A stretch of DNA of 46,586 bases from an uncultured Pseudomonadota bacterium (GTDB lineage Bacteria > Myxococcota_A > UBA796 > SXON01): positions 1 to 46,586 of the forward strand of contig CAIMSU010000207.1 in assembly GCA_903844155.1 (NCBI GenBank), given 5' to 3'. Below are positions 1 to 46,586 of the stretch, piece after piece. Made by a program: the position numbers and the translations under genes. Every line of letters begins with the position of its first letter. Position 1 is the stretch's first letter. A model generated the notes under the pieces. That model was not told the origin of the DNA. It was given only the letters and a program-made list of their open reading frames with translations, and did not search any database.

Positions 1-17
1 GGCGGCAGGCCATGAGA
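1..17. other. Left att core (putative attL)
   Basis: The 17 bases GGCGGCAGGCCATGAGA are identical to the last 17 bases of the window (46570-46586). Together with the adjacent integrase gene and arm-type repeats, this suggests the crossover core left by site-specific integration. The alternative is a short overlap from assembling a circular phage genome. It does not look like a tRNA 3' end. Confidence 0.6.
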
Positions 18-65
18 GTCCGCCGCTGTGTGCTTTTATTACGGTTCATCGCGGATCGTGCTGAC

Positions 66-97
66 GGTACATGGCGGCTGGTACATGCCGGGTACAT
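66..97. repeat. Left integrase arm-type sites (three GGTACAT repeats)
   Basis: GGTACAT occurs at 66-72, 80-86 and 91-97, with starts 14 and 11 bases apart. Each copy is followed by a short G/C-rich extension. Two more copies lie beside the opposite end (46440-46457). Short direct repeats flanking a core are typical arm sites bound by the N-terminal domain of lambda-type integrases. The third copy runs into the integrase stop codon. The role is inferred from pattern and position. Confidence 0.6.
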
Positions 98-1200
98 CAG
101 GCCGTTTCTGACCGCTCGATCCGAGCCACCGCAAGCGCCGGCACCTTGGCGACGACGGAGACGAGCTGCAGGCCTCGGATCGCCTCGATGTACGACACGT
201 CCTGCCCGGGCTGAGCATGGCCGACCAGGTATTCCCGCGCCTCGCGTGCGATCCCCATCGCGGCCAGCTCGGTCTGAAACCCGGCCCGGAACGCATGATC
301 GGGGCGTCCCTTCCAGGTCGATGCCGTCACCCCGGCGTGTGTCCAGACCAGCGCCACGTCCCGAGCGCGCATCAGCCGGTGAGTGTGAGGACACGGCACG
401 ATCCACGCCTTGTCGGTCCACTCGGCGAGCCCTGGGGCTCTCCACTCCGCGAGCAGCGCCGGAGCGACGGGGACGATCCGGCCCGTCCTCTCGCTCCCCG
501 GCTTCCCGAGCTCGCCGCGGATGGTGAGCAGCCCTGTCGCGGTGTCGAGGTCCTCCCAGCGCAGACCCATGACTTGCTGAACCCGGAGGCCCGTGCACCG
601 CATGACGATGAGCGCGCACCGTCGCCACGAACCACAGGCGGAGATCGCCGCGTCCATCTGAGCCCACGTTGGGGCCGCGCGGGGCGTCTTGGCTGGCTTG
701 CGCGGCAGCTCCATCAACCGGGGGCGCGGAACGTGCGGCTCGTACTCCTCGCGACCGTAGGCCCACGTCCACAACAGGTGGATCGTCTCGATGTGCTTGC
801 GCGCGGTCGTCTCCGTGCGCCGATGGATGTACCGGCCGGTCGCGACGGTGCGGACGAAGTCCCAATACCGTTCCAGCAGCAGCCGGGAGAGCAGCCCCGG
901 CTCGGCGTCCTTGCCGTACCAGGCGATGAAGGCGTCGAGGTGCTGAGCGCGGTTCGTGACCGTCCGCGGGGCGAGCCGACGCTCACACGCCGTTATCCAC
1001 GCGCGGGCGACGGCTCGGAGCGTAAGAGTCTGAGGTGTTCCTTCATCGACCCACTTTCGGCCGACGTCTTCGGCGTGCTGGACGGCGCGGAGGATCTCGC
1101 GCGCGGCTTTCTCGGTGCTGCAGGTCCTGGCGTGCGGGGTGCCGTCGGGGTCACACCAGCGGACGCGGGGCTTGCCGCGGGGATGATCGATCGACGCCAT
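97..1200 (-). CDS. int: Tyrosine recombinase / phage integrase
   Basis: Site-specific recombinase that would integrate and, with excisionase, excise this element. The 367-residue protein has an N-terminal arm and core-binding region (about 1-165) and a catalytic domain with the family residues: Arg206 in TGLRVQQVMGLRW, His302-x-x-Arg305, His328 in LVGHA and the nucleophile Tyr337 in VSYIEA. I chose ATG at 1200 because AGGAG lies 9 bases upstream; the arginine/proline-rich open frame further upstream belongs to the overlapping gene. It is the last gene of the leftward early operon and ends inside an arm-site repeat near the putative attL, as expected for a prophage integrase. Confidence 0.93.
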   Translation of the reverse strand: MASIDHPRGKPRVRWCDPDGTPHARTCSTEKAAREILRAVQHAEDVGRKWVDEGTPQTLTLRAVARAWITACERRLAPRTVTNRAQHLDAFIAWYGKDAEPGLLSRLLLERYWDFVRTVATGRYIHRRTETTARKHIETIHLLWTWAYGREEYEPHVPRPRLMELPRKPAKTPRAAPTWAQMDAAISACGSWRRCALIVMRCTGLRVQQVMGLRWEDLDTATGLLTIRGELGKPGSERTGRIVPVAPALLAEWRAPGLAEWTDKAWIVPCPHTHRLMRARDVALVWTHAGVTASTWKGRPDHAFRAGFQTELAAMGIAREAREYLVGHAQPGQDVSYIEAIRGLQLVSVVAKVPALAVARIERSETA

Positions 1201-1394
1201 GCCGTCAGCTCCTGCAGCCAGATTTCTACCACGGGGAGGGGGCGCCACCGCCAGACCATGCGGACACCGACACCGACACCGATCCGAGGGGCAGCGAGCG
1301 CCAGCGGGGCAGCGTCGGCCATCGCGAGCAGCGTCTTGGGCTGCACGTCGATGGCGCGGGCGACGTCGTCGGTGTGGAGGGGGTAGCCGGTCAC
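993..1394 (-). CDS. Excisionase-like HTH protein with long overlap into int
   Basis: Residues 4-66 look like a small winged-helix excisionase/AlpA type protein: a helix-turn-helix around DDVARAIDVQPKTLLAMA, a basic strand ending VRMVWRWRP, then VVEIWLQEL, which matches the usual pattern of an arginine-rich wing followed by a helix. The GTG start overlaps the preceding stop as GTGA. The frame stays open for about 64 more residues after the integrase start, giving a low-complexity Ala/Ser/Pro tail and a 208-base overlap. That tail may be real, or a sequencing frameshift may hide an earlier stop. Next to int, excision control is the likely role. Known: such proteins bend DNA and bias integrase toward excision. 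Confidence 0.6.
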   Translation of the reverse strand: MTGYPLHTDDVARAIDVQPKTLLAMADAAPLALAAPRIGVGVGVRMVWRWRPLPVVEIWLQELTAWRRSIIPAASPASAGVTPTAPRTPGPAAPRKPRARSSAPSSTPKTSAESGSMKEHLRLLRSEPSPARG

Positions 1395-1633
1395 GATCCC
1401 ACCGTAGACGCTGACGGGGTGCTCGTCGAAGGGGGCTCGCCAACCGCGCTCGCCCCGAAGGCCTCACGGTGGGTGCGGTTCAGGCGTTCGAGGCCGCAGT
1501 TGGGGGCGGTCCTTGCAGACGAGGGTGCGGCTGCCCCATTTTCGGGCGCGGCTGACGCAGGGTGCCGACGCGGTTCGGTCGGCGGTTTGGAGTGCGGTTT
1601 CAGACCGCCGATGATGCGGAAGGCGCGGATCAT
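1391..1633 (-). CDS. Hypothetical small protein, 80 aa
   Basis: I do not recognise this protein. It begins with a short hydrophobic/basic segment (MIRAFRIIGGLK) and is otherwise rich in Pro, Ala and Ser, with no clear domain. Support for it being a gene comes from its junctions: its ATG overlaps the stop of the upstream gene as ATGA, and its stop overlaps the GTG of the excisionase-like gene as GTGA. It may serve partly to couple translation into the excisionase and integrase genes. A cysteine in NCGLERLN recalls phage small zinc proteins, but there is no second cysteine. Function unknown. Confidence 0.5.
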   Translation of the reverse strand: MIRAFRIIGGLKPHSKPPTEPRRHPASAAPENGAAAPSSARTAPNCGLERLNRTHREAFGASAVGEPPSTSTPSASTVGS

Positions 1634-2358
1634 GGGTTTTCACCCCGAAACAGGCCCCGCCAGTGCATCAAACAGCGGTACGCGTTGAGCCGCTTGTTTC
1701 GGATCTGCCGAGCAAGGGCGACGGCGTACTGGCTGGGGAGGTCCGCCGGGAAGGTGGCGAGCATGATGTGTCGCGCGTCGGTCCCGTGGCCGAACCACGC
1801 CCCGCTGAGGATCAGCGTGCCGTCCACCTCCGGCTCAAACCTCGAGCGCGCTGGTCGCAGGTACATCCCACCTTCATGTGGTCCCATGACTTCGATCCCG
1901 TGGCCCGTCTCGCTCCAGCGCCAGGCGTCGCCCCAAAGCCGGCGGGCGACCCGTTCGATGTCGGGGCAACCGGCGAGCGTCTCGCGGATCTGCGCTTGTT
2001 GCTTGGCGTCCTCGCGCTCCCGATGGAGCTGGGTGGCGACCGCATCCAGAGCCCAACGTGCCTCGCGGATCGTTCTGTCGAGGTCCTCGTCGCCCCGGAA
2101 CATGATCGCCAGGAACTCTGCCGCCGTCAGTTGTCCCGGCACCCCGTTCGCGGTGGCCTCCCGGAAGATGTCGCCGGCGATCCCCGCGTGGTCCTTCGGC
2201 GACACATCCGCGAGCAGCTCGCGTCGGAGATCGGCCAGCGCGTCGAGGTAGCCTTCAGCGGCCCACTCGACGCGGCCGGGCGTGGCTTCGTGGGGGCGCG
2301 GGGCCTTGGGGCGTGCGTCGAACAGGCGGGTGACGACGGTGAGGGCGCTCACGGCCAC
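1630..2358 (-). CDS. Hypothetical protein, 242 aa
   Basis: I do not recognise this protein. The N-terminal half (about 30-120) looks helical, with charged segments such as YLDALADLRRELLADV and DRTIREARWALDAVATQLHRERED. The C-terminal half is richer in aromatic and beta-like stretches (GIEVMGPHEGGMYLRPARS, DARHIMLATFPADLPSQYAVALARQIRNKR). There are no cysteine clusters, membrane segments or nucleotide-binding motifs. The start is GTG at 2358, ten bases inside the upstream gene, with a second in-frame GTG two codons later. It sits in the accessory part of the early operon between the HNH cluster and the excision genes. Function unknown. Confidence 0.7.
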   Translation of the reverse strand: MAVSALTVVTRLFDARPKAPRPHEATPGRVEWAAEGYLDALADLRRELLADVSPKDHAGIAGDIFREATANGVPGQLTAAEFLAIMFRGDEDLDRTIREARWALDAVATQLHREREDAKQQAQIRETLAGCPDIERVARRLWGDAWRWSETGHGIEVMGPHEGGMYLRPARSRFEPEVDGTLILSGAWFGHGTDARHIMLATFPADLPSQYAVALARQIRNKRLNAYRCLMHWRGLFRGENP

Positions 2359-2600
2359 CTCGTCTTGCGCAGCAGGAGCCGCCCCGGTCCGCGCTTCGGT
2401 AGCTCGGCGAGGAGCCGCTCCATATGGTCACGCGGATCGAAGGGCCCGAGCGGATCGAGCTTCGCGCAGTCGTTGTGCCAGCCGTAGCGGGGACGGAAGG
2501 GCCGGCGGGTGTGATCGATGGAGATCGCCCCGTCCTTTCGGGCGCGGAGGGCGGGACCGGTGATCGATTCGCCGCACCATGCGCAGAGGGGGAGGGTCAA
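2349..2600 (-). CDS. Small Cys-motif protein, 83 aa
   Basis: The protein opens with TLPLCAWCGESITG, a CxxC pair at residues 6 and 9, followed by His30 (SIDH), His42 and Cys45 (WHNDC). This suggests a small zinc-binding domain of the kind seen in phage HNH-like or zinc-ribbon proteins. The start is TTG at 2600, overlapping the stop of the HNH gene as TTGA; the larger open frame upstream is only the other reading of the HNH gene. It probably works with, or is translated from the same message as, the nuclease. A degenerate HNH-type fold is possible. The role is inferred and uncertain. Confidence 0.55.
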   Translation of the reverse strand: MTLPLCAWCGESITGPALRARKDGAISIDHTRRPFRPRYGWHNDCAKLDPLGPFDPRDHMERLLAELPKRGPGRLLLRKTRWP

Positions 2601-2947
2601 AACAGCCTCGCTTGCGGCGACTTGGCCGCGCGTGTCGCCGCGTTCGTCTCTTTGTGGTGGTCGATGTCGTAGCGAAGGTGACAGCGTTGGCAGTAGGAAC
2701 GCAGGTTCGCCGGGTCGCAATTCTCGGGCTGGTGATCGAGGTGGGCGCACGTCAGGACCACCGTACCCTTCGCCCATTTTGCCGGTTCGCCGTTGACCTC
2801 CTCGCATCGGCGCGGCCCCGGATTCGTCCGGTGCAAGCCGCACTCGCCCTCGCACTCGCAGCGGTTTCCGGCGCGCTCGCGAATCGCGAGGCTGATCGCC
2901 TTCCAGTCCTTCGGGTAGCGGGCCTTCTCACTGGGGCGGATCGGCAT
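2597..2947 (-). CDS. HNH endonuclease
   Basis: A 116-residue HNH-family nuclease. The HNH core is in the second half: His69-Leu-Asp-His72, Asn81 (PANLRS) and Cys86-x-x-Cys89-His90, with zinc-binding cysteines also at 30, 32, 36 and 67. Such proteins nick or cut DNA with one metal ion. In phages they occur as free-standing nucleases or with packaging genes; this one lies in the early operon, far from the terminase, so an accessory or homing-type role is more likely. I chose ATG 2947, whose TGATG junction couples it to the ASCH gene; a GTG lies one codon upstream. Confidence 0.8.
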   Translation of the reverse strand: MPIRPSEKARYPKDWKAISLAIRERAGNRCECEGECGLHRTNPGPRRCEEVNGEPAKWAKGTVVLTCAHLDHQPENCDPANLRSYCQRCHLRYDIDHHKETNAATRAAKSPQARLF

Positions 2948-3492
2948 CACACCCTCTCAAACGTGTACGCCCAAACCCAAGGATCGGCCTCGGGAGGGAG
3001 CTTGTTGATCGTGCGGAACCCCTTGGCGTAGTCGGTGGGCGTGGTCCCCAGCCCCGCGTGCGCGAAGCCCTCCGCAAGCACGTCTGCCGGGCTGATCTCG
3101 GTCAGCCGTTGGGCGCGGACCTCGGTGACGCGAAGGGTGAGCCGGGACTCGGTCGGGCGCATGAAGATTGAAGGGGTCCACAGCCGGTCATAGTCGGGGC
3201 CGTAGTCCGCTCGGTACTCGATCGTTGGATGCCACTCGGCGTCGGGCCTGCCGAATGTCTCCCGCACCCAAAGTAGGTCGCCGACCTCGATCCGCGAGTA
3301 GACCCGCTCAAACCCAACCAAAAGGCGCGGCCCATCGGAGCGCGCATCACTCCAGTCCAGATCCTCCCAAAGGTTGTTCACTGGCGACATGCGGGATCGA
3401 GACGGGGTGATCTGCCGCCTCGTCTGCGTCTTGGCCCCTGCGAGGATGGCGCGCACCATGTCGCCGCGAAAGAGGATCGGGCGGGCGCTCAC
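2947..3492 (-). CDS. ASCH-domain-like phage protein
   Basis: The 181-residue protein begins with SARPILFRGDMVRAILAGAKTQ and continues to TRR, the typical opening of a phage family often labelled ASCH-domain or, loosely, morphogenetic protein. Later conserved-looking parts are VGDLLWVRETF, a stretch rich in Tyr and Asp (EYRADYGPDYDRLW) and RLTLRVTEVRAQRLTEIS. ASCH folds resemble PUA domains and are thought to bind RNA or modified nucleotides, but the phage members have no proven role. Its GTG start overlaps the upstream stop as GTGA. The family assignment is fairly sure; the function is not. Confidence 0.7.
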   Translation of the reverse strand: MSARPILFRGDMVRAILAGAKTQTRRQITPSRSRMSPVNNLWEDLDWSDARSDGPRLLVGFERVYSRIEVGDLLWVRETFGRPDAEWHPTIEYRADYGPDYDRLWTPSIFMRPTESRLTLRVTEVRAQRLTEISPADVLAEGFAHAGLGTTPTDYAKGFRTINKLPPEADPWVWAYTFERV

Positions 3493-3971
3493 TTCGCGCC
3501 TTCCAACGCCGCAACAAGTGCCGCCGCTTCGGTGGGGCCGTTACAGATCCCGCGCCGCAGTTCTGCCGCCATCTCCGTCACAATCGTTGGCGTGGATCGC
3601 GACGTTCGGATCGGTGCTGGGTCGCTGCTTTCCGGGTCGGCCACGTCAATCTCACGCATGAACCCGGCGGCTTCGCAGGTGGCCCGGATCGTATCGAGGG
3701 CCAAGCAGAGTTCGGCGAGTTCGGCCCGGTTCGCCTCGACTTCGGCGACGAGGGCGGGGATGTCGGTGCGGGCGTGGGAGATGAAGGCGGCGTTGGCGCT
3801 GTCCGCCGTTTGATGCGGCATCGGCGACATGCCGTTGCGGTGGACGGTGACGATGACCGTCCGCCGTGGCTCAATCACCTGATACGCGGACTCAGGTCCG
3901 GGGAGGTAGCTGGCCCACGGCCCCTCCGTAGCAGCGGCTTCGCGGGCTTTTATCGGGGCAAGGTCAAGCAT
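3489..3971 (-). CDS. Ead/Ea22-like phage protein
   Basis: A 160-residue protein with the pattern common in small phage proteins: an opening AREAAATEGPW, a central beta-rich part (YQVIEPRRTVIVTVHRN), then NAAFISHARTDIPALVAEVEANRAELAEL, a helical segment in which the SHARTDIPAL motif is characteristic. This resembles proteins loosely called Ead/Ea22-like, whose function is unknown. The ATG at 3971 overlaps the end of the methyltransferase gene by eight bases, and its stop overlaps the ASCH gene start. It is an accessory gene of the early operon. Confidence 0.6.
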   Translation of the reverse strand: MLDLAPIKAREAAATEGPWASYLPGPESAYQVIEPRRTVIVTVHRNGMSPMPHQTADSANAAFISHARTDIPALVAEVEANRAELAELCLALDTIRATCEAAGFMREIDVADPESSDPAPIRTSRSTPTIVTEMAAELRRGICNGPTEAAALVAALEGAK

Positions 3972-5619
3972 GGGAGGCTCCGAGGTTGGCTTGGGTGAGG
4001 GCTTCGACGACGTCAGGACAAACCATGTTGCCGATCCGGGCGACCTGATCGCCCTTGGTCCCGTGCAACTTCATGGTCGGCCAGCCTTGCGCGGCGGCGA
4101 GCTCGCGGGGTTGGAGCATCCGCATGGCGATGTCCACGATGGCGCACTCTGTCCCGTCGATGGTCAGGGTGACGAGTCCGAACCGGTCAGTCGTCGTCAC
4201 CGTCCGAACCGGCTCCGTCAGCGGTTGGCCATCCCGCTCCGAGCCGTAGAACGCACACAGGAAGGCGGAGATGAGGGCGGCATGGTTGCCCTGTCCGGTG
4301 ACAGTCGCTGCGGGTTCTGTGATCGGCTGGCCCGCCTTGGCGGACCCGTGGAACTCATCGAGGAACACCGCGCCGAGCGAGTGATGGTCAACCGCCGTCA
4401 CGGTCGGCATCGGTGTCTCGATGTCCTTGCCCACGACGCCGGTGAAGTGCCGCGAGAGAAATGCCGCGACAACGCCGCCCTGGCTGCCCTTGCTCGTCAC
4501 CGTCTTGAATGGCCGGTCTGCGTCACGTGCGCGCGGGGCCTGGCCCTCGCGTTCGCCGTTGCCCGTGTCGATCAGGGTTGCGGCGGCCAGCGCGAATTGC
4601 TCTGTCGCCGTCAGTGTCGGGCCGGGAGTGTCCAGGTCGCGGACACCTGAGCGGGGCGTGTCGCTGCCGTTGCTGTGGGCTTTGACGATCACGGGTGCGA
4701 CGACACACCGATCCCCGCCCTTCGGAGTGCTGGTCAGCGTGTTCGCAGGCTCGTCGATGTTCTCGACTCGCCCGCCGTGCGACAGGTTGACGAGGAAGGG
4801 CCGCGGGTTGTTCAGCACGAACCGGCGGACGCCCTCCGCGATCCGGCGCTGGGTCGCCTCCGCCAACGGGCGCACCGGAACGCCGTCAGCCCCGGTCGCC
4901 TTGGCCCATTCCCGAGCCTCCGTTGGGGTGGCGAAGATCGAGAGCATCGGGATCGTCCAGTCGACGCACTCGGCCGCGGTGTGCCAGGGCTTCGCTCGGC
5001 CCGGTCCGTGCGTCGGCTCCGGCCAGCGGATCGGCTGACCGTCGCACCGGGCGACGAGGTAGAACCGCTTGCGGCTGGTCGGCGCTCCGTAGTCGCAGGC
5101 GATCAGGGTGCGCCATTCGACCGCGTAGCCCTCGGCGCGGAGCTGCTCGACGAACTCGGCGAAGGTCTCTCCGGCGCGGTCCTTGATCGGGGTGTCGTCC
5201 GCACCGACCGGGCCCCAGGTCACGAACTCCGGCACGTTCTCCATCATGATCACGCGGGGCTTGATCTGCCGCGCCCAGTCCACGATCACCCAGGCGAGGC
5301 CACGGATCTTCCTGTCCACCGGCTTCCCGCCCTTCGCTCGGGAGAAGTGCCGGCAGTCAGGCGAGGCCCACAGCAGGTCCACGGCTCGGCCCCGTGTCGC
5401 ATTGAGCGGCGGCACATCGAACACGCTCTCGCAGTAGTGCTCCGTCTCGGGATGGTTCGTGCGGTGCATCTCGATCGCGTGCTTGCAATGGTTGATCGCG
5501 ACCACGGGGCCGTGACCGAGCGCACGTCGGATGCCCTCGGACGCCCCGCCACCGCCCGCGAACAGGTCGATGCAGATCGGGCCGCGAACGCGGCCGAAGA
5601 GATGGCCGTCAGCGGGCAT
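3964..5619 (-). CDS. C5-cytosine DNA methyltransferase with repeated recognition modules
   Basis: Transfers a methyl group to carbon 5 of cytosine in phage DNA, probably to escape host restriction. The 551 residues show motif I (DLFAGGGGASEG, 18-29), motif IV with the nucleophile Cys89 in ASPDCRHFS, motif VI Glu127-Asn-Val, motif VIII TSRKR (181-185) and motifs IX/X near the C-terminus (PRELAAAQGWP, RIGNMV). SPDC in place of the common PC dipeptide context marks a phage/Dcm-like subfamily. The recognition region (about 275-490) is built of six related modules with an (E/D)xPxxT(V/L)T signature spaced 33-41 residues apart. No partner endonuclease is visible, so protection rather than restriction is inferred. 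Confidence 0.92.
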   Translation of the reverse strand: MPADGHLFGRVRGPICIDLFAGGGGASEGIRRALGHGPVVAINHCKHAIEMHRTNHPETEHYCESVFDVPPLNATRGRAVDLLWASPDCRHFSRAKGGKPVDRKIRGLAWVIVDWARQIKPRVIMMENVPEFVTWGPVGADDTPIKDRAGETFAEFVEQLRAEGYAVEWRTLIACDYGAPTSRKRFYLVARCDGQPIRWPEPTHGPGRAKPWHTAAECVDWTIPMLSIFATPTEAREWAKATGADGVPVRPLAEATQRRIAEGVRRFVLNNPRPFLVNLSHGGRVENIDEPANTLTSTPKGGDRCVVAPVIVKAHSNGSDTPRSGVRDLDTPGPTLTATEQFALAAATLIDTGNGEREGQAPRARDADRPFKTVTSKGSQGGVVAAFLSRHFTGVVGKDIETPMPTVTAVDHHSLGAVFLDEFHGSAKAGQPITEPAATVTGQGNHAALISAFLCAFYGSERDGQPLTEPVRTVTTTDRFGLVTLTIDGTECAIVDIAMRMLQPRELAAAQGWPTMKLHGTKGDQVARIGNMVCPDVVEALTQANLGASHA

Positions 5620-5815
5620 TGATCGCCCCCATCAGCGCCGCAACATTCCTCATCTCGCACTGGTCCGACACGTACACCCCTCCCAAGTCAACCAGCGCGT
5701 GCCGGTTCAGCCGCTCAGCGCGAGGATGGGGGAGTAGCTCGCACTCGCGCGGGCACCGGTGAGCGCACGGCTCGGCGGGCCACGCTGGGCAGACGCGGTC
5801 GGTGGCGCAGGTCAC
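5609..5815 (-). CDS. Small cysteine-rich protein, 68 aa
   Basis: The first half is packed with cysteines (residues 3, 9, 17, 21 and 25: TCATDRVCPAWPAEPCAHRCPREC), followed by HPRAERLNRH. This suggests a zinc-binding or disulfide-poor structural fold. The C-terminal half is ordinary, with one more cysteine. The GTG start overlaps the stop of the upstream HTH gene as GTGA, and the stop lies eleven bases inside the methyltransferase gene, so it is a genuine operon member. No family is recognised; a DNA- or protein-binding accessory role is only a guess. Confidence 0.55.
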   Translation of the reverse strand: MTCATDRVCPAWPAEPCAHRCPRECELLPHPRAERLNRHALVDLGGVYVSDQCEMRNVAALMGAINAR

Positions 5816-6042
5816 TTCGACTCCCCAAATGCCAGCCAGGCCGGCGAAACAGTGAGCGCACGGGCGAGAGTTTCGACCTCCGCGAGAGTTGGGCCGCCCT
5901 TCATCGCGGCGCGCATCAGTCGGCGAACCCGGTGGAGTGGGATCCCTGACCGAGTGGCCAAATCGCAAGGGCGCAGGCCTCGCCGCTCGGTCTGGCGTTC
6001 GAGGCGAAGCCCGAACGTCTCCATCGTCAGGGCGGCGGTCAC
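5812..6042 (-). CDS. XRE/Cro-type HTH protein, 76 aa
   Basis: A small DNA-binding protein. Residues 8-75 fit the Cro/C1-type helix-turn-helix: FGLRLERQTERRGLRPCDLA, then RSGIPLHRVRRLMRAAMKGG, then PTLAEVETLARALTVSPAWLAFGE. The last segment is the typical ending of XRE proteins. The GTG at 6042 overlaps the exonuclease stop as GTGA; an internal ATG at 6024 is an alternative. It lies deep in the early operon, away from the immunity region, so it is more likely a secondary regulator of early or late genes than the lysogenic repressor. Confidence 0.75.
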   Translation of the reverse strand: MTAALTMETFGLRLERQTERRGLRPCDLATRSGIPLHRVRRLMRAAMKGGPTLAEVETLARALTVSPAWLAFGESK

Positions 6043-6623
6043 GCAGCCCCCAACATGCGGCGTCGAATCGCCACAGCGATCCCAGCGGCGCGACGAGCAT
6101 CCGACAGCGCCCGGTGGGCCGGCTCGCACGGCGGCACGCCGAAGAACTCCCCAGCGGCGGCCAGCGAAGGCCACAGCCATGGACGGCCCGGCTCATACCG
6201 GGGATGCGTCGGATCGGCCTGGCGAAGCACCCCGGCTGGCCCCATGATCGCCATGCTGCGTTCCATGATGCAGCTCGCCCACGGGTGCCCAGTCAGGCCC
6301 ATCCGTTCAATCATGGGCATGTCGAACGCCACGTTGAACGCCGTCAGGTAGGTTGCCCCCCCCCATGCCCGAAACAGGGCGGCTACTTCCTCGGTCGGGC
6401 GCGCAGCGGCGATCTCGTCGCGGGTGATCTGGTTGATCTCCAGCGCTTTGTCAGCGCGGCCGTCGAGGATGTCGGGACGGACCACGGACGAGAACGAGCC
6501 AACCGTCTCGCCGTCCTCGTCGAGCTTGACGCCGGCGATCTCGATGACGCGGGCCCAATGGTGAGACGGGAACCCTGTGGTCTCCGTGTCGAGGACGATG
6601 ATCGGGGCGCGGAAGAGGGTCAC
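6039..6623 (-). CDS. DEDDh 3'-5' exonuclease (DnaQ/RNase T fold)
   Basis: A 194-residue exonuclease that would remove nucleotides from DNA or RNA 3' ends with two metal ions. Catalytic residues are Asp12 and Glu14 in LDTETTG (Exo I), Asp101 in AFNVAFD (Exo II) and His170 with Asp175 in HRALSDA (Exo III), which defines the DEDDh class of DnaQ epsilon-like enzymes. No polymerase domain is fused. It lies directly after the split SbcC-like ATPase genes and shares a GTGA junction with them. This suggests that it takes part in DNA-end processing, perhaps in place of an SbcD nuclease; that partnership is inferred. Confidence 0.9.
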   Translation of the reverse strand: MTLFRAPIIVLDTETTGFPSHHWARVIEIAGVKLDEDGETVGSFSSVVRPDILDGRADKALEINQITRDEIAAARPTEEVAALFRAWGGATYLTAFNVAFDMPMIERMGLTGHPWASCIMERSMAIMGPAGVLRQADPTHPRYEPGRPWLWPSLAAAGEFFGVPPCEPAHRALSDARRAAGIAVAIRRRMLGAA

Positions 6624-7294
6624 GAAGCACCCCCGCTGGTCCGCAGCCAGATCGAGGCCCCCTCAACCTCCGGCCACGGCCCATCCCCGCCGTTCAGGGC
6701 TTGGACGTCGTCCACGACGATGGGGAGCGCCGACCGGCCCGCAGCGCGGCGCAGACCCAGCCGGAGAAGGAGATCCGCGAGCACCCGCTGCCCACCCGAC
6801 AGCAGATCGAACGGCACCCCGCCCCACAGCACGCGGACGTAGGGGTCCGTCTTGCCCCGATCCTCGCCCGCGAACTCGATGGTGAGCGCGCCCACGTCGC
6901 CCATCGCCGCGAGGCTCTTGGCGGCTTCATCGGCAGGGGCCCGGCGACAGGCGGGAAGGAGCCGCTTGGACACGCGCTCGGCTTCGTCGCCGGCCTTGCG
7001 CTGGATCTCAAGCGCTGTCTGGAGCTGCTTGCGGGCGTCCACGACGGCCCTGTCAGCGGCAGCGGCAGCCCCCTCGGCTCGCAGGGCCTGGCCGGTCAGC
7101 CCGGCGGCTTCGCGAAGCTGGTCAGCGGTCGGGCGCTCACCCTCGGGGGCCTTGGGACGCGAGCCTTCCGGCGGGCGGGGCTTCTCCGCGTGGTAGACGC
7201 GCAGATCGGCGCTGTGGCGCTGGAGGCGGGTGTAGTCGGCTTCGTGACGGGCGAGCGAGGCGCGGGCTTCGGTGAGTTCGGCGGCGATGTTCAT
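6620..7294 (-). CDS. SbcC/Rad50-like ATPase, C-terminal half (split gene)
   Basis: The 224-residue protein carries the C-terminal half of an SMC/Rad50-type ATPase: a coiled-coil-forming region (about 1-125) rich in Ala, Glu, Arg and Lys, the ABC signature LLSGGQR (164-170) and Walker B PIVVDD (191-196), with Asp in place of the usual catalytic Glu. It has no Walker A of its own; that is on the preceding gene. The ATG at 7294 overlaps the stop of the N-terminal half as ATGA, which should yield both halves in equal amounts. Inferred: the two chains form one ATP-dependent DNA-end-processing head joined by a coiled coil. Confidence 0.8.
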   Translation of the reverse strand: MNIAAELTEARASLARHEADYTRLQRHSADLRVYHAEKPRPPEGSRPKAPEGERPTADQLREAAGLTGQALRAEGAAAAADRAVVDARKQLQTALEIQRKAGDEAERVSKRLLPACRRAPADEAAKSLAAMGDVGALTIEFAGEDRGKTDPYVRVLWGGVPFDLLSGGQRVLADLLLRLGLRRAAGRSALPIVVDDVQALNGGDGPWPEVEGASIWLRTSGGAS

Positions 7295-8382
7295 GCGCCC
7301 TCCTGTTCGGTTTGGGGGTTGGGGATCTTGACGCCCGGCGATCCGCAGGTCGGGCACCGGGTGAGGAACGGCTCGACAACGACACGATCCACCGGCTTGA
7401 TGAGCGGCCTCAGCTTGTCCGCGACCTCGCTCACGGCAGCGGCCACCTGCCTGTCCTTGGCATCCCTGGCCGCACGGGCGCGCTCGGCTTCGACCGCCTT
7501 CTCCGCAGCCTGCCGAGCGGCCTCTTCCGCGCTCTCCGCCGCAGCCTGGGCGGAGAGGCGCTCCACGGTCACCCGGGCCGCTTGGTGCGCCTGCGCATCG
7601 TAGGCTGGGGCCTGTGGCTCCCGCTTGCGCCAGGCGTCGAGGTCCACGTCAAAGCCAGTCCACCGTGCGCCATCGCGCTCAGCGACCCGCCATGCCTCAC
7701 CGGCCTCGGTCAGCTTGGCGGCCCGCTCGATCTCCTGCTGGGTCGGGACCGAGACGCTCTCGCGGGCCGCGATCGCCCGCGTCAGGGTGGCCCGGCGCTC
7801 GTCGACGGTGGCGTCAGCCCGGTCCTTGGTCCGGTTCGTCTCCGTCTGGAGTGCTGCAGCGCCCTTCACGTCGCAGGGATCGGACTCCCGCCAGTCGTCG
7901 CCGAGCAGCTCGCGCACGCGGGCCGGAACGTCGCCCGTCGGGAGCATCCGCGAGAGCATCTCCTTGAGCTTCTCCCCGGTCCCGCCAGCGATCTCGCGCC
8001 AGGCCATCGGGGCGATGATGTACCGGAGATCGGAGCCGCCCCACTTGCCGAGCGCGCCGATGTAGGCCTCTTTGCCGAGCTGGATCGGGCCACCGTCGCC
8101 CTCCGTCCGGCTGTAGGCGGTCCGGCTCTTGCTGGCCCGGATCGTCAGGACGGTGCCTTTGGCGGTCGTTCCGGTGATCACCGCCTCGGTGGCCTCTTTC
8201 GTCGCGGCCGTGGTCAGCGTCCGGTTGGGCGCGTCGCCGCAGAGCAGCGCGAGGATCGCGTGGATCGTGGTGGACTTGCCCGACGCGGACGGGGCCGTGA
8301 TGTGGGTCGGACCCTTCGGATCGAGGGTGATCGCGCGCTCGCGCTGGTTGGCGACGTTGGCGAGTTCGATGGTGCGGAACAT
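7291..8382 (-). CDS. SbcC/Rad50-like ATPase, N-terminal half with zinc hook (split gene)
   Basis: The 363-residue protein has Walker A APSASGKST (30-38) after a typical Rad50/SbcC beta strand start (FRTIELANV), then an alpha/beta part to about 170 and a long charged helical region (about 175-335) consistent with a coiled coil. It ends with Cys343-Pro-Thr-Cys346-Gly, the CxxC zinc hook normally found at the apex of the coiled coil, and stops 17 residues later, so the gene is cut where a full-length SbcC would turn back. The missing signature and Walker B are on the next gene (6620-7294). It lies next to RecT and exonuclease genes, so a role in recombination is likely. Confidence 0.82.
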   Translation of the reverse strand: MFRTIELANVANQRERAITLDPKGPTHITAPSASGKSTTIHAILALLCGDAPNRTLTTAATKEATEAVITGTTAKGTVLTIRASKSRTAYSRTEGDGGPIQLGKEAYIGALGKWGGSDLRYIIAPMAWREIAGGTGEKLKEMLSRMLPTGDVPARVRELLGDDWRESDPCDVKGAAALQTETNRTKDRADATVDERRATLTRAIAARESVSVPTQQEIERAAKLTEAGEAWRVAERDGARWTGFDVDLDAWRKREPQAPAYDAQAHQAARVTVERLSAQAAAESAEEAARQAAEKAVEAERARAARDAKDRQVAAAVSEVADKLRPLIKPVDRVVVEPFLTRCPTCGSPGVKIPNPQTEQEGA

Positions 8383-9330
8383 CTACGCCCCCTCGTCGTC
8401 GGTCGCGACCGGCTTGGACTTGGCTCGGCTGTCCCGCATCAACTGCGAGAGCGCGGAGAGGTCGTCAGGCGTCCAGTTCTCGGCGCTGCGCTGGACGTGG
8501 GCCTCCAGGTCCTTTATGGTGAGCCGGAACGTCTTGGCGGCCTCGATGGTGCGCGCGATGTCGGCCGCGTTCGCGCGGCGCGGGGCGCGCGTCTGCTCCT
8601 CTTCGGCGTCGGCCTCTTCGTTGCGCTCCTGCTCGACGGCCCCGGCCCCGGCCTCGGCCTCGTTCTCGGACGCGACGCGCTCGGAAGTTGGGATCTCCAT
8701 GCTTGCTCGGCCAGCGTCAGCGATGGCGCGAACGGCGGCGGTCTGGCGCTGCGGCTGAATGACCACGCCGGGTTCGCGGGGCATCGTCTCCAGCTCCTCC
8801 ACCGTCGAAAACCCGAGCATGACCTCCGGGCAGTACATGCGGATCAACAGGGTCGCCGAGCGGTAGCGGAGCATCACCTCGGGCATGGACTGGTACTTCT
8901 TGTTCGAGGTCCATCCCTCGGCCTGGGCCATTGCCATCCCGGCGGAGATCGACACCTCTTCGCCAGTGTCTGCGAACGTGGCGAACGCGGTGACGTTCAG
9001 ATCCTTGCCGGTCCCGGCGATCCGCCAGTTGATGCGGCCTCGGAAGACGCCGGAGCGGTTGGCGCGGGAGATCATGTACTGCGCTGACCAGCCCGCCTTG
9101 CCGCTCACGATGTAGATGGACTGCATGACGACGAGAGGATCCTCACCGAGCCGCTTCGCCATCAGGAGGGCGATGGTCACATCGGCCACCTTGCCGCGCA
9201 GGTGCTGCGGGATGAGGGCCGACTCAGCGAACATCTTGGCGATGCGCTGGCCGTGAGCGAACCCGTTTGGATCCCACAGGAGGTCGGTGTTCTGGTTGAT
9301 GGCGACGGGGACGAGTTGAGATTCAGACAT
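8383..9330 (-). CDS. recT: RecT-family single-strand annealing protein
   Basis: The 315-residue protein would bind single-stranded DNA made by the neighbouring exonuclease and anneal it to homologous DNA. The conserved core covers about 20-200: AHGQRIAKMFAESALIPQHL, then DVTIALLMAKRLGEDPLVVM, IYIVSGKAGWSAQYMISRAN, SISAGMAMAQAEGWTSNKKY and YRSATLLIRMYCPEVMLG, a block order typical of phage RecT proteins. The C-terminal third is acidic and variable. ATG 9330 is preceded by AAGGA. Encoded just downstream of the YqaJ exonuclease, it completes a two-component recombinase of the RecE/RecT or Red type. Confidence 0.85.
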   Translation of the reverse strand: MSESQLVPVAINQNTDLLWDPNGFAHGQRIAKMFAESALIPQHLRGKVADVTIALLMAKRLGEDPLVVMQSIYIVSGKAGWSAQYMISRANRSGVFRGRINWRIAGTGKDLNVTAFATFADTGEEVSISAGMAMAQAEGWTSNKKYQSMPEVMLRYRSATLLIRMYCPEVMLGFSTVEELETMPREPGVVIQPQRQTAAVRAIADAGRASMEIPTSERVASENEAEAGAGAVEQERNEEADAEEEQTRAPRRANAADIARTIEAAKTFRLTIKDLEAHVQRSAENWTPDDLSALSQLMRDSRAKSKPVATDDEGA

Positions 9331-9363
9331 GGTGAGATCCTTTGGGTTGGAGACTTTGGAGAT

Positions 9364-10335
9364 TCAGTAGGCAGTCACAGCGCCGCGGGCGTTGACGCGA
9401 ACCCCATGCGGGGCGCCATCCGGACCGGGCGGGAGGTAGAGCTTCGCGCAGTCGCCGATCCGCGCGAGGATGCGGGCCTTTGCGCGCTCGGCAGCGGCGT
9501 CGGCCTCCCGGCGGGCGACAAGGACTGCGATGTCCTCTTCGTCCATCGCATCAGCGGGCCGGCTCTTGGTCCGGTTCTCCGCGAGTCGCCGCCGGCACTC
9601 CGCGACACATGCGGCGCTCCCGTCAAGGTCCGGCTCGATGCCCTGCACGACGTGGAGATCCCACAGCCGCCCGAGCTCGCCGACGAGGGTGCGGATCGTC
9701 GGTTCGTTGCGGAGCACTCGGAAGTGTCGGAAGCACAGCCCGCCGGTGAACACGGCGACGTCGCAGAAGGGGAGATCGGTCACCGCGAGATGCACAAGGG
9801 CCTGGATGCCGATGTGCTGGGGGATGATGCGGTCGAACGAGTCCCAGGTCCCGGAGAGGATCGAGCCGTTCGGCCCCCACTTCCAGGAGTCTTTTGCCGT
9901 TTTCCATTCGCCAGCGCCCTCGATCTCGTCGGGGAATCCGTCGGGCCCGGGTGCCCACACCACCGCGTCAAGGCTCGCCGTGAGCCACGGCTCCGTCCGG
10001 TGCCGGGTGATCCCGATGTGCCCCGGCTTGCCCAGCTCGGTGCCGATGTCGCGGTGGGGGTTGCCGGTGACCGCCGTGTAGGCCCTGCCGACGAGGGGCT
10101 CCAGCACCTGCCCGCGCATCAAGGGGTCGTTCAGGTCGACGCCGCCGGACTCGTTGAACTCCTCCTGCTCGCGGACCTCCGCCCCGTCGCGCTTGGCGAT
10201 GAAGACGTCCCAGGGGCCCGCGAACGGGGACTCGCCGAGCAGGGCGGCGGCCTCGGACGCGCCCAGGGTGAGGGTGCGGGCAGCGAGCCACGCGGCTCGG
10301 TTCGGGTACAAAACGGTGCGGTTACGCCAGGTCAT
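9364..10335 (-). CDS. YqaJ-family (lambda exonuclease-like) recombination exonuclease
   Basis: A 5'-3' double-strand DNA exonuclease of the PD-(D/E)xK fold that would expose single strands for the RecT partner. In the 323-residue protein the family features are GASEAAALLGESPF (25-38), RGQVLEP with Glu79, Asp123 in TASLDAV, and the Glu143-x-Lys145 pair in GEWKTAK, followed by the IPQHIGIQAL helix. ATG 10335 is preferred because GGAG lies about seven bases upstream; ATG 10347 lies in frame but lacks such a site. The C-terminal part is helical and rich in Ala and Arg. It is followed after 33 bases by recT, the classical gene pair. Confidence 0.88.
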   Translation of the reverse strand: MTWRNRTVLYPNRAAWLAARTLTLGASEAAALLGESPFAGPWDVFIAKRDGAEVREQEEFNESGGVDLNDPLMRGQVLEPLVGRAYTAVTGNPHRDIGTELGKPGHIGITRHRTEPWLTASLDAVVWAPGPDGFPDEIEGAGEWKTAKDSWKWGPNGSILSGTWDSFDRIIPQHIGIQALVHLAVTDLPFCDVAVFTGGLCFRHFRVLRNEPTIRTLVGELGRLWDLHVVQGIEPDLDGSAACVAECRRRLAENRTKSRPADAMDEEDIAVLVARREADAAAERAKARILARIGDCAKLYLPPGPDGAPHGVRVNARGAVTAY

Positions 10336-10540
10336 CGGGTTCTCCATCGGGTTCAGAGTCGTAGAGGCGTTCGAGGTCAAGTTCGGCCGCCTCGACGTCG
10401 GCGCGGGCTCCAGAGATCGCCTCCGAGTCGCCGTCGCCTTCCGCCAGCGCGAGCTCGTGACGGGCAGCCTTGAGCGCGCCCTTGGCGTCGTCGATGAGGT
10501 CGCGAAACCACGCGACCTTGATGTGGCGGGCGGCGGTCAC
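10322..10540 (-). CDS. Small helical/coiled-coil protein, 72 aa
   Basis: Residues 8-65 form an almost continuous charged helix (VAWFRDLIDDAKGALKAARHELALAEG, then ISGARADVEAAELDLERLYD) with heptad-like spacing, so a coiled coil is likely. The tail is acidic. The GTG start at 10540 overlaps the upstream stop as GTGA, and the stop lies inside the first codons of the exonuclease gene. No family is recognised. Its position just before the exonuclease suggests that it belongs with the recombination genes. Confidence 0.6.
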   Translation of the reverse strand: MTAARHIKVAWFRDLIDDAKGALKAARHELALAEGDGDSEAISGARADVEAAELDLERLYDSEPDGEPDDLA

Positions 10541-10692
10541 TGGGGGAGGCCGGTGAGCAGCGAGGAGCCCGCGGGCGTGAGCCAGCACAGCACCGCCACG
10601 GCGAAGATCGCGGCGCCGACGAGAACGGCGAGGGTCGTGTAGACCTCCTCGCGCTCGCGCTCGCGCTCGGATTCGAAGCCGATGTGGATCAC
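10537..10692 (-). CDS. Small single-pass membrane protein, 51 aa
   Basis: A charged N-terminal stretch (FESEREREREEVY) is followed by one hydrophobic segment (about 19-42, TLAVLVGAAIFAVAVLCWLTP). The N-terminus would probably stay in the cytoplasm because of the charged cluster. The GTG start at 10692 overlaps the upstream stop as GTGA. The family is unknown. Small membrane proteins at the head of an early operon may affect host physiology or superinfection, but nothing here shows which. Confidence 0.6.
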   Translation of the reverse strand: MIHIGFESEREREREEVYTTLAVLVGAAIFAVAVLCWLTPAGSSLLTGLPQ

Positions 10693-10994
10693 GACGCGTT
10701 CTCGGCGCAAACCGCATCGGCGGAGAGGCTCTGGGCGACGGGAGGCGACCGACGCTCCACCCACACGACCGCGATCCCGTCGAGGATGCCCCGGAAGTGC
10801 TTGACCTCGTCGGCGTCGTGGCGCTGCCATTCGTGGTCCACCGTGACGCTGACGATCCCGGCGGGGAGACGCGCGGCGTCGATCTGCACGGCGGGGTTGA
10901 ACGCGAGCGAACTGATGCCGATCACGGCGATGCCGTTCTCCAGCATCGTGGCGGCGGCGTGGCAGATGGCGACTGCGGCGGTTGTGGGGGTCAT
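10689..10994 (-). CDS. First gene of the leftward early operon, 101 aa, unknown
   Basis: I do not recognise this protein. It starts with a hydrophobic helix-like part (TPTTAAVAICHAAATMLENGIAVIGI), followed by a beta-rich part (PAGIVSVTVDHEWQR) and GILDGIAVVWVERRSP, with no cysteine motif. I chose ATG 10994 because GGAG is about eight bases upstream. The predicted early promoter (11040-11068) lies some 50 bases upstream, so this is the first gene expressed leftward. A role in early takeover or regulation is possible; the sequence does not show it. Confidence 0.65.
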   Translation of the reverse strand: MTPTTAAVAICHAAATMLENGIAVIGISSLAFNPAVQIDAARLPAGIVSVTVDHEWQRHDADEVKHFRGILDGIAVVWVERRSPPVAQSLSADAVCAENAS

Positions 10995-11034
10995 GGGGAG
11001 CTCCGGGGTCGCCCGGGGAGTGGGGTGGGCGACA

Positions 11035-11053
11035 AGCAAAGAATAGCTTTGCT
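11035..11053. promoter_or_regulatory. Operator at the leftward early promoter
   Basis: AGCAAAG (11035-11041) and CTTTGCT (11047-11053) form a 7-base inverted repeat around a 5-base centre. It covers the -10 box of the leftward promoter. The same core, CAAAG-N5-CTTTG, covers the -10 box of the Cro-like promoter at 12416-12430, so both are probably bound by the repressor (12042-12362) and/or the Cro-like protein. A further half site CTTTGCT lies at 11075-11081. Confidence 0.65.
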
Positions 11054-11068
11054 CGTTTCAGGAGTCAA
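11040..11068 (-). promoter_or_regulatory. Leftward early promoter (sigma-70 type)
   Basis: On the minus strand, TTGACT (11068-11063) and TATTCT (11045-11040) are separated by 17 bases, a good match to the housekeeping consensus. It points to the 101-residue gene starting at 10994 and the long operon ending with int. An inverted repeat overlaps the -10 box, so it is expected to be shut in the lysogen. Confidence 0.7.
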
Positions 11069-11151
11069 CCCGTGCTTTGCTTTTTCCGATCTTTTTCTTT
11101 GACGATCGCGCACTGAACAACGTTACAGCGTTGCTGTACGAAGGACTGAAC

Positions 11152-11268
11152 ATGGACGCATCAACGGAGACCGAGCGGCGGGCCGCGGTCATGCACACGG
11201 CGCTTCGTCTTCGGGGTTGGAGGCTCTACCTGCTGTCGCTGATCGTCAGGTTTCTACAGGTCCCATGA
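11152..11268 (+). CDS. Possible 38-residue protein
   Basis: A short rightward frame between the two leftward operons. Support comes from a good ribosome-binding site, AAGGA seven bases before ATG 11152, and an upstream TTGACG (11099-11104). The product has a charged first half (DASTETERRAA) and a hydrophobic/basic second half (LRGWRLYLLSLIVRFLQV), possibly amphipathic or membrane-binding. It converges with, and overlaps by 15 bases, the end of the lipoprotein gene. It may instead be a leader or an RNA element. No family recognised. Confidence 0.35.
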   Translation: MDASTETERRAAVMHTALRLRGWRLYLLSLIVRFLQVP

Positions 11269-12045
11269 CCATGTTTGGTCATAGCTGGGGGCTTCAACGT
11301 GCTCGAAGCCGTATCCGCGCAGCGTCCGGTCCAGATCTCCGCCGTCGCGCATCTGGTAGATCGCCGGGTTCGACCAGAGCGTGTAGTAGAGCCGCAGCGT
11401 CGTGTTGCACTTTCCGTGGACGGAAACCGAGATGTCGAGGCCGTTCTTGTAGAAGTTGTCTTGCAGGAGTGGGGCGTACAGATCCTGGCGCGCGAGGCCG
11501 TCGGCTGCGCATTTCGCGCTGGACTTACCCTTGACCGCCGCCGCCCGGATGGCGCCGACATCCTTCTCCGTCGCGCCGAGGTTGACCGCAGCCTGAGTCT
11601 GGTTGATGGCGGCTTCGTACTGAATCAGCGCCTCCTCCGGCACCTTCTCCGCCTGTCCCGCGGCGAGATGGAGCCTGGCGTCCGCGACAGCGGCCAAGCG
11701 CGCAACCTTGTCGTCGGCCGCCTTCTGCCTCGCGGCCGCGGCCTCATTCGCTGCCGTCTCGGCGTCGGCTCGCGCCCGGTTTGTTTCCGCGTGGCGCACC
11801 TGCTCGGCGCTGCATCCTCCGAGCGCGTTGCCCTCCGTGTACCAGCTCGCGGCCTCGATGGCGTCGTCATCCGCGTCTCCGAGTGTGCAGAGTGCGGTCG
11901 ACAGCCGTTGCGTGTCGACCGGGTCGGCGAGGGGCACCAGCGGCCGGAACGCAGCGACAACCGCCCCGGGGTCAGCATCCGGCGGGAGGGCCTCCGCTGC
12001 GGTGAGGGCTGCAGGCTTGCAGGCCAGGGCGAGCAAGAGGATCAC
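11254..12045 (-). CDS. Putative phage lipoprotein cotranscribed with the repressor
   Basis: A 263-residue protein. The GTG at 12045 overlaps the repressor stop as GTGA and gives a very short hydrophobic leader ending in LLLALAC, a lipobox-like site with Cys9. Residues about 110-175 are an Ala/Glu/Arg/Lys-rich helical segment. The C-terminal 75 residues look like a separate folded domain (DLYAPLLQDNFYKNGLDISVSV, then a CNTTLRLYYTLWS stretch). The leader is unusually short and lacks an N-terminal lysine or arginine, so export is uncertain. Being translated with the repressor, it should be made in the lysogen. A surface exclusion or host-fitness role is inferred, not shown. Confidence 0.6.
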   Translation of the reverse strand: MILLLALACKPAALTAAEALPPDADPGAVVAAFRPLVPLADPVDTQRLSTALCTLGDADDDAIEAASWYTEGNALGGCSAEQVRHAETNRARADAETAANEAAAARQKAADDKVARLAAVADARLHLAAGQAEKVPEEALIQYEAAINQTQAAVNLGATEKDVGAIRAAAVKGKSSAKCAADGLARQDLYAPLLQDNFYKNGLDISVSVHGKCNTTLRLYYTLWSNPAIYQMRDGGDLDRTLRGYGFEHVEAPSYDQTWSWDL

Positions 12046-12362
12046 GCCGAAGCCCGTCGCGCCTCTTCTTCGATGACGCGGAGGAGGGTGTGCCGGAACT
12101 CGGCCGGGACCTGCTGCCAGGCTGCGACAAGGCGGGATGTGTCCTCGGCAGCCGGGCCAGGGCCGACGTGGAGGACGAAGGCGCATCCGACGAAGGCGGC
12201 GTACTGCTCGATCGTTTCGATGCCGTGAGACTGCCCGCGCTCGATGAGGGAGATCGCCATGTCGGACGTTCCGATCTTCCGGCCGACCTCTTCCTGAGTG
12301 AGCTTCCGCGCCTTTCGGGCATCGCGAAGGGCGGCACCGATTTTCTCAAAATCCAAGGGCAT
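12042..12362 (-). CDS. XRE-family lysogeny repressor (putative CI-like)
   Basis: A 106-residue DNA-binding protein. Residues 4-60 form a clear Cro/C1 helix-turn-helix: KIGAALRDARKARKLTQEEVG, then KIGTSDMAISLIERGQ, then IETIEQYAAFVG. The C-terminal 45 residues contain a helix (TSRLVAAWQQVPAEFRHTLLRVIEEE) that may dimerise. There is no S24 peptidase domain, so RecA-triggered self-cleavage is not expected. I chose ATG 12362 because the HTH begins just after it; longer frames upstream add a non-conserved stretch crossing the operator. Divergent from the Cro-like gene, it is the best candidate for the immunity repressor. Confidence 0.75.
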   Translation of the reverse strand: MPLDFEKIGAALRDARKARKLTQEEVGRKIGTSDMAISLIERGQSHGIETIEQYAAFVGCAFVLHVGPGPAAEDTSRLVAAWQQVPAEFRHTLLRVIEEEARRASA

Positions 12363-12397
12363 CGGGCCATCGTCACCGATTTTCAGCAAAGCCGTTG

Positions 12398-12426
12398 TTG
12401 ACTTTCGGAGACGGTCAAAGTAAGAC
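12398..12426 (+). promoter_or_regulatory. Rightward promoter of the Cro-like gene
   Basis: TTGACT (12398-12403) and TAAGAC (12421-12426) are 17 bases apart. Transcription would begin about seven bases later, at or next to the ATG at 12433, so the message could be leaderless; no ribosome-binding site is visible there. The -10 box lies inside the CAAAG-N5-CTTTG operator. Confidence 0.5.
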
Positions 12427-12430
12427 TTTG
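12416..12430. promoter_or_regulatory. Operator at the immunity region
   Basis: CAAAG (12416-12420) and CTTTG (12426-12430) are separated by five bases, the same arrangement as at 11037-11051. Related half sites occur nearby: CAAAG at 12387-12391 and GACTTTC at 12400-12406. Repressor bound here would block the rightward promoter and could also govern its own leftward transcription. Confidence 0.6.
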
Positions 12431-12432
12431 GA

Positions 12433-12690
12433 ATGACCTCAACGCCGTTCATGGAACTCCTGGCCCGCCGGATGGCGGCGCTCGATCTCAACAAGGTGGA
12501 GCTTGCCAGAAAGGTGGAAGTCACCGATCAGGCCATCGGGCTCCTGTGCCGGGGGGCGTTTATCCCACGCGCAACCCGATTTCAGGCGTTCGCCAACGCG
12601 CTCGACTGCACCTTTGAGGAGGTAGCTCGCGCCGCTGCTGGCGGGGCGCTGGCCGACACCCCCACCGAACCCACCGCCGAGGCCCCCTAA
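12433..12690 (+). CDS. Cro-like HTH regulator, 85 aa
   Basis: A small XRE-type protein: MELLARRMAALDLNKVELARK, then EVTDQAIGLLCRGAFIPRA, then RFQAFANALDCTFEEVARAA matches the five-helix Cro/C1 domain. The C-terminal 15 residues are an Ala/Pro/Thr tail. It is divergent from the repressor and is the first rightward gene, the position of cro in lambda-like phages. No ribosome-binding site precedes ATG 12433, consistent with leaderless translation; ATG 12451 is an alternative start that still keeps the whole domain. Confidence 0.75.
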   Translation: MTSTPFMELLARRMAALDLNKVELARKVEVTDQAIGLLCRGAFIPRATRFQAFANALDCTFEEVARAAAGGALADTPTEPTAEAP

Positions 12691-12897
12691 ATGCCCACGA
12701 CCATCGGCGAGATGACTCCGGCGGAGTTCGAGCAGCTCGTGAACGATGTGCTGGATCGGCGGGAGGCCCGAAGGGCGCCTCCGCCGTCGAACCGTCAAGC
12801 TGACGCGGACGCTGAGCGCATGAGGCTTACCCGTCGTTTCCTCGGAATGCCGCCGACAGGACAAGGGAATCCCCCTCCGCCCGAAGGTGAACCGTGA
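12691..12897 (+). CDS. Hypothetical small protein, 68 aa
   Basis: The ATG follows the TAA of the Cro-like gene directly, so the two are translated in sequence. The protein is short and polar: an acidic helical N-terminal half (TPAEFEQLVNDVLDRREARRA), a linker, a second basic helix (ADAERMRLTRRFLG) and a proline-rich tail. No family recognised; it could be a small regulatory partner of the Cro-like protein. Its last 71 bases are overlapped by a gene on the opposite strand. Confidence 0.5.
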   Translation: MPTTIGEMTPAEFEQLVNDVLDRREARRAPPPSNRQADADAERMRLTRRFLGMPPTGQGNPPPPEGEP

Positions 12898-13105
12898 ACC
12901 CGCCGTCCTCATCCACGTCGTCGGTCCGGGCGATGCCACGGCGAAGGGCGGCCCGCATCTCCTCATACACCTGCGCTGCATCCAGCAGCGTGAGTTCGTC
13001 GGTGTTCGCTCCGCTGCGATCCAGCCTGAGGGCGGCAAAGATCGTGAAGATCCGGTTGATGTCATGGGCGTCGAAGTCGGCCCGCGCGGTCCTGGTTGTG
13101 GGCAT
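12827..13105 (-). CDS. Antisense-oriented hypothetical protein, 92 aa
   Basis: A single leftward gene inside the rightward middle region. ATG 13105 has GAGGA about nine bases upstream. The product has an ordinary composition: a helical region (FDAHDINRIFTIFAALRLDR), another helix with DAAQVYEEMRAALRRGIART, and a final beta-like stretch (GFTVHLRAEGDSLVLSAAFR). No family recognised. Its 3' end overlaps the end of the gene at 12691-12897, and its transcript would run toward the immunity region, so it may act on neighbouring transcripts as well as encode a protein. Confidence 0.55.
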   Translation of the reverse strand: MPTTRTARADFDAHDINRIFTIFAALRLDRSGANTDELTLLDAAQVYEEMRAALRRGIARTDDVDEDGGFTVHLRAEGDSLVLSAAFRGNDG

Positions 13106-13191
13106 TCGTCTCGTTCCTCGGTCGGCGGTTGCTCATTCCGCCCCGGCCGGGGGCCGAGACCTTCACCGCCTACCCCGTCGAGGAGCGTGAG

Positions 13192-13587
13192 ATGCGCCCC
13201 GGACCCTTGGTAACCGTGGTCTACCCGGACCTCGAAGCCGTCTCCAACGACGGCCCACCCCTTCGCACGCTCACCGGGATGCTCGTCGCCCCGGGCGTCA
13301 TTCACGTCCCCGAGGTTCTCGGCCTCGGCCGACATGCCCACATCCACGTCCGGGAGTGGCTCGTCCAGTTCGCGCAAGTTCGGCCCCACGGGCAACGCGA
13401 GACGGAGGCCTACTGGAGCCGCCTCACGTCCATGCACGCGCTCGTCGCTACCGTGGAGTGCCCCTGCGACCACTGCCGACCCCCGCTGGCCCCGGCCGCC
13501 GTCTCGCTGACGGTGGACCTCGTCGCTGTCCCCGTGGTCGGCCTTGCAGGCGAAGTCGTCACCACGGACTTCGACGTCGTTTCGTAG
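13192..13587 (+). CDS. Hypothetical protein, 131 aa
   Basis: I do not recognise this protein. ATG 13192 is preceded by GAGGAG at a usable distance. The chain is rich in beta-like hydrophobic stretches (PLVTVVYPDLEAV, GVIHVPEVLG, HIHVREWLVQFAQV) and has a cysteine cluster near residue 90 (VECPCDHCRPP), which may bind zinc. The C-terminus (AVSLTVDLVAVPVVGLAGEVV) is hydrophobic, but polar residues make a membrane span unlikely. It is followed by 83 non-coding bases in which I see no clear terminator. Confidence 0.5.
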   Translation: MRPGPLVTVVYPDLEAVSNDGPPLRTLTGMLVAPGVIHVPEVLGLGRHAHIHVREWLVQFAQVRPHGQRETEAYWSRLTSMHALVATVECPCDHCRPPLAPAAVSLTVDLVAVPVVGLAGEVVTTDFDVVS

Positions 13588-13670
13588 GAGGGCGGGGCTT
13601 CGGCTCTGGTCTTCCATTCCTCCAGCATCCCCGCTTCTCCTGACACCCTCAACCGCCCCTGAGTGCCACC

Positions 13671-14102
13671 TTGACACCGAGAGCCCGCCAAGCCCTGCAA
13701 GAGTCCATCCTCGACGGCTGCAAGGCGGCCCACCCTGGCACGCGGGACGCCGAGCTGGGCGCCGCCATCGGCTGCGATCGAGCGCATGTTTCGCACCTTC
13801 GGGCCGGGGAGCGCGGACTCACTCTCGACGGGCTTGTCGGGCTCCTGCGCGACTTCGGCGCTACGGCCGTGCTCGGTCCGATTGTGGCTCTCGACGGGGC
13901 GCGCGTCGTCGCCGACCGGGTCGAACCCCTTTCCCTCGCCGGCGGCACCGTGAAGCTCATCACCGCGGCCGGGGCGCTCCTGGAGTCGGCGCACCTGGCA
14001 GTCGCAGACGGGTACGTCGACGCCGCTGAGCGCGCGGACCTCCGACGGCAGATCGAGGCCATCCGGGACGTGCTTGGGCGCGTTGAGGCTGGGCTGCTGT
14101 GA
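13671..14102 (+). CDS. CII-like HTH regulatory protein
   Basis: A 143-residue protein with a helix-turn-helix near the N-terminus: DAELGAAIGCDRAHVSHLRAG and then GLTLDGLVGLLRDFG. A second half follows with a beta segment and a helical C-terminus (YVDAAERADLRRQIEAIRDVLGRVEAGL). The layout resembles phage regulatory CII-type proteins of the CP76 kind, which bind DNA to switch early transcription. The start is uncertain: TTG 13671 is the only start that precedes the domain, and no convincing ribosome-binding site is seen. It is translationally coupled to the adenine methyltransferase by GTGA. Confidence 0.6.
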   Translation: MTPRARQALQESILDGCKAAHPGTRDAELGAAIGCDRAHVSHLRAGERGLTLDGLVGLLRDFGATAVLGPIVALDGARVVADRVEPLSLAGGTVKLITAAGALLESAHLAVADGYVDAAERADLRRQIEAIRDVLGRVEAGLL

Positions 14103-14680
14103 GCGCCACCAACCGAGGCTCCGGGCGTCGTGACCTCGACGCCTACAATACCCCTGACGAGGTGGCCCTTCGGCTTGTCGGTGCGCTCCACTTCAAGCCC
14201 GGCGCCGTGGTGCTCGAACCCCACGCGGGCGGCGGGGCCTTCGTTCGGGCGCTGAAGCGCCGGGACGTGGTCGTCTACGCCAACGACATCGCCGACACCG
14301 GGGCGGCACGTTGGATCGACCCAGCCCGGTGCACCATCGGGGATTTCCTCGACATCCGCATCGGGGCGCGGTTCGCACATCTGTACGGCCTCGACTGGAT
14401 CGTCGGGAACCCGCCGTTCTCGGACGCCGAGGCCCACATTCGGCACGCCCTGACGCTGGCACCCAACGTGGCCTTCCTGCTCCGGCTTGCCATGCTGGAG
14501 AGCGCCAAGCGCCGGGCGCTGTGGGCGGAGACCCCGCTCGCTGACGTGCATGTTCTGCCGGAGCGCCCGAGCTTCACCGGCGGGGCCACCGACTCCGCCG
14601 CCTACGGCCTGTTCGTCTGGCGTCGCGGCCATGTTGGGCCGTGGCGCGGACACTGGCTTCCCTCCCCAACCCAGAGATGA
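14099..14680 (+). CDS. N6-adenine DNA methyltransferase
   Basis: A 193-residue class I methyltransferase. S-adenosylmethionine-binding motif I is LEPHAGGGAF (39-48), an acidic NDI follows at 62-64, and motif IV is NPPF (104-107), diagnostic of enzymes methylating exocyclic amino groups, here most likely adenine. It is short and has no obvious target-recognition domain, like other phage orphan adenine methylases. The GTG overlaps the upstream stop as GTGA. With the C5-cytosine enzyme at 3964-5619, the phage would carry two kinds of DNA methylation, probably for protection. Confidence 0.85.
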   Translation: MSATNRGSGRRDLDAYNTPDEVALRLVGALHFKPGAVVLEPHAGGGAFVRALKRRDVVVYANDIADTGAARWIDPARCTIGDFLDIRIGARFAHLYGLDWIVGNPPFSDAEAHIRHALTLAPNVAFLLRLAMLESAKRRALWAETPLADVHVLPERPSFTGGATDSAAYGLFVWRRGHVGPWRGHWLPSPTQR

Positions 14681-16254
14681 TCATGACCGCCAATCCCGAC
14701 ACCCTCCCCGATTCCCTCGTCTCTGCCCGGAAGTTCCTGGAGACGACGCCCCGCGCCCGTCTCCTCGGCTACCTCGACATCGCCACCCGGGACGTCCCCG
14801 AGGCCGCCATCGCATTCGCGATGACCGAGATCGGTCGGGCGATGATGGACCGCACGATGACCCCGCAGGAAGCGGCCATCGCGCTCCTCTACGCCGCCAA
14901 CCCCGGCAAGAACTCGCTGGTGATCCGCGACATCGCCTGCAACCTCGCGGCGGCCGAGCGCATCCAGGCCAGCGTGGACCAGTCCAAGGGCGGTGAGCCG
15001 ACGAACGATGCGCCGCCCGTGGATCCCGCAAGCTCCAAAAAGCCCAAGAAAGCAAAGAAGGGGGGCAGCCTCAAGGCGGACACGAGCTGGCTGAAGAAGA
15101 TCGGCACCAACGGCATCCGCTGGCCAGTGCCGAAGCTCGACGAGTCGGCGCTGTGGGCCGCGGATCGGCTCGCGGACCTGGTGAGCGGCTACCGCAAGGA
15201 ACCGCGCGTCCGCGACCAGCCAGTCTACCAGTTCGGGCGCTTGCCAGGCCTGTCTGACGCCATCCTCGACGGGGGCGACGACGGCCCGATGGCCTGTCTC
15301 GCTCTCGTCCAGCACTCCAAGAAAGGATGCCCGAAGAACGCGATCCGGGAGCGCGCGATCCGCGACGCTGCGACCGGCCCGGTGCCGATGTCGCCCGCGG
15401 AAATGGAGGGACACCTCCTCGACGAGTGGTACGCCCACGCCATCGCCGAGATCGACGTGTTCCCGATCGTGTGGGCGCCGAAGATCGGGGAGATCCTCGT
15501 CAGCGTAACTGGCAAGGCGCGGAACGGGTTCGTGGAGCTGGCCAGCGCCATCCCGGAATGGAAGCACTCGCCCGCGCCCCCAACGGAGGTCCCGACCGTC
15601 CCCGCCACCGAACTGCGCCGCGCCGCGCCGCCCGAGGACGAGCGCGAACGGGCGATGCTGGATCTGAACGCCGATCTTCGTCTCTGGCTGCTCTGGCTCT
15701 GCCAGGTGCGGGGCAACGGGACCTGGTGGGAATCGACGCACCCGACATGCAGGGACGAGGGCTGGCGCGTCTGGATCGATGATGAATGCGAGATCACCGT
15801 CCGCACATCGGGCGCCGAGAAGAAAGTCGTCACGCTCAAGAACGCGACCGCCGACCACGGTGCGCTCGTCGCCGCGCTGGCGGACGGCGGGGTCATCACC
15901 AAGCTCCGGATCGGGCTGATGCACACGCTGACGATGGGGCCGGGCAACGAAGCCAAGCGGCCGAAGAAGTACTTCCACGTCACGCTGGCCGGGTCGGGCT
16001 GCAAGAGCGTCGGCCTGCCTTGCGTGACCGGCGTTCGGGATGGCCTCGGTCGGGCCATCGCCGAGCGGATGCGGCTCTTGCGTGACCTCGACGGGATCCA
16101 GTCCACCCTCGCCGGCCGGTTCAAGGACGCTCGCGTCGGCGAGTGGGATCGCGTCGTCTCCCGGATGCGCGAGTGGATCGGGACCGAGGTGGCCCGGCGC
16201 TGGAAGTACGACCCCAAGAGCGGGCAGGGCTTCCTGTTCGACGCGGGGAACTGA
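14677..16254 (+). CDS. Large hypothetical protein, 525 aa
   Basis: I do not recognise this protein. It starts at ATG 14677, overlapping the methylase stop as ATGA. The N-terminal part (about 10-100) is helical. A lysine-rich linker (SKKPKKAKKGGSLK, about 120-135) leads into a long mixed region with several aromatic stretches (LRLWLLWLCQVRGNGTWW). The C-terminal part ends KYDPKSGQGFLFDAG. No nucleotide-binding or metal motif is evident. It lies between the adenine methylase and the RusA resolvase, ahead of the replication genes, so a DNA-metabolism role is plausible. It is the largest unexplained non-virion gene in the window. Confidence 0.75.
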   Translation: MIMTANPDTLPDSLVSARKFLETTPRARLLGYLDIATRDVPEAAIAFAMTEIGRAMMDRTMTPQEAAIALLYAANPGKNSLVIRDIACNLAAAERIQASVDQSKGGEPTNDAPPVDPASSKKPKKAKKGGSLKADTSWLKKIGTNGIRWPVPKLDESALWAADRLADLVSGYRKEPRVRDQPVYQFGRLPGLSDAILDGGDDGPMACLALVQHSKKGCPKNAIRERAIRDAATGPVPMSPAEMEGHLLDEWYAHAIAEIDVFPIVWAPKIGEILVSVTGKARNGFVELASAIPEWKHSPAPPTEVPTVPATELRRAAPPEDERERAMLDLNADLRLWLLWLCQVRGNGTWWESTHPTCRDEGWRVWIDDECEITVRTSGAEKKVVTLKNATADHGALVAALADGGVITKLRIGLMHTLTMGPGNEAKRPKKYFHVTLAGSGCKSVGLPCVTGVRDGLGRAIAERMRLLRDLDGIQSTLAGRFKDARVGEWDRVVSRMREWIGTEVARRWKYDPKSGQGFLFDAGN

Positions 16255-16257
16255 ACC

Positions 16258-16803
16258 GTGGGCGCGCTCTTTGCTTTGGCGGAACGTGGCGATCAGCAGG
16301 TGGACGGCGTGCGTAAGACCGCTACCCCGCCATGTTCCGCCTCTCAAAGCTGGACCTTTACGATCAACCAGCCGCCGATGGGAAAACAGCGCCCGAAGGC
16401 CACGATCCGTGGCTCGCACGCGAGCGTCTACACGCCCTCAAAAACGCTCTCCTGGGAGCACTTCGCTGCCAACGAGCTCCGCGCGGCGTGGGCCGGCCTG
16501 CCCGCCCTCGACGGCGATGCGCCGCTCGGTCTGGAGGTGCTGTGCGTCATCGCCCGTCCGAAGCGCCTCCTGGAGCAGTCGAAGCGCACGCTCGCCTACA
16601 AGCACGGCACCGCCCGGATTTGGTGCACGGCCAAGCCCGATTTTGATAACGCCGGGAAGATCGTGGCTGACGCCATGCAGGCCGCGGGCATCCTCGCCGA
16701 CGACAAGGCCATCTGCGACGGCCGGATCCGCAAGGTCTACGCGGCGGTTGGCGAGCTGCCGCACGTTGAGATCGTGCTGTCCGAGATCGAGGGCGCGCCG
16801 TGA
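16258..16803 (+). CDS. rusA: RusA-family Holliday junction resolvase
   Basis: Cuts four-way DNA junctions formed during recombination or replication. The protein shows the RusA pattern: FTINQPPMGKQRPKAT near 34-49, then KPDFDNAGKIVADAMQAAG (126-144) with conserved acidic residues, then DDKAICDG (148-155) followed by a basic strand RIRKVYA. Total length as called is 181, longer than the usual 120 or so because of a non-conserved N-terminus; GTG 16258 is the most upstream start but a later one is possible. It resolves junctions that would be created by the RecT/YqaJ system encoded on the other strand. Confidence 0.85.
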   Translation: MGALFALAERGDQQVDGVRKTATPPCSASQSWTFTINQPPMGKQRPKATIRGSHASVYTPSKTLSWEHFAANELRAAWAGLPALDGDAPLGLEVLCVIARPKRLLEQSKRTLAYKHGTARIWCTAKPDFDNAGKIVADAMQAAGILADDKAICDGRIRKVYAAVGELPHVEIVLSEIEGAP

Positions 16804-18305
16804 CCAGCAACCCTCCCATCGACGGCAACCAGTTCGCACCGGATCTCCCCCACCGCGCTCCAGGCGACACGCCCTGCGAGATCCGCTCCTGCGTCCGCCC
16901 CGCTGAGGAGGTGCTCGTCCTCCGCGGAAAGTACCGGATCCGCTGCATCCAACACGCGAACGAGTTGCGGCTCCAGGGCGCCGAGATCACGGATCTGCCT
17001 GTCGATTTTCAGCCCAACAAGGCGCCCGAACCCCCTCCTCCACAGGTTGTCCCCATGCCCGCTGGCAAAGCCTCCCCGTTCACTCTCTGTACCTTTCCGG
17101 GCTGCCATCGTCCGCACTCCGGTCGTGGAGTCTGCTCCTCGCACCTTCAGCAAGCGGGCGAGCGCGACGCGAAGACTGCGCACGGGGTTGACCTGTCGAA
17201 GCTCACCCCCATCGGTCCCCAGCGCGGATCGGCGGAGTGGCACGCAGCCCGCGGGTCGGCGAAAACGGCACCTCCTGCCCCAGAGGCCGCAGGGCCGTTC
17301 GCTGGGTCGCTGGACACGCCGAAAGAGCCAGCGAGCCACACCACCCCGGCCCGTGACCCGGCCCGTGACCCGTTCCGGTCCGCCCTCCGCCGTGCGCTCG
17401 GCATGGGCGCCGACGCCAACGACGACGAGATCATCGGCGAGGCGCGGAGCCTCACCAACACCCTGCCCGATCTCCGCACCGTGCGGGCGGACCGGGACAA
17501 GGCGCTCGCCGCTGTTGTGCGGCTCCGGGTTGAGCGGGACGAAGTCGCCGCCAAATCTGCGGGCGCGGCGAGCGAGCGGGACTCGGCGCTCGCCCAGCGG
17601 GATGAGGCTCGCGAACTCTACGACGACGCCAACAAGCAACGCTGCGATCTCACCGCTGCGCTGATCGAAGCCGCGAACGAGCGCGACTCCCTCCGCGCCA
17701 CCCTCCAGATCCGGACGGCGGAGCGGGATGCCCAAGAGCGAGCCCACAACATCGCGGCCGAAAGCATCGAACTGCTTGAGTCGGACCTCGACGAGATCGG
17801 CAAGATCACCTGCGCGCCACAGGGTGAGCGCGTCCGCTACGTCAGGGGGTTCGTCGAGCAGCTCGCCAACATGGAGCGGGAGCGCGACGATGCCCGCGTC
17901 CAGCGTGACGCCGGAATCCGCTCGCGCGACGATGGGATCCGCTGCCTCCAGACCGAACTCGACAGCATCGACGAAGCGATGGGCTGGTGTTCCCCGGCGG
18001 TCGCTCCGGGCTGGCGAGCGCAGCGGATCGGACAGATCAAGGCGGAGGCGAAGGACCTCGCGATCCGGCTCGACAAGGCCAACGCGCAGATCACGGTGGA
18101 TCTCCGGCCCGACGACACGATCCGCATGTTGGCGCGCTCCGATGGGTTCGACGCTGGCCGCAACCTCTGTCGCGAGGAGAACGGCCTCTCCGACCGTGAC
18201 CGCAAGGTGGCCGCGAAGCTGATCGGCGCCCTCCTCGTCGTCATCGAGGCCGATTGTGCGGACGACATCGCGGGCGCGCTCCGGCTGCTGTTGGGGATCG
18301 AGTGA
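16800..18305 (+). CDS. Coiled-coil protein with Cys motifs, 501 aa
   Basis: The GTG overlaps the resolvase stop as GTGA. The N-terminal 125 residues hold two cysteine/histidine groups (CEIRSCVRP followed by RCIQH; CTFPGCHRPHSGRGVCSSH), suggesting two small zinc-binding units. After a Pro/Ala linker, residues about 190-420 are a long charged heptad-like region (RADRDKALAAVVRLRVERDE, ERDSALAQRDEARELYDDAN, ANERDSLRATLQIRTAERD), almost certainly a coiled coil. The C-terminus is a helical globular part. No enzyme motif is seen. A scaffold or DNA-bridging role near replication is a guess. Confidence 0.75.
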   Translation: MTSNPPIDGNQFAPDLPHRAPGDTPCEIRSCVRPAEEVLVLRGKYRIRCIQHANELRLQGAEITDLPVDFQPNKAPEPPPPQVVPMPAGKASPFTLCTFPGCHRPHSGRGVCSSHLQQAGERDAKTAHGVDLSKLTPIGPQRGSAEWHAARGSAKTAPPAPEAAGPFAGSLDTPKEPASHTTPARDPARDPFRSALRRALGMGADANDDEIIGEARSLTNTLPDLRTVRADRDKALAAVVRLRVERDEVAAKSAGAASERDSALAQRDEARELYDDANKQRCDLTAALIEAANERDSLRATLQIRTAERDAQERAHNIAAESIELLESDLDEIGKITCAPQGERVRYVRGFVEQLANMERERDDARVQRDAGIRSRDDGIRCLQTELDSIDEAMGWCSPAVAPGWRAQRIGQIKAEAKDLAIRLDKANAQITVDLRPDDTIRMLARSDGFDAGRNLCREENGLSDRDRKVAAKLIGALLVVIEADCADDIAGALRLLLGIE

Positions 18306-18550
18306 GCCCGCTCGCCTCCGTCCTCCTCTACGCCAGTCGTTACGCCCACGGCCGCCAGACCGGCGCCTACGTCGAGACGATCCAGGGCTGCCGCGCCGCG
18401 TGGCCCCTGCTCTCGCCGCGGGACCGCGCGTACCTGCTGACGCTCTGGCGTGAACAGCTCGCCGGCAACCTCCGGGGGGAGGAGCCGCACGTTGTCGCGG
18501 AGCGGAAGGCCTGGGATGCGTTGTTGGTGGAGTTTGGGGACGGCGCATGA
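18302..18550 (+). CDS. Hypothetical protein, 82 aa
   Basis: The GTG at 18302 overlaps the stop of the coiled-coil gene as GTGA, and the stop overlaps the next ATG as ATGA. The product is mostly helical (ASVLLYASRYAHGRQTGAYV, then SPRDRAYLLTLWREQLAGNL, then AERKAWDALLVEF), without cysteine pairs or a membrane segment. No family recognised. It belongs to the operon that leads into the replication initiator. Confidence 0.6.
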   Translation: MSPLASVLLYASRYAHGRQTGAYVETIQGCRAAWPLLSPRDRAYLLTLWREQLAGNLRGEEPHVVAERKAWDALLVEFGDGA

Positions 18551-18741
18551 CACAGCAGCCCCTGTTTCCGCCAGCCGCCCGGAGTTCGACCCCTGCACGG
18601 ATCGAGCCGCCCCACGATGACATGCGCCTCACGGTGGACGGTGTCGAGACGGGTGTGACCTACGGCGAGATGATGCGCGACCTGTGGGCGGCGCTCGCTC
18701 GGGACGGGATCACGCCGGCGATGTTTGGGGGTGCGGCGTGA
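18547..18741 (+). CDS. Hypothetical protein, 64 aa
   Basis: Coupled on both sides (ATGA at its start, GTGA at its end). The N-terminal half is Pro/Ser-rich and probably disordered; the second half (MRLTVDGVETGVTYGEMMRDLWAALARDGITPAMF) looks like a strand-turn-helix unit. Small proteins directly before an initiator gene are common in lambdoid replication modules, but no specific match is recognised. Confidence 0.55.
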   Translation: MTQQPLFPPAARSSTPARIEPPHDDMRLTVDGVETGVTYGEMMRDLWAALARDGITPAMFGGAA

Positions 18742-19715
18742 GGCCCCAGGACCGTACCCGCGCGATCATCGAAACCCGCCTGGAACTCTCCCTGCGGATG
18801 GTGCTCGTCGTCATCGCCGACCGGATGAGCGATGAGCGGCTGACATGCTGGCCGTCTGTGGAGACCATCGCAGCCGGAGCGGGCCTGTGCGAGCGCCATG
18901 CCCGTGACGTGCTCGACGACCTGGAGCAACGCGGTCTGATCCGCCGCTGGTCTGGCGAACACAAGAGCCGCGACATCGAAATTCGCTGGGATGCGCTCGC
19001 CGATGCGAAGCCGATCCCGACCGCTCGGGGAGGGAAACGACCGGCAAAGACTGCCACCCGACCGGCAAAGACTGCCGGTGAGGCGGCAAAGACTGCCGGT
19101 GATTCGACCGGCAAAGACTGCCACTCAGACCGGCAGTCTTTGCCACCTGAACCGGCAAAGACTGCCACATTGACCGGCAAAGACTGCCCCCGAAGCGACC
19201 ATGAAGCGACCATTGAAGCGACCAGTGAAGCGCCCAACGCGCGCGCGCCGGCCGACCCCGCCGCCGGGATGGAGCGACCGGCCCCCCGGAAACCCCGCCG
19301 CCCGGACACCGACAGCCCGGAGGTGCTCGTCGCCCCGGCCGACCTCGACTTCGCCAGCCTCGTTGACCGGGCTGGCAACCGAACGGACCTCGCCAACGCC
19401 CTTGCCGCGTCGGGGATCGAGACCGTCGCCGAGCTGGCCGGGATGACCTGGGAGGCCGTCAGTCGCCGCAAGGGCGTCGGCCCCCAGCGAGCCGACGACA
19501 TCGACAAGCACCTGAAACGCAGGACGGGTGAGGGTTTGTCGAGGATTCCGACCCCCAGACCGGGAGCACCGCCCGGCCGCCCGTCGGCATCGGGCTTGCT
19601 CGATGTCTTCGGCGAAGTCTACCGCGAAAGCCAACTTCAACCCTCGGAGCTGCCATGTTCGACCCAACAGAACCACTCACCATCTCGGCCATCGTTGCCA
19701 CGTTCGGCGAGCTGA
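18738..19715 (+). CDS. Lambda-O-like replication initiator with origin inside the gene
   Basis: The 325-residue protein starts at GTG 18738 (GTGA overlap). Residues about 5-85 form a winged helix-turn-helix typical of phage replication proteins (LSLRMVLVVIADRMSDERLT, WPSVETIAAGAGLCERHARD, LDDLEQRGLIRRWSG). Residues about 102-152 come from the iteron array: the same DNA repeat is read as PAKTA, TGKDC or, inverted, RQSLP in different frames, so the repeats are kept at DNA level. A C-terminal helix-hairpin-helix-like part follows (GIETVAELAGMTWEAVSRRKGVGPQ). By analogy to lambda O, it would bind the iterons and recruit helicase. That role is inferred from architecture. Confidence 0.72.
   Translation: MRPQDRTRAIIETRLELSLRMVLVVIADRMSDERLTCWPSVETIAAGAGLCERHARDVLDDLEQRGLIRRWSGEHKSRDIEIRWDALADAKPIPTARGGKRPAKTATRPAKTAGEAAKTAGDSTGKDCHSDRQSLPPEPAKTATLTGKDCPRSDHEATIEATSEAPNARAPADPAAGMERPAPRKPRRPDTDSPEVLVAPADLDFASLVDRAGNRTDLANALAASGIETVAELAGMTWEAVSRRKGVGPQRADDIDKHLKRRTGEGLSRIPTPRPGAPPGRPSASGLLDVFGEVYRESQLQPSELPCSTQQNHSPSRPSLPRSAS
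19041..19188. repeat. Iteron array, probable phage replication origin
   Basis: Seven copies of a 13-15 base unit, CCGGCAAAGACTGCC: direct at 19041-19055, 19062-19076, 19083-19097 (first positions GC), 19108-19122, 19152-19166 and 19174-19188, and one inverted core GGCAGTCTTTGCC at 19132-19144. Starts are 20-25 bases apart, close to two helical turns. The array lies inside the initiator gene, as in lambda O. Copies fall in different reading frames, so selection is on the DNA. Confidence 0.75.
19192..19235. repeat. Short GAAGCGACC repeats beside the iterons
   Basis: GAAGCGACC occurs at 19192-19200, 19203-19211 and 19215-19223, with a fourth copy GAAGCGCCC at 19227-19235; starts are 11, 12 and 12 bases apart. 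The first spacing changes the reading frame. The repeats begin four bases after the last iteron, where lambdoid origins have an unwinding element, although this one is not AT-rich. It may be a second binding site or part of the origin. Confidence 0.5.
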
Positions 19716-20404
19716 TCGGCGCCGGAATTCGTGGCGCCCCGGCCCCGTTTCTCGACACAGACCCGAATCGAGCCGACCAACGCAAGGCGGCGGTATGGTC
19801 CGCTGCGGAGACCTGGCTCCGGCAGCTTCCCGGCTGGACTCGGGGTGATCTCCGCGCCGCCCTCGACAAGTACTCCGACACCGAGTTCGGTGGCATGTGG
19901 CCGACAACGGCAGACCTGAAGCGGGTCCACGGCGCTGGGGGTGGCCTTCGCCTCTCGAACGACGCCGCCTGGGCCAGCGTCGCCCCCATCGCCCATCGAC
20001 ACATCCCCGCCGACGAGCTGACCCAGCTCGGCCTCACCTCGACCCAGCGCGCCGCCGTCGAGGACCTCCCCGACGCCTACAGCCGCGCCCGGATGTCCGT
20101 CAGCGAGATCGCCGGACTCCGCCGCCCGTTCCTTGCGGCCTGTCAAGCTGCGGAGGCGCGCGCTGCAAACCCGACGCCAGCCAAGGTGATCCCGATGCGC
20201 CCCGAGCCTCCCCGGCTCGCGGTGGACAACACGCCGACCTTCACCGACGAGCAGCTCGCGGAGAACCGGCGTCGCGTCGCCGCCCTCATCTCGCCACAGA
20301 GGGCCGCCCCCGTCGCCCGCGCTCCAGTCGATGAGGCCGAGCTGCGGGAGCGCGCTCGGGAGAAGGCCGAGCAGCTTCGGGCGCGGTTTGGGGGGCAGCG
20401 ATGA
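19655..20404 (+). CDS. Probable helicase-loader-like replication protein
   Basis: A 249-residue protein starting at ATG 19655 with GGAG six bases upstream; it overlaps the end of the initiator gene by 61 bases. Residues 1-95 (TISAIVATFGELIGAGIRG, then AAVWSAAETWLRQLPGWTRGDLRAALDKY, then GGMWPTTADLKRVH) resemble the N-terminal domain of phage helicase loaders/inhibitors, in which a helical bundle ends in a W/F-P-T-xx-E/D-x-(K/R) motif. The rest is a linker and a charged helical tail. The position right after the O-like gene matches lambda P. Moderate confidence; a different helical protein is possible. Confidence 0.5.
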   Translation: MFDPTEPLTISAIVATFGELIGAGIRGAPAPFLDTDPNRADQRKAAVWSAAETWLRQLPGWTRGDLRAALDKYSDTEFGGMWPTTADLKRVHGAGGGLRLSNDAAWASVAPIAHRHIPADELTQLGLTSTQRAAVEDLPDAYSRARMSVSEIAGLRRPFLAACQAAEARAANPTPAKVIPMRPEPPRLAVDNTPTFTDEQLAENRRRVAALISPQRAAPVARAPVDEAELRERAREKAEQLRARFGGQR

Positions 20405-20565
20405 GCGACTACCAGCCCGATGACCGGACGCAGGAAGATGACCGGTGCGAGGAAGACGATTGGCTCCTCTGCGAAGGCTGTGGCGTCCATCGTCCCGACG
20501 CCGCCCCGGCTCGCTGGTCAGACCACAATTGGTGCGACGACTGCAACGGGGGGAGGGAGCGATGA
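20401..20565 (+). CDS. Small zinc-ribbon-like protein, 54 aa
   Basis: The start overlaps the upstream stop as ATGA and the stop overlaps the next start as ATGA. The sequence is very acidic at first (DDRTQEDDRCEEDDW) and then has two cysteine pairs, CEGC (24-27) and CDDC (45-48), a likely zinc ribbon. Such small proteins in replication operons often bind DNA or partner proteins. Function unknown. Confidence 0.6.
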   Translation: MSDYQPDDRTQEDDRCEEDDWLLCEGCGVHRPDAAPARWSDHNWCDDCNGGRER

Positions 20566-20909
20566 GCGCCTGTCGTTGCACCCCCGGCTCTCACTTCCGC
20601 GAGATCGCCGTCCGCACCTTCCCCAAGGGCGTCGAAACCGTGACCGTCTCCATGCTCATGTGCGACGAGTGCGAACCCGGGAAGGCCAAGATCGCCGCCC
20701 GGAGCCAGCCACCGAAGGACGCTGGAAACACCTGGAAGCCACCCCGCCCGCTGGCGACCGTGACCAGCTACGTGAGCCAGCTCCGCGACGAACAACGGAA
20801 CGTGCCGGATCTCTGGTGGCGCGTCGATCCGGACATGGAGCATCGGATGACCCGGGACCGGTGGGCGAAGATTGTGGGCGCGACGGAGATGGGGAGGGCG
20901 GCGAAGTGA
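20562..20909 (+). CDS. Hypothetical Cys-motif protein, 115 aa
   Basis: Coupled to its neighbours by ATGA at the start and GTGA at the end. Two cysteine pairs, CRC near the N-terminus (residues 4-6) and CDEC at about 39-42, could bind zinc with the beta strands between them. The C-terminal half is helical and polar (YVSQLRDEQRNVPDLWWRVD, then a RDRWAKIVGATEMG ending). No family recognised. Confidence 0.6.
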   Translation: MSACRCTPGSHFREIAVRTFPKGVETVTVSMLMCDECEPGKAKIAARSQPPKDAGNTWKPPRPLATVTSYVSQLRDEQRNVPDLWWRVDPDMEHRMTRDRWAKIVGATEMGRAAK

Positions 20910-20998
20910 TCGCGCTCTGCGTCGCTGTGGCCTTCGTTGTCGGCGTGCTCGTCGGGTACGCCTGGCGGTGGTTGGACGAGCTGAGGATCGGGCTGTGA
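20906..20998 (+). CDS. Tiny single-pass membrane peptide, 30 aa
   Basis: The GTG at 20906 overlaps the upstream stop as GTGA. Nearly the whole peptide is one hydrophobic segment (IALCVAVAFVVGVLVGYAW) followed by a charged end (RWLDELRIGL). It is too short for family recognition. The junction and clear membrane character make a real product plausible. It closes the replication operon, 55 bases before the small terminase gene. Confidence 0.45.
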   Translation: MIALCVAVAFVVGVLVGYAWRWLDELRIGL

Positions 20999-21053
20999 AT
21001 CTCGCCCACCTCGAAAAGATGCGCGCTGACGCGGTTTGTGGGTAGGATCCGGC

Positions 21054-21689
21054 ATGGCCGCTCGTCAACCAGCACCCGGGACCGCCGACAGGGCTACGGT
21101 TCTGGCGTGGATCGATGCGGAGCCGGGGAGGGGCTATCGAACGGCTGCGGCCATGTTCGGGCTGCCGGTTCAGCGCGTGAAGAATTGGACGGCGCGACGA
21201 ACCCCAGTGAACCCCAGTGAACCCCACGCGAACCCCAGTGGTGGGGCGAAGATGGCGCTTGTAGGCGGGAAGCGAGAGGCGCCGGCGCAGACCGTCCCGA
21301 AGCTCGCGCGCGGGGTCGTCAACCTCGACGCATGCGCTCCCGAGATGCGCGAGCACCTCCGCGGGATGGCATGGGGGCTCGCAGCGTTCGGCGACCTGGT
21401 GCGCGAGGCGATGATCGAGCGGCGTGCTGCCTCCGCGGAGCGCGCCCGGCTCCGCGCCACCGGGATGAACATGGACGAGGTCGACAAGTGCGTCCCGCTG
21501 CCCTCGCTGCCCGACATGCGACAGGTCGACGCCGGGGCGCGGGCACTGAAGACGACGCTGGAGATTTCGCCCGCGCTCGCCTCCGAGGTCGCTGGCCATG
21601 CGCGGGACGGCCTGAACGCTGGCGAGCTCGCGGACCTCGACGACAAGGTGCTCACCCCCGGTCCTGTGGTGTTGCGGATCGCGAAGTGA
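21054..21689 (+). CDS. terS: Putative terminase small subunit
   Basis: A 211-residue protein located directly before, and GTGA-coupled to, the large terminase. The N-terminus has an HTH-like part (ATVLAWIDAEPGRGYRTAAAMFGLPVQRVKNWTA) suited to recognising the packaging site; the middle and C-terminus are helical. AGGA lies about eight bases before ATG 21054. The identification rests on position and HTH, not on a family match. The gene contains four GAACCCCA repeats (21199-21237) that could be the packaging recognition site. Confidence 0.65.
   Translation: MAARQPAPGTADRATVLAWIDAEPGRGYRTAAAMFGLPVQRVKNWTARRTPVNPSEPHANPSGGAKMALVGGKREAPAQTVPKLARGVVNLDACAPEMREHLRGMAWGLAAFGDLVREAMIERRAASAERARLRATGMNMDEVDKCVPLPSLPDMRQVDAGARALKTTLEISPALASEVAGHARDGLNAGELADLDDKVLTPGPVVLRIAK
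21199..21237. repeat. GAACCCCA repeats, candidate pac site
   Basis: GAACCCCA at 21199-21206, 21209-21216, 21219-21226 and 21230-21237, starts 10, 10 and 11 bases apart, one helical turn each. The spacing shifts the reading frame, so the repeat is not a protein repeat. Packaging sites of several headful phages lie inside the small-terminase gene, which makes this a candidate TerS binding site. Confidence 0.45.
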
Positions 21690-23452
21690 TCGCCCGCTGG
21701 GAGTCGTATGCCGCCCTCGACGGCGCCACGTTCGCCAGCCGGATCGCGCCGCTTGACGCGCGCCTCCAGCGCGAGGCGATGCGCCTGCGCTTCCGTGGGA
21801 ACCTGCCCGCGTTTCTCAAGTTCTGCTTCCCGGCTCTGTTCGACGCGCCCTGGAACCGCTTTCACCTGGATGTGCTGACCCGCCCGAAAGCACCGTGGGC
21901 AGAGCGGATCGGTCGGACAGCGGAGGGGTCGGACACCGACACGGACACCGACTCGGGGCTGACCCTCCGCGCTGTCGCGGCCCCCCGCGGCATCGCCAAG
22001 ACGACGCTGCTCAAGGGCGAGCTCGTTCACGACCTTGTCTATGGACTCGAAAACTACATCGTCGTGGTGAGCTCGGAGACCCGCCTCGCGCGAGGCATCA
22101 CGAAGCACCTGCGCCGGCTGTTCCTCGCCCGCGGCTCTCGGCTCGATGCGCTGTACGGCCCCTTCATCGTCGAAGGCGGGGTCGACGAGTTCTCGGTCGT
22201 GTTCCCAGACGGCCGGCGCGTGGGGGTCCTGGCGCGCTCGTTCGGCACCCAGGTCCGCGGCGCCAACGAGGACGGCGCGCGACCCACCAAGATCGTCATC
22301 GACGACGGCGAGCGACCGGGGCGTGTCCGCAACCCGCGGCTGCGGCGCGAGGATCAGGAATTCCTCGACGACGACATCCTCAAGGCCGGCCCCATCGAGG
22401 GCGGGCTGAACGTGGACTGGCGCGGGACCGTGCTCGCGACCGATTCGATCCTCGCGAACCTCCTCACCTCGCCGGGCTGGGAGGGATCGAAGTGGCAGGC
22501 CGTCGAGAAGATGCCCGATCGGCTCGATCTCTGGGAAGAGTGCGGGCGCGTGTTCAAGGACCTGGCGCTGGGCAAGGTCGCGGCCCGCCGGCGAGCTGCG
22601 CAGGCCTTCTACAACGCCCGCCGCGCTGAGATGGACGCGGGCGCCGTGGTGCTCGACCCCTTCCGCTTTGGCCTGTTTCAGTTCTTCTGCGAGGTCTGGA
22701 TCTTCGGCTGGCGCTCCGTCCTCCGGGAGCGCCAGAACGATCCCCACGGGGGCGGGACGAAGTTCTTCCGCGTCTACCCGTCGTCGCCGGCCGCGCGCGA
22801 CGGCTTCGCGCGGTGTCGAGTCGAGGGCGACAAGGCGACCGGGGGCTATCTCTACCCAGCGGATGGCCGCCCCCGGATTCCGCTCTCCGAGGTGCGGTTC
22901 TTCGCCCGCCTCGACCCAATCCCCGGCAAGGAGCTGGGGACGATGGGCGACGACAACGGGGCTGGCGCTGGGGATTTTGCCGCCATCGCCATCGTTGGAA
23001 AGGACGCGCACGGGTACAGTTACGTCGTGGACGTGTGGCTCCGGCGCGCCCGGGACTCCGAGCAGGTCTCGGCACTCTGGGACCTCTGCGAGAAGTGGCG
23101 CGTCGAGAAGGTCAGCGTCGAGTCGAACGGCTTTCAGCGGTTCGTCGGCCGTGACTTTCGGCAGCAGCAGGAGGCCCGCCGCAAGGCCGGTCGCTGGGTT
23201 GGCGTCTCCGTCGAGGTGGACAAGGATGCGCGCAGCTCGACGAACAAGGAAGACAGGATCGCCGCGCTCGAATCGCCGACCACGAACCGCTGGCTCCAGT
23301 TCGCCGAGCACCTCCCGCCGGAGCTGTGGCGGCAGTTCGACCTGTTTCCGGGGTGCGACCATGACGACGGGCCGGACGCTGTGGAGGGTGCCTGGCGGCT
23401 GTCAGGGGCGGCGGTTCAGGTCGGGATGGTGGAGCAGTTCCGGCGCGGTTAG
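21686..23452 (+). CDS. terL: Terminase large subunit
   Basis: The motor and nuclease that package DNA into procapsids. In the 588-residue protein the ATPase has Walker A APRGIAKTT (99-107) and Walker B KIVIDDGER (202-210, Asp-Asp in place of Asp-Glu), with an adenine-site stretch just before (FCFPALFDAPWNRFHLD). The C-terminal nuclease has GDFAAIAIVGKD with a catalytic-type Asp, VSVESNGFQ and a final DDGPDAVEGA. A GSDTDTDTDSG insertion from a CACCGA-type DNA repeat precedes Walker A. The GTG start overlaps the small-terminase stop. It is followed by a small gene and then by virion genes on the other strand. Confidence 0.92.
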   Translation: MIARWESYAALDGATFASRIAPLDARLQREAMRLRFRGNLPAFLKFCFPALFDAPWNRFHLDVLTRPKAPWAERIGRTAEGSDTDTDTDSGLTLRAVAAPRGIAKTTLLKGELVHDLVYGLENYIVVVSSETRLARGITKHLRRLFLARGSRLDALYGPFIVEGGVDEFSVVFPDGRRVGVLARSFGTQVRGANEDGARPTKIVIDDGERPGRVRNPRLRREDQEFLDDDILKAGPIEGGLNVDWRGTVLATDSILANLLTSPGWEGSKWQAVEKMPDRLDLWEECGRVFKDLALGKVAARRRAAQAFYNARRAEMDAGAVVLDPFRFGLFQFFCEVWIFGWRSVLRERQNDPHGGGTKFFRVYPSSPAARDGFARCRVEGDKATGGYLYPADGRPRIPLSEVRFFARLDPIPGKELGTMGDDNGAGAGDFAAIAIVGKDAHGYSYVVDVWLRRARDSEQVSALWDLCEKWRVEKVSVESNGFQRFVGRDFRQQQEARRKAGRWVGVSVEVDKDARSSTNKEDRIAALESPTTNRWLQFAEHLPPELWRQFDLFPGCDHDDGPDAVEGAWRLSGAAVQVGMVEQFRRG

Positions 23453-23474
23453 CACCACAACACCCGGAGTCCCG

Positions 23475-23660
23475 ATGCCCCCTGCGTTCACGCTCGCCGT
23501 CCCGTCAGCACTCCCCGACCCGAGCGGAGCGGACGATCCCGACATCATCTGCGAGCACCCACCCGAGGCCCGGATTCAAGATCCGGACAGCGACGCGGTG
23601 CTCTGCATGATCTGCGCGGCGGATGTCACTACCCTCCCCACGATGCCCGCCACGGACTGA
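23475..23660 (+). CDS. Small Cys-motif protein, 61 aa
   Basis: ATG 23475 has CGGAG six bases upstream. After a Pro/Ala-rich beginning, the sequence has CEHPPE and, about 20 residues later, VLCMICAAD, a possible zinc knuckle. Its last 32 bases overlap the end of the convergent head-morphogenesis gene. Function unknown; it closes the rightward terminase operon. Confidence 0.5.
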   Translation: MPPAFTLAVPSALPDPSGADDPDIICEHPPEARIQDPDSDAVLCMICAADVTTLPTMPATD

Positions 23661-24528
23661 TCCTACCCCGCTCGTTGTAGTGGGCAGGCAGGTTGAACCC
23701 GACATAGTCCGCCCCTTCAACAGGCCAGAGGATCCCCGACACCCGCCGCACGCCCATCGCTGCGGCGACCACCTCGACAGCCGCGACCGGGACGTGAAAG
23801 GGCCTGTCCATCGGGGCGGTGACATCCTCCGAAGCCCGCGAGAACGGGTGATTTCGCTTGTCGCGCAGCTCGATGATCTGCCGCATCAGCGGGTCCGTCG
23901 TCCCCGGCTCGTCGAGGACCTTGGCGGCCTCTTCCATCGTCTGCTGTGAGGAGTCGTTGTAGGCCCGGGAGACCTCCATGCGAACGATCAGCTCAGCCGA
24001 TCCCGCGTTTCTGGCGAGCGTCCCGACGGTCCCGCACACCGTCTCAGTCATCTGCGGGATCGACTTCCCGGAGGCCAGCCCGGCGCCAATGTCCCGGGCG
24101 ATCCGGTCTACGATCTGGCGGCCGTACCGCTCCAGGCTGTGACGATGGAGGAGGAGGGCGTCGGGCTCCAGAATGCGGGCCAACGCCTGAAACTGGATGC
24201 GGTTCCCGGCGTCGACGAGCACCCGCTCGTTGTCCCGGATCGCCGCCAGAACGTGCCCCATTGCTAGGCGACCCACTGGCAACGCCGCGGCCTCGACCTG
24301 CTCGCCGAGGCGCTGTGTCAGCATCCGGGACGCAGCATCGACCTGAGCGAGCATCACCCGCGCCTGCTGGGCACTGTAGGGGGTCGCCGTGTCGTCGATG
24401 GCCAGGAGCTGATCTTGGAGTGCCCGCCGCGCATCGTTCAGCGTGGCGAGGCAGCGGCGGGCCTGCGCGTCCGACAACCGTTCGAGGGCGAGGTCCTGAC
24501 GGTAGAGGAGATCGTTGATCGGCGGCAT
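23629..24528 (-). CDS. Mu gpF-like head morphogenesis protein
   Basis: A 299-residue minor head protein. The N-terminal two thirds are helical; the C-terminal domain has the family pattern: VRMEVSRAYNDSSQQTM, then ELRDKRNHPFSRA, then RRVSGILWPVEGADYVGFNLPAHYNERGRISPW. The last part corresponds to the PPxHxxCRG-like end of Mu F/SPP1 gp7 proteins, without the usual cysteines. Such proteins sit inside the procapsid near the portal. It lies directly after the portal gene, but both run leftward, opposite to the terminase and capsid genes. Start ATG 24528. Confidence 0.8.
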   Translation of the reverse strand: MPPINDLLYRQDLALERLSDAQARRCLATLNDARRALQDQLLAIDDTATPYSAQQARVMLAQVDAASRMLTQRLGEQVEAAALPVGRLAMGHVLAAIRDNERVLVDAGNRIQFQALARILEPDALLLHRHSLERYGRQIVDRIARDIGAGLASGKSIPQMTETVCGTVGTLARNAGSAELIVRMEVSRAYNDSSQQTMEEAAKVLDEPGTTDPLMRQIIELRDKRNHPFSRASEDVTAPMDRPFHVPVAAVEVVAAAMGVRRVSGILWPVEGADYVGFNLPAHYNERGRISPWRASWGG

Positions 24529-24531
24529 GGT

Positions 24532-25968
24532 CTACGCGACCGGATCGCCCGGCGGCGGCTTCGGCTCTGGCGGAGGCGTCGGCGCGAACCCGGGCTGCTC
24601 GGAGTAGTCGGCGTCGTCGAGTTCCTTGTTGACGGTTTCCAGCACGCCCGGTGCGACATCGACGAGGAACCCGGCTGCCGTCGCCTTGGCCACCTCGCGC
24701 CGGAACGTCTCGGACTTGACCAGCGGGGCCGCGAGCTGCGCGCTGGCGAGCATCGCCTGCAGGTCCCCCTCGTCCCAGCCGTCGAGGCCGGTGACGGTGA
24801 TCTTGTCGGGGGCGACCCTGAACACGTCGGCAAGCCGGAGCGCAACCGCTTTCATCGCGCCCCGCACGACATCGGCGTAGGCGTCGAGGACGATCTCCAG
24901 CGCCTTCCAGTCGAGATCCTTTGATGCCCCGCTGGCTCCCGCGCCTTCTTTCCCCACGCTCGCGCCCATCTGGTGAGCGGTTCGGTAGATCCCCTGTCTG
25001 GAGACCTCGATCCGGCTGGCGAGCGCGGCGTAGCAGGCTCCGGTCGGCTCCGCGAACGTGACCGAGTCGTTCGGCCCGACCTGGAGATACGCGCCGGCTC
25101 CGAGCGCGGGGCGGCGCGTCCCGTCCTCGGAGGCCACGACCATCAGGGCGTGCGCGCCTCGATGCAGAGCCCAGTTCAGATCATTGGCGAGGCCAGCGAG
25201 CTCGACCGCGGGATCACGCAGCTTGCCGCCAATGTGAAGCCCGGCGGGCAGCACCAAGCGCACGACAGGGAGATCGGGCCGGTTGTGGGCGATGTTCAGG
25301 CCCTCTCCCGCGTCGTCATCTGGAGCCGGGACCTGCGCGCCATCCTTCGTCCGGGGTGTCCACTCCCAGCGCGAGATCCCGACCTCGTCAATCGCGGTCC
25401 ATCGGTAGACGGTCCGCTGAGGCTCAACGAGGGTCGCCTGTTCGACGCACACGTCCCGGATCATGACGGCGGAGAGCGCGCCTGTCTCGTCGTCGATCCA
25501 GTTCGGCACCATCGCCGCAGGGACGCTCACGAGTCGCGGGCGGGAGAGGCCGAGCGCATCCTCCTCCGCGCGACTCGTCGGCGCGACATCGGGAGGCTTC
25601 GGGAAGTTGATCCACGCGAACGCGCGCCCATCCTTGGCCGCGTTGGTGACGATGTCGCGCCACCACGTTGACCAGCTCGTACCCTGCCCGTCCACGTCGG
25701 CCGTCCAGTCGTCGGGCAGGCCTGTCACGATGGCCGGGGCCTCGAACAGCCAGCCGATCATCAGGTCGATGATCGGCGCGACGTTGTTCTCGTAGACCGC
25801 TCGGCGGGACCGCTCGGCGTAGGCCGGGTCGCTCTCCAGTTCGCGCTGCGGCATGAACACCGCGAGCCGCCCATGCCAGAGGTCGCCGCCTTCGTAAAGT
25901 GCGGCGATGTCGGCCAGTAGTTCCGGCTTGAATGAGGGGTGACGCTGATCCAAGGTGGAGACTTTCAT
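24532..25968 (-). CDS. Portal protein
   Basis: The 478-residue protein would form the dodecameric ring through which DNA enters the head. It has the layout of DUF4055-type portals: N-terminal helical part (YEGGDLWHGRLAVFMPQRE, YENNVAPIIDLMIGWLFEAP), central strands (FAWINFPKPP, LVSVPAAMVPNWIDDETG) and a C-terminal helical stem (DLDWKALEIVLDAYADVVRG). The tail is Pro-rich. It precedes the Mu-F-like gene, the usual pair, and shares a divergent promoter region with the scaffold gene. No ribosome-binding site is seen before ATG 25968, so it may be translated from a leaderless message. Confidence 0.8.
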   Translation of the reverse strand: MKVSTLDQRHPSFKPELLADIAALYEGGDLWHGRLAVFMPQRELESDPAYAERSRRAVYENNVAPIIDLMIGWLFEAPAIVTGLPDDWTADVDGQGTSWSTWWRDIVTNAAKDGRAFAWINFPKPPDVAPTSRAEEDALGLSRPRLVSVPAAMVPNWIDDETGALSAVMIRDVCVEQATLVEPQRTVYRWTAIDEVGISRWEWTPRTKDGAQVPAPDDDAGEGLNIAHNRPDLPVVRLVLPAGLHIGGKLRDPAVELAGLANDLNWALHRGAHALMVVASEDGTRRPALGAGAYLQVGPNDSVTFAEPTGACYAALASRIEVSRQGIYRTAHQMGASVGKEGAGASGASKDLDWKALEIVLDAYADVVRGAMKAVALRLADVFRVAPDKITVTGLDGWDEGDLQAMLASAQLAAPLVKSETFRREVAKATAAGFLVDVAPGVLETVNKELDDADYSEQPGFAPTPPPEPKPPPGDPVA

Positions 25969-25974
25969 GGCGGG

Positions 25975-26004
25975 AGTCTACCCCGACGACTGACAATCTG
26001 TCAC
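25975..26004 (-). promoter_or_regulatory. Leftward promoter for portal genes
   Basis: On the minus strand GTGACA (26004-25999) and TAGACT (25980-25975) are 18 bases apart. Transcription would start near 25968, the A of the portal ATG, giving a leaderless message. The -35 box overlaps the TGACA-N3-TGTCA palindrome. Confidence 0.45.
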
Positions 26005-26034
26005 GACCCGTCTTGACGACTGACAAAAAGTCAG
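25985..26034. promoter_or_regulatory. Paired operators between portal and scaffold genes
   Basis: The 12-base direct repeat GACGACTGACAA occurs at 25985-25996 and 26015-26026, 30 bases apart. Each copy starts an inverted repeat: TGACA-ATC-TGTCA (25991-26003) and CTGAC-AAAAA-GTCAG (26020-26034). They lie over the two divergent promoters, so one dimeric regulator could control head-gene expression in both directions. The regulator is not identified. Confidence 0.65.
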
Positions 26035-26040
26035 TAACAC
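26013..26040 (+). promoter_or_regulatory. Rightward promoter for scaffold/capsid genes
   Basis: TTGACG (26013-26018) and TAACAC (26035-26040) are 16 bases apart, with the CTGAC-N5-GTCAG palindrome filling the spacer. The start of transcription would be close to ATG 26048, and no ribosome-binding site is visible, so a leaderless message is likely. Confidence 0.45.
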
Positions 26041-26047
26041 TCGCGCC

Positions 26048-26713
26048 ATGCCCATCGACCCCGAGACGAAGGCCGAACTCGACAAACTCGCTGCTGCCAT
26101 CACGGCGGAGGCGCTCGGCAAGGTCATCGGCGCGGCACTCACGGCACATCTGCCAACGCACCTCAAGGGCATCAACGACGAGATCACCGCGCTCAAGGCG
26201 GCGAAGCCTGACGCGAAGGCCGAGGAAGAGGCCGCCAGGGAGGCCGCGAACAAGGCTGGAAAGGGCAAAGAGGCCGATCCGCGCATCGCGCAGCTTGAGG
26301 CGCGCCTCGCCGCGTCCGACAAGGCCGCGGCCGATGCTGCGATCGCCGCGAAGAACGCCGCGCTCTCATCCGCCGCCCGCGACGCCCTCATCAAGCACGG
26401 CGTCCCTGCTGACCGCGTCGCTCACGCGATGGCGTTCGTGAACATGCAGGGCTTGCTCACCCACGACGGCGACCGGCCGGGCTGGAAGGGCAAGGACCAG
26501 TACGGCGCCGATGCCGTGCTCGACCTCGACGCCGCCGCCAAGGCGTTTGTCGGCAGCGCGGACGGCAAGGTCTACATGCCCCCCCTGAACGCGGGCGGCA
26601 CCGGGGGCGGAGTCGGCAACGCGAACGCCGCCCAGCGGAACGGAACCACGACCATCGACGCGCTCCGGAAGACCGGGGGCGGCGTGAACATCGGGGCACT
26701 TCTCGGCGGCTGA
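26048..26713 (+). CDS. Putative capsid scaffolding protein
   Basis: A 221-residue protein directly before the major capsid gene. It is strongly helical and charged in the first 120 residues (ETKAELDKLAAAITAEALGK, NDEITALKAAKPDAKAEEEA, RIAQLEARLAASDKAAADA), then becomes glycine-rich and flexible (NAGGTGGGVGNANAAQ). This composition and position are typical of phage scaffolds, which guide procapsid assembly and then leave or are cut. No protease domain is seen. ATG 26048 has no ribosome-binding site and may be the first base of the message. Confidence 0.7.
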   Translation: MPIDPETKAELDKLAAAITAEALGKVIGAALTAHLPTHLKGINDEITALKAAKPDAKAEEEAAREAANKAGKGKEADPRIAQLEARLAASDKAAADAAIAAKNAALSSAARDALIKHGVPADRVAHAMAFVNMQGLLTHDGDRPGWKGKDQYGADAVLDLDAAAKAFVGSADGKVYMPPLNAGGTGGGVGNANAAQRNGTTTIDALRKTGGGVNIGALLGG

Positions 26714-26744
26714 CCGCCATCACACTCTCTCTTGAGGTCCGAAC

Positions 26745-27809
26745 ATGGCCACCATGTCTCTCGCGAACATCTCCGCCTTCCTCAACCTCGTGTACGGCAT
26801 GGGCGTCACGGCGAACTTCCGCCGGGACGTGGTGCTCCCGAACATCGTCGACACGGTGACCGAGGGGAACGGGACCTGCACCTGGCGGACGGAAATCGCC
26901 GCCCGCAACACCGCCGCCGCGAAGGCGCAGGGCTACGCGGTGCAGGACTCGGACTTCAGCTCGGACGCGAAGCTCCAGGCCACGCTCGCGTGGGGGCACT
27001 ACGAGTCCTACGCCAGCATCGACGGCACCGCGCAGCGCGTCAGCGCCGCGAACAAGGGCCAGGACGTCGACGAGCTCGGCCATGAGCTGCAGGCCGCCGC
27101 CGAGGAGCTCGCGCAGAAGATCAGCGTGGACAGCTACTCGGGCGACTACACCGCCTCTCCCGTTCAGGTGGCCGGTCTCGCGCAGGCAGTTGGCGCGACC
27201 GGGACCTACGCCGCGATCGCACAGGGATCCTACGCAACGTGGGCCTCTGGCGCGAACACCGGAACGCTCGCCGCCCTCGACCTGAACATGATCCGCACCA
27301 AGCTGATCCGCCCCTACAAGGACGCGGTCGGCAAGGTCCCCGCGCTCATCATCACGGACGGCACCGTCTACGACAAGGTCGTGAGCCTCTTCGACGCGAA
27401 GTCGCTGATCGAGGTCACCACGGTCATGAGCTCCAGCGGTGAGCAGGTGGACATCGGCAAGCTCGGCTTCCGCGGGATCAAGGTGGACGGCGTCACGGTG
27501 CTGGAAGACCGGCATTGCACCTCGCAGACCATGTACGCGATCGACCCGCGCTTCATGGAGTACGTCCAGACCCCGCCAGTGTGGACCAACATGGACCCGG
27601 GCCAGCTCGCCGGCATCGTGAAGGAACTCTCCGGCCAGCAGATCCCGATCGAGGACATCGTCGCCGCGCAGTTCGCCGCGAAGCGCAAGCCGACCGCGCA
27701 GATCAACGCGCTCGCGAAGACGGGCGATTCGACGCGCGTGCAGCTCGTCATCGACATCCAGCTCCGCCTCCGCCGCCGCTCCGCCGCTGCGAAGCTCACC
27801 CTCTCGTAA
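26745..27809 (+). CDS. Major capsid protein (HK97-like fold expected)
   Basis: A 354-residue virion protein. It follows the scaffold gene and has GAGG before ATG 26745. Features typical of HK97-type capsids are the beta-rich first half (NIVDTVTEGNGTCTWRTEIA), the long helix around ELGHELQAAAEELAQKISVD, the loop region with ANTGTLAALDLNMIRTKLIR and AVGKVPALIITDGTVYDKV, and a closing DRHCTSQTMYAIDPRFMEYV. No N-terminal delta domain or protease site stands out. Identification rests on position, length and general pattern. Confidence 0.78.
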   Translation: MATMSLANISAFLNLVYGMGVTANFRRDVVLPNIVDTVTEGNGTCTWRTEIAARNTAAAKAQGYAVQDSDFSSDAKLQATLAWGHYESYASIDGTAQRVSAANKGQDVDELGHELQAAAEELAQKISVDSYSGDYTASPVQVAGLAQAVGATGTYAAIAQGSYATWASGANTGTLAALDLNMIRTKLIRPYKDAVGKVPALIITDGTVYDKVVSLFDAKSLIEVTTVMSSSGEQVDIGKLGFRGIKVDGVTVLEDRHCTSQTMYAIDPRFMEYVQTPPVWTNMDPGQLAGIVKELSGQQIPIEDIVAAQFAAKRKPTAQINALAKTGDSTRVQLVIDIQLRLRRRSAAAKLTLS

Positions 27810-27821
27810 GGAGCCGCCTCG

Positions 27822-28313
27822 ATGTCCACCGCACTCCTCAAGGGCGCCTTCCCGGCGCAAGAGCTTGACCCCGTCGTCAAGCGGTTCTTGTACCTGCTCA
27901 ACAGCACCTGCAATGCGGGCGGGCTTCAGGCCGGCACCACGGCCGGCAAGCTGAAGACGGTCAACAACGTCAGCTTCCGCATCGACGGCCAGCTCTACTA
28001 CAAGGCGGCGACGGACGACCTGTTCGACCTCTCCGCGGAGGTCACACTCCCGGCGTCGACGTACCGCGCGTACTGGGTGCTGCTCTCGACGGCCGGTGCG
28101 GCGTCCATCGTCCACGGCGCCAATGCCGCCAGCGCGGCCCTTGCGCTCGCGGACCTCGTCGCAAACCAGGTCCCGGACGCCACCAAGAGCATCATCGGCT
28201 GCTACGTCAGCTCGGCCGCGCAGAACTTCGGGAACGCGCTTACCGGCACGTTCTACGATGGCATCCCCGTTTCCGCGGCCTGCCTCGACAGCCTGTCCAG
28301 CCACGGCCCGTAA
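27822..28313 (+). CDS. Virion-associated protein, possibly head decoration
   Basis: The 163-residue protein starts 12 bases after the capsid gene with AGGAG before the ATG, so it is probably made in high amounts together with it. It is beta-rich (NVSFRIDGQLYYKAA, LSAEVTLPASTYRAYWVLLST) and low in charge. The position suggests a head decoration or stabilising protein, but the sequence does not match a family I can name. Confidence 0.55.
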   Translation: MSTALLKGAFPAQELDPVVKRFLYLLNSTCNAGGLQAGTTAGKLKTVNNVSFRIDGQLYYKAATDDLFDLSAEVTLPASTYRAYWVLLSTAGAASIVHGANAASAALALADLVANQVPDATKSIIGCYVSSAAQNFGNALTGTFYDGIPVSAACLDSLSSHGP

Positions 28314-28316
28314 ACC

Positions 28317-28700
28317 ATGTCCCTCACCGACGCACAAAAGGCGTCTGTGAGGACGTACCTCGGCTATTCGGACCAGTCCCGACAGGCGCCGTCGAACTAC
28401 CGCCTGGAGGGCGTTTGGGCCGGCCTTTCGACCGACGCCGTCACGCAGATCCAGACCCTGCTCACGCAGATCGACACCATCGAGACGTCCTTCGGGACGG
28501 CAACGAGCGCGAGCCGGGCCGGGATCATCGAGGTGGACAACGGCGGCGTGAAGTGGGCTCCTTCCGGGACCGCCACCCTCTCCGTCCTGACCCGCCGCGG
28601 GTCCATGCTCGTCCACCGCCTCGCCACGATCCTGGGCGTCCCCGTCATCGTCGATCCTTTCGCCATCGGCCCCGCATCGGGCGTCTGTGGCCTCGCGTAG
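28317..28700 (+). CDS. Head-tail connector-like protein
   Basis: A 127-residue protein. The N-terminus (SLTDAQKASVRTYLGYSDQ) followed by YRLEGVWAGLSTDAVTQIQTLLTQIDTIE resembles small helical head completion/connector proteins of myophages with similar gene order. The C-terminal part has LTRRGSMLVHRLATILGVPV, a helix with a hydrophobic end. It starts three bases after the previous gene without a strong ribosome-binding site. It would sit below the portal. Confidence 0.55.
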   Translation: MSLTDAQKASVRTYLGYSDQSRQAPSNYRLEGVWAGLSTDAVTQIQTLLTQIDTIETSFGTATSASRAGIIEVDNGGVKWAPSGTATLSVLTRRGSMLVHRLATILGVPVIVDPFAIGPASGVCGLA

Positions 28701-28710
28701 CCCCAACATC

Positions 28711-29166
28711 ATGACCGCCACCTCACCCACCCCTCGCCCCCGCAAGCGCGCCAAGCCCGCTGACGGGCTCGCGTGTACGGTCTGCAAGGTCCGCCCGGCG
28801 GCGGACGATGCGACCGTGTGCCGGGGCTGTCTGGAGGCGGCGCTGGAGCGAAACGGGTGGATGGAGCGCGGCGACGGAACGCGGCCCGCGAAGCCGTCGG
28901 GGTCGCTCGGTCGCGACGTCGATGTGCCAGTTGCCGATGCTGAGCCGACCATCGACCCGGAGATCGCGGCCATGCGCGCGAGTGCCCCGCCGGCGTCCGT
29001 CCGTGCGCTCCGCTCATTCATGACCGCCAGGCCCCGCAACGAGGACGGAAGCGGCGGCCAGCCCTGGCGCGTCGGGTTCTGCGACGTCTACAGCGGTGAG
29101 CAAGCCGCGGACCTGTGGAGCCGCCACGCCGAGCACTTCGAGCAGTGGCCCCCGGTGACGCCGTGA
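28711..29166 (+). CDS. Hypothetical zinc-motif protein in head region, 151 aa
   Basis: The N-terminus is basic (PRPRKRAKPADG) and leads into CTVCK and, about 18 residues later, VCRGCLEAAL, a four-cysteine zinc-binding unit. After a linker, a C-terminal half (ASVRALRSFMTARPRNED, VGFCDVYSGEQAADLWSRH) follows. No family recognised. ATG 28711 is chosen; a GTG at 28687 in frame, overlapping the previous gene, is possible. A zinc protein among head completion genes is unusual. Confidence 0.55.
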   Translation: MTATSPTPRPRKRAKPADGLACTVCKVRPAADDATVCRGCLEAALERNGWMERGDGTRPAKPSGSLGRDVDVPVADAEPTIDPEIAAMRASAPPASVRALRSFMTARPRNEDGSGGQPWRVGFCDVYSGEQAADLWSRHAEHFEQWPPVTP

Positions 29167-29567
29167 CCCTTCGCGACGAGCTCCAGCCCGTTGTCGACGA
29201 CGGCCGCCAGCTCGCGGCGGACCTCGGCCTGCGCCCCCGTGCTCTCATCGTCCGATCGCGTGTCTGGAGCGGAGGCAGGCTGGGCACAGGGACTGCGACC
29301 GACACCGATCTGACGATCTCCCCTCCGCCGAAGATGCGCGAGCCGCCCGCCCGTTGGGTGGCGGACGCACCTGGCCGCTACGAGTCGGGCGACGTGCTTG
29401 TCGAGAAGATCAGCCGGACCTATGCGGAGAGCACGTTCACCGCGCCGACCACGCTCGGACACGAGATGCTGCTCCTCATCGACGGCCGGGAATACACGAT
29501 GGTCGGCGTTCCCGAGATCAAGACGTTCGGCTGGTCCCTCCAACTCCGGCGGAGGACGCGCGTATGA
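29163..29567 (+). CDS. Head closure/tail completion protein (putative)
   Basis: A 134-residue protein whose GTG overlaps the upstream stop. It is beta-rich, and its conserved-looking end (YESGDVLVEKISRTYAESTF, then MLLLIDGREYTMVGVPEIKT) resembles head-closure proteins placed between connector and HK97 gp10-like genes. It contains an ATDTD stretch encoded by an ACCGACACCGA-type repeat. Function inferred from position. Confidence 0.55.
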   Translation: MTLRDELQPVVDDGRQLAADLGLRPRALIVRSRVWSGGRLGTGTATDTDLTISPPPKMREPPARWVADAPGRYESGDVLVEKISRTYAESTFTAPTTLGHEMLLLIDGREYTMVGVPEIKTFGWSLQLRRRTRV

Positions 29568-30055
29568 GCGCGATTGAGATCCGCGCAGTCGGCTTCTCCG
29601 CAGCGATCCGGGCACGGATGCGCGAGGACACCGCTGCGCTCCGCAAGCTGGCGCTCGACGTGGCCCTGGAAGGCGTGAACGTGGCCTCCAAGCTCACCCG
29701 GGACAAGGGGATCGGGGACCAAGGGTTCTACCTCGCGTCGTGGGGCGCGCAGGCCGTTCCCACCGGCGCCGTGCTGGAGAACACGGCCCCCTACGCGGGC
29801 ATCATCGAGCACGGCCGCCGCCCGAATCGGCCCGGCCCACCGCTCGCGCCGATCCTCGGGTGGGTCATGCGCAAGCTCGTCCGTTCCGGCGAGATCACCG
29901 AAGCGGAGGCCCCCGGCGTCGCCTACGTCATCCGACGGCACATCCACGAAAACGGCACCGCGCCACGGAACATCTTGCGGCTCACCGTGGGCCGAATCCA
30001 GCCCCGCTTTCAGCGCGCTGCCATCGCCTTGCTCCGCGCCCGGAGTCGGGCATGA
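29564..30055 (+). CDS. HK97 gp10-like tail completion protein
   Basis: The 163-residue protein starts at ATG 29564 (ATGA overlap). The pattern AIRARMREDTAALRKLALDVALEG, then FYLASWGAQAVPTGAVLENTAPYAGIIEHGRRP and a basic helical end resembles HK97 gp10/neck proteins, whose NxAPYAxxxExG motif is clear here (NTAPYAGIIEHG). It would join the head connector to the tail. Confidence 0.75.
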   Translation: MSAIEIRAVGFSAAIRARMREDTAALRKLALDVALEGVNVASKLTRDKGIGDQGFYLASWGAQAVPTGAVLENTAPYAGIIEHGRRPNRPGPPLAPILGWVMRKLVRSGEITEAEAPGVAYVIRRHIHENGTAPRNILRLTVGRIQPRFQRAAIALLRARSRA

Positions 30056-30579
30056 GCTTCACCCGCGACCCCGCTGCGGCCGTCTGTGAGGCCTTGGCGG
30101 TCTACCTGGCTGCGACCCTGCCGACCTACGCCGTGCTCCGCGGCTGGCCCGAGTCCGACGTGCGCCTCGACCTCGCGTACCCGGTCGTGAGCGTTTTCAA
30201 CGTGGGCGCGCTCGCGGACGAGACGATCCAGCCGACGACGCTGGACGCGACCACGCTGGCGCTGGGGTTGCTCACCATCGCCATCCAGCTCGACGTATGG
30301 GCCGCGTACCGGGAGACGCTCGACGCGGCGGTGCAGGCCGTCTCGCTCGCCCTGCAGAACGACCTCCCGTGGCGCCCGGCCCTCTACCTGACTGCCACCG
30401 ACTACGGCGGGCGCACGTTCGTCGTCACGCGCGAGAACGATGGCCCTGAACGCGACGGCGAGACCGCCCCGCTCGGCCAGTGGCGCCACACCTTCACCCT
30501 TTCGGCCTCGATCGAGCGCGTTGCGACCTACGCCCCGCCCGTCGTGGTCAGCATCGACACCCCCGTCACCCCCTCGTAG
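30052..30579 (+). CDS. Tail terminator-like protein (putative)
   Basis: A 175-residue protein translated through an ATGA overlap. The alternating helix and strands (AAVCEALAVYLAATLPTYAV, DLAYPVVSVFNV, GLLTIAIQLDVWAAYRETLD, FTLSASIERVATY) fit tail terminator/neck proteins that cap the tail tube in myophages. It lies between the gp10-like and sheath genes, the expected location. The sequence family is not certain. Confidence 0.6.
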   Translation: MSFTRDPAAAVCEALAVYLAATLPTYAVLRGWPESDVRLDLAYPVVSVFNVGALADETIQPTTLDATTLALGLLTIAIQLDVWAAYRETLDAAVQAVSLALQNDLPWRPALYLTATDYGGRTFVVTRENDGPERDGETAPLGQWRHTFTLSASIERVATYAPPVVVSIDTPVTPS

Positions 30580-30588
30580 GAGCCGCTC

Positions 30589-32091
30589 ATGGCCAGTCTC
30601 ATCCGCACCATCGCCACCGCCGGGGCCGCCCTCTACGGCGTCAACCTCCTCGACGTGGCGCCCCCGGCCTCTGGCCTCGGCTCCGTCTCCCGGGTGCTCG
30701 GCATCGTCGCCGATCTGCCGTGGGGCCCCGAGAACACGGTGACGACCTGCTACAGCTTCAAGGATCTGCAGCAGTTCTTTCCGGCGGCGTTCTCCAGCCT
30801 CTACAACAACTATCCGGCGCTCAAGGCGTTCCTCGGACACCCGAAGCTCCCCGGGCCGGTGCAGGTCTGCCGGATCGTGCCGACCAGCGTGGTGCACCTC
30901 GCGATGGCGCTGTCCTACACCGTGACCGGCGGCGCGTTCGTCGGGACCGCGAACTACAAGGGCACGATGGGGAACTCCATCACGGCGACGTGGGCTGCGG
31001 CCACGGACGCGGATGGGACGCACCGCAACCTCACGATCACCATCGGCACTGGGTACTCCAAGCTCTACGAGAACGTCACCCTGACGAGCCTCCTCACGCT
31101 CGCCGACCCGTACATCACCTGGACTGCGACGAGCTCGCCGAGCGTCCTCCCCGCTGCGGCGGTCGCAGCCACCTCGACGGTGGCCGGCACGGACGGAACC
31201 GCCGTCTCCGCCGACTACATCGGCTCCTCGACGTCGAACGTGGGCATCCGCAAGTTCTACGCCTCCAACATCTCCGTCGACGTTCTCCTCGTCGCGGAGT
31301 GCCCATCTGGCCTCATCAACGCCGTGAACACCGGGCTGGTCGCCTACGGCACCGGCGCCGGAAAGCAGGGGCAGTATGTGCTTTGCTCGGTCGCGAGCCA
31401 GACGGCCGCCGCCGCCGTTACCTACGTCGCCAGCTACCGCGACTCCGGATCGAAGGGCTCCTACATCTGGCCGCGCGCCAAGGTCACCAACACCTTCGAC
31501 AGCACGCTCCCGCTCGTCGCCGTCGACGCGAACATGATGCTGGCCACCGCGATGCTCGGTGTGGACCCCTGGAACTCCCCCGAGGGTGTCAATAGCGCGC
31601 CCTGGCTGACCGGCATCGCCGACCTGGAGACCAACGACTCCGACGACGTCGCCTACGCGGCGCTGAACACGGCCGGGATCTCCACCCTGTTCATCGACGA
31701 CACCCTCGGACCCATCATCCGGGGCGCGTTCACGACGAACGTGACGAGCGGCCAGACGGACATCGTCCGCAGCTCCTACCGCAGCTACGCCAGCGCGCAG
31801 CTCGCCAGCTACGCGATCCACTACGTCGGCGTGAACCTCTCCGTGAACCTCACCAAAGGGCTGCTCGGGGATTCTGTCGATCCGCTCATCGGCGCGTTCC
31901 GGGGCTTTCTGCAAGTCGAAACCGACAAGCAGCACATCAGCGGGTACAACGTTGACCCGTTCGGCTCGAACACGCAGGCCGACATCGACGCCGGGCATTG
32001 GACCATCGCCACGGCGATCAAGATGTTCGCGTCGAACCGCCAGATGATCATCGCCACGCAGGTCGGCGCTACCGTCGTACTGTCTTCCTAA
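30589..32091 (+). CDS. Contractile tail sheath protein
   Basis: The 500-residue protein would form the contractile outer tube of the tail. It has the sheath layout: an N-terminal part (GVNLLDVAPPASGLGSVSRV, LGIVADLPWGPENTV, FKDLQQFFPAAF), an alpha/beta middle with surface insertions, and a C-terminal domain (SVNLTKGLLGDSVDPLIGAF, ETDKQHISGYNVDP, ATQVGATVVLSS) that interacts with the tube. GGAG precedes ATG 30589. The tube gene follows at once, which supports a myovirus. Confidence 0.8.
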   Translation: MASLIRTIATAGAALYGVNLLDVAPPASGLGSVSRVLGIVADLPWGPENTVTTCYSFKDLQQFFPAAFSSLYNNYPALKAFLGHPKLPGPVQVCRIVPTSVVHLAMALSYTVTGGAFVGTANYKGTMGNSITATWAAATDADGTHRNLTITIGTGYSKLYENVTLTSLLTLADPYITWTATSSPSVLPAAAVAATSTVAGTDGTAVSADYIGSSTSNVGIRKFYASNISVDVLLVAECPSGLINAVNTGLVAYGTGAGKQGQYVLCSVASQTAAAAVTYVASYRDSGSKGSYIWPRAKVTNTFDSTLPLVAVDANMMLATAMLGVDPWNSPEGVNSAPWLTGIADLETNDSDDVAYAALNTAGISTLFIDDTLGPIIRGAFTTNVTSGQTDIVRSSYRSYASAQLASYAIHYVGVNLSVNLTKGLLGDSVDPLIGAFRGFLQVETDKQHISGYNVDPFGSNTQADIDAGHWTIATAIKMFASNRQMIIATQVGATVVLSS

Positions 32092-32112
32092 CCTTCGATT
32101 CGAGGCCGACAA

Positions 32113-32541
32113 ATGGACACCACGCTCCCCACCTCTGGCGCCGAGACGCGCATCAGCCTCTCGGTTGACGGCGCCCCCATCCTCATCTCCGGGCAGGTCG
32201 ACAAGGTCAGCGCCAAGCAGCGCGTCTCCAACATGGAGCACAAGCCGCTGGGCACGAGTGACGTCAAGATCGGCCAGGACTTCAACGGTTGGGAGGGCTC
32301 GATCTCCGGCAAACGCTCGTCGCTCGCCATCGCCACGGCGATCAACCTCATTGAAGCCTCGAACCGGGCGGGCCTGCCGAGCCAGGTCATGCTCACCGTG
32401 ACCTCGTCGCTCCACGACGGCACACGCGAGAGCCACCTCTACAGCGACGTCAAGCTCTCGTACTCCGGGGACTCGGCGCGCGGGTCGTTCGACTCGTTCG
32501 AGGTCTCCTGGGTCACCGGCAGCGGGCGGGTGGCTCTGTGA
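32113..32541 (+). CDS. Tail tube protein
   Basis: A 142-residue protein after the sheath, with GAGG before ATG 32113. The beta-rich sequence (ETRISLSVDGAPILISGQVD, NGWEGSISGKRSSLAIATAI, SHLYSDVKLSYSGDSARGSF) matches the length and strand pattern of myophage inner-tube proteins. It would polymerise on the tape measure and be surrounded by the sheath. Confidence 0.75.
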   Translation: MDTTLPTSGAETRISLSVDGAPILISGQVDKVSAKQRVSNMEHKPLGTSDVKIGQDFNGWEGSISGKRSSLAIATAINLIEASNRAGLPSQVMLTVTSSLHDGTRESHLYSDVKLSYSGDSARGSFDSFEVSWVTGSGRVAL

Positions 32542-33128
32542 GGGTGGCTGTCGAATTCGCGCTCCCAAGCGGCCGACACGTCGTCGCAATGGAGTTGACC
32601 GTCGCCGAGATGCTGATCGCCAAGCGGGCGGCCGGCAGCGGGGTTGGCCTCGCCGCGTCGTCTGCGGTCTCCATCGCAGGCCTCCAGATGGCGCTTCGGG
32701 AGATCGACGGCGTCAAGGTCACCTTCGACCAGCTCGGCGGCCTCGATGGCCGGTTCCGGGTGCGCGACATGACCGCGCTGGTGAGCGCTTTCGCCAGCCT
32801 CCACACGGCGCCGAAGCTCGCCTACACCGTCGTTCCGGGCGACCGCACGGACGTCTACACGGTCACGCTCCTCGACGGATCCATGGTCACGCTCCGCGAG
32901 CTCGCGCACCCGGCGTTCTCGCGCTGCATGGCGGCGGGCGATGCCGAGCGCGGCTGTCCCGCCTCTGCGGAGTTCGCCGTCAGCCTTGCAGGGCTTCGGG
33001 CGTCCATCGACGGCATCCCGCCAGACAACCAGCTCTGGCCCTACTCCGCGCGTGACACGGCTGGCCTGATGGCGCTGTGGGGAGAGATCCACGGCGGGGA
33101 TTTTACGGTGGTCCCCTCGGCCGCATGA
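32538..33128 (+). CDS. Tail assembly chaperone, first protein
   Basis: The 196-residue protein overlaps the tube gene by GTGA and precedes a short gene and the tape measure, the usual chaperone position. It starts with RVAVEFALPSGRHVVAMELT, then helical parts (AEMLIAKRAAGSG, MTALVSAFASLH) and a beta region. These proteins bind and protect the tape measure during tail assembly. A -1 frame is open over its last 50 bases into the next gene, but I see no clear slippery site; ATGA re-initiation is more likely. Confidence 0.6.
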   Translation: MRVAVEFALPSGRHVVAMELTVAEMLIAKRAAGSGVGLAASSAVSIAGLQMALREIDGVKVTFDQLGGLDGRFRVRDMTALVSAFASLHTAPKLAYTVVPGDRTDVYTVTLLDGSMVTLRELAHPAFSRCMAAGDAERGCPASAEFAVSLAGLRASIDGIPPDNQLWPYSARDTAGLMALWGEIHGGDFTVVPSAA

Positions 33129-33283
33129 GCGAGGCCGATTGGGGGCGGGTCGCCTACGCCGCTCGGTACGGAAATCAGCCCCTTTCGGAGATCCTGACAA
33201 TGCGCCCCGCCGATCTAAACGGGTTCAACGCCGCACTTGAGCGCATCATCATTGCCGAGAACGGCAAGGATGGCGCGTCATGA
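33125..33283 (+). CDS. Tail assembly chaperone, second small protein, 52 aa
   Basis: Begins at ATG 33125 overlapping the previous stop as ATGA. The sequence (SEADWGRVAYAARYGNQPLS, then LNGFNAALERIIIAENGKDG) resembles the second, short chaperone of other tail modules, where DxxxLAxxYGxxPxxIxxM-like patterns occur. It ends right before the tape measure, again with an ATG/TGA overlap. A fused product by frameshift is possible but not supported. Confidence 0.6.
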   Translation: MSEADWGRVAYAARYGNQPLSEILTMRPADLNGFNAALERIIIAENGKDGAS

Positions 33284-34977
33284 TGGGCCAGGACGACTAT
33301 GTCATCCGCGCCAGAATTGTCGCTGAAGACGCCGCCGCACCTGGTGCGGACTCTGCCCAGCGACGGCTCGAGGCGGTGGAGAACCAGGCCGGATCGACCG
33401 GGTCGGCGCTCACCCGCATGTTCGGTCTCATCGGCGGGATGGCCGGGATCGGGATGGCCGTGAAGGGCATCCTCGGCTTTCAGTCCACTCTGGAGGACGC
33501 CCAGAACGGCCTCGCCACGCTTTACAGCGCGCTCGCCGGCGTGGACATCGGGCAGGGCTTCCGCATGGCCCAGGAGGACGTCGCCGGGCTGCGGCAGGAC
33601 GCCGCGGCCGGAATCGGCGAGCTCTCCGACTACCTTGGCACCTTCAACCGGGTGCTGGGTGCGGGCCTCTCGATGGGCGCGAGCCGCGGGCAGCTCCGCA
33701 CGCTCACCAAAGAGACGATCACGGCCACGGGTGCTGTCTTCGGCTCGGCGGGCCTGTCGCGCGCCCCCGAGGAGCTGATGATGGCGATGGAGGGCCGGGC
33801 CAACAAGCGGCTGACCCCCGTGATTGGGATGGCGCTCACCGCGATCCACATGACGGACGAAGCGTTCAACCGGCTCAAGCCCGAGGCGCGGATCGAGGCG
33901 TTGACCCGCGCGCTCAACACCTTTGGGCCGGGCGTTGCCCTGATGGGCCAGAGTTGGAACGCGCAGTTTTCGACCTTGCACGACACGATCCAAGGCCTGA
34001 TCGGCACCGTGACCAAGCCGCTTTTCGACCGATGGAAGACCGAGCTGGGCGCGGTGAACGACTGGCTTGTCAAAAACAAGAACATGCTGGCGGAGATCGC
34101 GGAGAGGTGGGGCGCGCGGCTGCTGAAGGTCTGGGATGGGCTGGTTGCGCGCGCGGGGACGTACGCGGCGCTGGTTGCGGCGTCGCAGGTCGGGAGCCTG
34201 ACCGGGGCTGCTGGCGCGGTTGCGGGCGGAGCGAGGGCGGTGGCGATGCCGCTGCTTACGGGATTGTCAGAGGGGGTCGCCGGCGGCGGACTCATGGGCG
34301 GCCTGTCTGGCCTCTCGGCGGCGTTCTCGGCGTTGGCAACCCCCTTCGTCGCCGTCACGGGAGCGATCCTCGCCGTGAAGGGGGCAATGAGCGACTACCC
34401 CTCTGTGCTTGGCTACGTCATGCAGGCTGGGGGCCGACTCATGGACTCCTTTGGGTTGCTGGGGACGGCGATGGACTCACTGACCGGCCCGGGGAGCGCG
34501 CTGAACATGATCGGCGCGGCGCTCACGGGTCCGTTCGGGATCTTCCTCGACGTGCTCGGCGTCGGGGTCCGCATCCTCGCCGCGTTCGCGACCGGGATCG
34601 GCGTCGTTTTTTCTGTCATCGGGAACGGGCTGCAGTGGATCTACAGCTTGATGGCTGGGGACGCGCACGGGGTCATCAAGGCCAAAGCGAACATGGCGAA
34701 CGCCATCGATCAGGCCAACAGGAACCTCTCCGTCCTCGCCGGCTTCGACCTCCAGACGAACACCAAGGGCGGCCTTGATCACGCGGTCGCGGCCGGGGAT
34801 CTCAAGACGAAGAAGGGTGGCGACTCGATCACCAACATCTCCGGCCCCGTCACCCTCCAGATCAAGACGGAGGTGAACGCCGACCCCGCCCGCGTCATGA
34901 CCGCGCTCGGCGAGGGCTTGGACCGAATCCGGCTCGCAGGCCTGCAGGCCAGGCGCATCCCGGCGGCGAGGCAGTAG
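33280..34977 (+). CDS. Tape measure protein
   Basis: The 565-residue protein sets tail length and fills the tube. It has helical and hydrophobic stretches typical of the family: an N-terminal ADSAQRRLEAVENQAGS, a middle with FQSTLEDAQNGLATLYSALAG and WNAQFSTLHDTIQGLIG, several membrane-like segments (LMGGLSGLSAAFSALATPFV, VRILAAFATGIGVVFSVIG) and a charged end. It is short for a tape measure, so a short contractile tail is expected. The start is ATG 33280 or 33283. Confidence 0.82.
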   Translation: MMGQDDYVIRARIVAEDAAAPGADSAQRRLEAVENQAGSTGSALTRMFGLIGGMAGIGMAVKGILGFQSTLEDAQNGLATLYSALAGVDIGQGFRMAQEDVAGLRQDAAAGIGELSDYLGTFNRVLGAGLSMGASRGQLRTLTKETITATGAVFGSAGLSRAPEELMMAMEGRANKRLTPVIGMALTAIHMTDEAFNRLKPEARIEALTRALNTFGPGVALMGQSWNAQFSTLHDTIQGLIGTVTKPLFDRWKTELGAVNDWLVKNKNMLAEIAERWGARLLKVWDGLVARAGTYAALVAASQVGSLTGAAGAVAGGARAVAMPLLTGLSEGVAGGGLMGGLSGLSAAFSALATPFVAVTGAILAVKGAMSDYPSVLGYVMQAGGRLMDSFGLLGTAMDSLTGPGSALNMIGAALTGPFGIFLDVLGVGVRILAAFATGIGVVFSVIGNGLQWIYSLMAGDAHGVIKAKANMANAIDQANRNLSVLAGFDLQTNTKGGLDHAVAAGDLKTKKGGDSITNISGPVTLQIKTEVNADPARVMTALGEGLDRIRLAGLQARRIPAARQ

Positions 34978-35559
34978 ATGGCTGATCCTGTCGTGAACTC
35001 GCTCGTGATCCAGGAGCTTGACGGCGACGTGGGGCTCATCCTCGACACGCTCGGGGCCCTTCCCACGAACAGCCTTCCGGTTGGCGGGTCGCTGCGTTCG
35101 ACACGGACCTACTACCCGGGTAGTTCGACCCCTTCGACGCAGATCATGGGCACACAGGAAGAGGACATCACGCTCAAAGGCGTGTGGCGGGACGACCAGC
35201 TCGGCGCCGCGGGAGGGGCGGTCAACCTCTACGGGATCTGCCGGTCGCTGCTCCTCGATCAGCTCCGGTGCGCGCTCTACTGGGGACCGGAGATCACCCG
35301 AAAGGGCTACGTCAAGAGCTTCATCGGGGACTTTGAGCGACCGAACCTGATTCACTGGACGCTGGTGTTTCAGGTGGACGAAGCCGACGAAGCGGCGCTG
35401 ATGCTGATCCCCTTCCCGCCGTCTGCAACGACGACAACGCTGTGGGCCGAGATCCTCGCCGTGCTGGCCGAGATTGACGCCGTGAGCGTCATCGTGGACG
35501 CCAGCCTCGCCGTGACCGTCGCCGGCGGCTTGCTCCTCTCCGAAGCGGTGGCCGCATGA
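34978..35559 (+). CDS. Baseplate/tail protein, 193 aa
   Basis: The ATG directly follows the tape measure TAG, with GAGG a few bases upstream. The N-terminal part is beta-rich (NSLVIQELDGDVGLILDTLG, EEDITLKGVWRDDQ, HWTLVFQVDEADE); the last 45 residues are hydrophobic and Ala/Val-rich. In other myophages, the gene at this place encodes a tail-tip or hub-associated protein that docks the LysM protein. No family assigned with certainty. Confidence 0.55.
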   Translation: MADPVVNSLVIQELDGDVGLILDTLGALPTNSLPVGGSLRSTRTYYPGSSTPSTQIMGTQEEDITLKGVWRDDQLGAAGGAVNLYGICRSLLLDQLRCALYWGPEITRKGYVKSFIGDFERPNLIHWTLVFQVDEADEAALMLIPFPPSATTTTLWAEILAVLAEIDAVSVIVDASLAVTVAGGLLLSEAVAA

Positions 35560-36050
35560 GCATCCCCTCGATCAACGCGGCGGCCGGTGCGCTCGCCAGC
35601 AATGCAGGCGCCGCCCTCGGGTCCGTGGCGACGCTCCTGCAGCTCGGCACGGCGAGCGCTCAGGACATCGGCGCGACCGGCGCCCAGGTGACGACCTGCC
35701 AGACGGCGATCAGGGCGGTGCGCGCGGACCTCGATGCCCTCGCCGTCGAGGACGCGCAGCTCTGGCCGGATGGCGCTGTCGCGATTGGCCTCTGGCGTTG
35801 GGAGCGCAGCCTCCGCTACGGCCTCGTTCGCCTCTCGGGTCGGCTGACCCGGGCCTCCGCCATCGTCGCGGAGATCGCCACCGGGCAGGGGACGACGCTC
35901 CACACAGTGCGCGCCGGTCAGTCGCTCCAGGCCATCGCGGCGATCTACCTTGGCGGGTGGGCAGAGTGGCCTCGCATCGCCGCCGCCAACGGGCTGAAGG
36001 CGGGCCCTGTCGCGGTGGGCACGGTCCTGATCATCCCGTCGAAGGTCTGA
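35556..36050 (+). CDS. LysM-domain tail/baseplate protein
   Basis: A 164-residue protein, ATGA-coupled. The first 110 residues are Ala-rich and helical; the C-terminal 50 form a LysM domain (HTVRAGQSLQAIAAIYLGGW, then WPRIAAANGL, then VGTVLIIPSKV). In contractile tails such LysM proteins (like gp53/gpX types) join the tail tube to the hub and may touch peptidoglycan. The family call for LysM is firm. Confidence 0.85.
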   Translation: MSIPSINAAAGALASNAGAALGSVATLLQLGTASAQDIGATGAQVTTCQTAIRAVRADLDALAVEDAQLWPDGAVAIGLWRWERSLRYGLVRLSGRLTRASAIVAEIATGQGTTLHTVRAGQSLQAIAAIYLGGWAEWPRIAAANGLKAGPVAVGTVLIIPSKV

Positions 36051-36051
36051 C

Positions 36052-37383
36052 GTGGCCGCCCGCTCCTACTACCCGCGTGCGGCGGTCTCGCTCGTCCTCT
36101 TGATCGAGGACTGGGGTGCGGGCACGTCGGCGACCTACACCGTCACGGCGATCCCGCGCGAGTTGGAGATCCACCGAAACGACCATCGGACCGCGGACAC
36201 ATTCCGCCTGCAGCTCGACCTGCGCGATTTCCCGTTCGACCCGCGCACGGTGCGGAGCGCCCGGATCGAGGCGCTGATCGGCGATGTTGGGCCGCCGGGA
36301 AGCACGCTGCCGAAATCCGGGCCGGACACCGCGTTCATCGGCTTCTCGGACACCATCGAATCAAGCCGCTCGGAGGCCGGCGATTTCGTGAACATCGAAG
36401 GCCGGGACTACACCGGCCCCTTCCTCGACACGAAGTGGCCGGGCGGGATGATTGACGTCTCGCGCGCGCTCCCTGACGTCATCCAGGACGTGATCGACGC
36501 GGTGCCAGGTGCGGACCAGATCGGCGTGAATCCGGGGGTCTGCTACTCCGAGGGCGCGTCGAACGTCATCCTCGCCGACGCCATCGGCCGCAAGATGTTT
36601 GCCCCCCATGCCGGGGACGACTGCTGGACGGTCCTGTGTGACCTGTGCGGACGGGTCGGGCTCGTTCCCGTCTTCAACCTCGACGCGCTCTGCATCCTCT
36701 CTGCGGCCGACTTTGGGGTCTCGCGCAACGCGTTTGTCAACGACGGGGCGATCACTCCGCAGACGGCCGCGATGGAGTACGGCTCGAACCTCACGCGGCT
36801 CAAGCAAGTGCGGCACGCTCGGGAAGCCGCCCGCAAGCAAATCCAGGTGCAATGCTGGGACGCGACGACGCGCAAGGCCTCGACGACGACGTACCCGACC
36901 AGCCCGATCCTCAACAAACAGACGGTCGGCACCGATGGCAAGGTCAAGACGGAGGCCGCCCCGATTGTGCCGTACTACGTCACCGGGACCTATTCGGCGT
37001 CGGACCTCGCAACCATTGCGAAGAACATCTACACCGAGGTCAGCCGGGAGGAGATGGAAACCGAGATCGAGACGCTCGACATGACCGATCTCGACGGCGT
37101 CTCCATCCCGCAGCTCGGCAACGGCGCGCACGTCACGATCACCATCGGCGCGCAGCTCGTCACGGACATCAGCGGCCTCTCGCCCTCCGAAGCCATCGCC
37201 GCGCTCACCAGCGGTCCCCGGGCACTCGCGGCGGACGTGGCGACTGCGTTTGTGGCGGCGTTCGCGACCGCGCAAAAGCTCTCTGTCACCTTCTACGCCA
37301 AGGAAGTGCAGCACGTCTGGAGCCGGGAGAACGGCTACCGGTGCCAGATCACGGCGATCAACTTCGTGGGGGGTGCGGTTTGA
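36052..37383 (+). CDS. Baseplate hub protein, gpD/gp27-like
   Basis: The 443-residue protein starts at GTG 36052 with AAGG upstream. It shows the pattern of late-control gpD/gp27 hubs: an N-terminal strand-rich domain (YTVTAIPRELEIHRND, FRLQLDLRDFPFDPRTV), a middle with IEGRDYTGPFLDTKW, a second domain (DDCWTVLCDLCGRVGLVPVF) and a C-terminal part with KLSVTFYAKEVQHVWSRENG. It would form the trimeric hub between the tail tube and spike, encoded just before the gpV-like spike. Confidence 0.75.
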   Translation: MAARSYYPRAAVSLVLLIEDWGAGTSATYTVTAIPRELEIHRNDHRTADTFRLQLDLRDFPFDPRTVRSARIEALIGDVGPPGSTLPKSGPDTAFIGFSDTIESSRSEAGDFVNIEGRDYTGPFLDTKWPGGMIDVSRALPDVIQDVIDAVPGADQIGVNPGVCYSEGASNVILADAIGRKMFAPHAGDDCWTVLCDLCGRVGLVPVFNLDALCILSAADFGVSRNAFVNDGAITPQTAAMEYGSNLTRLKQVRHAREAARKQIQVQCWDATTRKASTTTYPTSPILNKQTVGTDGKVKTEAAPIVPYYVTGTYSASDLATIAKNIYTEVSREEMETEIETLDMTDLDGVSIPQLGNGAHVTITIGAQLVTDISGLSPSEAIAALTSGPRALAADVATAFVAAFATAQKLSVTFYAKEVQHVWSRENGYRCQITAINFVGGAV

Positions 37384-37913
37384 GGCGCGGCGTCGAGCGT
37401 GGGCTGGCGGACCTGGCGTCCGACGTCGTCGCGTGCGCCACCGGGCAGATCACGGCCGTCGATGCGGACGGGAGCGGCGGGTTTCTGGCGACGGTGACGA
37501 TCCAGCCCTCCGGCTGGCAGGTTCAGGCCCGGGTCGTTTGGTCCGGGGCGCGCGCGTCGGGGGGCGCGTTCTTTCCGGTCGCCGTCGACGACGAGGTCCT
37601 CGTCCTGCTCCCCGACGGAGACCCGAACCGAGCGGTCTGCATCCCGGGGCTGACGAGCACCGCGGCGAAGGTCCCATCGAGCTTCGACAATTCCAGGCCG
37701 ATCTTCGTGCATCCGAGCGGGGCCTCGTTCGCGACCTCCGAGAGCGCCAGCACTCGGCACGTCGTGACAGAGGACCTCCTCAGCGACCTCTCGAACAGCC
37801 TCACCGAGATCGCGGCGGGACTCGCGGCGTTCGGCATCCCGACCCCCAACACGGCCACCCTCATCGGCAAGCTCGCTGCGTCCTATCGCTCGGCCGCGCT
37901 GGTCACGGAGTAG
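37380..37913 (+). CDS. Baseplate spike/gpV-like protein
   Basis: A 177-residue protein with a TTG start overlapping the hub stop as TTGA. Residues about 20-95 look like the OB-fold of gpV/gp45-type spikes (GQITAVDADGSGGFLATVTI, FPVAVDDEVLVLLPDGDPNR). The rest includes a helix (EDLLSDLSNSLTEIAAGLAA). Such proteins trimerise and pierce the outer membrane. No lysozyme domain is present. Confidence 0.7.
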   Translation: MRRGVERGLADLASDVVACATGQITAVDADGSGGFLATVTIQPSGWQVQARVVWSGARASGGAFFPVAVDDEVLVLLPDGDPNRAVCIPGLTSTAAKVPSSFDNSRPIFVHPSGASFATSESASTRHVVTEDLLSDLSNSLTEIAAGLAAFGIPTPNTATLIGKLAASYRSAALVTE

Positions 37914-37962
37914 CGATGAATCGTAGATGCTCATACACGATTTGTAGAGTAGGATCCCGCCC

Positions 37963-38364
37963 ATGAGCGCCTCCGCCCTCGACGCCGCCCGCTTCGGGGT
38001 GGACCTCGACATCCCGATCGACCCGCTCGGCGCGATCGCGGTGACGCCAACCGGCGATCTGCCAATGCTTTCCGGTCGGGATTGCCTCGTGCGAGACATC
38101 CAGCGCCGGCTCGTCACTCAGCCCGGCGCACTCATCCACCGGCCCGCGTTCGGCGCTGGGGCCATTGGCTACCTCGGGATCAACAACTCGGCAGCAGCGC
38201 GCTCGCGGCTCGGGACGGATGCCCGTGCGAACCTGCTCGCCGACGGGCGGCTCAAGGACGCGGCGATCGCGCTCACGTCCGACGACGGATCCTCGACGCT
38301 CACGCTGACCGCGACACTCACGCTTCGCGACGACTCCAAGAATGTGCTGGCGGTGACCCTATGA
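37963..38364 (+). CDS. gpW/gp25-like baseplate wedge protein
   Basis: A 133-residue protein with AGGA before ATG 37963. The pattern LSGRDCLVRDIQRRLVTQPGALIHRPAFGAG and the following helix with NNSAAARSRLGTDARANLLAD match the gpW/gp25 baseplate family, which has a lysozyme-like fold without activity and links sheath to baseplate. The leader (37914-37962) shares a motif with the small-terminase leader. Confidence 0.8.
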   Translation: MSASALDAARFGVDLDIPIDPLGAIAVTPTGDLPMLSGRDCLVRDIQRRLVTQPGALIHRPAFGAGAIGYLGINNSAAARSRLGTDARANLLADGRLKDAAIALTSDDGSSTLTLTATLTLRDDSKNVLAVTL

Positions 38365-39470
38365 GCGCGACGATCCCCACCTTTGACGACCTCTACAACG
38401 CGGCCAAGGCGGAGACGCAGGCGCGGCAACCGGCGCTCACGGACTACTCCGACGGCTCCGCGCTCGACGCGATCACCGGTGGCGGGGCAGTCCTGGCCGA
38501 CATGCAGATCCGGGCGGACCTCGATGCTGCGGCCGCCAAGTACATCGCGATCGCGACCGGGGCGGACCTCGACACGGCCGTCACCGACATCTTCCCAGCC
38601 TGTGTCCGACAGGCCGAATCCGCCTCGGTTGGGACGCTGACGTTCACCCGCGGCGGCAGCTCCGGCGTTGTGGAGATCCTCGCCGGGACCGTCGTGACGG
38701 CCACCGTGAACGGCCAGACGGTGACGTTCACGACCGACACGAACGTCTACATGACCGGCTCGACGGTGAACGCCAGCGCCCACTGCTCGGCGACTGGCAC
38801 GGTGGGGAATGTCGCGGCCGGAGTGGTGACGAAGATCCCGACGCCGATCCCGGATGACACCACGGCGACCGTCACGAACGCGGATCGGTTCGTCGGTGGG
38901 GCTGCAACCGAGACGGACGACGCCTACCGGGCCCGCGCCCAGGCCTACCCGCTGACGCTCCGCCGAGGCACCGTGGCTGCGCTGGAGGAGGGGGCGCTCT
39001 CGGTTCCCGGCGTGTCCTACGTCACGGTCGACGAGTCCCTGTTGAGCACGGACGCGACGGTCTACGTCTACGTTGGGGATCCGGACGGACGAGGCAACGC
39101 TGCGCTTGCCGCCCTCGTCGCGACCGAGCTGGAGAACTGGCGGGCGGCTGGGGTGCTCGTCGTGGTAGACCCAGCGGCGCGCGAGGAGGTCTCCGTCGGG
39201 CTCGCCGTGACCGTGAAGGCGGGCGCTGGGACCGACGCGCTCAAGACGGCCATCCGGGCTGCCGTGCTGGCCTACACTAGCTCCATCGCTTCTGGCGCTC
39301 CGATGTACCTCTCCGCACTGGAAAGCGCAGCGATTCGGGTTTCCAGCGATGTTCGTGGGGCTGTGGCGATCATCACCGGTGGCGTGCCCGCTGCTGACGG
39401 GGTGACGCCCACGGTGCCCCAGAACGCGCTCCGGTGCCTGTCGAGCGCCTTGACGGTGGTGTTCGCGTGA
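38361..39470 (+). CDS. Baseplate J-like protein
   Basis: The 369-residue protein overlaps gpW by ATGA. It has the family plan: PTFDDLYNAAKAETQARQP start, a helical part (ADLDAAAAKYIAIATGADLD), a beta-rich middle (GTLTFTRGGSSGVVEILAGT), the ADRFVGGAATETDDAYRARA motif that is diagnostic of baseplate J, and the PGVSYVTVDESL and VGDPDGRGNAALAALV stretches. It forms the wedges of the baseplate. Confidence 0.88.
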   Translation: MSATIPTFDDLYNAAKAETQARQPALTDYSDGSALDAITGGGAVLADMQIRADLDAAAAKYIAIATGADLDTAVTDIFPACVRQAESASVGTLTFTRGGSSGVVEILAGTVVTATVNGQTVTFTTDTNVYMTGSTVNASAHCSATGTVGNVAAGVVTKIPTPIPDDTTATVTNADRFVGGAATETDDAYRARAQAYPLTLRRGTVAALEEGALSVPGVSYVTVDESLLSTDATVYVYVGDPDGRGNAALAALVATELENWRAAGVLVVVDPAAREEVSVGLAVTVKAGAGTDALKTAIRAAVLAYTSSIASGAPMYLSALESAAIRVSSDVRGAVAIITGGVPAADGVTPTVPQNALRCLSSALTVVFA

Positions 39471-40078
39471 GCGCCGCCACGATCCTCGCCACGTATGAGC
39501 AGCTTGTCCCGAAGCAATATCGGGCGATGCGCCCGCTCATGTCCGGGTGGGCTGCGGCGTTCGATCAGGCGGACATCGCGGGCGACACGCTGCGCGTGAA
39601 CGTCTCTGTGGCGACCGCGGCCGGGAAGTGGCTTGATCTCCTCGCCGTGGGGTTCGGTCTCCGCCGTCAGCCATCCGAGTCTGATGACTCGCTCCGCTAC
39701 CGCATCCAGCACCCGGCCGATGCCCTGACCCGCCCGGCGATCCTCGACGTGGTCAACGCCTACCTGACGACCATCGGCGAGCCCGCGACAGCGACCATGA
39801 TCGAGTGGTTCCAGGGCCCCGCACTCGACGTGGACTTCTGGCTGGATCAGACCGTGCTGCAGGACCGGGGAGCGTCGTTCGTGCTCATCGTCCCGCAGAT
39901 CGGGAACACCATCGCGGGCAGCGGCTACCTCGACTCCGAGGCCTTCGGCGTGGATCTCTACCTCGGCTCAGACGGCATCTCCCCCGCCTACGACGCCATC
40001 ATCGCGCTCGTGAACGCCATCCGGGCCGCTGGCGTCCGATGGTGGCTCCGCATCGACCAAGAATCCATTTTCACCTGA
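39467..40078 (+). CDS. gpI/YmfQ-like tail protein
   Basis: A 203-residue protein after baseplate J, coupled by GTGA. Features are AATILATYEQLVPKQYRAMR, AGKWLDLLAVGFGLRRQPSE, DDSLRYRIQHPADALTRPA and the final IRAAGVRWWLRIDQESI, similar to DUF2313/YmfQ or gpI proteins that bind the baseplate wedges and the fibre. The order J, I, fibre is normal for P2/Mu-like tails. Confidence 0.7.
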   Translation: MSAATILATYEQLVPKQYRAMRPLMSGWAAAFDQADIAGDTLRVNVSVATAAGKWLDLLAVGFGLRRQPSESDDSLRYRIQHPADALTRPAILDVVNAYLTTIGEPATATMIEWFQGPALDVDFWLDQTVLQDRGASFVLIVPQIGNTIAGSGYLDSEAFGVDLYLGSDGISPAYDAIIALVNAIRAAGVRWWLRIDQESIFT

Positions 40079-40090
40079 GAGGCCTGCAAC

Positions 40091-41530
40091 ATGGGCACCC
40101 CCTTCTCCCGCGCCGACGCCGAGCTGCTGTTCACCACTGGCGAGCTGTTCACCCTCACCGATGCCCAGCGGATGCAACACGCCGCAGGCGTCGGAATCAT
40201 GGGCCTGCTCGCCGGGCGGCTGCTGTTCGACGAAGCCAACAACGCGTTCAAGGACGGCTTCTTCCAGGACGACTGCAAGGTCGCCACCACGGGCGGGCTC
40301 GGGTACGCCGTCGCCGTCGGCATGGGGTTCATGTACGACTCGACGGTCGCTGACGGGTTCACGTCGCAGTACCGGCCCGTCGTCCTCGGAACGGCGTCCA
40401 CTGGGAGCTTCGCCGCTCGGGACGCGACCAACCCCCGGCACGACATCGTCTGCATCGCGCCAGCAACCGTGGACGACACCGCCGAGACGGTGAGCGTGAA
40501 GGACCCCGCGACGGGTGCGACGAGCTCGACGAGCATCAGCCGTCGCCGTCGTTACTCCGGGACGGTCAGCGTCGTGACCGGCACCCCCGCCGCGACTCCG
40601 GTGGACCCGGCGACGCCAGCGGGCACCATCAAGATCGCGAGCGTTCTCGTCCCCACAGGCGGCGCGCTGACGTTCACGGACACGCGGCAGAAACTCCAGC
40701 TCGGCGCTGGCGTCGGAGTGATCCCCCCGCACAGCTACCATCAGAACTTCGTGCTGGGGACCGGGGCGGAGCTGCAGGTCACCGCCAGTGGCACGCCGAG
40801 CATGGTGCTCCAGGTCGCCGCCGGGACCGCAGACATCAACGGCGCGGGGCAGGACTCGGGATCGACGCGCGCGCAGATCCGGCAGCCCAGCTCGGTGACG
40901 GTGAGCGCTTCCGACCCGACGAATCCCCGAATCGACCTCGTCGTGCTGTACGACACCGGGGCGCTTGGGGTTGTGGCCGGAACGCCAGCCGGCTCGCCCG
41001 TGGCACCCGCCACCCCTTCGGCCTGCATCGTCCTCGCTCACGTCGCTGTCGCCGCAACAGCCACGACGCTCGCAGGCGGGACGCTCACGGACTACCGCGA
41101 GCGCCTGCCGCTTACGGTGGATCGGTGCGCCGGGATCGTGGTCCTGGCTGCAACCATCGGGGCCGAGGGCGGCACCGCGGCGAATGTGATCCGGGTCTCG
41201 TTGCAGGCTCAAGACGAGGGCGGAAAGCCGATCCTCGGCCTGACGAAGATTCGGCTCGCCCTTCTGGAGCCCATCGGCACCGCGATCGCCAACACGGACT
41301 ACGCAATTCACACCGTGCCGACGGCCGGATCCCTGCTGATCCCGACCAATCACCCAGCGCCCGCTTCGGCTTTCACGGCGATGGGCGGGATCTTCGCCAC
41401 GGATGCAACGGGGCTGCTCACCTTCGACGTCAAGGACACCACCGGCGGGGCCAACCGCGGGGTCTGGTGTGTCGCGACGCCCCTGCGAGCACCCGGCGAG
41501 TCCCAGTACCTTGACCTCCCCTTCAACTAA
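40091..41530 (+). CDS. Tail fibre/appendage protein with duplicated domain
   Basis: The 479-residue protein begins with GTPFSRADAELLFTTGELFT. After about 100 residues a beta module appears (DATNPRHDIVCIA, then VVTGTPAATPVDPATPAGTI, VLVPTGGALTFTDTRQKLQL), and a related module recurs further on (DPTNPRIDLVVLYD, VVAGTPAGSPVAPATPSACI, TLAGGTLTDYRERLPL). The C-terminus is a different beta domain. Such module pairs occur in fibre-anchoring proteins. It probably binds the gpI protein at its N-terminus. Confidence 0.65.
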   Translation: MGTPFSRADAELLFTTGELFTLTDAQRMQHAAGVGIMGLLAGRLLFDEANNAFKDGFFQDDCKVATTGGLGYAVAVGMGFMYDSTVADGFTSQYRPVVLGTASTGSFAARDATNPRHDIVCIAPATVDDTAETVSVKDPATGATSSTSISRRRRYSGTVSVVTGTPAATPVDPATPAGTIKIASVLVPTGGALTFTDTRQKLQLGAGVGVIPPHSYHQNFVLGTGAELQVTASGTPSMVLQVAAGTADINGAGQDSGSTRAQIRQPSSVTVSASDPTNPRIDLVVLYDTGALGVVAGTPAGSPVAPATPSACIVLAHVAVAATATTLAGGTLTDYRERLPLTVDRCAGIVVLAATIGAEGGTAANVIRVSLQAQDEGGKPILGLTKIRLALLEPIGTAIANTDYAIHTVPTAGSLLIPTNHPAPASAFTAMGGIFATDATGLLTFDVKDTTGGANRGVWCVATPLRAPGESQYLDLPFN

Positions 41531-41540
41531 CGGAGCCTGA

Positions 41541-41882
41541 ATGGCCACCCTCGACCTCACCTCTCCCGCCGTCCTGCCGCTGTTCAGCAAGGCGCAGACA
41601 CCGCCGACCATCGGCCATCTCCGTCGCGTGGATCTCCCGCCCGGTCACGGGGGGCTCGTCGTTTCGCTCCGCCCCGTCACGACCGACGCGAAGATCGTCA
41701 CGCTCGGGGCGGGCGCCCTCGTTGCGGACGACACCGACATCGGCGCCGCCACGTTCGGGCCAGTCGATCACGACCTCTGGAGCGAGGTGTACTTCCCTGT
41801 GGGCTGTGAGGCGTTCTACCTCGCCTCCACGGGTGCGAGCGTGGACGTCTACGTGTCCCTCGACAAGCCGAGGCCCCTGTGA
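41541..41882 (+). CDS. Small tail-associated protein, 113 aa
   Basis: GGAG precedes ATG 41541. The sequence is beta-rich (HGGLVVSLRPVTTDAKIVTL, SEVYFPVGCEAFYLASTGAS, VDVYVSLDKP) with little helix, as in small domains of fibre or receptor-binding complexes. It is GTGA-coupled to the next gene. No family recognised. Confidence 0.5.
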   Translation: MATLDLTSPAVLPLFSKAQTPPTIGHLRRVDLPPGHGGLVVSLRPVTTDAKIVTLGAGALVADDTDIGAATFGPVDHDLWSEVYFPVGCEAFYLASTGASVDVYVSLDKPRPL

Positions 41883-42313
41883 GGACGCTGGCGGGCCGGG
41901 CTGGAGTGACGGGCGGGCGGGGGCTTGGCGGACTGCTCGTCCTCTCCAGCCCCGTGACGGCAACTGCGTGGGCGGCGATGCCCGGTGCGGAGACCGAGTT
42001 GCTTGGCCTCGCCCGACGCTTCCCCGCTGATCTCTCCGCCTGTACGCAGTGGCGGCTCGTCGGCATGGTCGGGGCGGTCGCTGGCGTGGCCGGGGCTGTA
42101 TTGCGGGCGAAGTACGCGACCACGGCGGGTGGGGCGCTGGTTGACATGGGCATCCCGGGGGACCTGGCGATCGATGTGACCGGGGCGGTGAAGGGCGCAT
42201 GGACCGCCATCCCGGCAGGAGCCATTGCCGACACCTTTCTCGCGGTCGTCGGATTCAACGGCAACGGCATCGTCTCCCCCACCTTCGACCACATCGCGCT
42301 CGAGGTGCGATGA
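41879..42313 (+). CDS. Hypothetical protein between fibre genes, 144 aa
   Basis: The GTG overlaps the previous stop. The sequence is rich in Gly, Ala and Val (RRFPADLSACTQWRLVGMVG, AVAGVAGAVLRAKYATTAGG, VVGFNGNGIVSPTFDHIALE) and resembles a jelly-roll or fibre-type beta domain more than a membrane protein. It lies between the two fibre genes and may be part of the adsorption apparatus. Confidence 0.5.
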   Translation: MRTLAGRAGVTGGRGLGGLLVLSSPVTATAWAAMPGAETELLGLARRFPADLSACTQWRLVGMVGAVAGVAGAVLRAKYATTAGGALVDMGIPGDLAIDVTGAVKGAWTAIPAGAIADTFLAVVGFNGNGIVSPTFDHIALEVR

Positions 42314-42316
42314 GTC

Positions 42317-44512
42317 ATGTCCACGACCAAGGCTGAAGTGATCGACGACATGGACGCGCGGATGACCGCGCTGATCGGTGCGTCGTACACCAACCTCTCG
42401 GCGACGTTCAAGGCCAGGCTTCTCGACGCCATCGCGACGGGGATTGTGGACTACATCGGCGGTGGGGCCGGAGCGGTGGCCAGCGTGTTCGGTCGCACCG
42501 GGACAGTCACCGCGCAGAGCGGGGACTACACCGCGAGCCAGGTGGGCGCGGATGCCTCTGGGAGCGCGGCGGCCGCTCTCGCCAGCGCGGAGGCCTACGC
42601 GGATGCTGGAGACGCGGCGGAGGCCAGCGTGCGCAACTCGGCCGACGCTACTCTCGCCGCTGCGATGACTGCCGAGGCCTCCGCCCGGTCTGCCGCCGAC
42701 ACCGCCCTGGCCGCCCCCGACTACGTCGTCAAAACCGCCACCGGCACCCTCGCCGCCGAGCGGGTTGCCACGGACGGCACCGAGATCACGATGGACTGGT
42801 CCGTCGCCGGCGTCGTGAAGTGGCTGCTGGCCGCGACCGCCGTTGTGGCGGGGAGCTACGGGAGCGCGACGCAGGCGCTGTCGGTCACGGTGGACGCGAA
42901 GGGCCGGATCACGGGCCTCTCCAACGTCACGATCACCGGGGTAGCGCCCTCCGCCCACGCATCCACCCACCAGAACGGCGGCTCCGATGAGGTCGGCCAA
43001 TCCACGGCGGCTGCGAACAAGATCCCCAAGGCGGACGGCTCTGGCAAGCTCGACACCTGGATCTCGGCGGCGTCCGGCACCGTCGCCGGGATCATGAAGA
43101 TCGGGGCGGCGACCGGAGCGCAGGCGTGGTCCACCATCCTCGACACGCTGGTGTCCAACGGCACCCCCGGCAGCACCGGGCTCGCGCTCCTGCTCGCGGG
43201 AACCGCGTCCGCCGCACGCACCACCCTGGGTCTCGTCCTCGGAACGAACGTCCAGGCATGGTCGACCGCGCTCGATGGGCTCGCCGCGCTGGCGGCGAAC
43301 GGCAGCGTGACGCGGACGGGGGCTGGAACCTACGCCAGCCGCACGCTGACGGCCGGCTCTGGCAACGTGCTGGTGACGCAGGGGGACGGGGTAGCTGGCA
43401 ACCCCACGATAGACCTGCCGAGCGTGGGCGGGGACTCGGGCGGCACCCTGCTCGCGGTGACGAACCTCAAGCTCCGCGACGGGGCGGCGGTCGCCTGGGC
43501 GACGGCGGGCGCGTGGGCGAATGGCGCGGCACTCTACCTCTCCGGCGGTACCATCCTTGCCGGGACGCTGCCTGTGGCCAGCGGCGGCACGGCGGGGACC
43601 ACCGCGCAAGCCGCCCGCGCCAACCTCGCCGCGAGTGCGGTCAAGGCGGACTACAACTACGGGGATGGCTCCGATGGTGCCGTCGTCATGGACGGGGTCA
43701 ACACGTTCACATGGGCGTCGTTGGGCGGCAGCACCTACACGCTGACGCGGAATCTGCGCGCAACGACGATCAATATCTCCAACACCGTCATCGTAAAGCC
43801 CGCCGGCTTTTTGATGCAGTCCACGGGATTGTGTACGAACGCCGGAACGATTCACGCAAACGGGGCGAACGCGGTCGGTCAGACCGGGGCAACGGGGGCG
43901 GCAAAGTCAGGCTATCTCCAGTGTCTCGGAAACACGGGCAGCAACGGGAAAACGACGACATCGGCCGGAATTGCCGGCGGGACGGCCAACCCCAACTCAG
44001 TCGGCGGTTCGGGCGGAGCCGGAGGCACGGCCGGCGGCGCGAACACGGGCGGCATCGGCGGCGCTGCGACCGGACCGGCCCTCGTATCCGGGGGGTTGCA
44101 AGACCAGACGTTCGGTTCGATCAGTCGGGGACTCAACGACACCACGCTGATCTCGTTCTTGGGCGGGGGTGGCGGCGGGTCGGGTGGTTGCGACATTACC
44201 GGGGGTGCGGCGACCTCTGGCGGCGGCGGCGCGGGAGCTACGGGTGTTCGCTGTAATTTCCAATCCTACGACGGAACGGGCGGAACCATCAGCGCGAATG
44301 GCGGAACTGGCGCAGCCGGTGTCTCCGGTGGCGGCGGAAAGGCAAGCGGCGGCGGGGGTGGCGGGGGTGGCTACGTCTACCTCCAATCCGAGTACGTCAT
44401 CGCGCTGGGGACGTTCACAGCGAATGGGGGATCGAAGGGACTCGGCGCGGGCGGTGGCGGCGACGGCGTAGACGGAAACGGCGGCAGTGTCGTCAAGATG
44501 GCGCCGCCATGA
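42317..44512 (+). CDS. Large tail fibre with glycine-rich C-terminus
   Basis: The 731-residue protein begins with a helical anchor (TKAEVIDDMDARMTALIGAS), then VFGRTGTVTAQSGDYTASQV, the common phage-fibre motif, and Ala-rich coiled segments (SAAAALASAEAYADAGDAA). The centre contains repeat-like beta stretches (SAHASTHQNGGSDEVG, another frequent fibre motif). From about 560 on it is extremely glycine-rich (GGSGGAGGTAGG, FLGGGGGGSGG, KASGGGGGGGGYVYLQSE), a pattern known from polyglycine-type fibre tips. It probably carries the receptor-binding end. Confidence 0.8.
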   Translation: MSTTKAEVIDDMDARMTALIGASYTNLSATFKARLLDAIATGIVDYIGGGAGAVASVFGRTGTVTAQSGDYTASQVGADASGSAAAALASAEAYADAGDAAEASVRNSADATLAAAMTAEASARSAADTALAAPDYVVKTATGTLAAERVATDGTEITMDWSVAGVVKWLLAATAVVAGSYGSATQALSVTVDAKGRITGLSNVTITGVAPSAHASTHQNGGSDEVGQSTAAANKIPKADGSGKLDTWISAASGTVAGIMKIGAATGAQAWSTILDTLVSNGTPGSTGLALLLAGTASAARTTLGLVLGTNVQAWSTALDGLAALAANGSVTRTGAGTYASRTLTAGSGNVLVTQGDGVAGNPTIDLPSVGGDSGGTLLAVTNLKLRDGAAVAWATAGAWANGAALYLSGGTILAGTLPVASGGTAGTTAQAARANLAASAVKADYNYGDGSDGAVVMDGVNTFTWASLGGSTYTLTRNLRATTINISNTVIVKPAGFLMQSTGLCTNAGTIHANGANAVGQTGATGAAKSGYLQCLGNTGSNGKTTTSAGIAGGTANPNSVGGSGGAGGTAGGANTGGIGGAATGPALVSGGLQDQTFGSISRGLNDTTLISFLGGGGGGSGGCDITGGAATSGGGGAGATGVRCNFQSYDGTGGTISANGGTGAAGVSGGGGKASGGGGGGGGYVYLQSEYVIALGTFTANGGSKGLGAGGGGDGVDGNGGSVVKMAPP

Positions 44513-44637
44513 CCCGCCTCCGCGCCACCCTCTACGTCTGCGCCGCGCTCGCGTGGGATCTCTGCGTCCTCACGCCCGCCGACCTGCTCATCCTCCGCTG
44601 GCGTGCGCGCCACCCGACACCCCCACAGGAGCCTTGA
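44509..44637 (+). CDS. Tiny hydrophobic protein, 42 aa
   Basis: The start overlaps the fibre stop as ATGA and the stop overlaps the next ATG by one base. The sequence ATLYVCAALAWDLCVLTPADLLILRWR is hydrophobic with charges at the ends and may associate with the membrane. It lies at the entry of the lysis region. Function unknown. Confidence 0.45.
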   Translation: MTRLRATLYVCAALAWDLCVLTPADLLILRWRARHPTPPQEP

Positions 44638-44888
44638 TGCCCGACCCCAGCCCCGAGTCCATGATCGCCGCTCTCACCGCCGAAAACGCCCGGCTCGCCG
44701 CGGAGGCCGCATCTCTCCGCGTCCACCTCGCTGCCGTGAGCGCTGACGCGGACGCCCTACACCGCTCCCTCACGGATGCCGCCGACTGCACCCGGAACCT
44801 CCGCGCGCAGCTCGGCGCCGCGCTGGATCGGGTCGCTGTCTTGGAAGCGCAGGCCGCCCCCGCTGCTGAACCCACCCCCACCCCGTAG
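44637..44888 (+). CDS. Small coiled-coil protein, 83 aa
   Basis: Residues 6-70 form a regular heptad-like helix (MIAALTAENARLAAEAASLR, VHLAAVSADADALHRSLTDA, NLRAQLGAALDRVAVLEAQA), a likely coiled coil, followed by a Pro/Ala tail. No signal or membrane anchor is present, so it is not a standard spanin. It lies between fibre and lysis genes. Function unknown. Confidence 0.55.
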   Translation: MPDPSPESMIAALTAENARLAAEAASLRVHLAAVSADADALHRSLTDAADCTRNLRAQLGAALDRVAVLEAQAAPAAEPTPTP

Positions 44889-44896
44889 GAGCCACC

Positions 44897-45415
44897 ATGC
44901 CCCCCGCTGAATCCGTGAACTGCGACGACGCCGATACCGGTACCCCACTGCCCGAGATCGTCTGGATCGAGCCGGTCATCCCGCCCAACGTCTCGCCGGA
45001 CATCGCCTTCCTCGCCGCGCAGCAAGCCCGGCAGCACTTCGACCGGCGACTCGACTCGCGGGCGACGGCCGTGACGATCATGACCAGCGGTCGCCGGACC
45101 AACCGACGGCTCGACAAGCTGGAGACGGCGCTGGAGAGCAAGCCGGGGAAACCGATGGTCGGCGCGATCATGTTGTTCGCGGGCGGGGTGTTCCTCTTCA
45201 CTCTCATCGCCGCGCTGAGCCACAATGGGATCGACACCGGTGCCGTCACCCGAGACACCACCACGATGTTCCAGACGATCACCGGAGCGGCGAGCGGCAC
45301 GGCGCCCGCTGCCCCAGCGCCCGTTTCGAGTCCGGCCCCTTCCGCTGCTCCGGTCGCGTCACCCGCCCCGCCAGAGGGCAACGGCGACCCCCAACGCGCG
45401 GAGCCCACGCCATGA
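44897..45415 (+). CDS. Single-pass membrane protein, lysis-region (172 aa)
   Basis: GGAG precedes ATG 44897. The N-terminal 85 residues are polar and include a basic helical stretch (QQARQHFDRRLDSRATAVTI, RRTNRRLDKLETALE); one membrane segment covers about 87-107 (MVGAIMLFAGGVFLFTLIAA); the rest is Pro/Ala/Ser-rich and probably outside the membrane. It is directly upstream of the lysozyme and ATGA-coupled to it. A holin or spanin-like function is suggested by position and topology only. Confidence 0.6.
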   Translation: MPPAESVNCDDADTGTPLPEIVWIEPVIPPNVSPDIAFLAAQQARQHFDRRLDSRATAVTIMTSGRRTNRRLDKLETALESKPGKPMVGAIMLFAGGVFLFTLIAALSHNGIDTGAVTRDTTTMFQTITGAASGTAPAAPAPVSSPAPSAAPVASPAPPEGNGDPQRAEPTP

Positions 45416-46017
45416 ACCCCCTCGTCGTCGATCTCTCGCACTACCAGGCCACGGTGGACTTCAACGCTCTTTACGCCGCCGGGGTCCGCGCCGTCGTCCT
45501 CAAGGCCACGGAGGGGACGAGCTGCGTCGACGCCGCCTTCGCGCGCCGGGCTGCCCTGCTCCCGGAAGCCGGGCTCCTCCGGGGCGCCTACCACTTCGGG
45601 GAGGACGCGGACGGGCAAGCGCAGGCGGATCACTTCCTGGCGACGGCCAAGCCCACGGCGGGCGTGCTGTGCGTCCTCGATGTGGAGCGCGGCCCGAACG
45701 GGCGATCGATGACGCTCGCGCAGGCGGAGGCCTTTGTCCGCGCGCTGTTCGTCGCCACCGGTCGCTACCCGGTGATCTACGGCGGCGCGGACTACCTCGG
45801 GCAGCTCGGCGTGACGTCGGAATCGTTGCTCGCCCGGTGCGGCGTGTGGTGGGCCGCCTACCATCCCCCCGAGCAAGGCTGGCCGAAGGTGCCACCGCCC
45901 TGGAGCCGCGCGATGCTCTGGCAGTACACCGACCACGGGCAGGTCACGGGCCTCGCCCTCGACTGCGACCTGTTCTGCGGCGACGAAGCCCTCCTCCTCG
46001 GGTGGTGGGGCCGCTGA
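45412..46017 (+). CDS. GH25 lysozyme endolysin
   Basis: A 201-residue cell-wall hydrolase of glycoside hydrolase family 25 that cleaves the muramic acid-glucosamine bond. The TIM-barrel pattern is clear: VVDLSHYQ with Asp7 at the start, VRAVVLKATEGTS, LLRGAYHFGE, VLDVE with Asp90 and Glu92, YPVIYGGADYL, WWAAYHP, LWQYTDHGQV and a final DCDLFCGDE. No binding domain or signal peptide is present, so a holin is expected for release. ATGA-coupled to the membrane protein gene. Confidence 0.92.
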   Translation: MNPLVVDLSHYQATVDFNALYAAGVRAVVLKATEGTSCVDAAFARRAALLPEAGLLRGAYHFGEDADGQAQADHFLATAKPTAGVLCVLDVERGPNGRSMTLAQAEAFVRALFVATGRYPVIYGGADYLGQLGVTSESLLARCGVWWAAYHPPEQGWPKVPPPWSRAMLWQYTDHGQVTGLALDCDLFCGDEALLLGWWGR

Positions 46018-46073
46018 CTTTCTACCCGCGCCCGTGCGGTCCCCGCGGGCACCCTGACTCTGGAGCCTCTCCC

Positions 46074-46433
46074 ATGTCCCTCCTCACCTTCATCCCCATC
46101 CTCATCGCCTCGATCCCCTGGAACGAGATCGTCCCGCTCGCCGAGGACGTCGTCACCGGCAAGGCCACCCGAGACGAGCTGCTCACCGCGATCCCGCACA
46201 TCCTCGACGACGCCGTCGACTTCAACGCGATCCTCCCCGGTGTCGTCGGCACCTTCCTGGAGGCCGAGGACGGCGTCATCGAGGCGAAGATCGTCGGCTG
46301 GATCGCCGACCACGCCATCGCCAAGGCCAAGGGGAAGCAGCCGGCCACTGCGGTCGCAACGAAGCCCGGCGCCGGGTTCTTCGGGAAGCTGTTCGGGCGG
46401 AAGCCGGTCAGCGACATTCAGGCTGGTGGCTGA
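46074..46433 (+). CDS. Hypothetical last gene, 119 aa
   Basis: GGAG lies eight bases before ATG 46074. The N-terminus is hydrophobic (SLLTFIPILIASIPWNEIVP), then mixed helical parts (ATRDELLTAIPHILDDAVDF, DGVIEAKIVGWIADHAIAKA) and a basic Gly-rich end (KPGAGFFGKLFGRKPVSD). Similar small proteins near endolysins have been proposed to help lysis or bind the membrane, but I cannot assign it. It is the last gene before the right attachment region. Confidence 0.55.
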   Translation: MSLLTFIPILIASIPWNEIVPLAEDVVTGKATRDELLTAIPHILDDAVDFNAILPGVVGTFLEAEDGVIEAKIVGWIADHAIAKAKGKQPATAVATKPGAGFFGKLFGRKPVSDIQAGG

Positions 46434-46439
46434 GACAGC

Positions 46440-46457
46440 GGTACATCCCGGGTACAT
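46440..46457. repeat. Right integrase arm-type sites (two GGTACAT repeats)
   Basis: GGTACAT at 46440-46446 and 46451-46457, 11 bases apart, the same unit and spacing as the last two copies at the left end (80-97). Beginning seven bases after the last gene, they lie in a 153-base stretch without genes that leads to the right core. Role as integrase arm sites is inferred. Confidence 0.6.
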
Positions 46458-46569
46458 CGGGAGACGTCCAACGGCTCCCGAAACGCCCTCGAACGACCCG
46501 AAACGCAAGCGAGTAAATCGGCGTTCTCCGCGCGAAACAGGCCGGAAACGCCCGGTCTCGAAAAGTATG

Positions 46570-46586
46570 GGCGGCAGGCCATGAGA
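46570..46586. other. Right att core (putative attR)
   Basis: The last 17 bases are identical to the first 17. After excision, one copy would remain in the phage attP between the right and left arm sites. The 112 bases between the arm repeats and this core (46458-46569) hold no recognisable gene. Confidence 0.6.

Follow-up and report, generated by a model that had tools for sequence, protein, structure and literature searches.

Initiation of replication in phage lambda starts with the binding of O protein dimers to the iterons; the DNA bends, the adjacent region opens, and the P protein loads DnaB (PMC5043065, PMC7466680). The number of iterons varies, from four in lambda to six in Stx phages (PMC7466680). 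Both origins have an AT-rich tract 3′ of the iterons, which we take as a typical rather than a strictly defining feature. Plasmid iterons, in contrast, bind initiator monomers (PMC5043065). Origins of replication can also contain short sequences that are recognized in single-stranded form. In plasmid RK2, TrfA binds four 13-mers beside the iterons as one single strand (PMC4081077). In Bacillus subtilis, DnaD reads a strand-specific element, and short ssDNA motifs are found beside double-stranded initiator sites (PMC10201434).

The window analyzed here is a whole contig of 46,586 bp (C207) belonging to an 8.1-Mb assembly. Its two ends carry the same 17 bp (1-17 and 46570-46586; GGCGGCAGGCCATGAGA), which suggests that the contig is a complete circular phage genome. 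Judged by the predicted gene products, the gene order is lambda-like. Genes for a tyrosine integrase, a methyltransferase, RecT and RecE are read leftward, while those for a CII-like regulator, RusA, the initiator and the terminase are read rightward. The GTG start codon of the initiator gene overlaps the stop codon of the preceding reading frame (18547-18741). Its product matches PHROGs families 270 (E 2.5e-12), 1032 (2.9e-11) and 391 (1.7e-10), the last annotated as ‘replication initiation O-like’. The N-terminal winged helix, which could be aligned with those of four distant initiators, is presumed to be the iteron-binding domain. A possible helix-hairpin-helix domain in the C-terminal part matches HHH_5 with an E value of 1.1e-5, just under the curated cut-off. 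HTH_36 and weak helix-hairpin-helix-type matches were the only ones in the Pfam scan; a plasmid-type Rep initiator such as Rep_3 was not among them. A PDB sequence search gave nothing useful, and single-sequence AlphaFold modeling led to poor results (mean pLDDT 43 and 53).

Just past the winged-helix code and inside the initiator gene lies an array of iterons (Table 1). A previous sequence-only reading had reported six direct copies and one inverted copy of a repeat in this region, and we indeed found seven exact copies of the 13-mer GGCAAAGACTGCC between 19043 and 19188, with start-to-start steps of 21, 21, 25, 22, 22 and 22 bp. The longer 15-mer CCGGCAAAGACTGCC proposed in that reading is exact in copies 1, 2, 4, 6 and 7, whereas copy 3 starts with GC and the inverted copy with GT. 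Such an accumulation is not seen in shuffled sequences: when the initiator gene was shuffled 1000 times synonymously and 1000 times by codon, no 13-mer exceeded three copies per 200 bp, and in the remainder of the contig none exceeded two. Outside the array, GGCAAAGACTGCC does not occur anywhere in the 8.1-Mb assembly.

Table 1. Features of the initiator gene and its 3′ neighbor in the window.
Feature	Position	Strand	Basis or remark
Lambda-O-like replication initiator gene, 325 aa	18738..19715	+	PHROGs and Pfam profile matches
N-terminal winged helix code, residues 14-68	18777..18941	+	Pfam HTH_36, E 8.4e-8
Iteron 1	19043..19055	+	GGCAAAGACTGCC
Iteron 2	19064..19076	+	extended perfect dyad CCGGCA-N5-TGCCGG
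Iteron 3	19085..19097	+	
Iteron 4	19110..19122	+	after the sole 25-bp step
Iteron 5	19132..19144	-	inverted copy
Iteron 6	19154..19166	+	
Iteron 7	19176..19188	+	
Second repeat block	19191..19237	+	four GAAGCG(A/C)CC copies, 11-12-bp steps
Possible C-terminal helix-hairpin-helix code, residues 218-259	19389..19514	+	Pfam HHH_5
Next gene, candidate helicase loader at the lambda P position (tentative)	19655..20404	+	BLASTP to sibling gene

The array is conserved as DNA and not as protein, as had been claimed from the frames in which the copies are read. Copies 1 to 3 and 6 encode (P/A)AKTA, copies 4 and 7 encode GKDC, and the inverted copy encodes RQSLP. Moreover, the repeats make use of codons that 25 other genes of the contig seldom employ (GCA 7%, ACT 4.5%, TCT 5.8%, TTG 5.5%), and GC3 drops to 0.59 in the array from 0.79-0.80 on both flanks. 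The iteron cores do not differ at all, while identity among the spacers is only about 52%. A single-sequence model of low confidence predicts disorder for the peptide stretch that the array encodes (pLDDT around 30), as would suit a protein-level repeat in a disordered linker that was kept by duplication and has no function as DNA. Such a repeat would hardly encode three different peptides, one of them from an antisense copy, nor keep identical cores and rare codons between diverged spacers, and relatives hold the same place with other sequences; we regard this explanation as very improbable. A neutral recent tandem duplication of a 21-22-bp unit is just as doubtful. Regular spacing and identical cores are in its favor, but the spacers have diverged and the cores have not, one core is flipped, and arrays are present at the same place in relatives.

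All seven iterons are dyads of the form GGCA-N5-TGCC, that is, imperfect inverted repeats as a lambda-type origin requires. This symmetry sheds a different light on the inverted copy, which had been regarded as an unusual addition. On the plus strand, iteron 5 reads GACCGGCA-GTCTT-TGCCACC (ACCGGCA-GTCTT-TGCCACC) and equals direct copy 1 outside its 5-bp core (GACCGGCA.....TGCCACC); read from the opposite strand, it also agrees with copy 3 at 19 of 20 positions. The site is thus a near-dyad in which just the 5-bp core is flipped, and with flanks equal to those of copy 1 we rejected the idea of a special element. As the dyad axis is located 22 bp from each neighbor and the arms are kept, a dimer reading the arms would hardly notice the flip, and the inverted copy is probably neutral for such a protein. 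In Bifidobacterium phage PMBT6 (L033), codons 102-153 contain large palindromic iterons of the CGGGGTGACACCCATGTCACCCCG type with halves in both orientations. Since these halves face both ways, the window is not the only case of mixed orientation among O-type arrays.

Distant O-like initiator genes carry phage-specific repeats at this place as well. Seventeen O-like initiators, including that of the window, were picked by protein similarity or family profile only and were scored for at least three copies of their own 11-mer chained at steps of 19-26 (or 39-51) bp. Own repeats were found at the same place in 13 of the 17 genes but in none of 41 other genes of the same genomes, and all 13 arrays begin between codons 89 and 146. 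A score of at least three was likewise reached by seven of ten further initiators, among them lambda, which served as control and was recovered with the same layout and its annotated iterons. The same order includes another genome with a sibling prophage (G024:C181; capsid protein 56% identical), which carries five dyads GTGCAACCGTTGCAC at the corresponding place of its O-like gene, 17-23 bp apart and in shifting frames. Because arrays recur in this way and the sibling prophage has a different iteron, the comparison indicates that the place of the array is conserved, whereas the iteron sequence is replicon-specific. The expectation that repeats persist in relatives while frames drift therefore holds at a distance: the repeats stay, and their sequences and frames change.

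Closer relatives were searched for in IMG/VR. Protein searches with the initiator returned no close relatives, the terminase query had no match, and exact double 13-mers were absent. One IMG/VR relative with a 95% identical capsid protein is represented by a sequence without the region upstream of the terminase. Two genome contigs that matched the double 13-mer were discarded as unrelated sequence without an O-like gene. In one (L011), the 13-mers lie beside genes unlike an initiator. The other (L012, positions 4788-5224), from a Spirochaetaceae MAG, contains an intergenic array of 22-bp repeats including GGCAAAGACTGCC, away from any O-like gene. Two candidate homologues from relatives (L009, L010) were without a comparable array.

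The O-like profiles, the place of the array, its recurrence in relatives and the lambda-like gene order together support the earlier proposal of a phage origin. In our view, a temperate tailed phage is likely to have its replication origin here, within the initiator gene and of the lambda type. The cumulative GC-skew curve, suggested as a check, peaks near 12 kb and has no turn at 19.1 kb, which speaks neither for nor against an origin. Autoregulation is frequent among winged-helix proteins and the array is situated in an operon, so that it might mainly be an operator through which the initiator or a phage repressor regulates the replication operon, with replication starting elsewhere. However, it is located some 300 bp into the gene and away from a promoter position, its seven phased copies exceed the number in usual operators, and the intragenic placement is that of the proven lambda origin (PMC7466680, PMC5043065) and recurs in O-like relatives. 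An operator role is accordingly unlikely. Even less probable is a centromere-like (parS) or incompatibility array of a phage-plasmid. Repeat arrays do serve partition, and some of the distant matches come from plasmid records, but the contig carries a tyrosine integrase, and none of the 30 gene models scanned against PHROGs matched a ParA or ParB family.

Like the origins of lambda and the Stx phages, this putative phage origin has a winged-helix initiator whose gene contains the iterons, past the DNA-binding domain; the iterons are again imperfect inverted repeats with steps of about 20-24 bp, and short repeats follow directly 3′ of them. It differs in the number of iterons (seven), in their unrelated sequence, in their shorter core of 13 bp and in the flipped core of one copy. 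Unlike the lambda initiator, that of the window has a possible helix-hairpin-helix-like domain at its C terminus, and the candidate loader is not recognizable as lambda P. The latter resembles the gene that follows the initiator in the sibling prophage (BLASTP E 2e-4), the N-terminal 100 residues of which weakly match a helicase-loader PHROG (E 0.012); a direct family match of the window's gene in Pfam or PHROGs was not obtained. Iteron plasmids such as RK2 (oriV/TrfA) and F (RepE) also combine iterons with adjoining short repeats. In contrast to these, the array of the window is intragenic and no plasmid Rep family is among the matches.

The lambda model fits the anatomy of the window, with the AT-rich tract as the missing lambda feature. 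The 60 bp following the array have a GC content of 68%, compared with 67% for the whole gene, and do not contain an AT-rich tract. Duplex stability 3′ of the array is only moderately lowered, and short, GC-containing 12-bp repeats are found there instead. This second repeat block was overlooked in the sequence-only reading, which had described the iteron array. Its copies are, in order, GAAGCGACCAT, GAAGCGACCATT, GAAGCGACCAGT and GAAGCGCCC, the first being in another frame. The block has the highest short-tandem score in the contig (20/22 at lag 12), and past it the GC content climbs to 80-90%. Among the relatives, the GC content after the array is below that of the own gene in 11 of 12 cases.

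Short repeats of 11-15 bp on the coding strand, often with AACC every 11-13 bp and in shifting frames, recur directly 3′ of the iterons across O-like phages, and most O-like relatives have a block that corresponds to that of the window. In 26 genes, the short tandem self-similarity of the 62 nt after the array averaged 15.1 of 22, as against 11.0 in other segments of the same genes (Mann-Whitney p 5e-10). At least two coding-strand AACC motifs were present after the array in 10 of 18 discovery genes and in 5 of 163 other segments. In genes fetched after the motif had been noted, the corresponding numbers were 5 of 8 and 4 of 71; for these AACC and tandem counts, array ends were set by eye, and several genes are related, forming about nine groups by iteron type. 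None of the post-array stretches in the same gene sets contained two or more GGTT. The AACC motif occurs in all three frames, for instance as RTV, EPS and NRP in Arthrobacter phage Andrew. Dyad iterons about 22 bp apart followed by short tandem repeats are common to the window, its sibling prophage and phages of Arthrobacter, Bifidobacterium, Vibrio, Pseudomonas, Klebsiella, Rhodobacter and Pseudanabaena. Each of them has its own iteron, and most carry second repeats of the AACC type, whereas the block of the window lacks AACC and has GCGACCA instead. Literature searches of partial coverage did not return a description of this second repeat element.

By analogy with the RK2 13-mers and the B. 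subtilis DnaD element, the second block is a candidate element for strand opening or helicase loading. The analogy to the DnaA-trios and the DnaD recognition element of B. subtilis oriC is functional only, as motifs and proteins differ. In the course of events that we propose, an initiator dimer would bind each GGCA-N5-TGCC iteron through its winged helix, and with the seven sites spaced by about two helical turns, the DNA would be wrapped up in a nucleoprotein complex. The resulting strain would open the duplex in or next to the block of short repeats, where the initiator and a helicase loader, perhaps the product of the next gene, would load the host replicative helicase. More generally, O-like phage origins could consist of replicon-specific dyad iterons and a strand-specific short repeat 3′ of them, often RAACC every 11-13 bp, that is shared among phages whose hosts belong to several phyla. 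This short repeat would then serve as a common motif for single-strand binding or helicase loading, recognized by a host factor or by some conserved portion of the initiator and analogous to plasmid 13-mers or DnaA-trios; the window has a diverged version of the repeat (GCGACCATTGAA, four times). We put this forward tentatively, being almost evenly divided over it.

Two further observations concern the genes downstream. Four GAACCCCA(GT) repeats at 10-13-bp steps (21196-21240) read RTPVNPSEPHANPS in shifting frames inside ORF 21054-21689. An HTH-like stretch immediately precedes them, and the large-terminase match is found shortly downstream (about 21731). The family matches of this ORF are limited to a marginal HTH, and it may encode the small terminase subunit and contain pac/cosB-like sites of its own. 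Furthermore, the head-morphogenesis and portal genes (23629-24528 and 24532-25968) are on the minus strand, flanked by the terminase on one side and by the scaffold and capsid genes on the other, all of which are on the plus strand. In the sibling prophage, the corresponding genes are co-directional with the terminase, so that a segment appears to be inverted; an IMG/VR relative (L043) has the arrangement of the window.

In summary, the array is best seen as a further case of the known lambda-type origin, and it is the two-element pattern that deserves follow-up more. With it, the lambda paradigm is extended to a phage that is rich in GC and has an uncultured host. As the repeats sit at a predictable place, origins can be sought within the HTH_36/O-like initiator genes themselves. 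Should the second element be borne out, it would provide a testable candidate site of opening and helicase loading in phages without an AT-rich tract.
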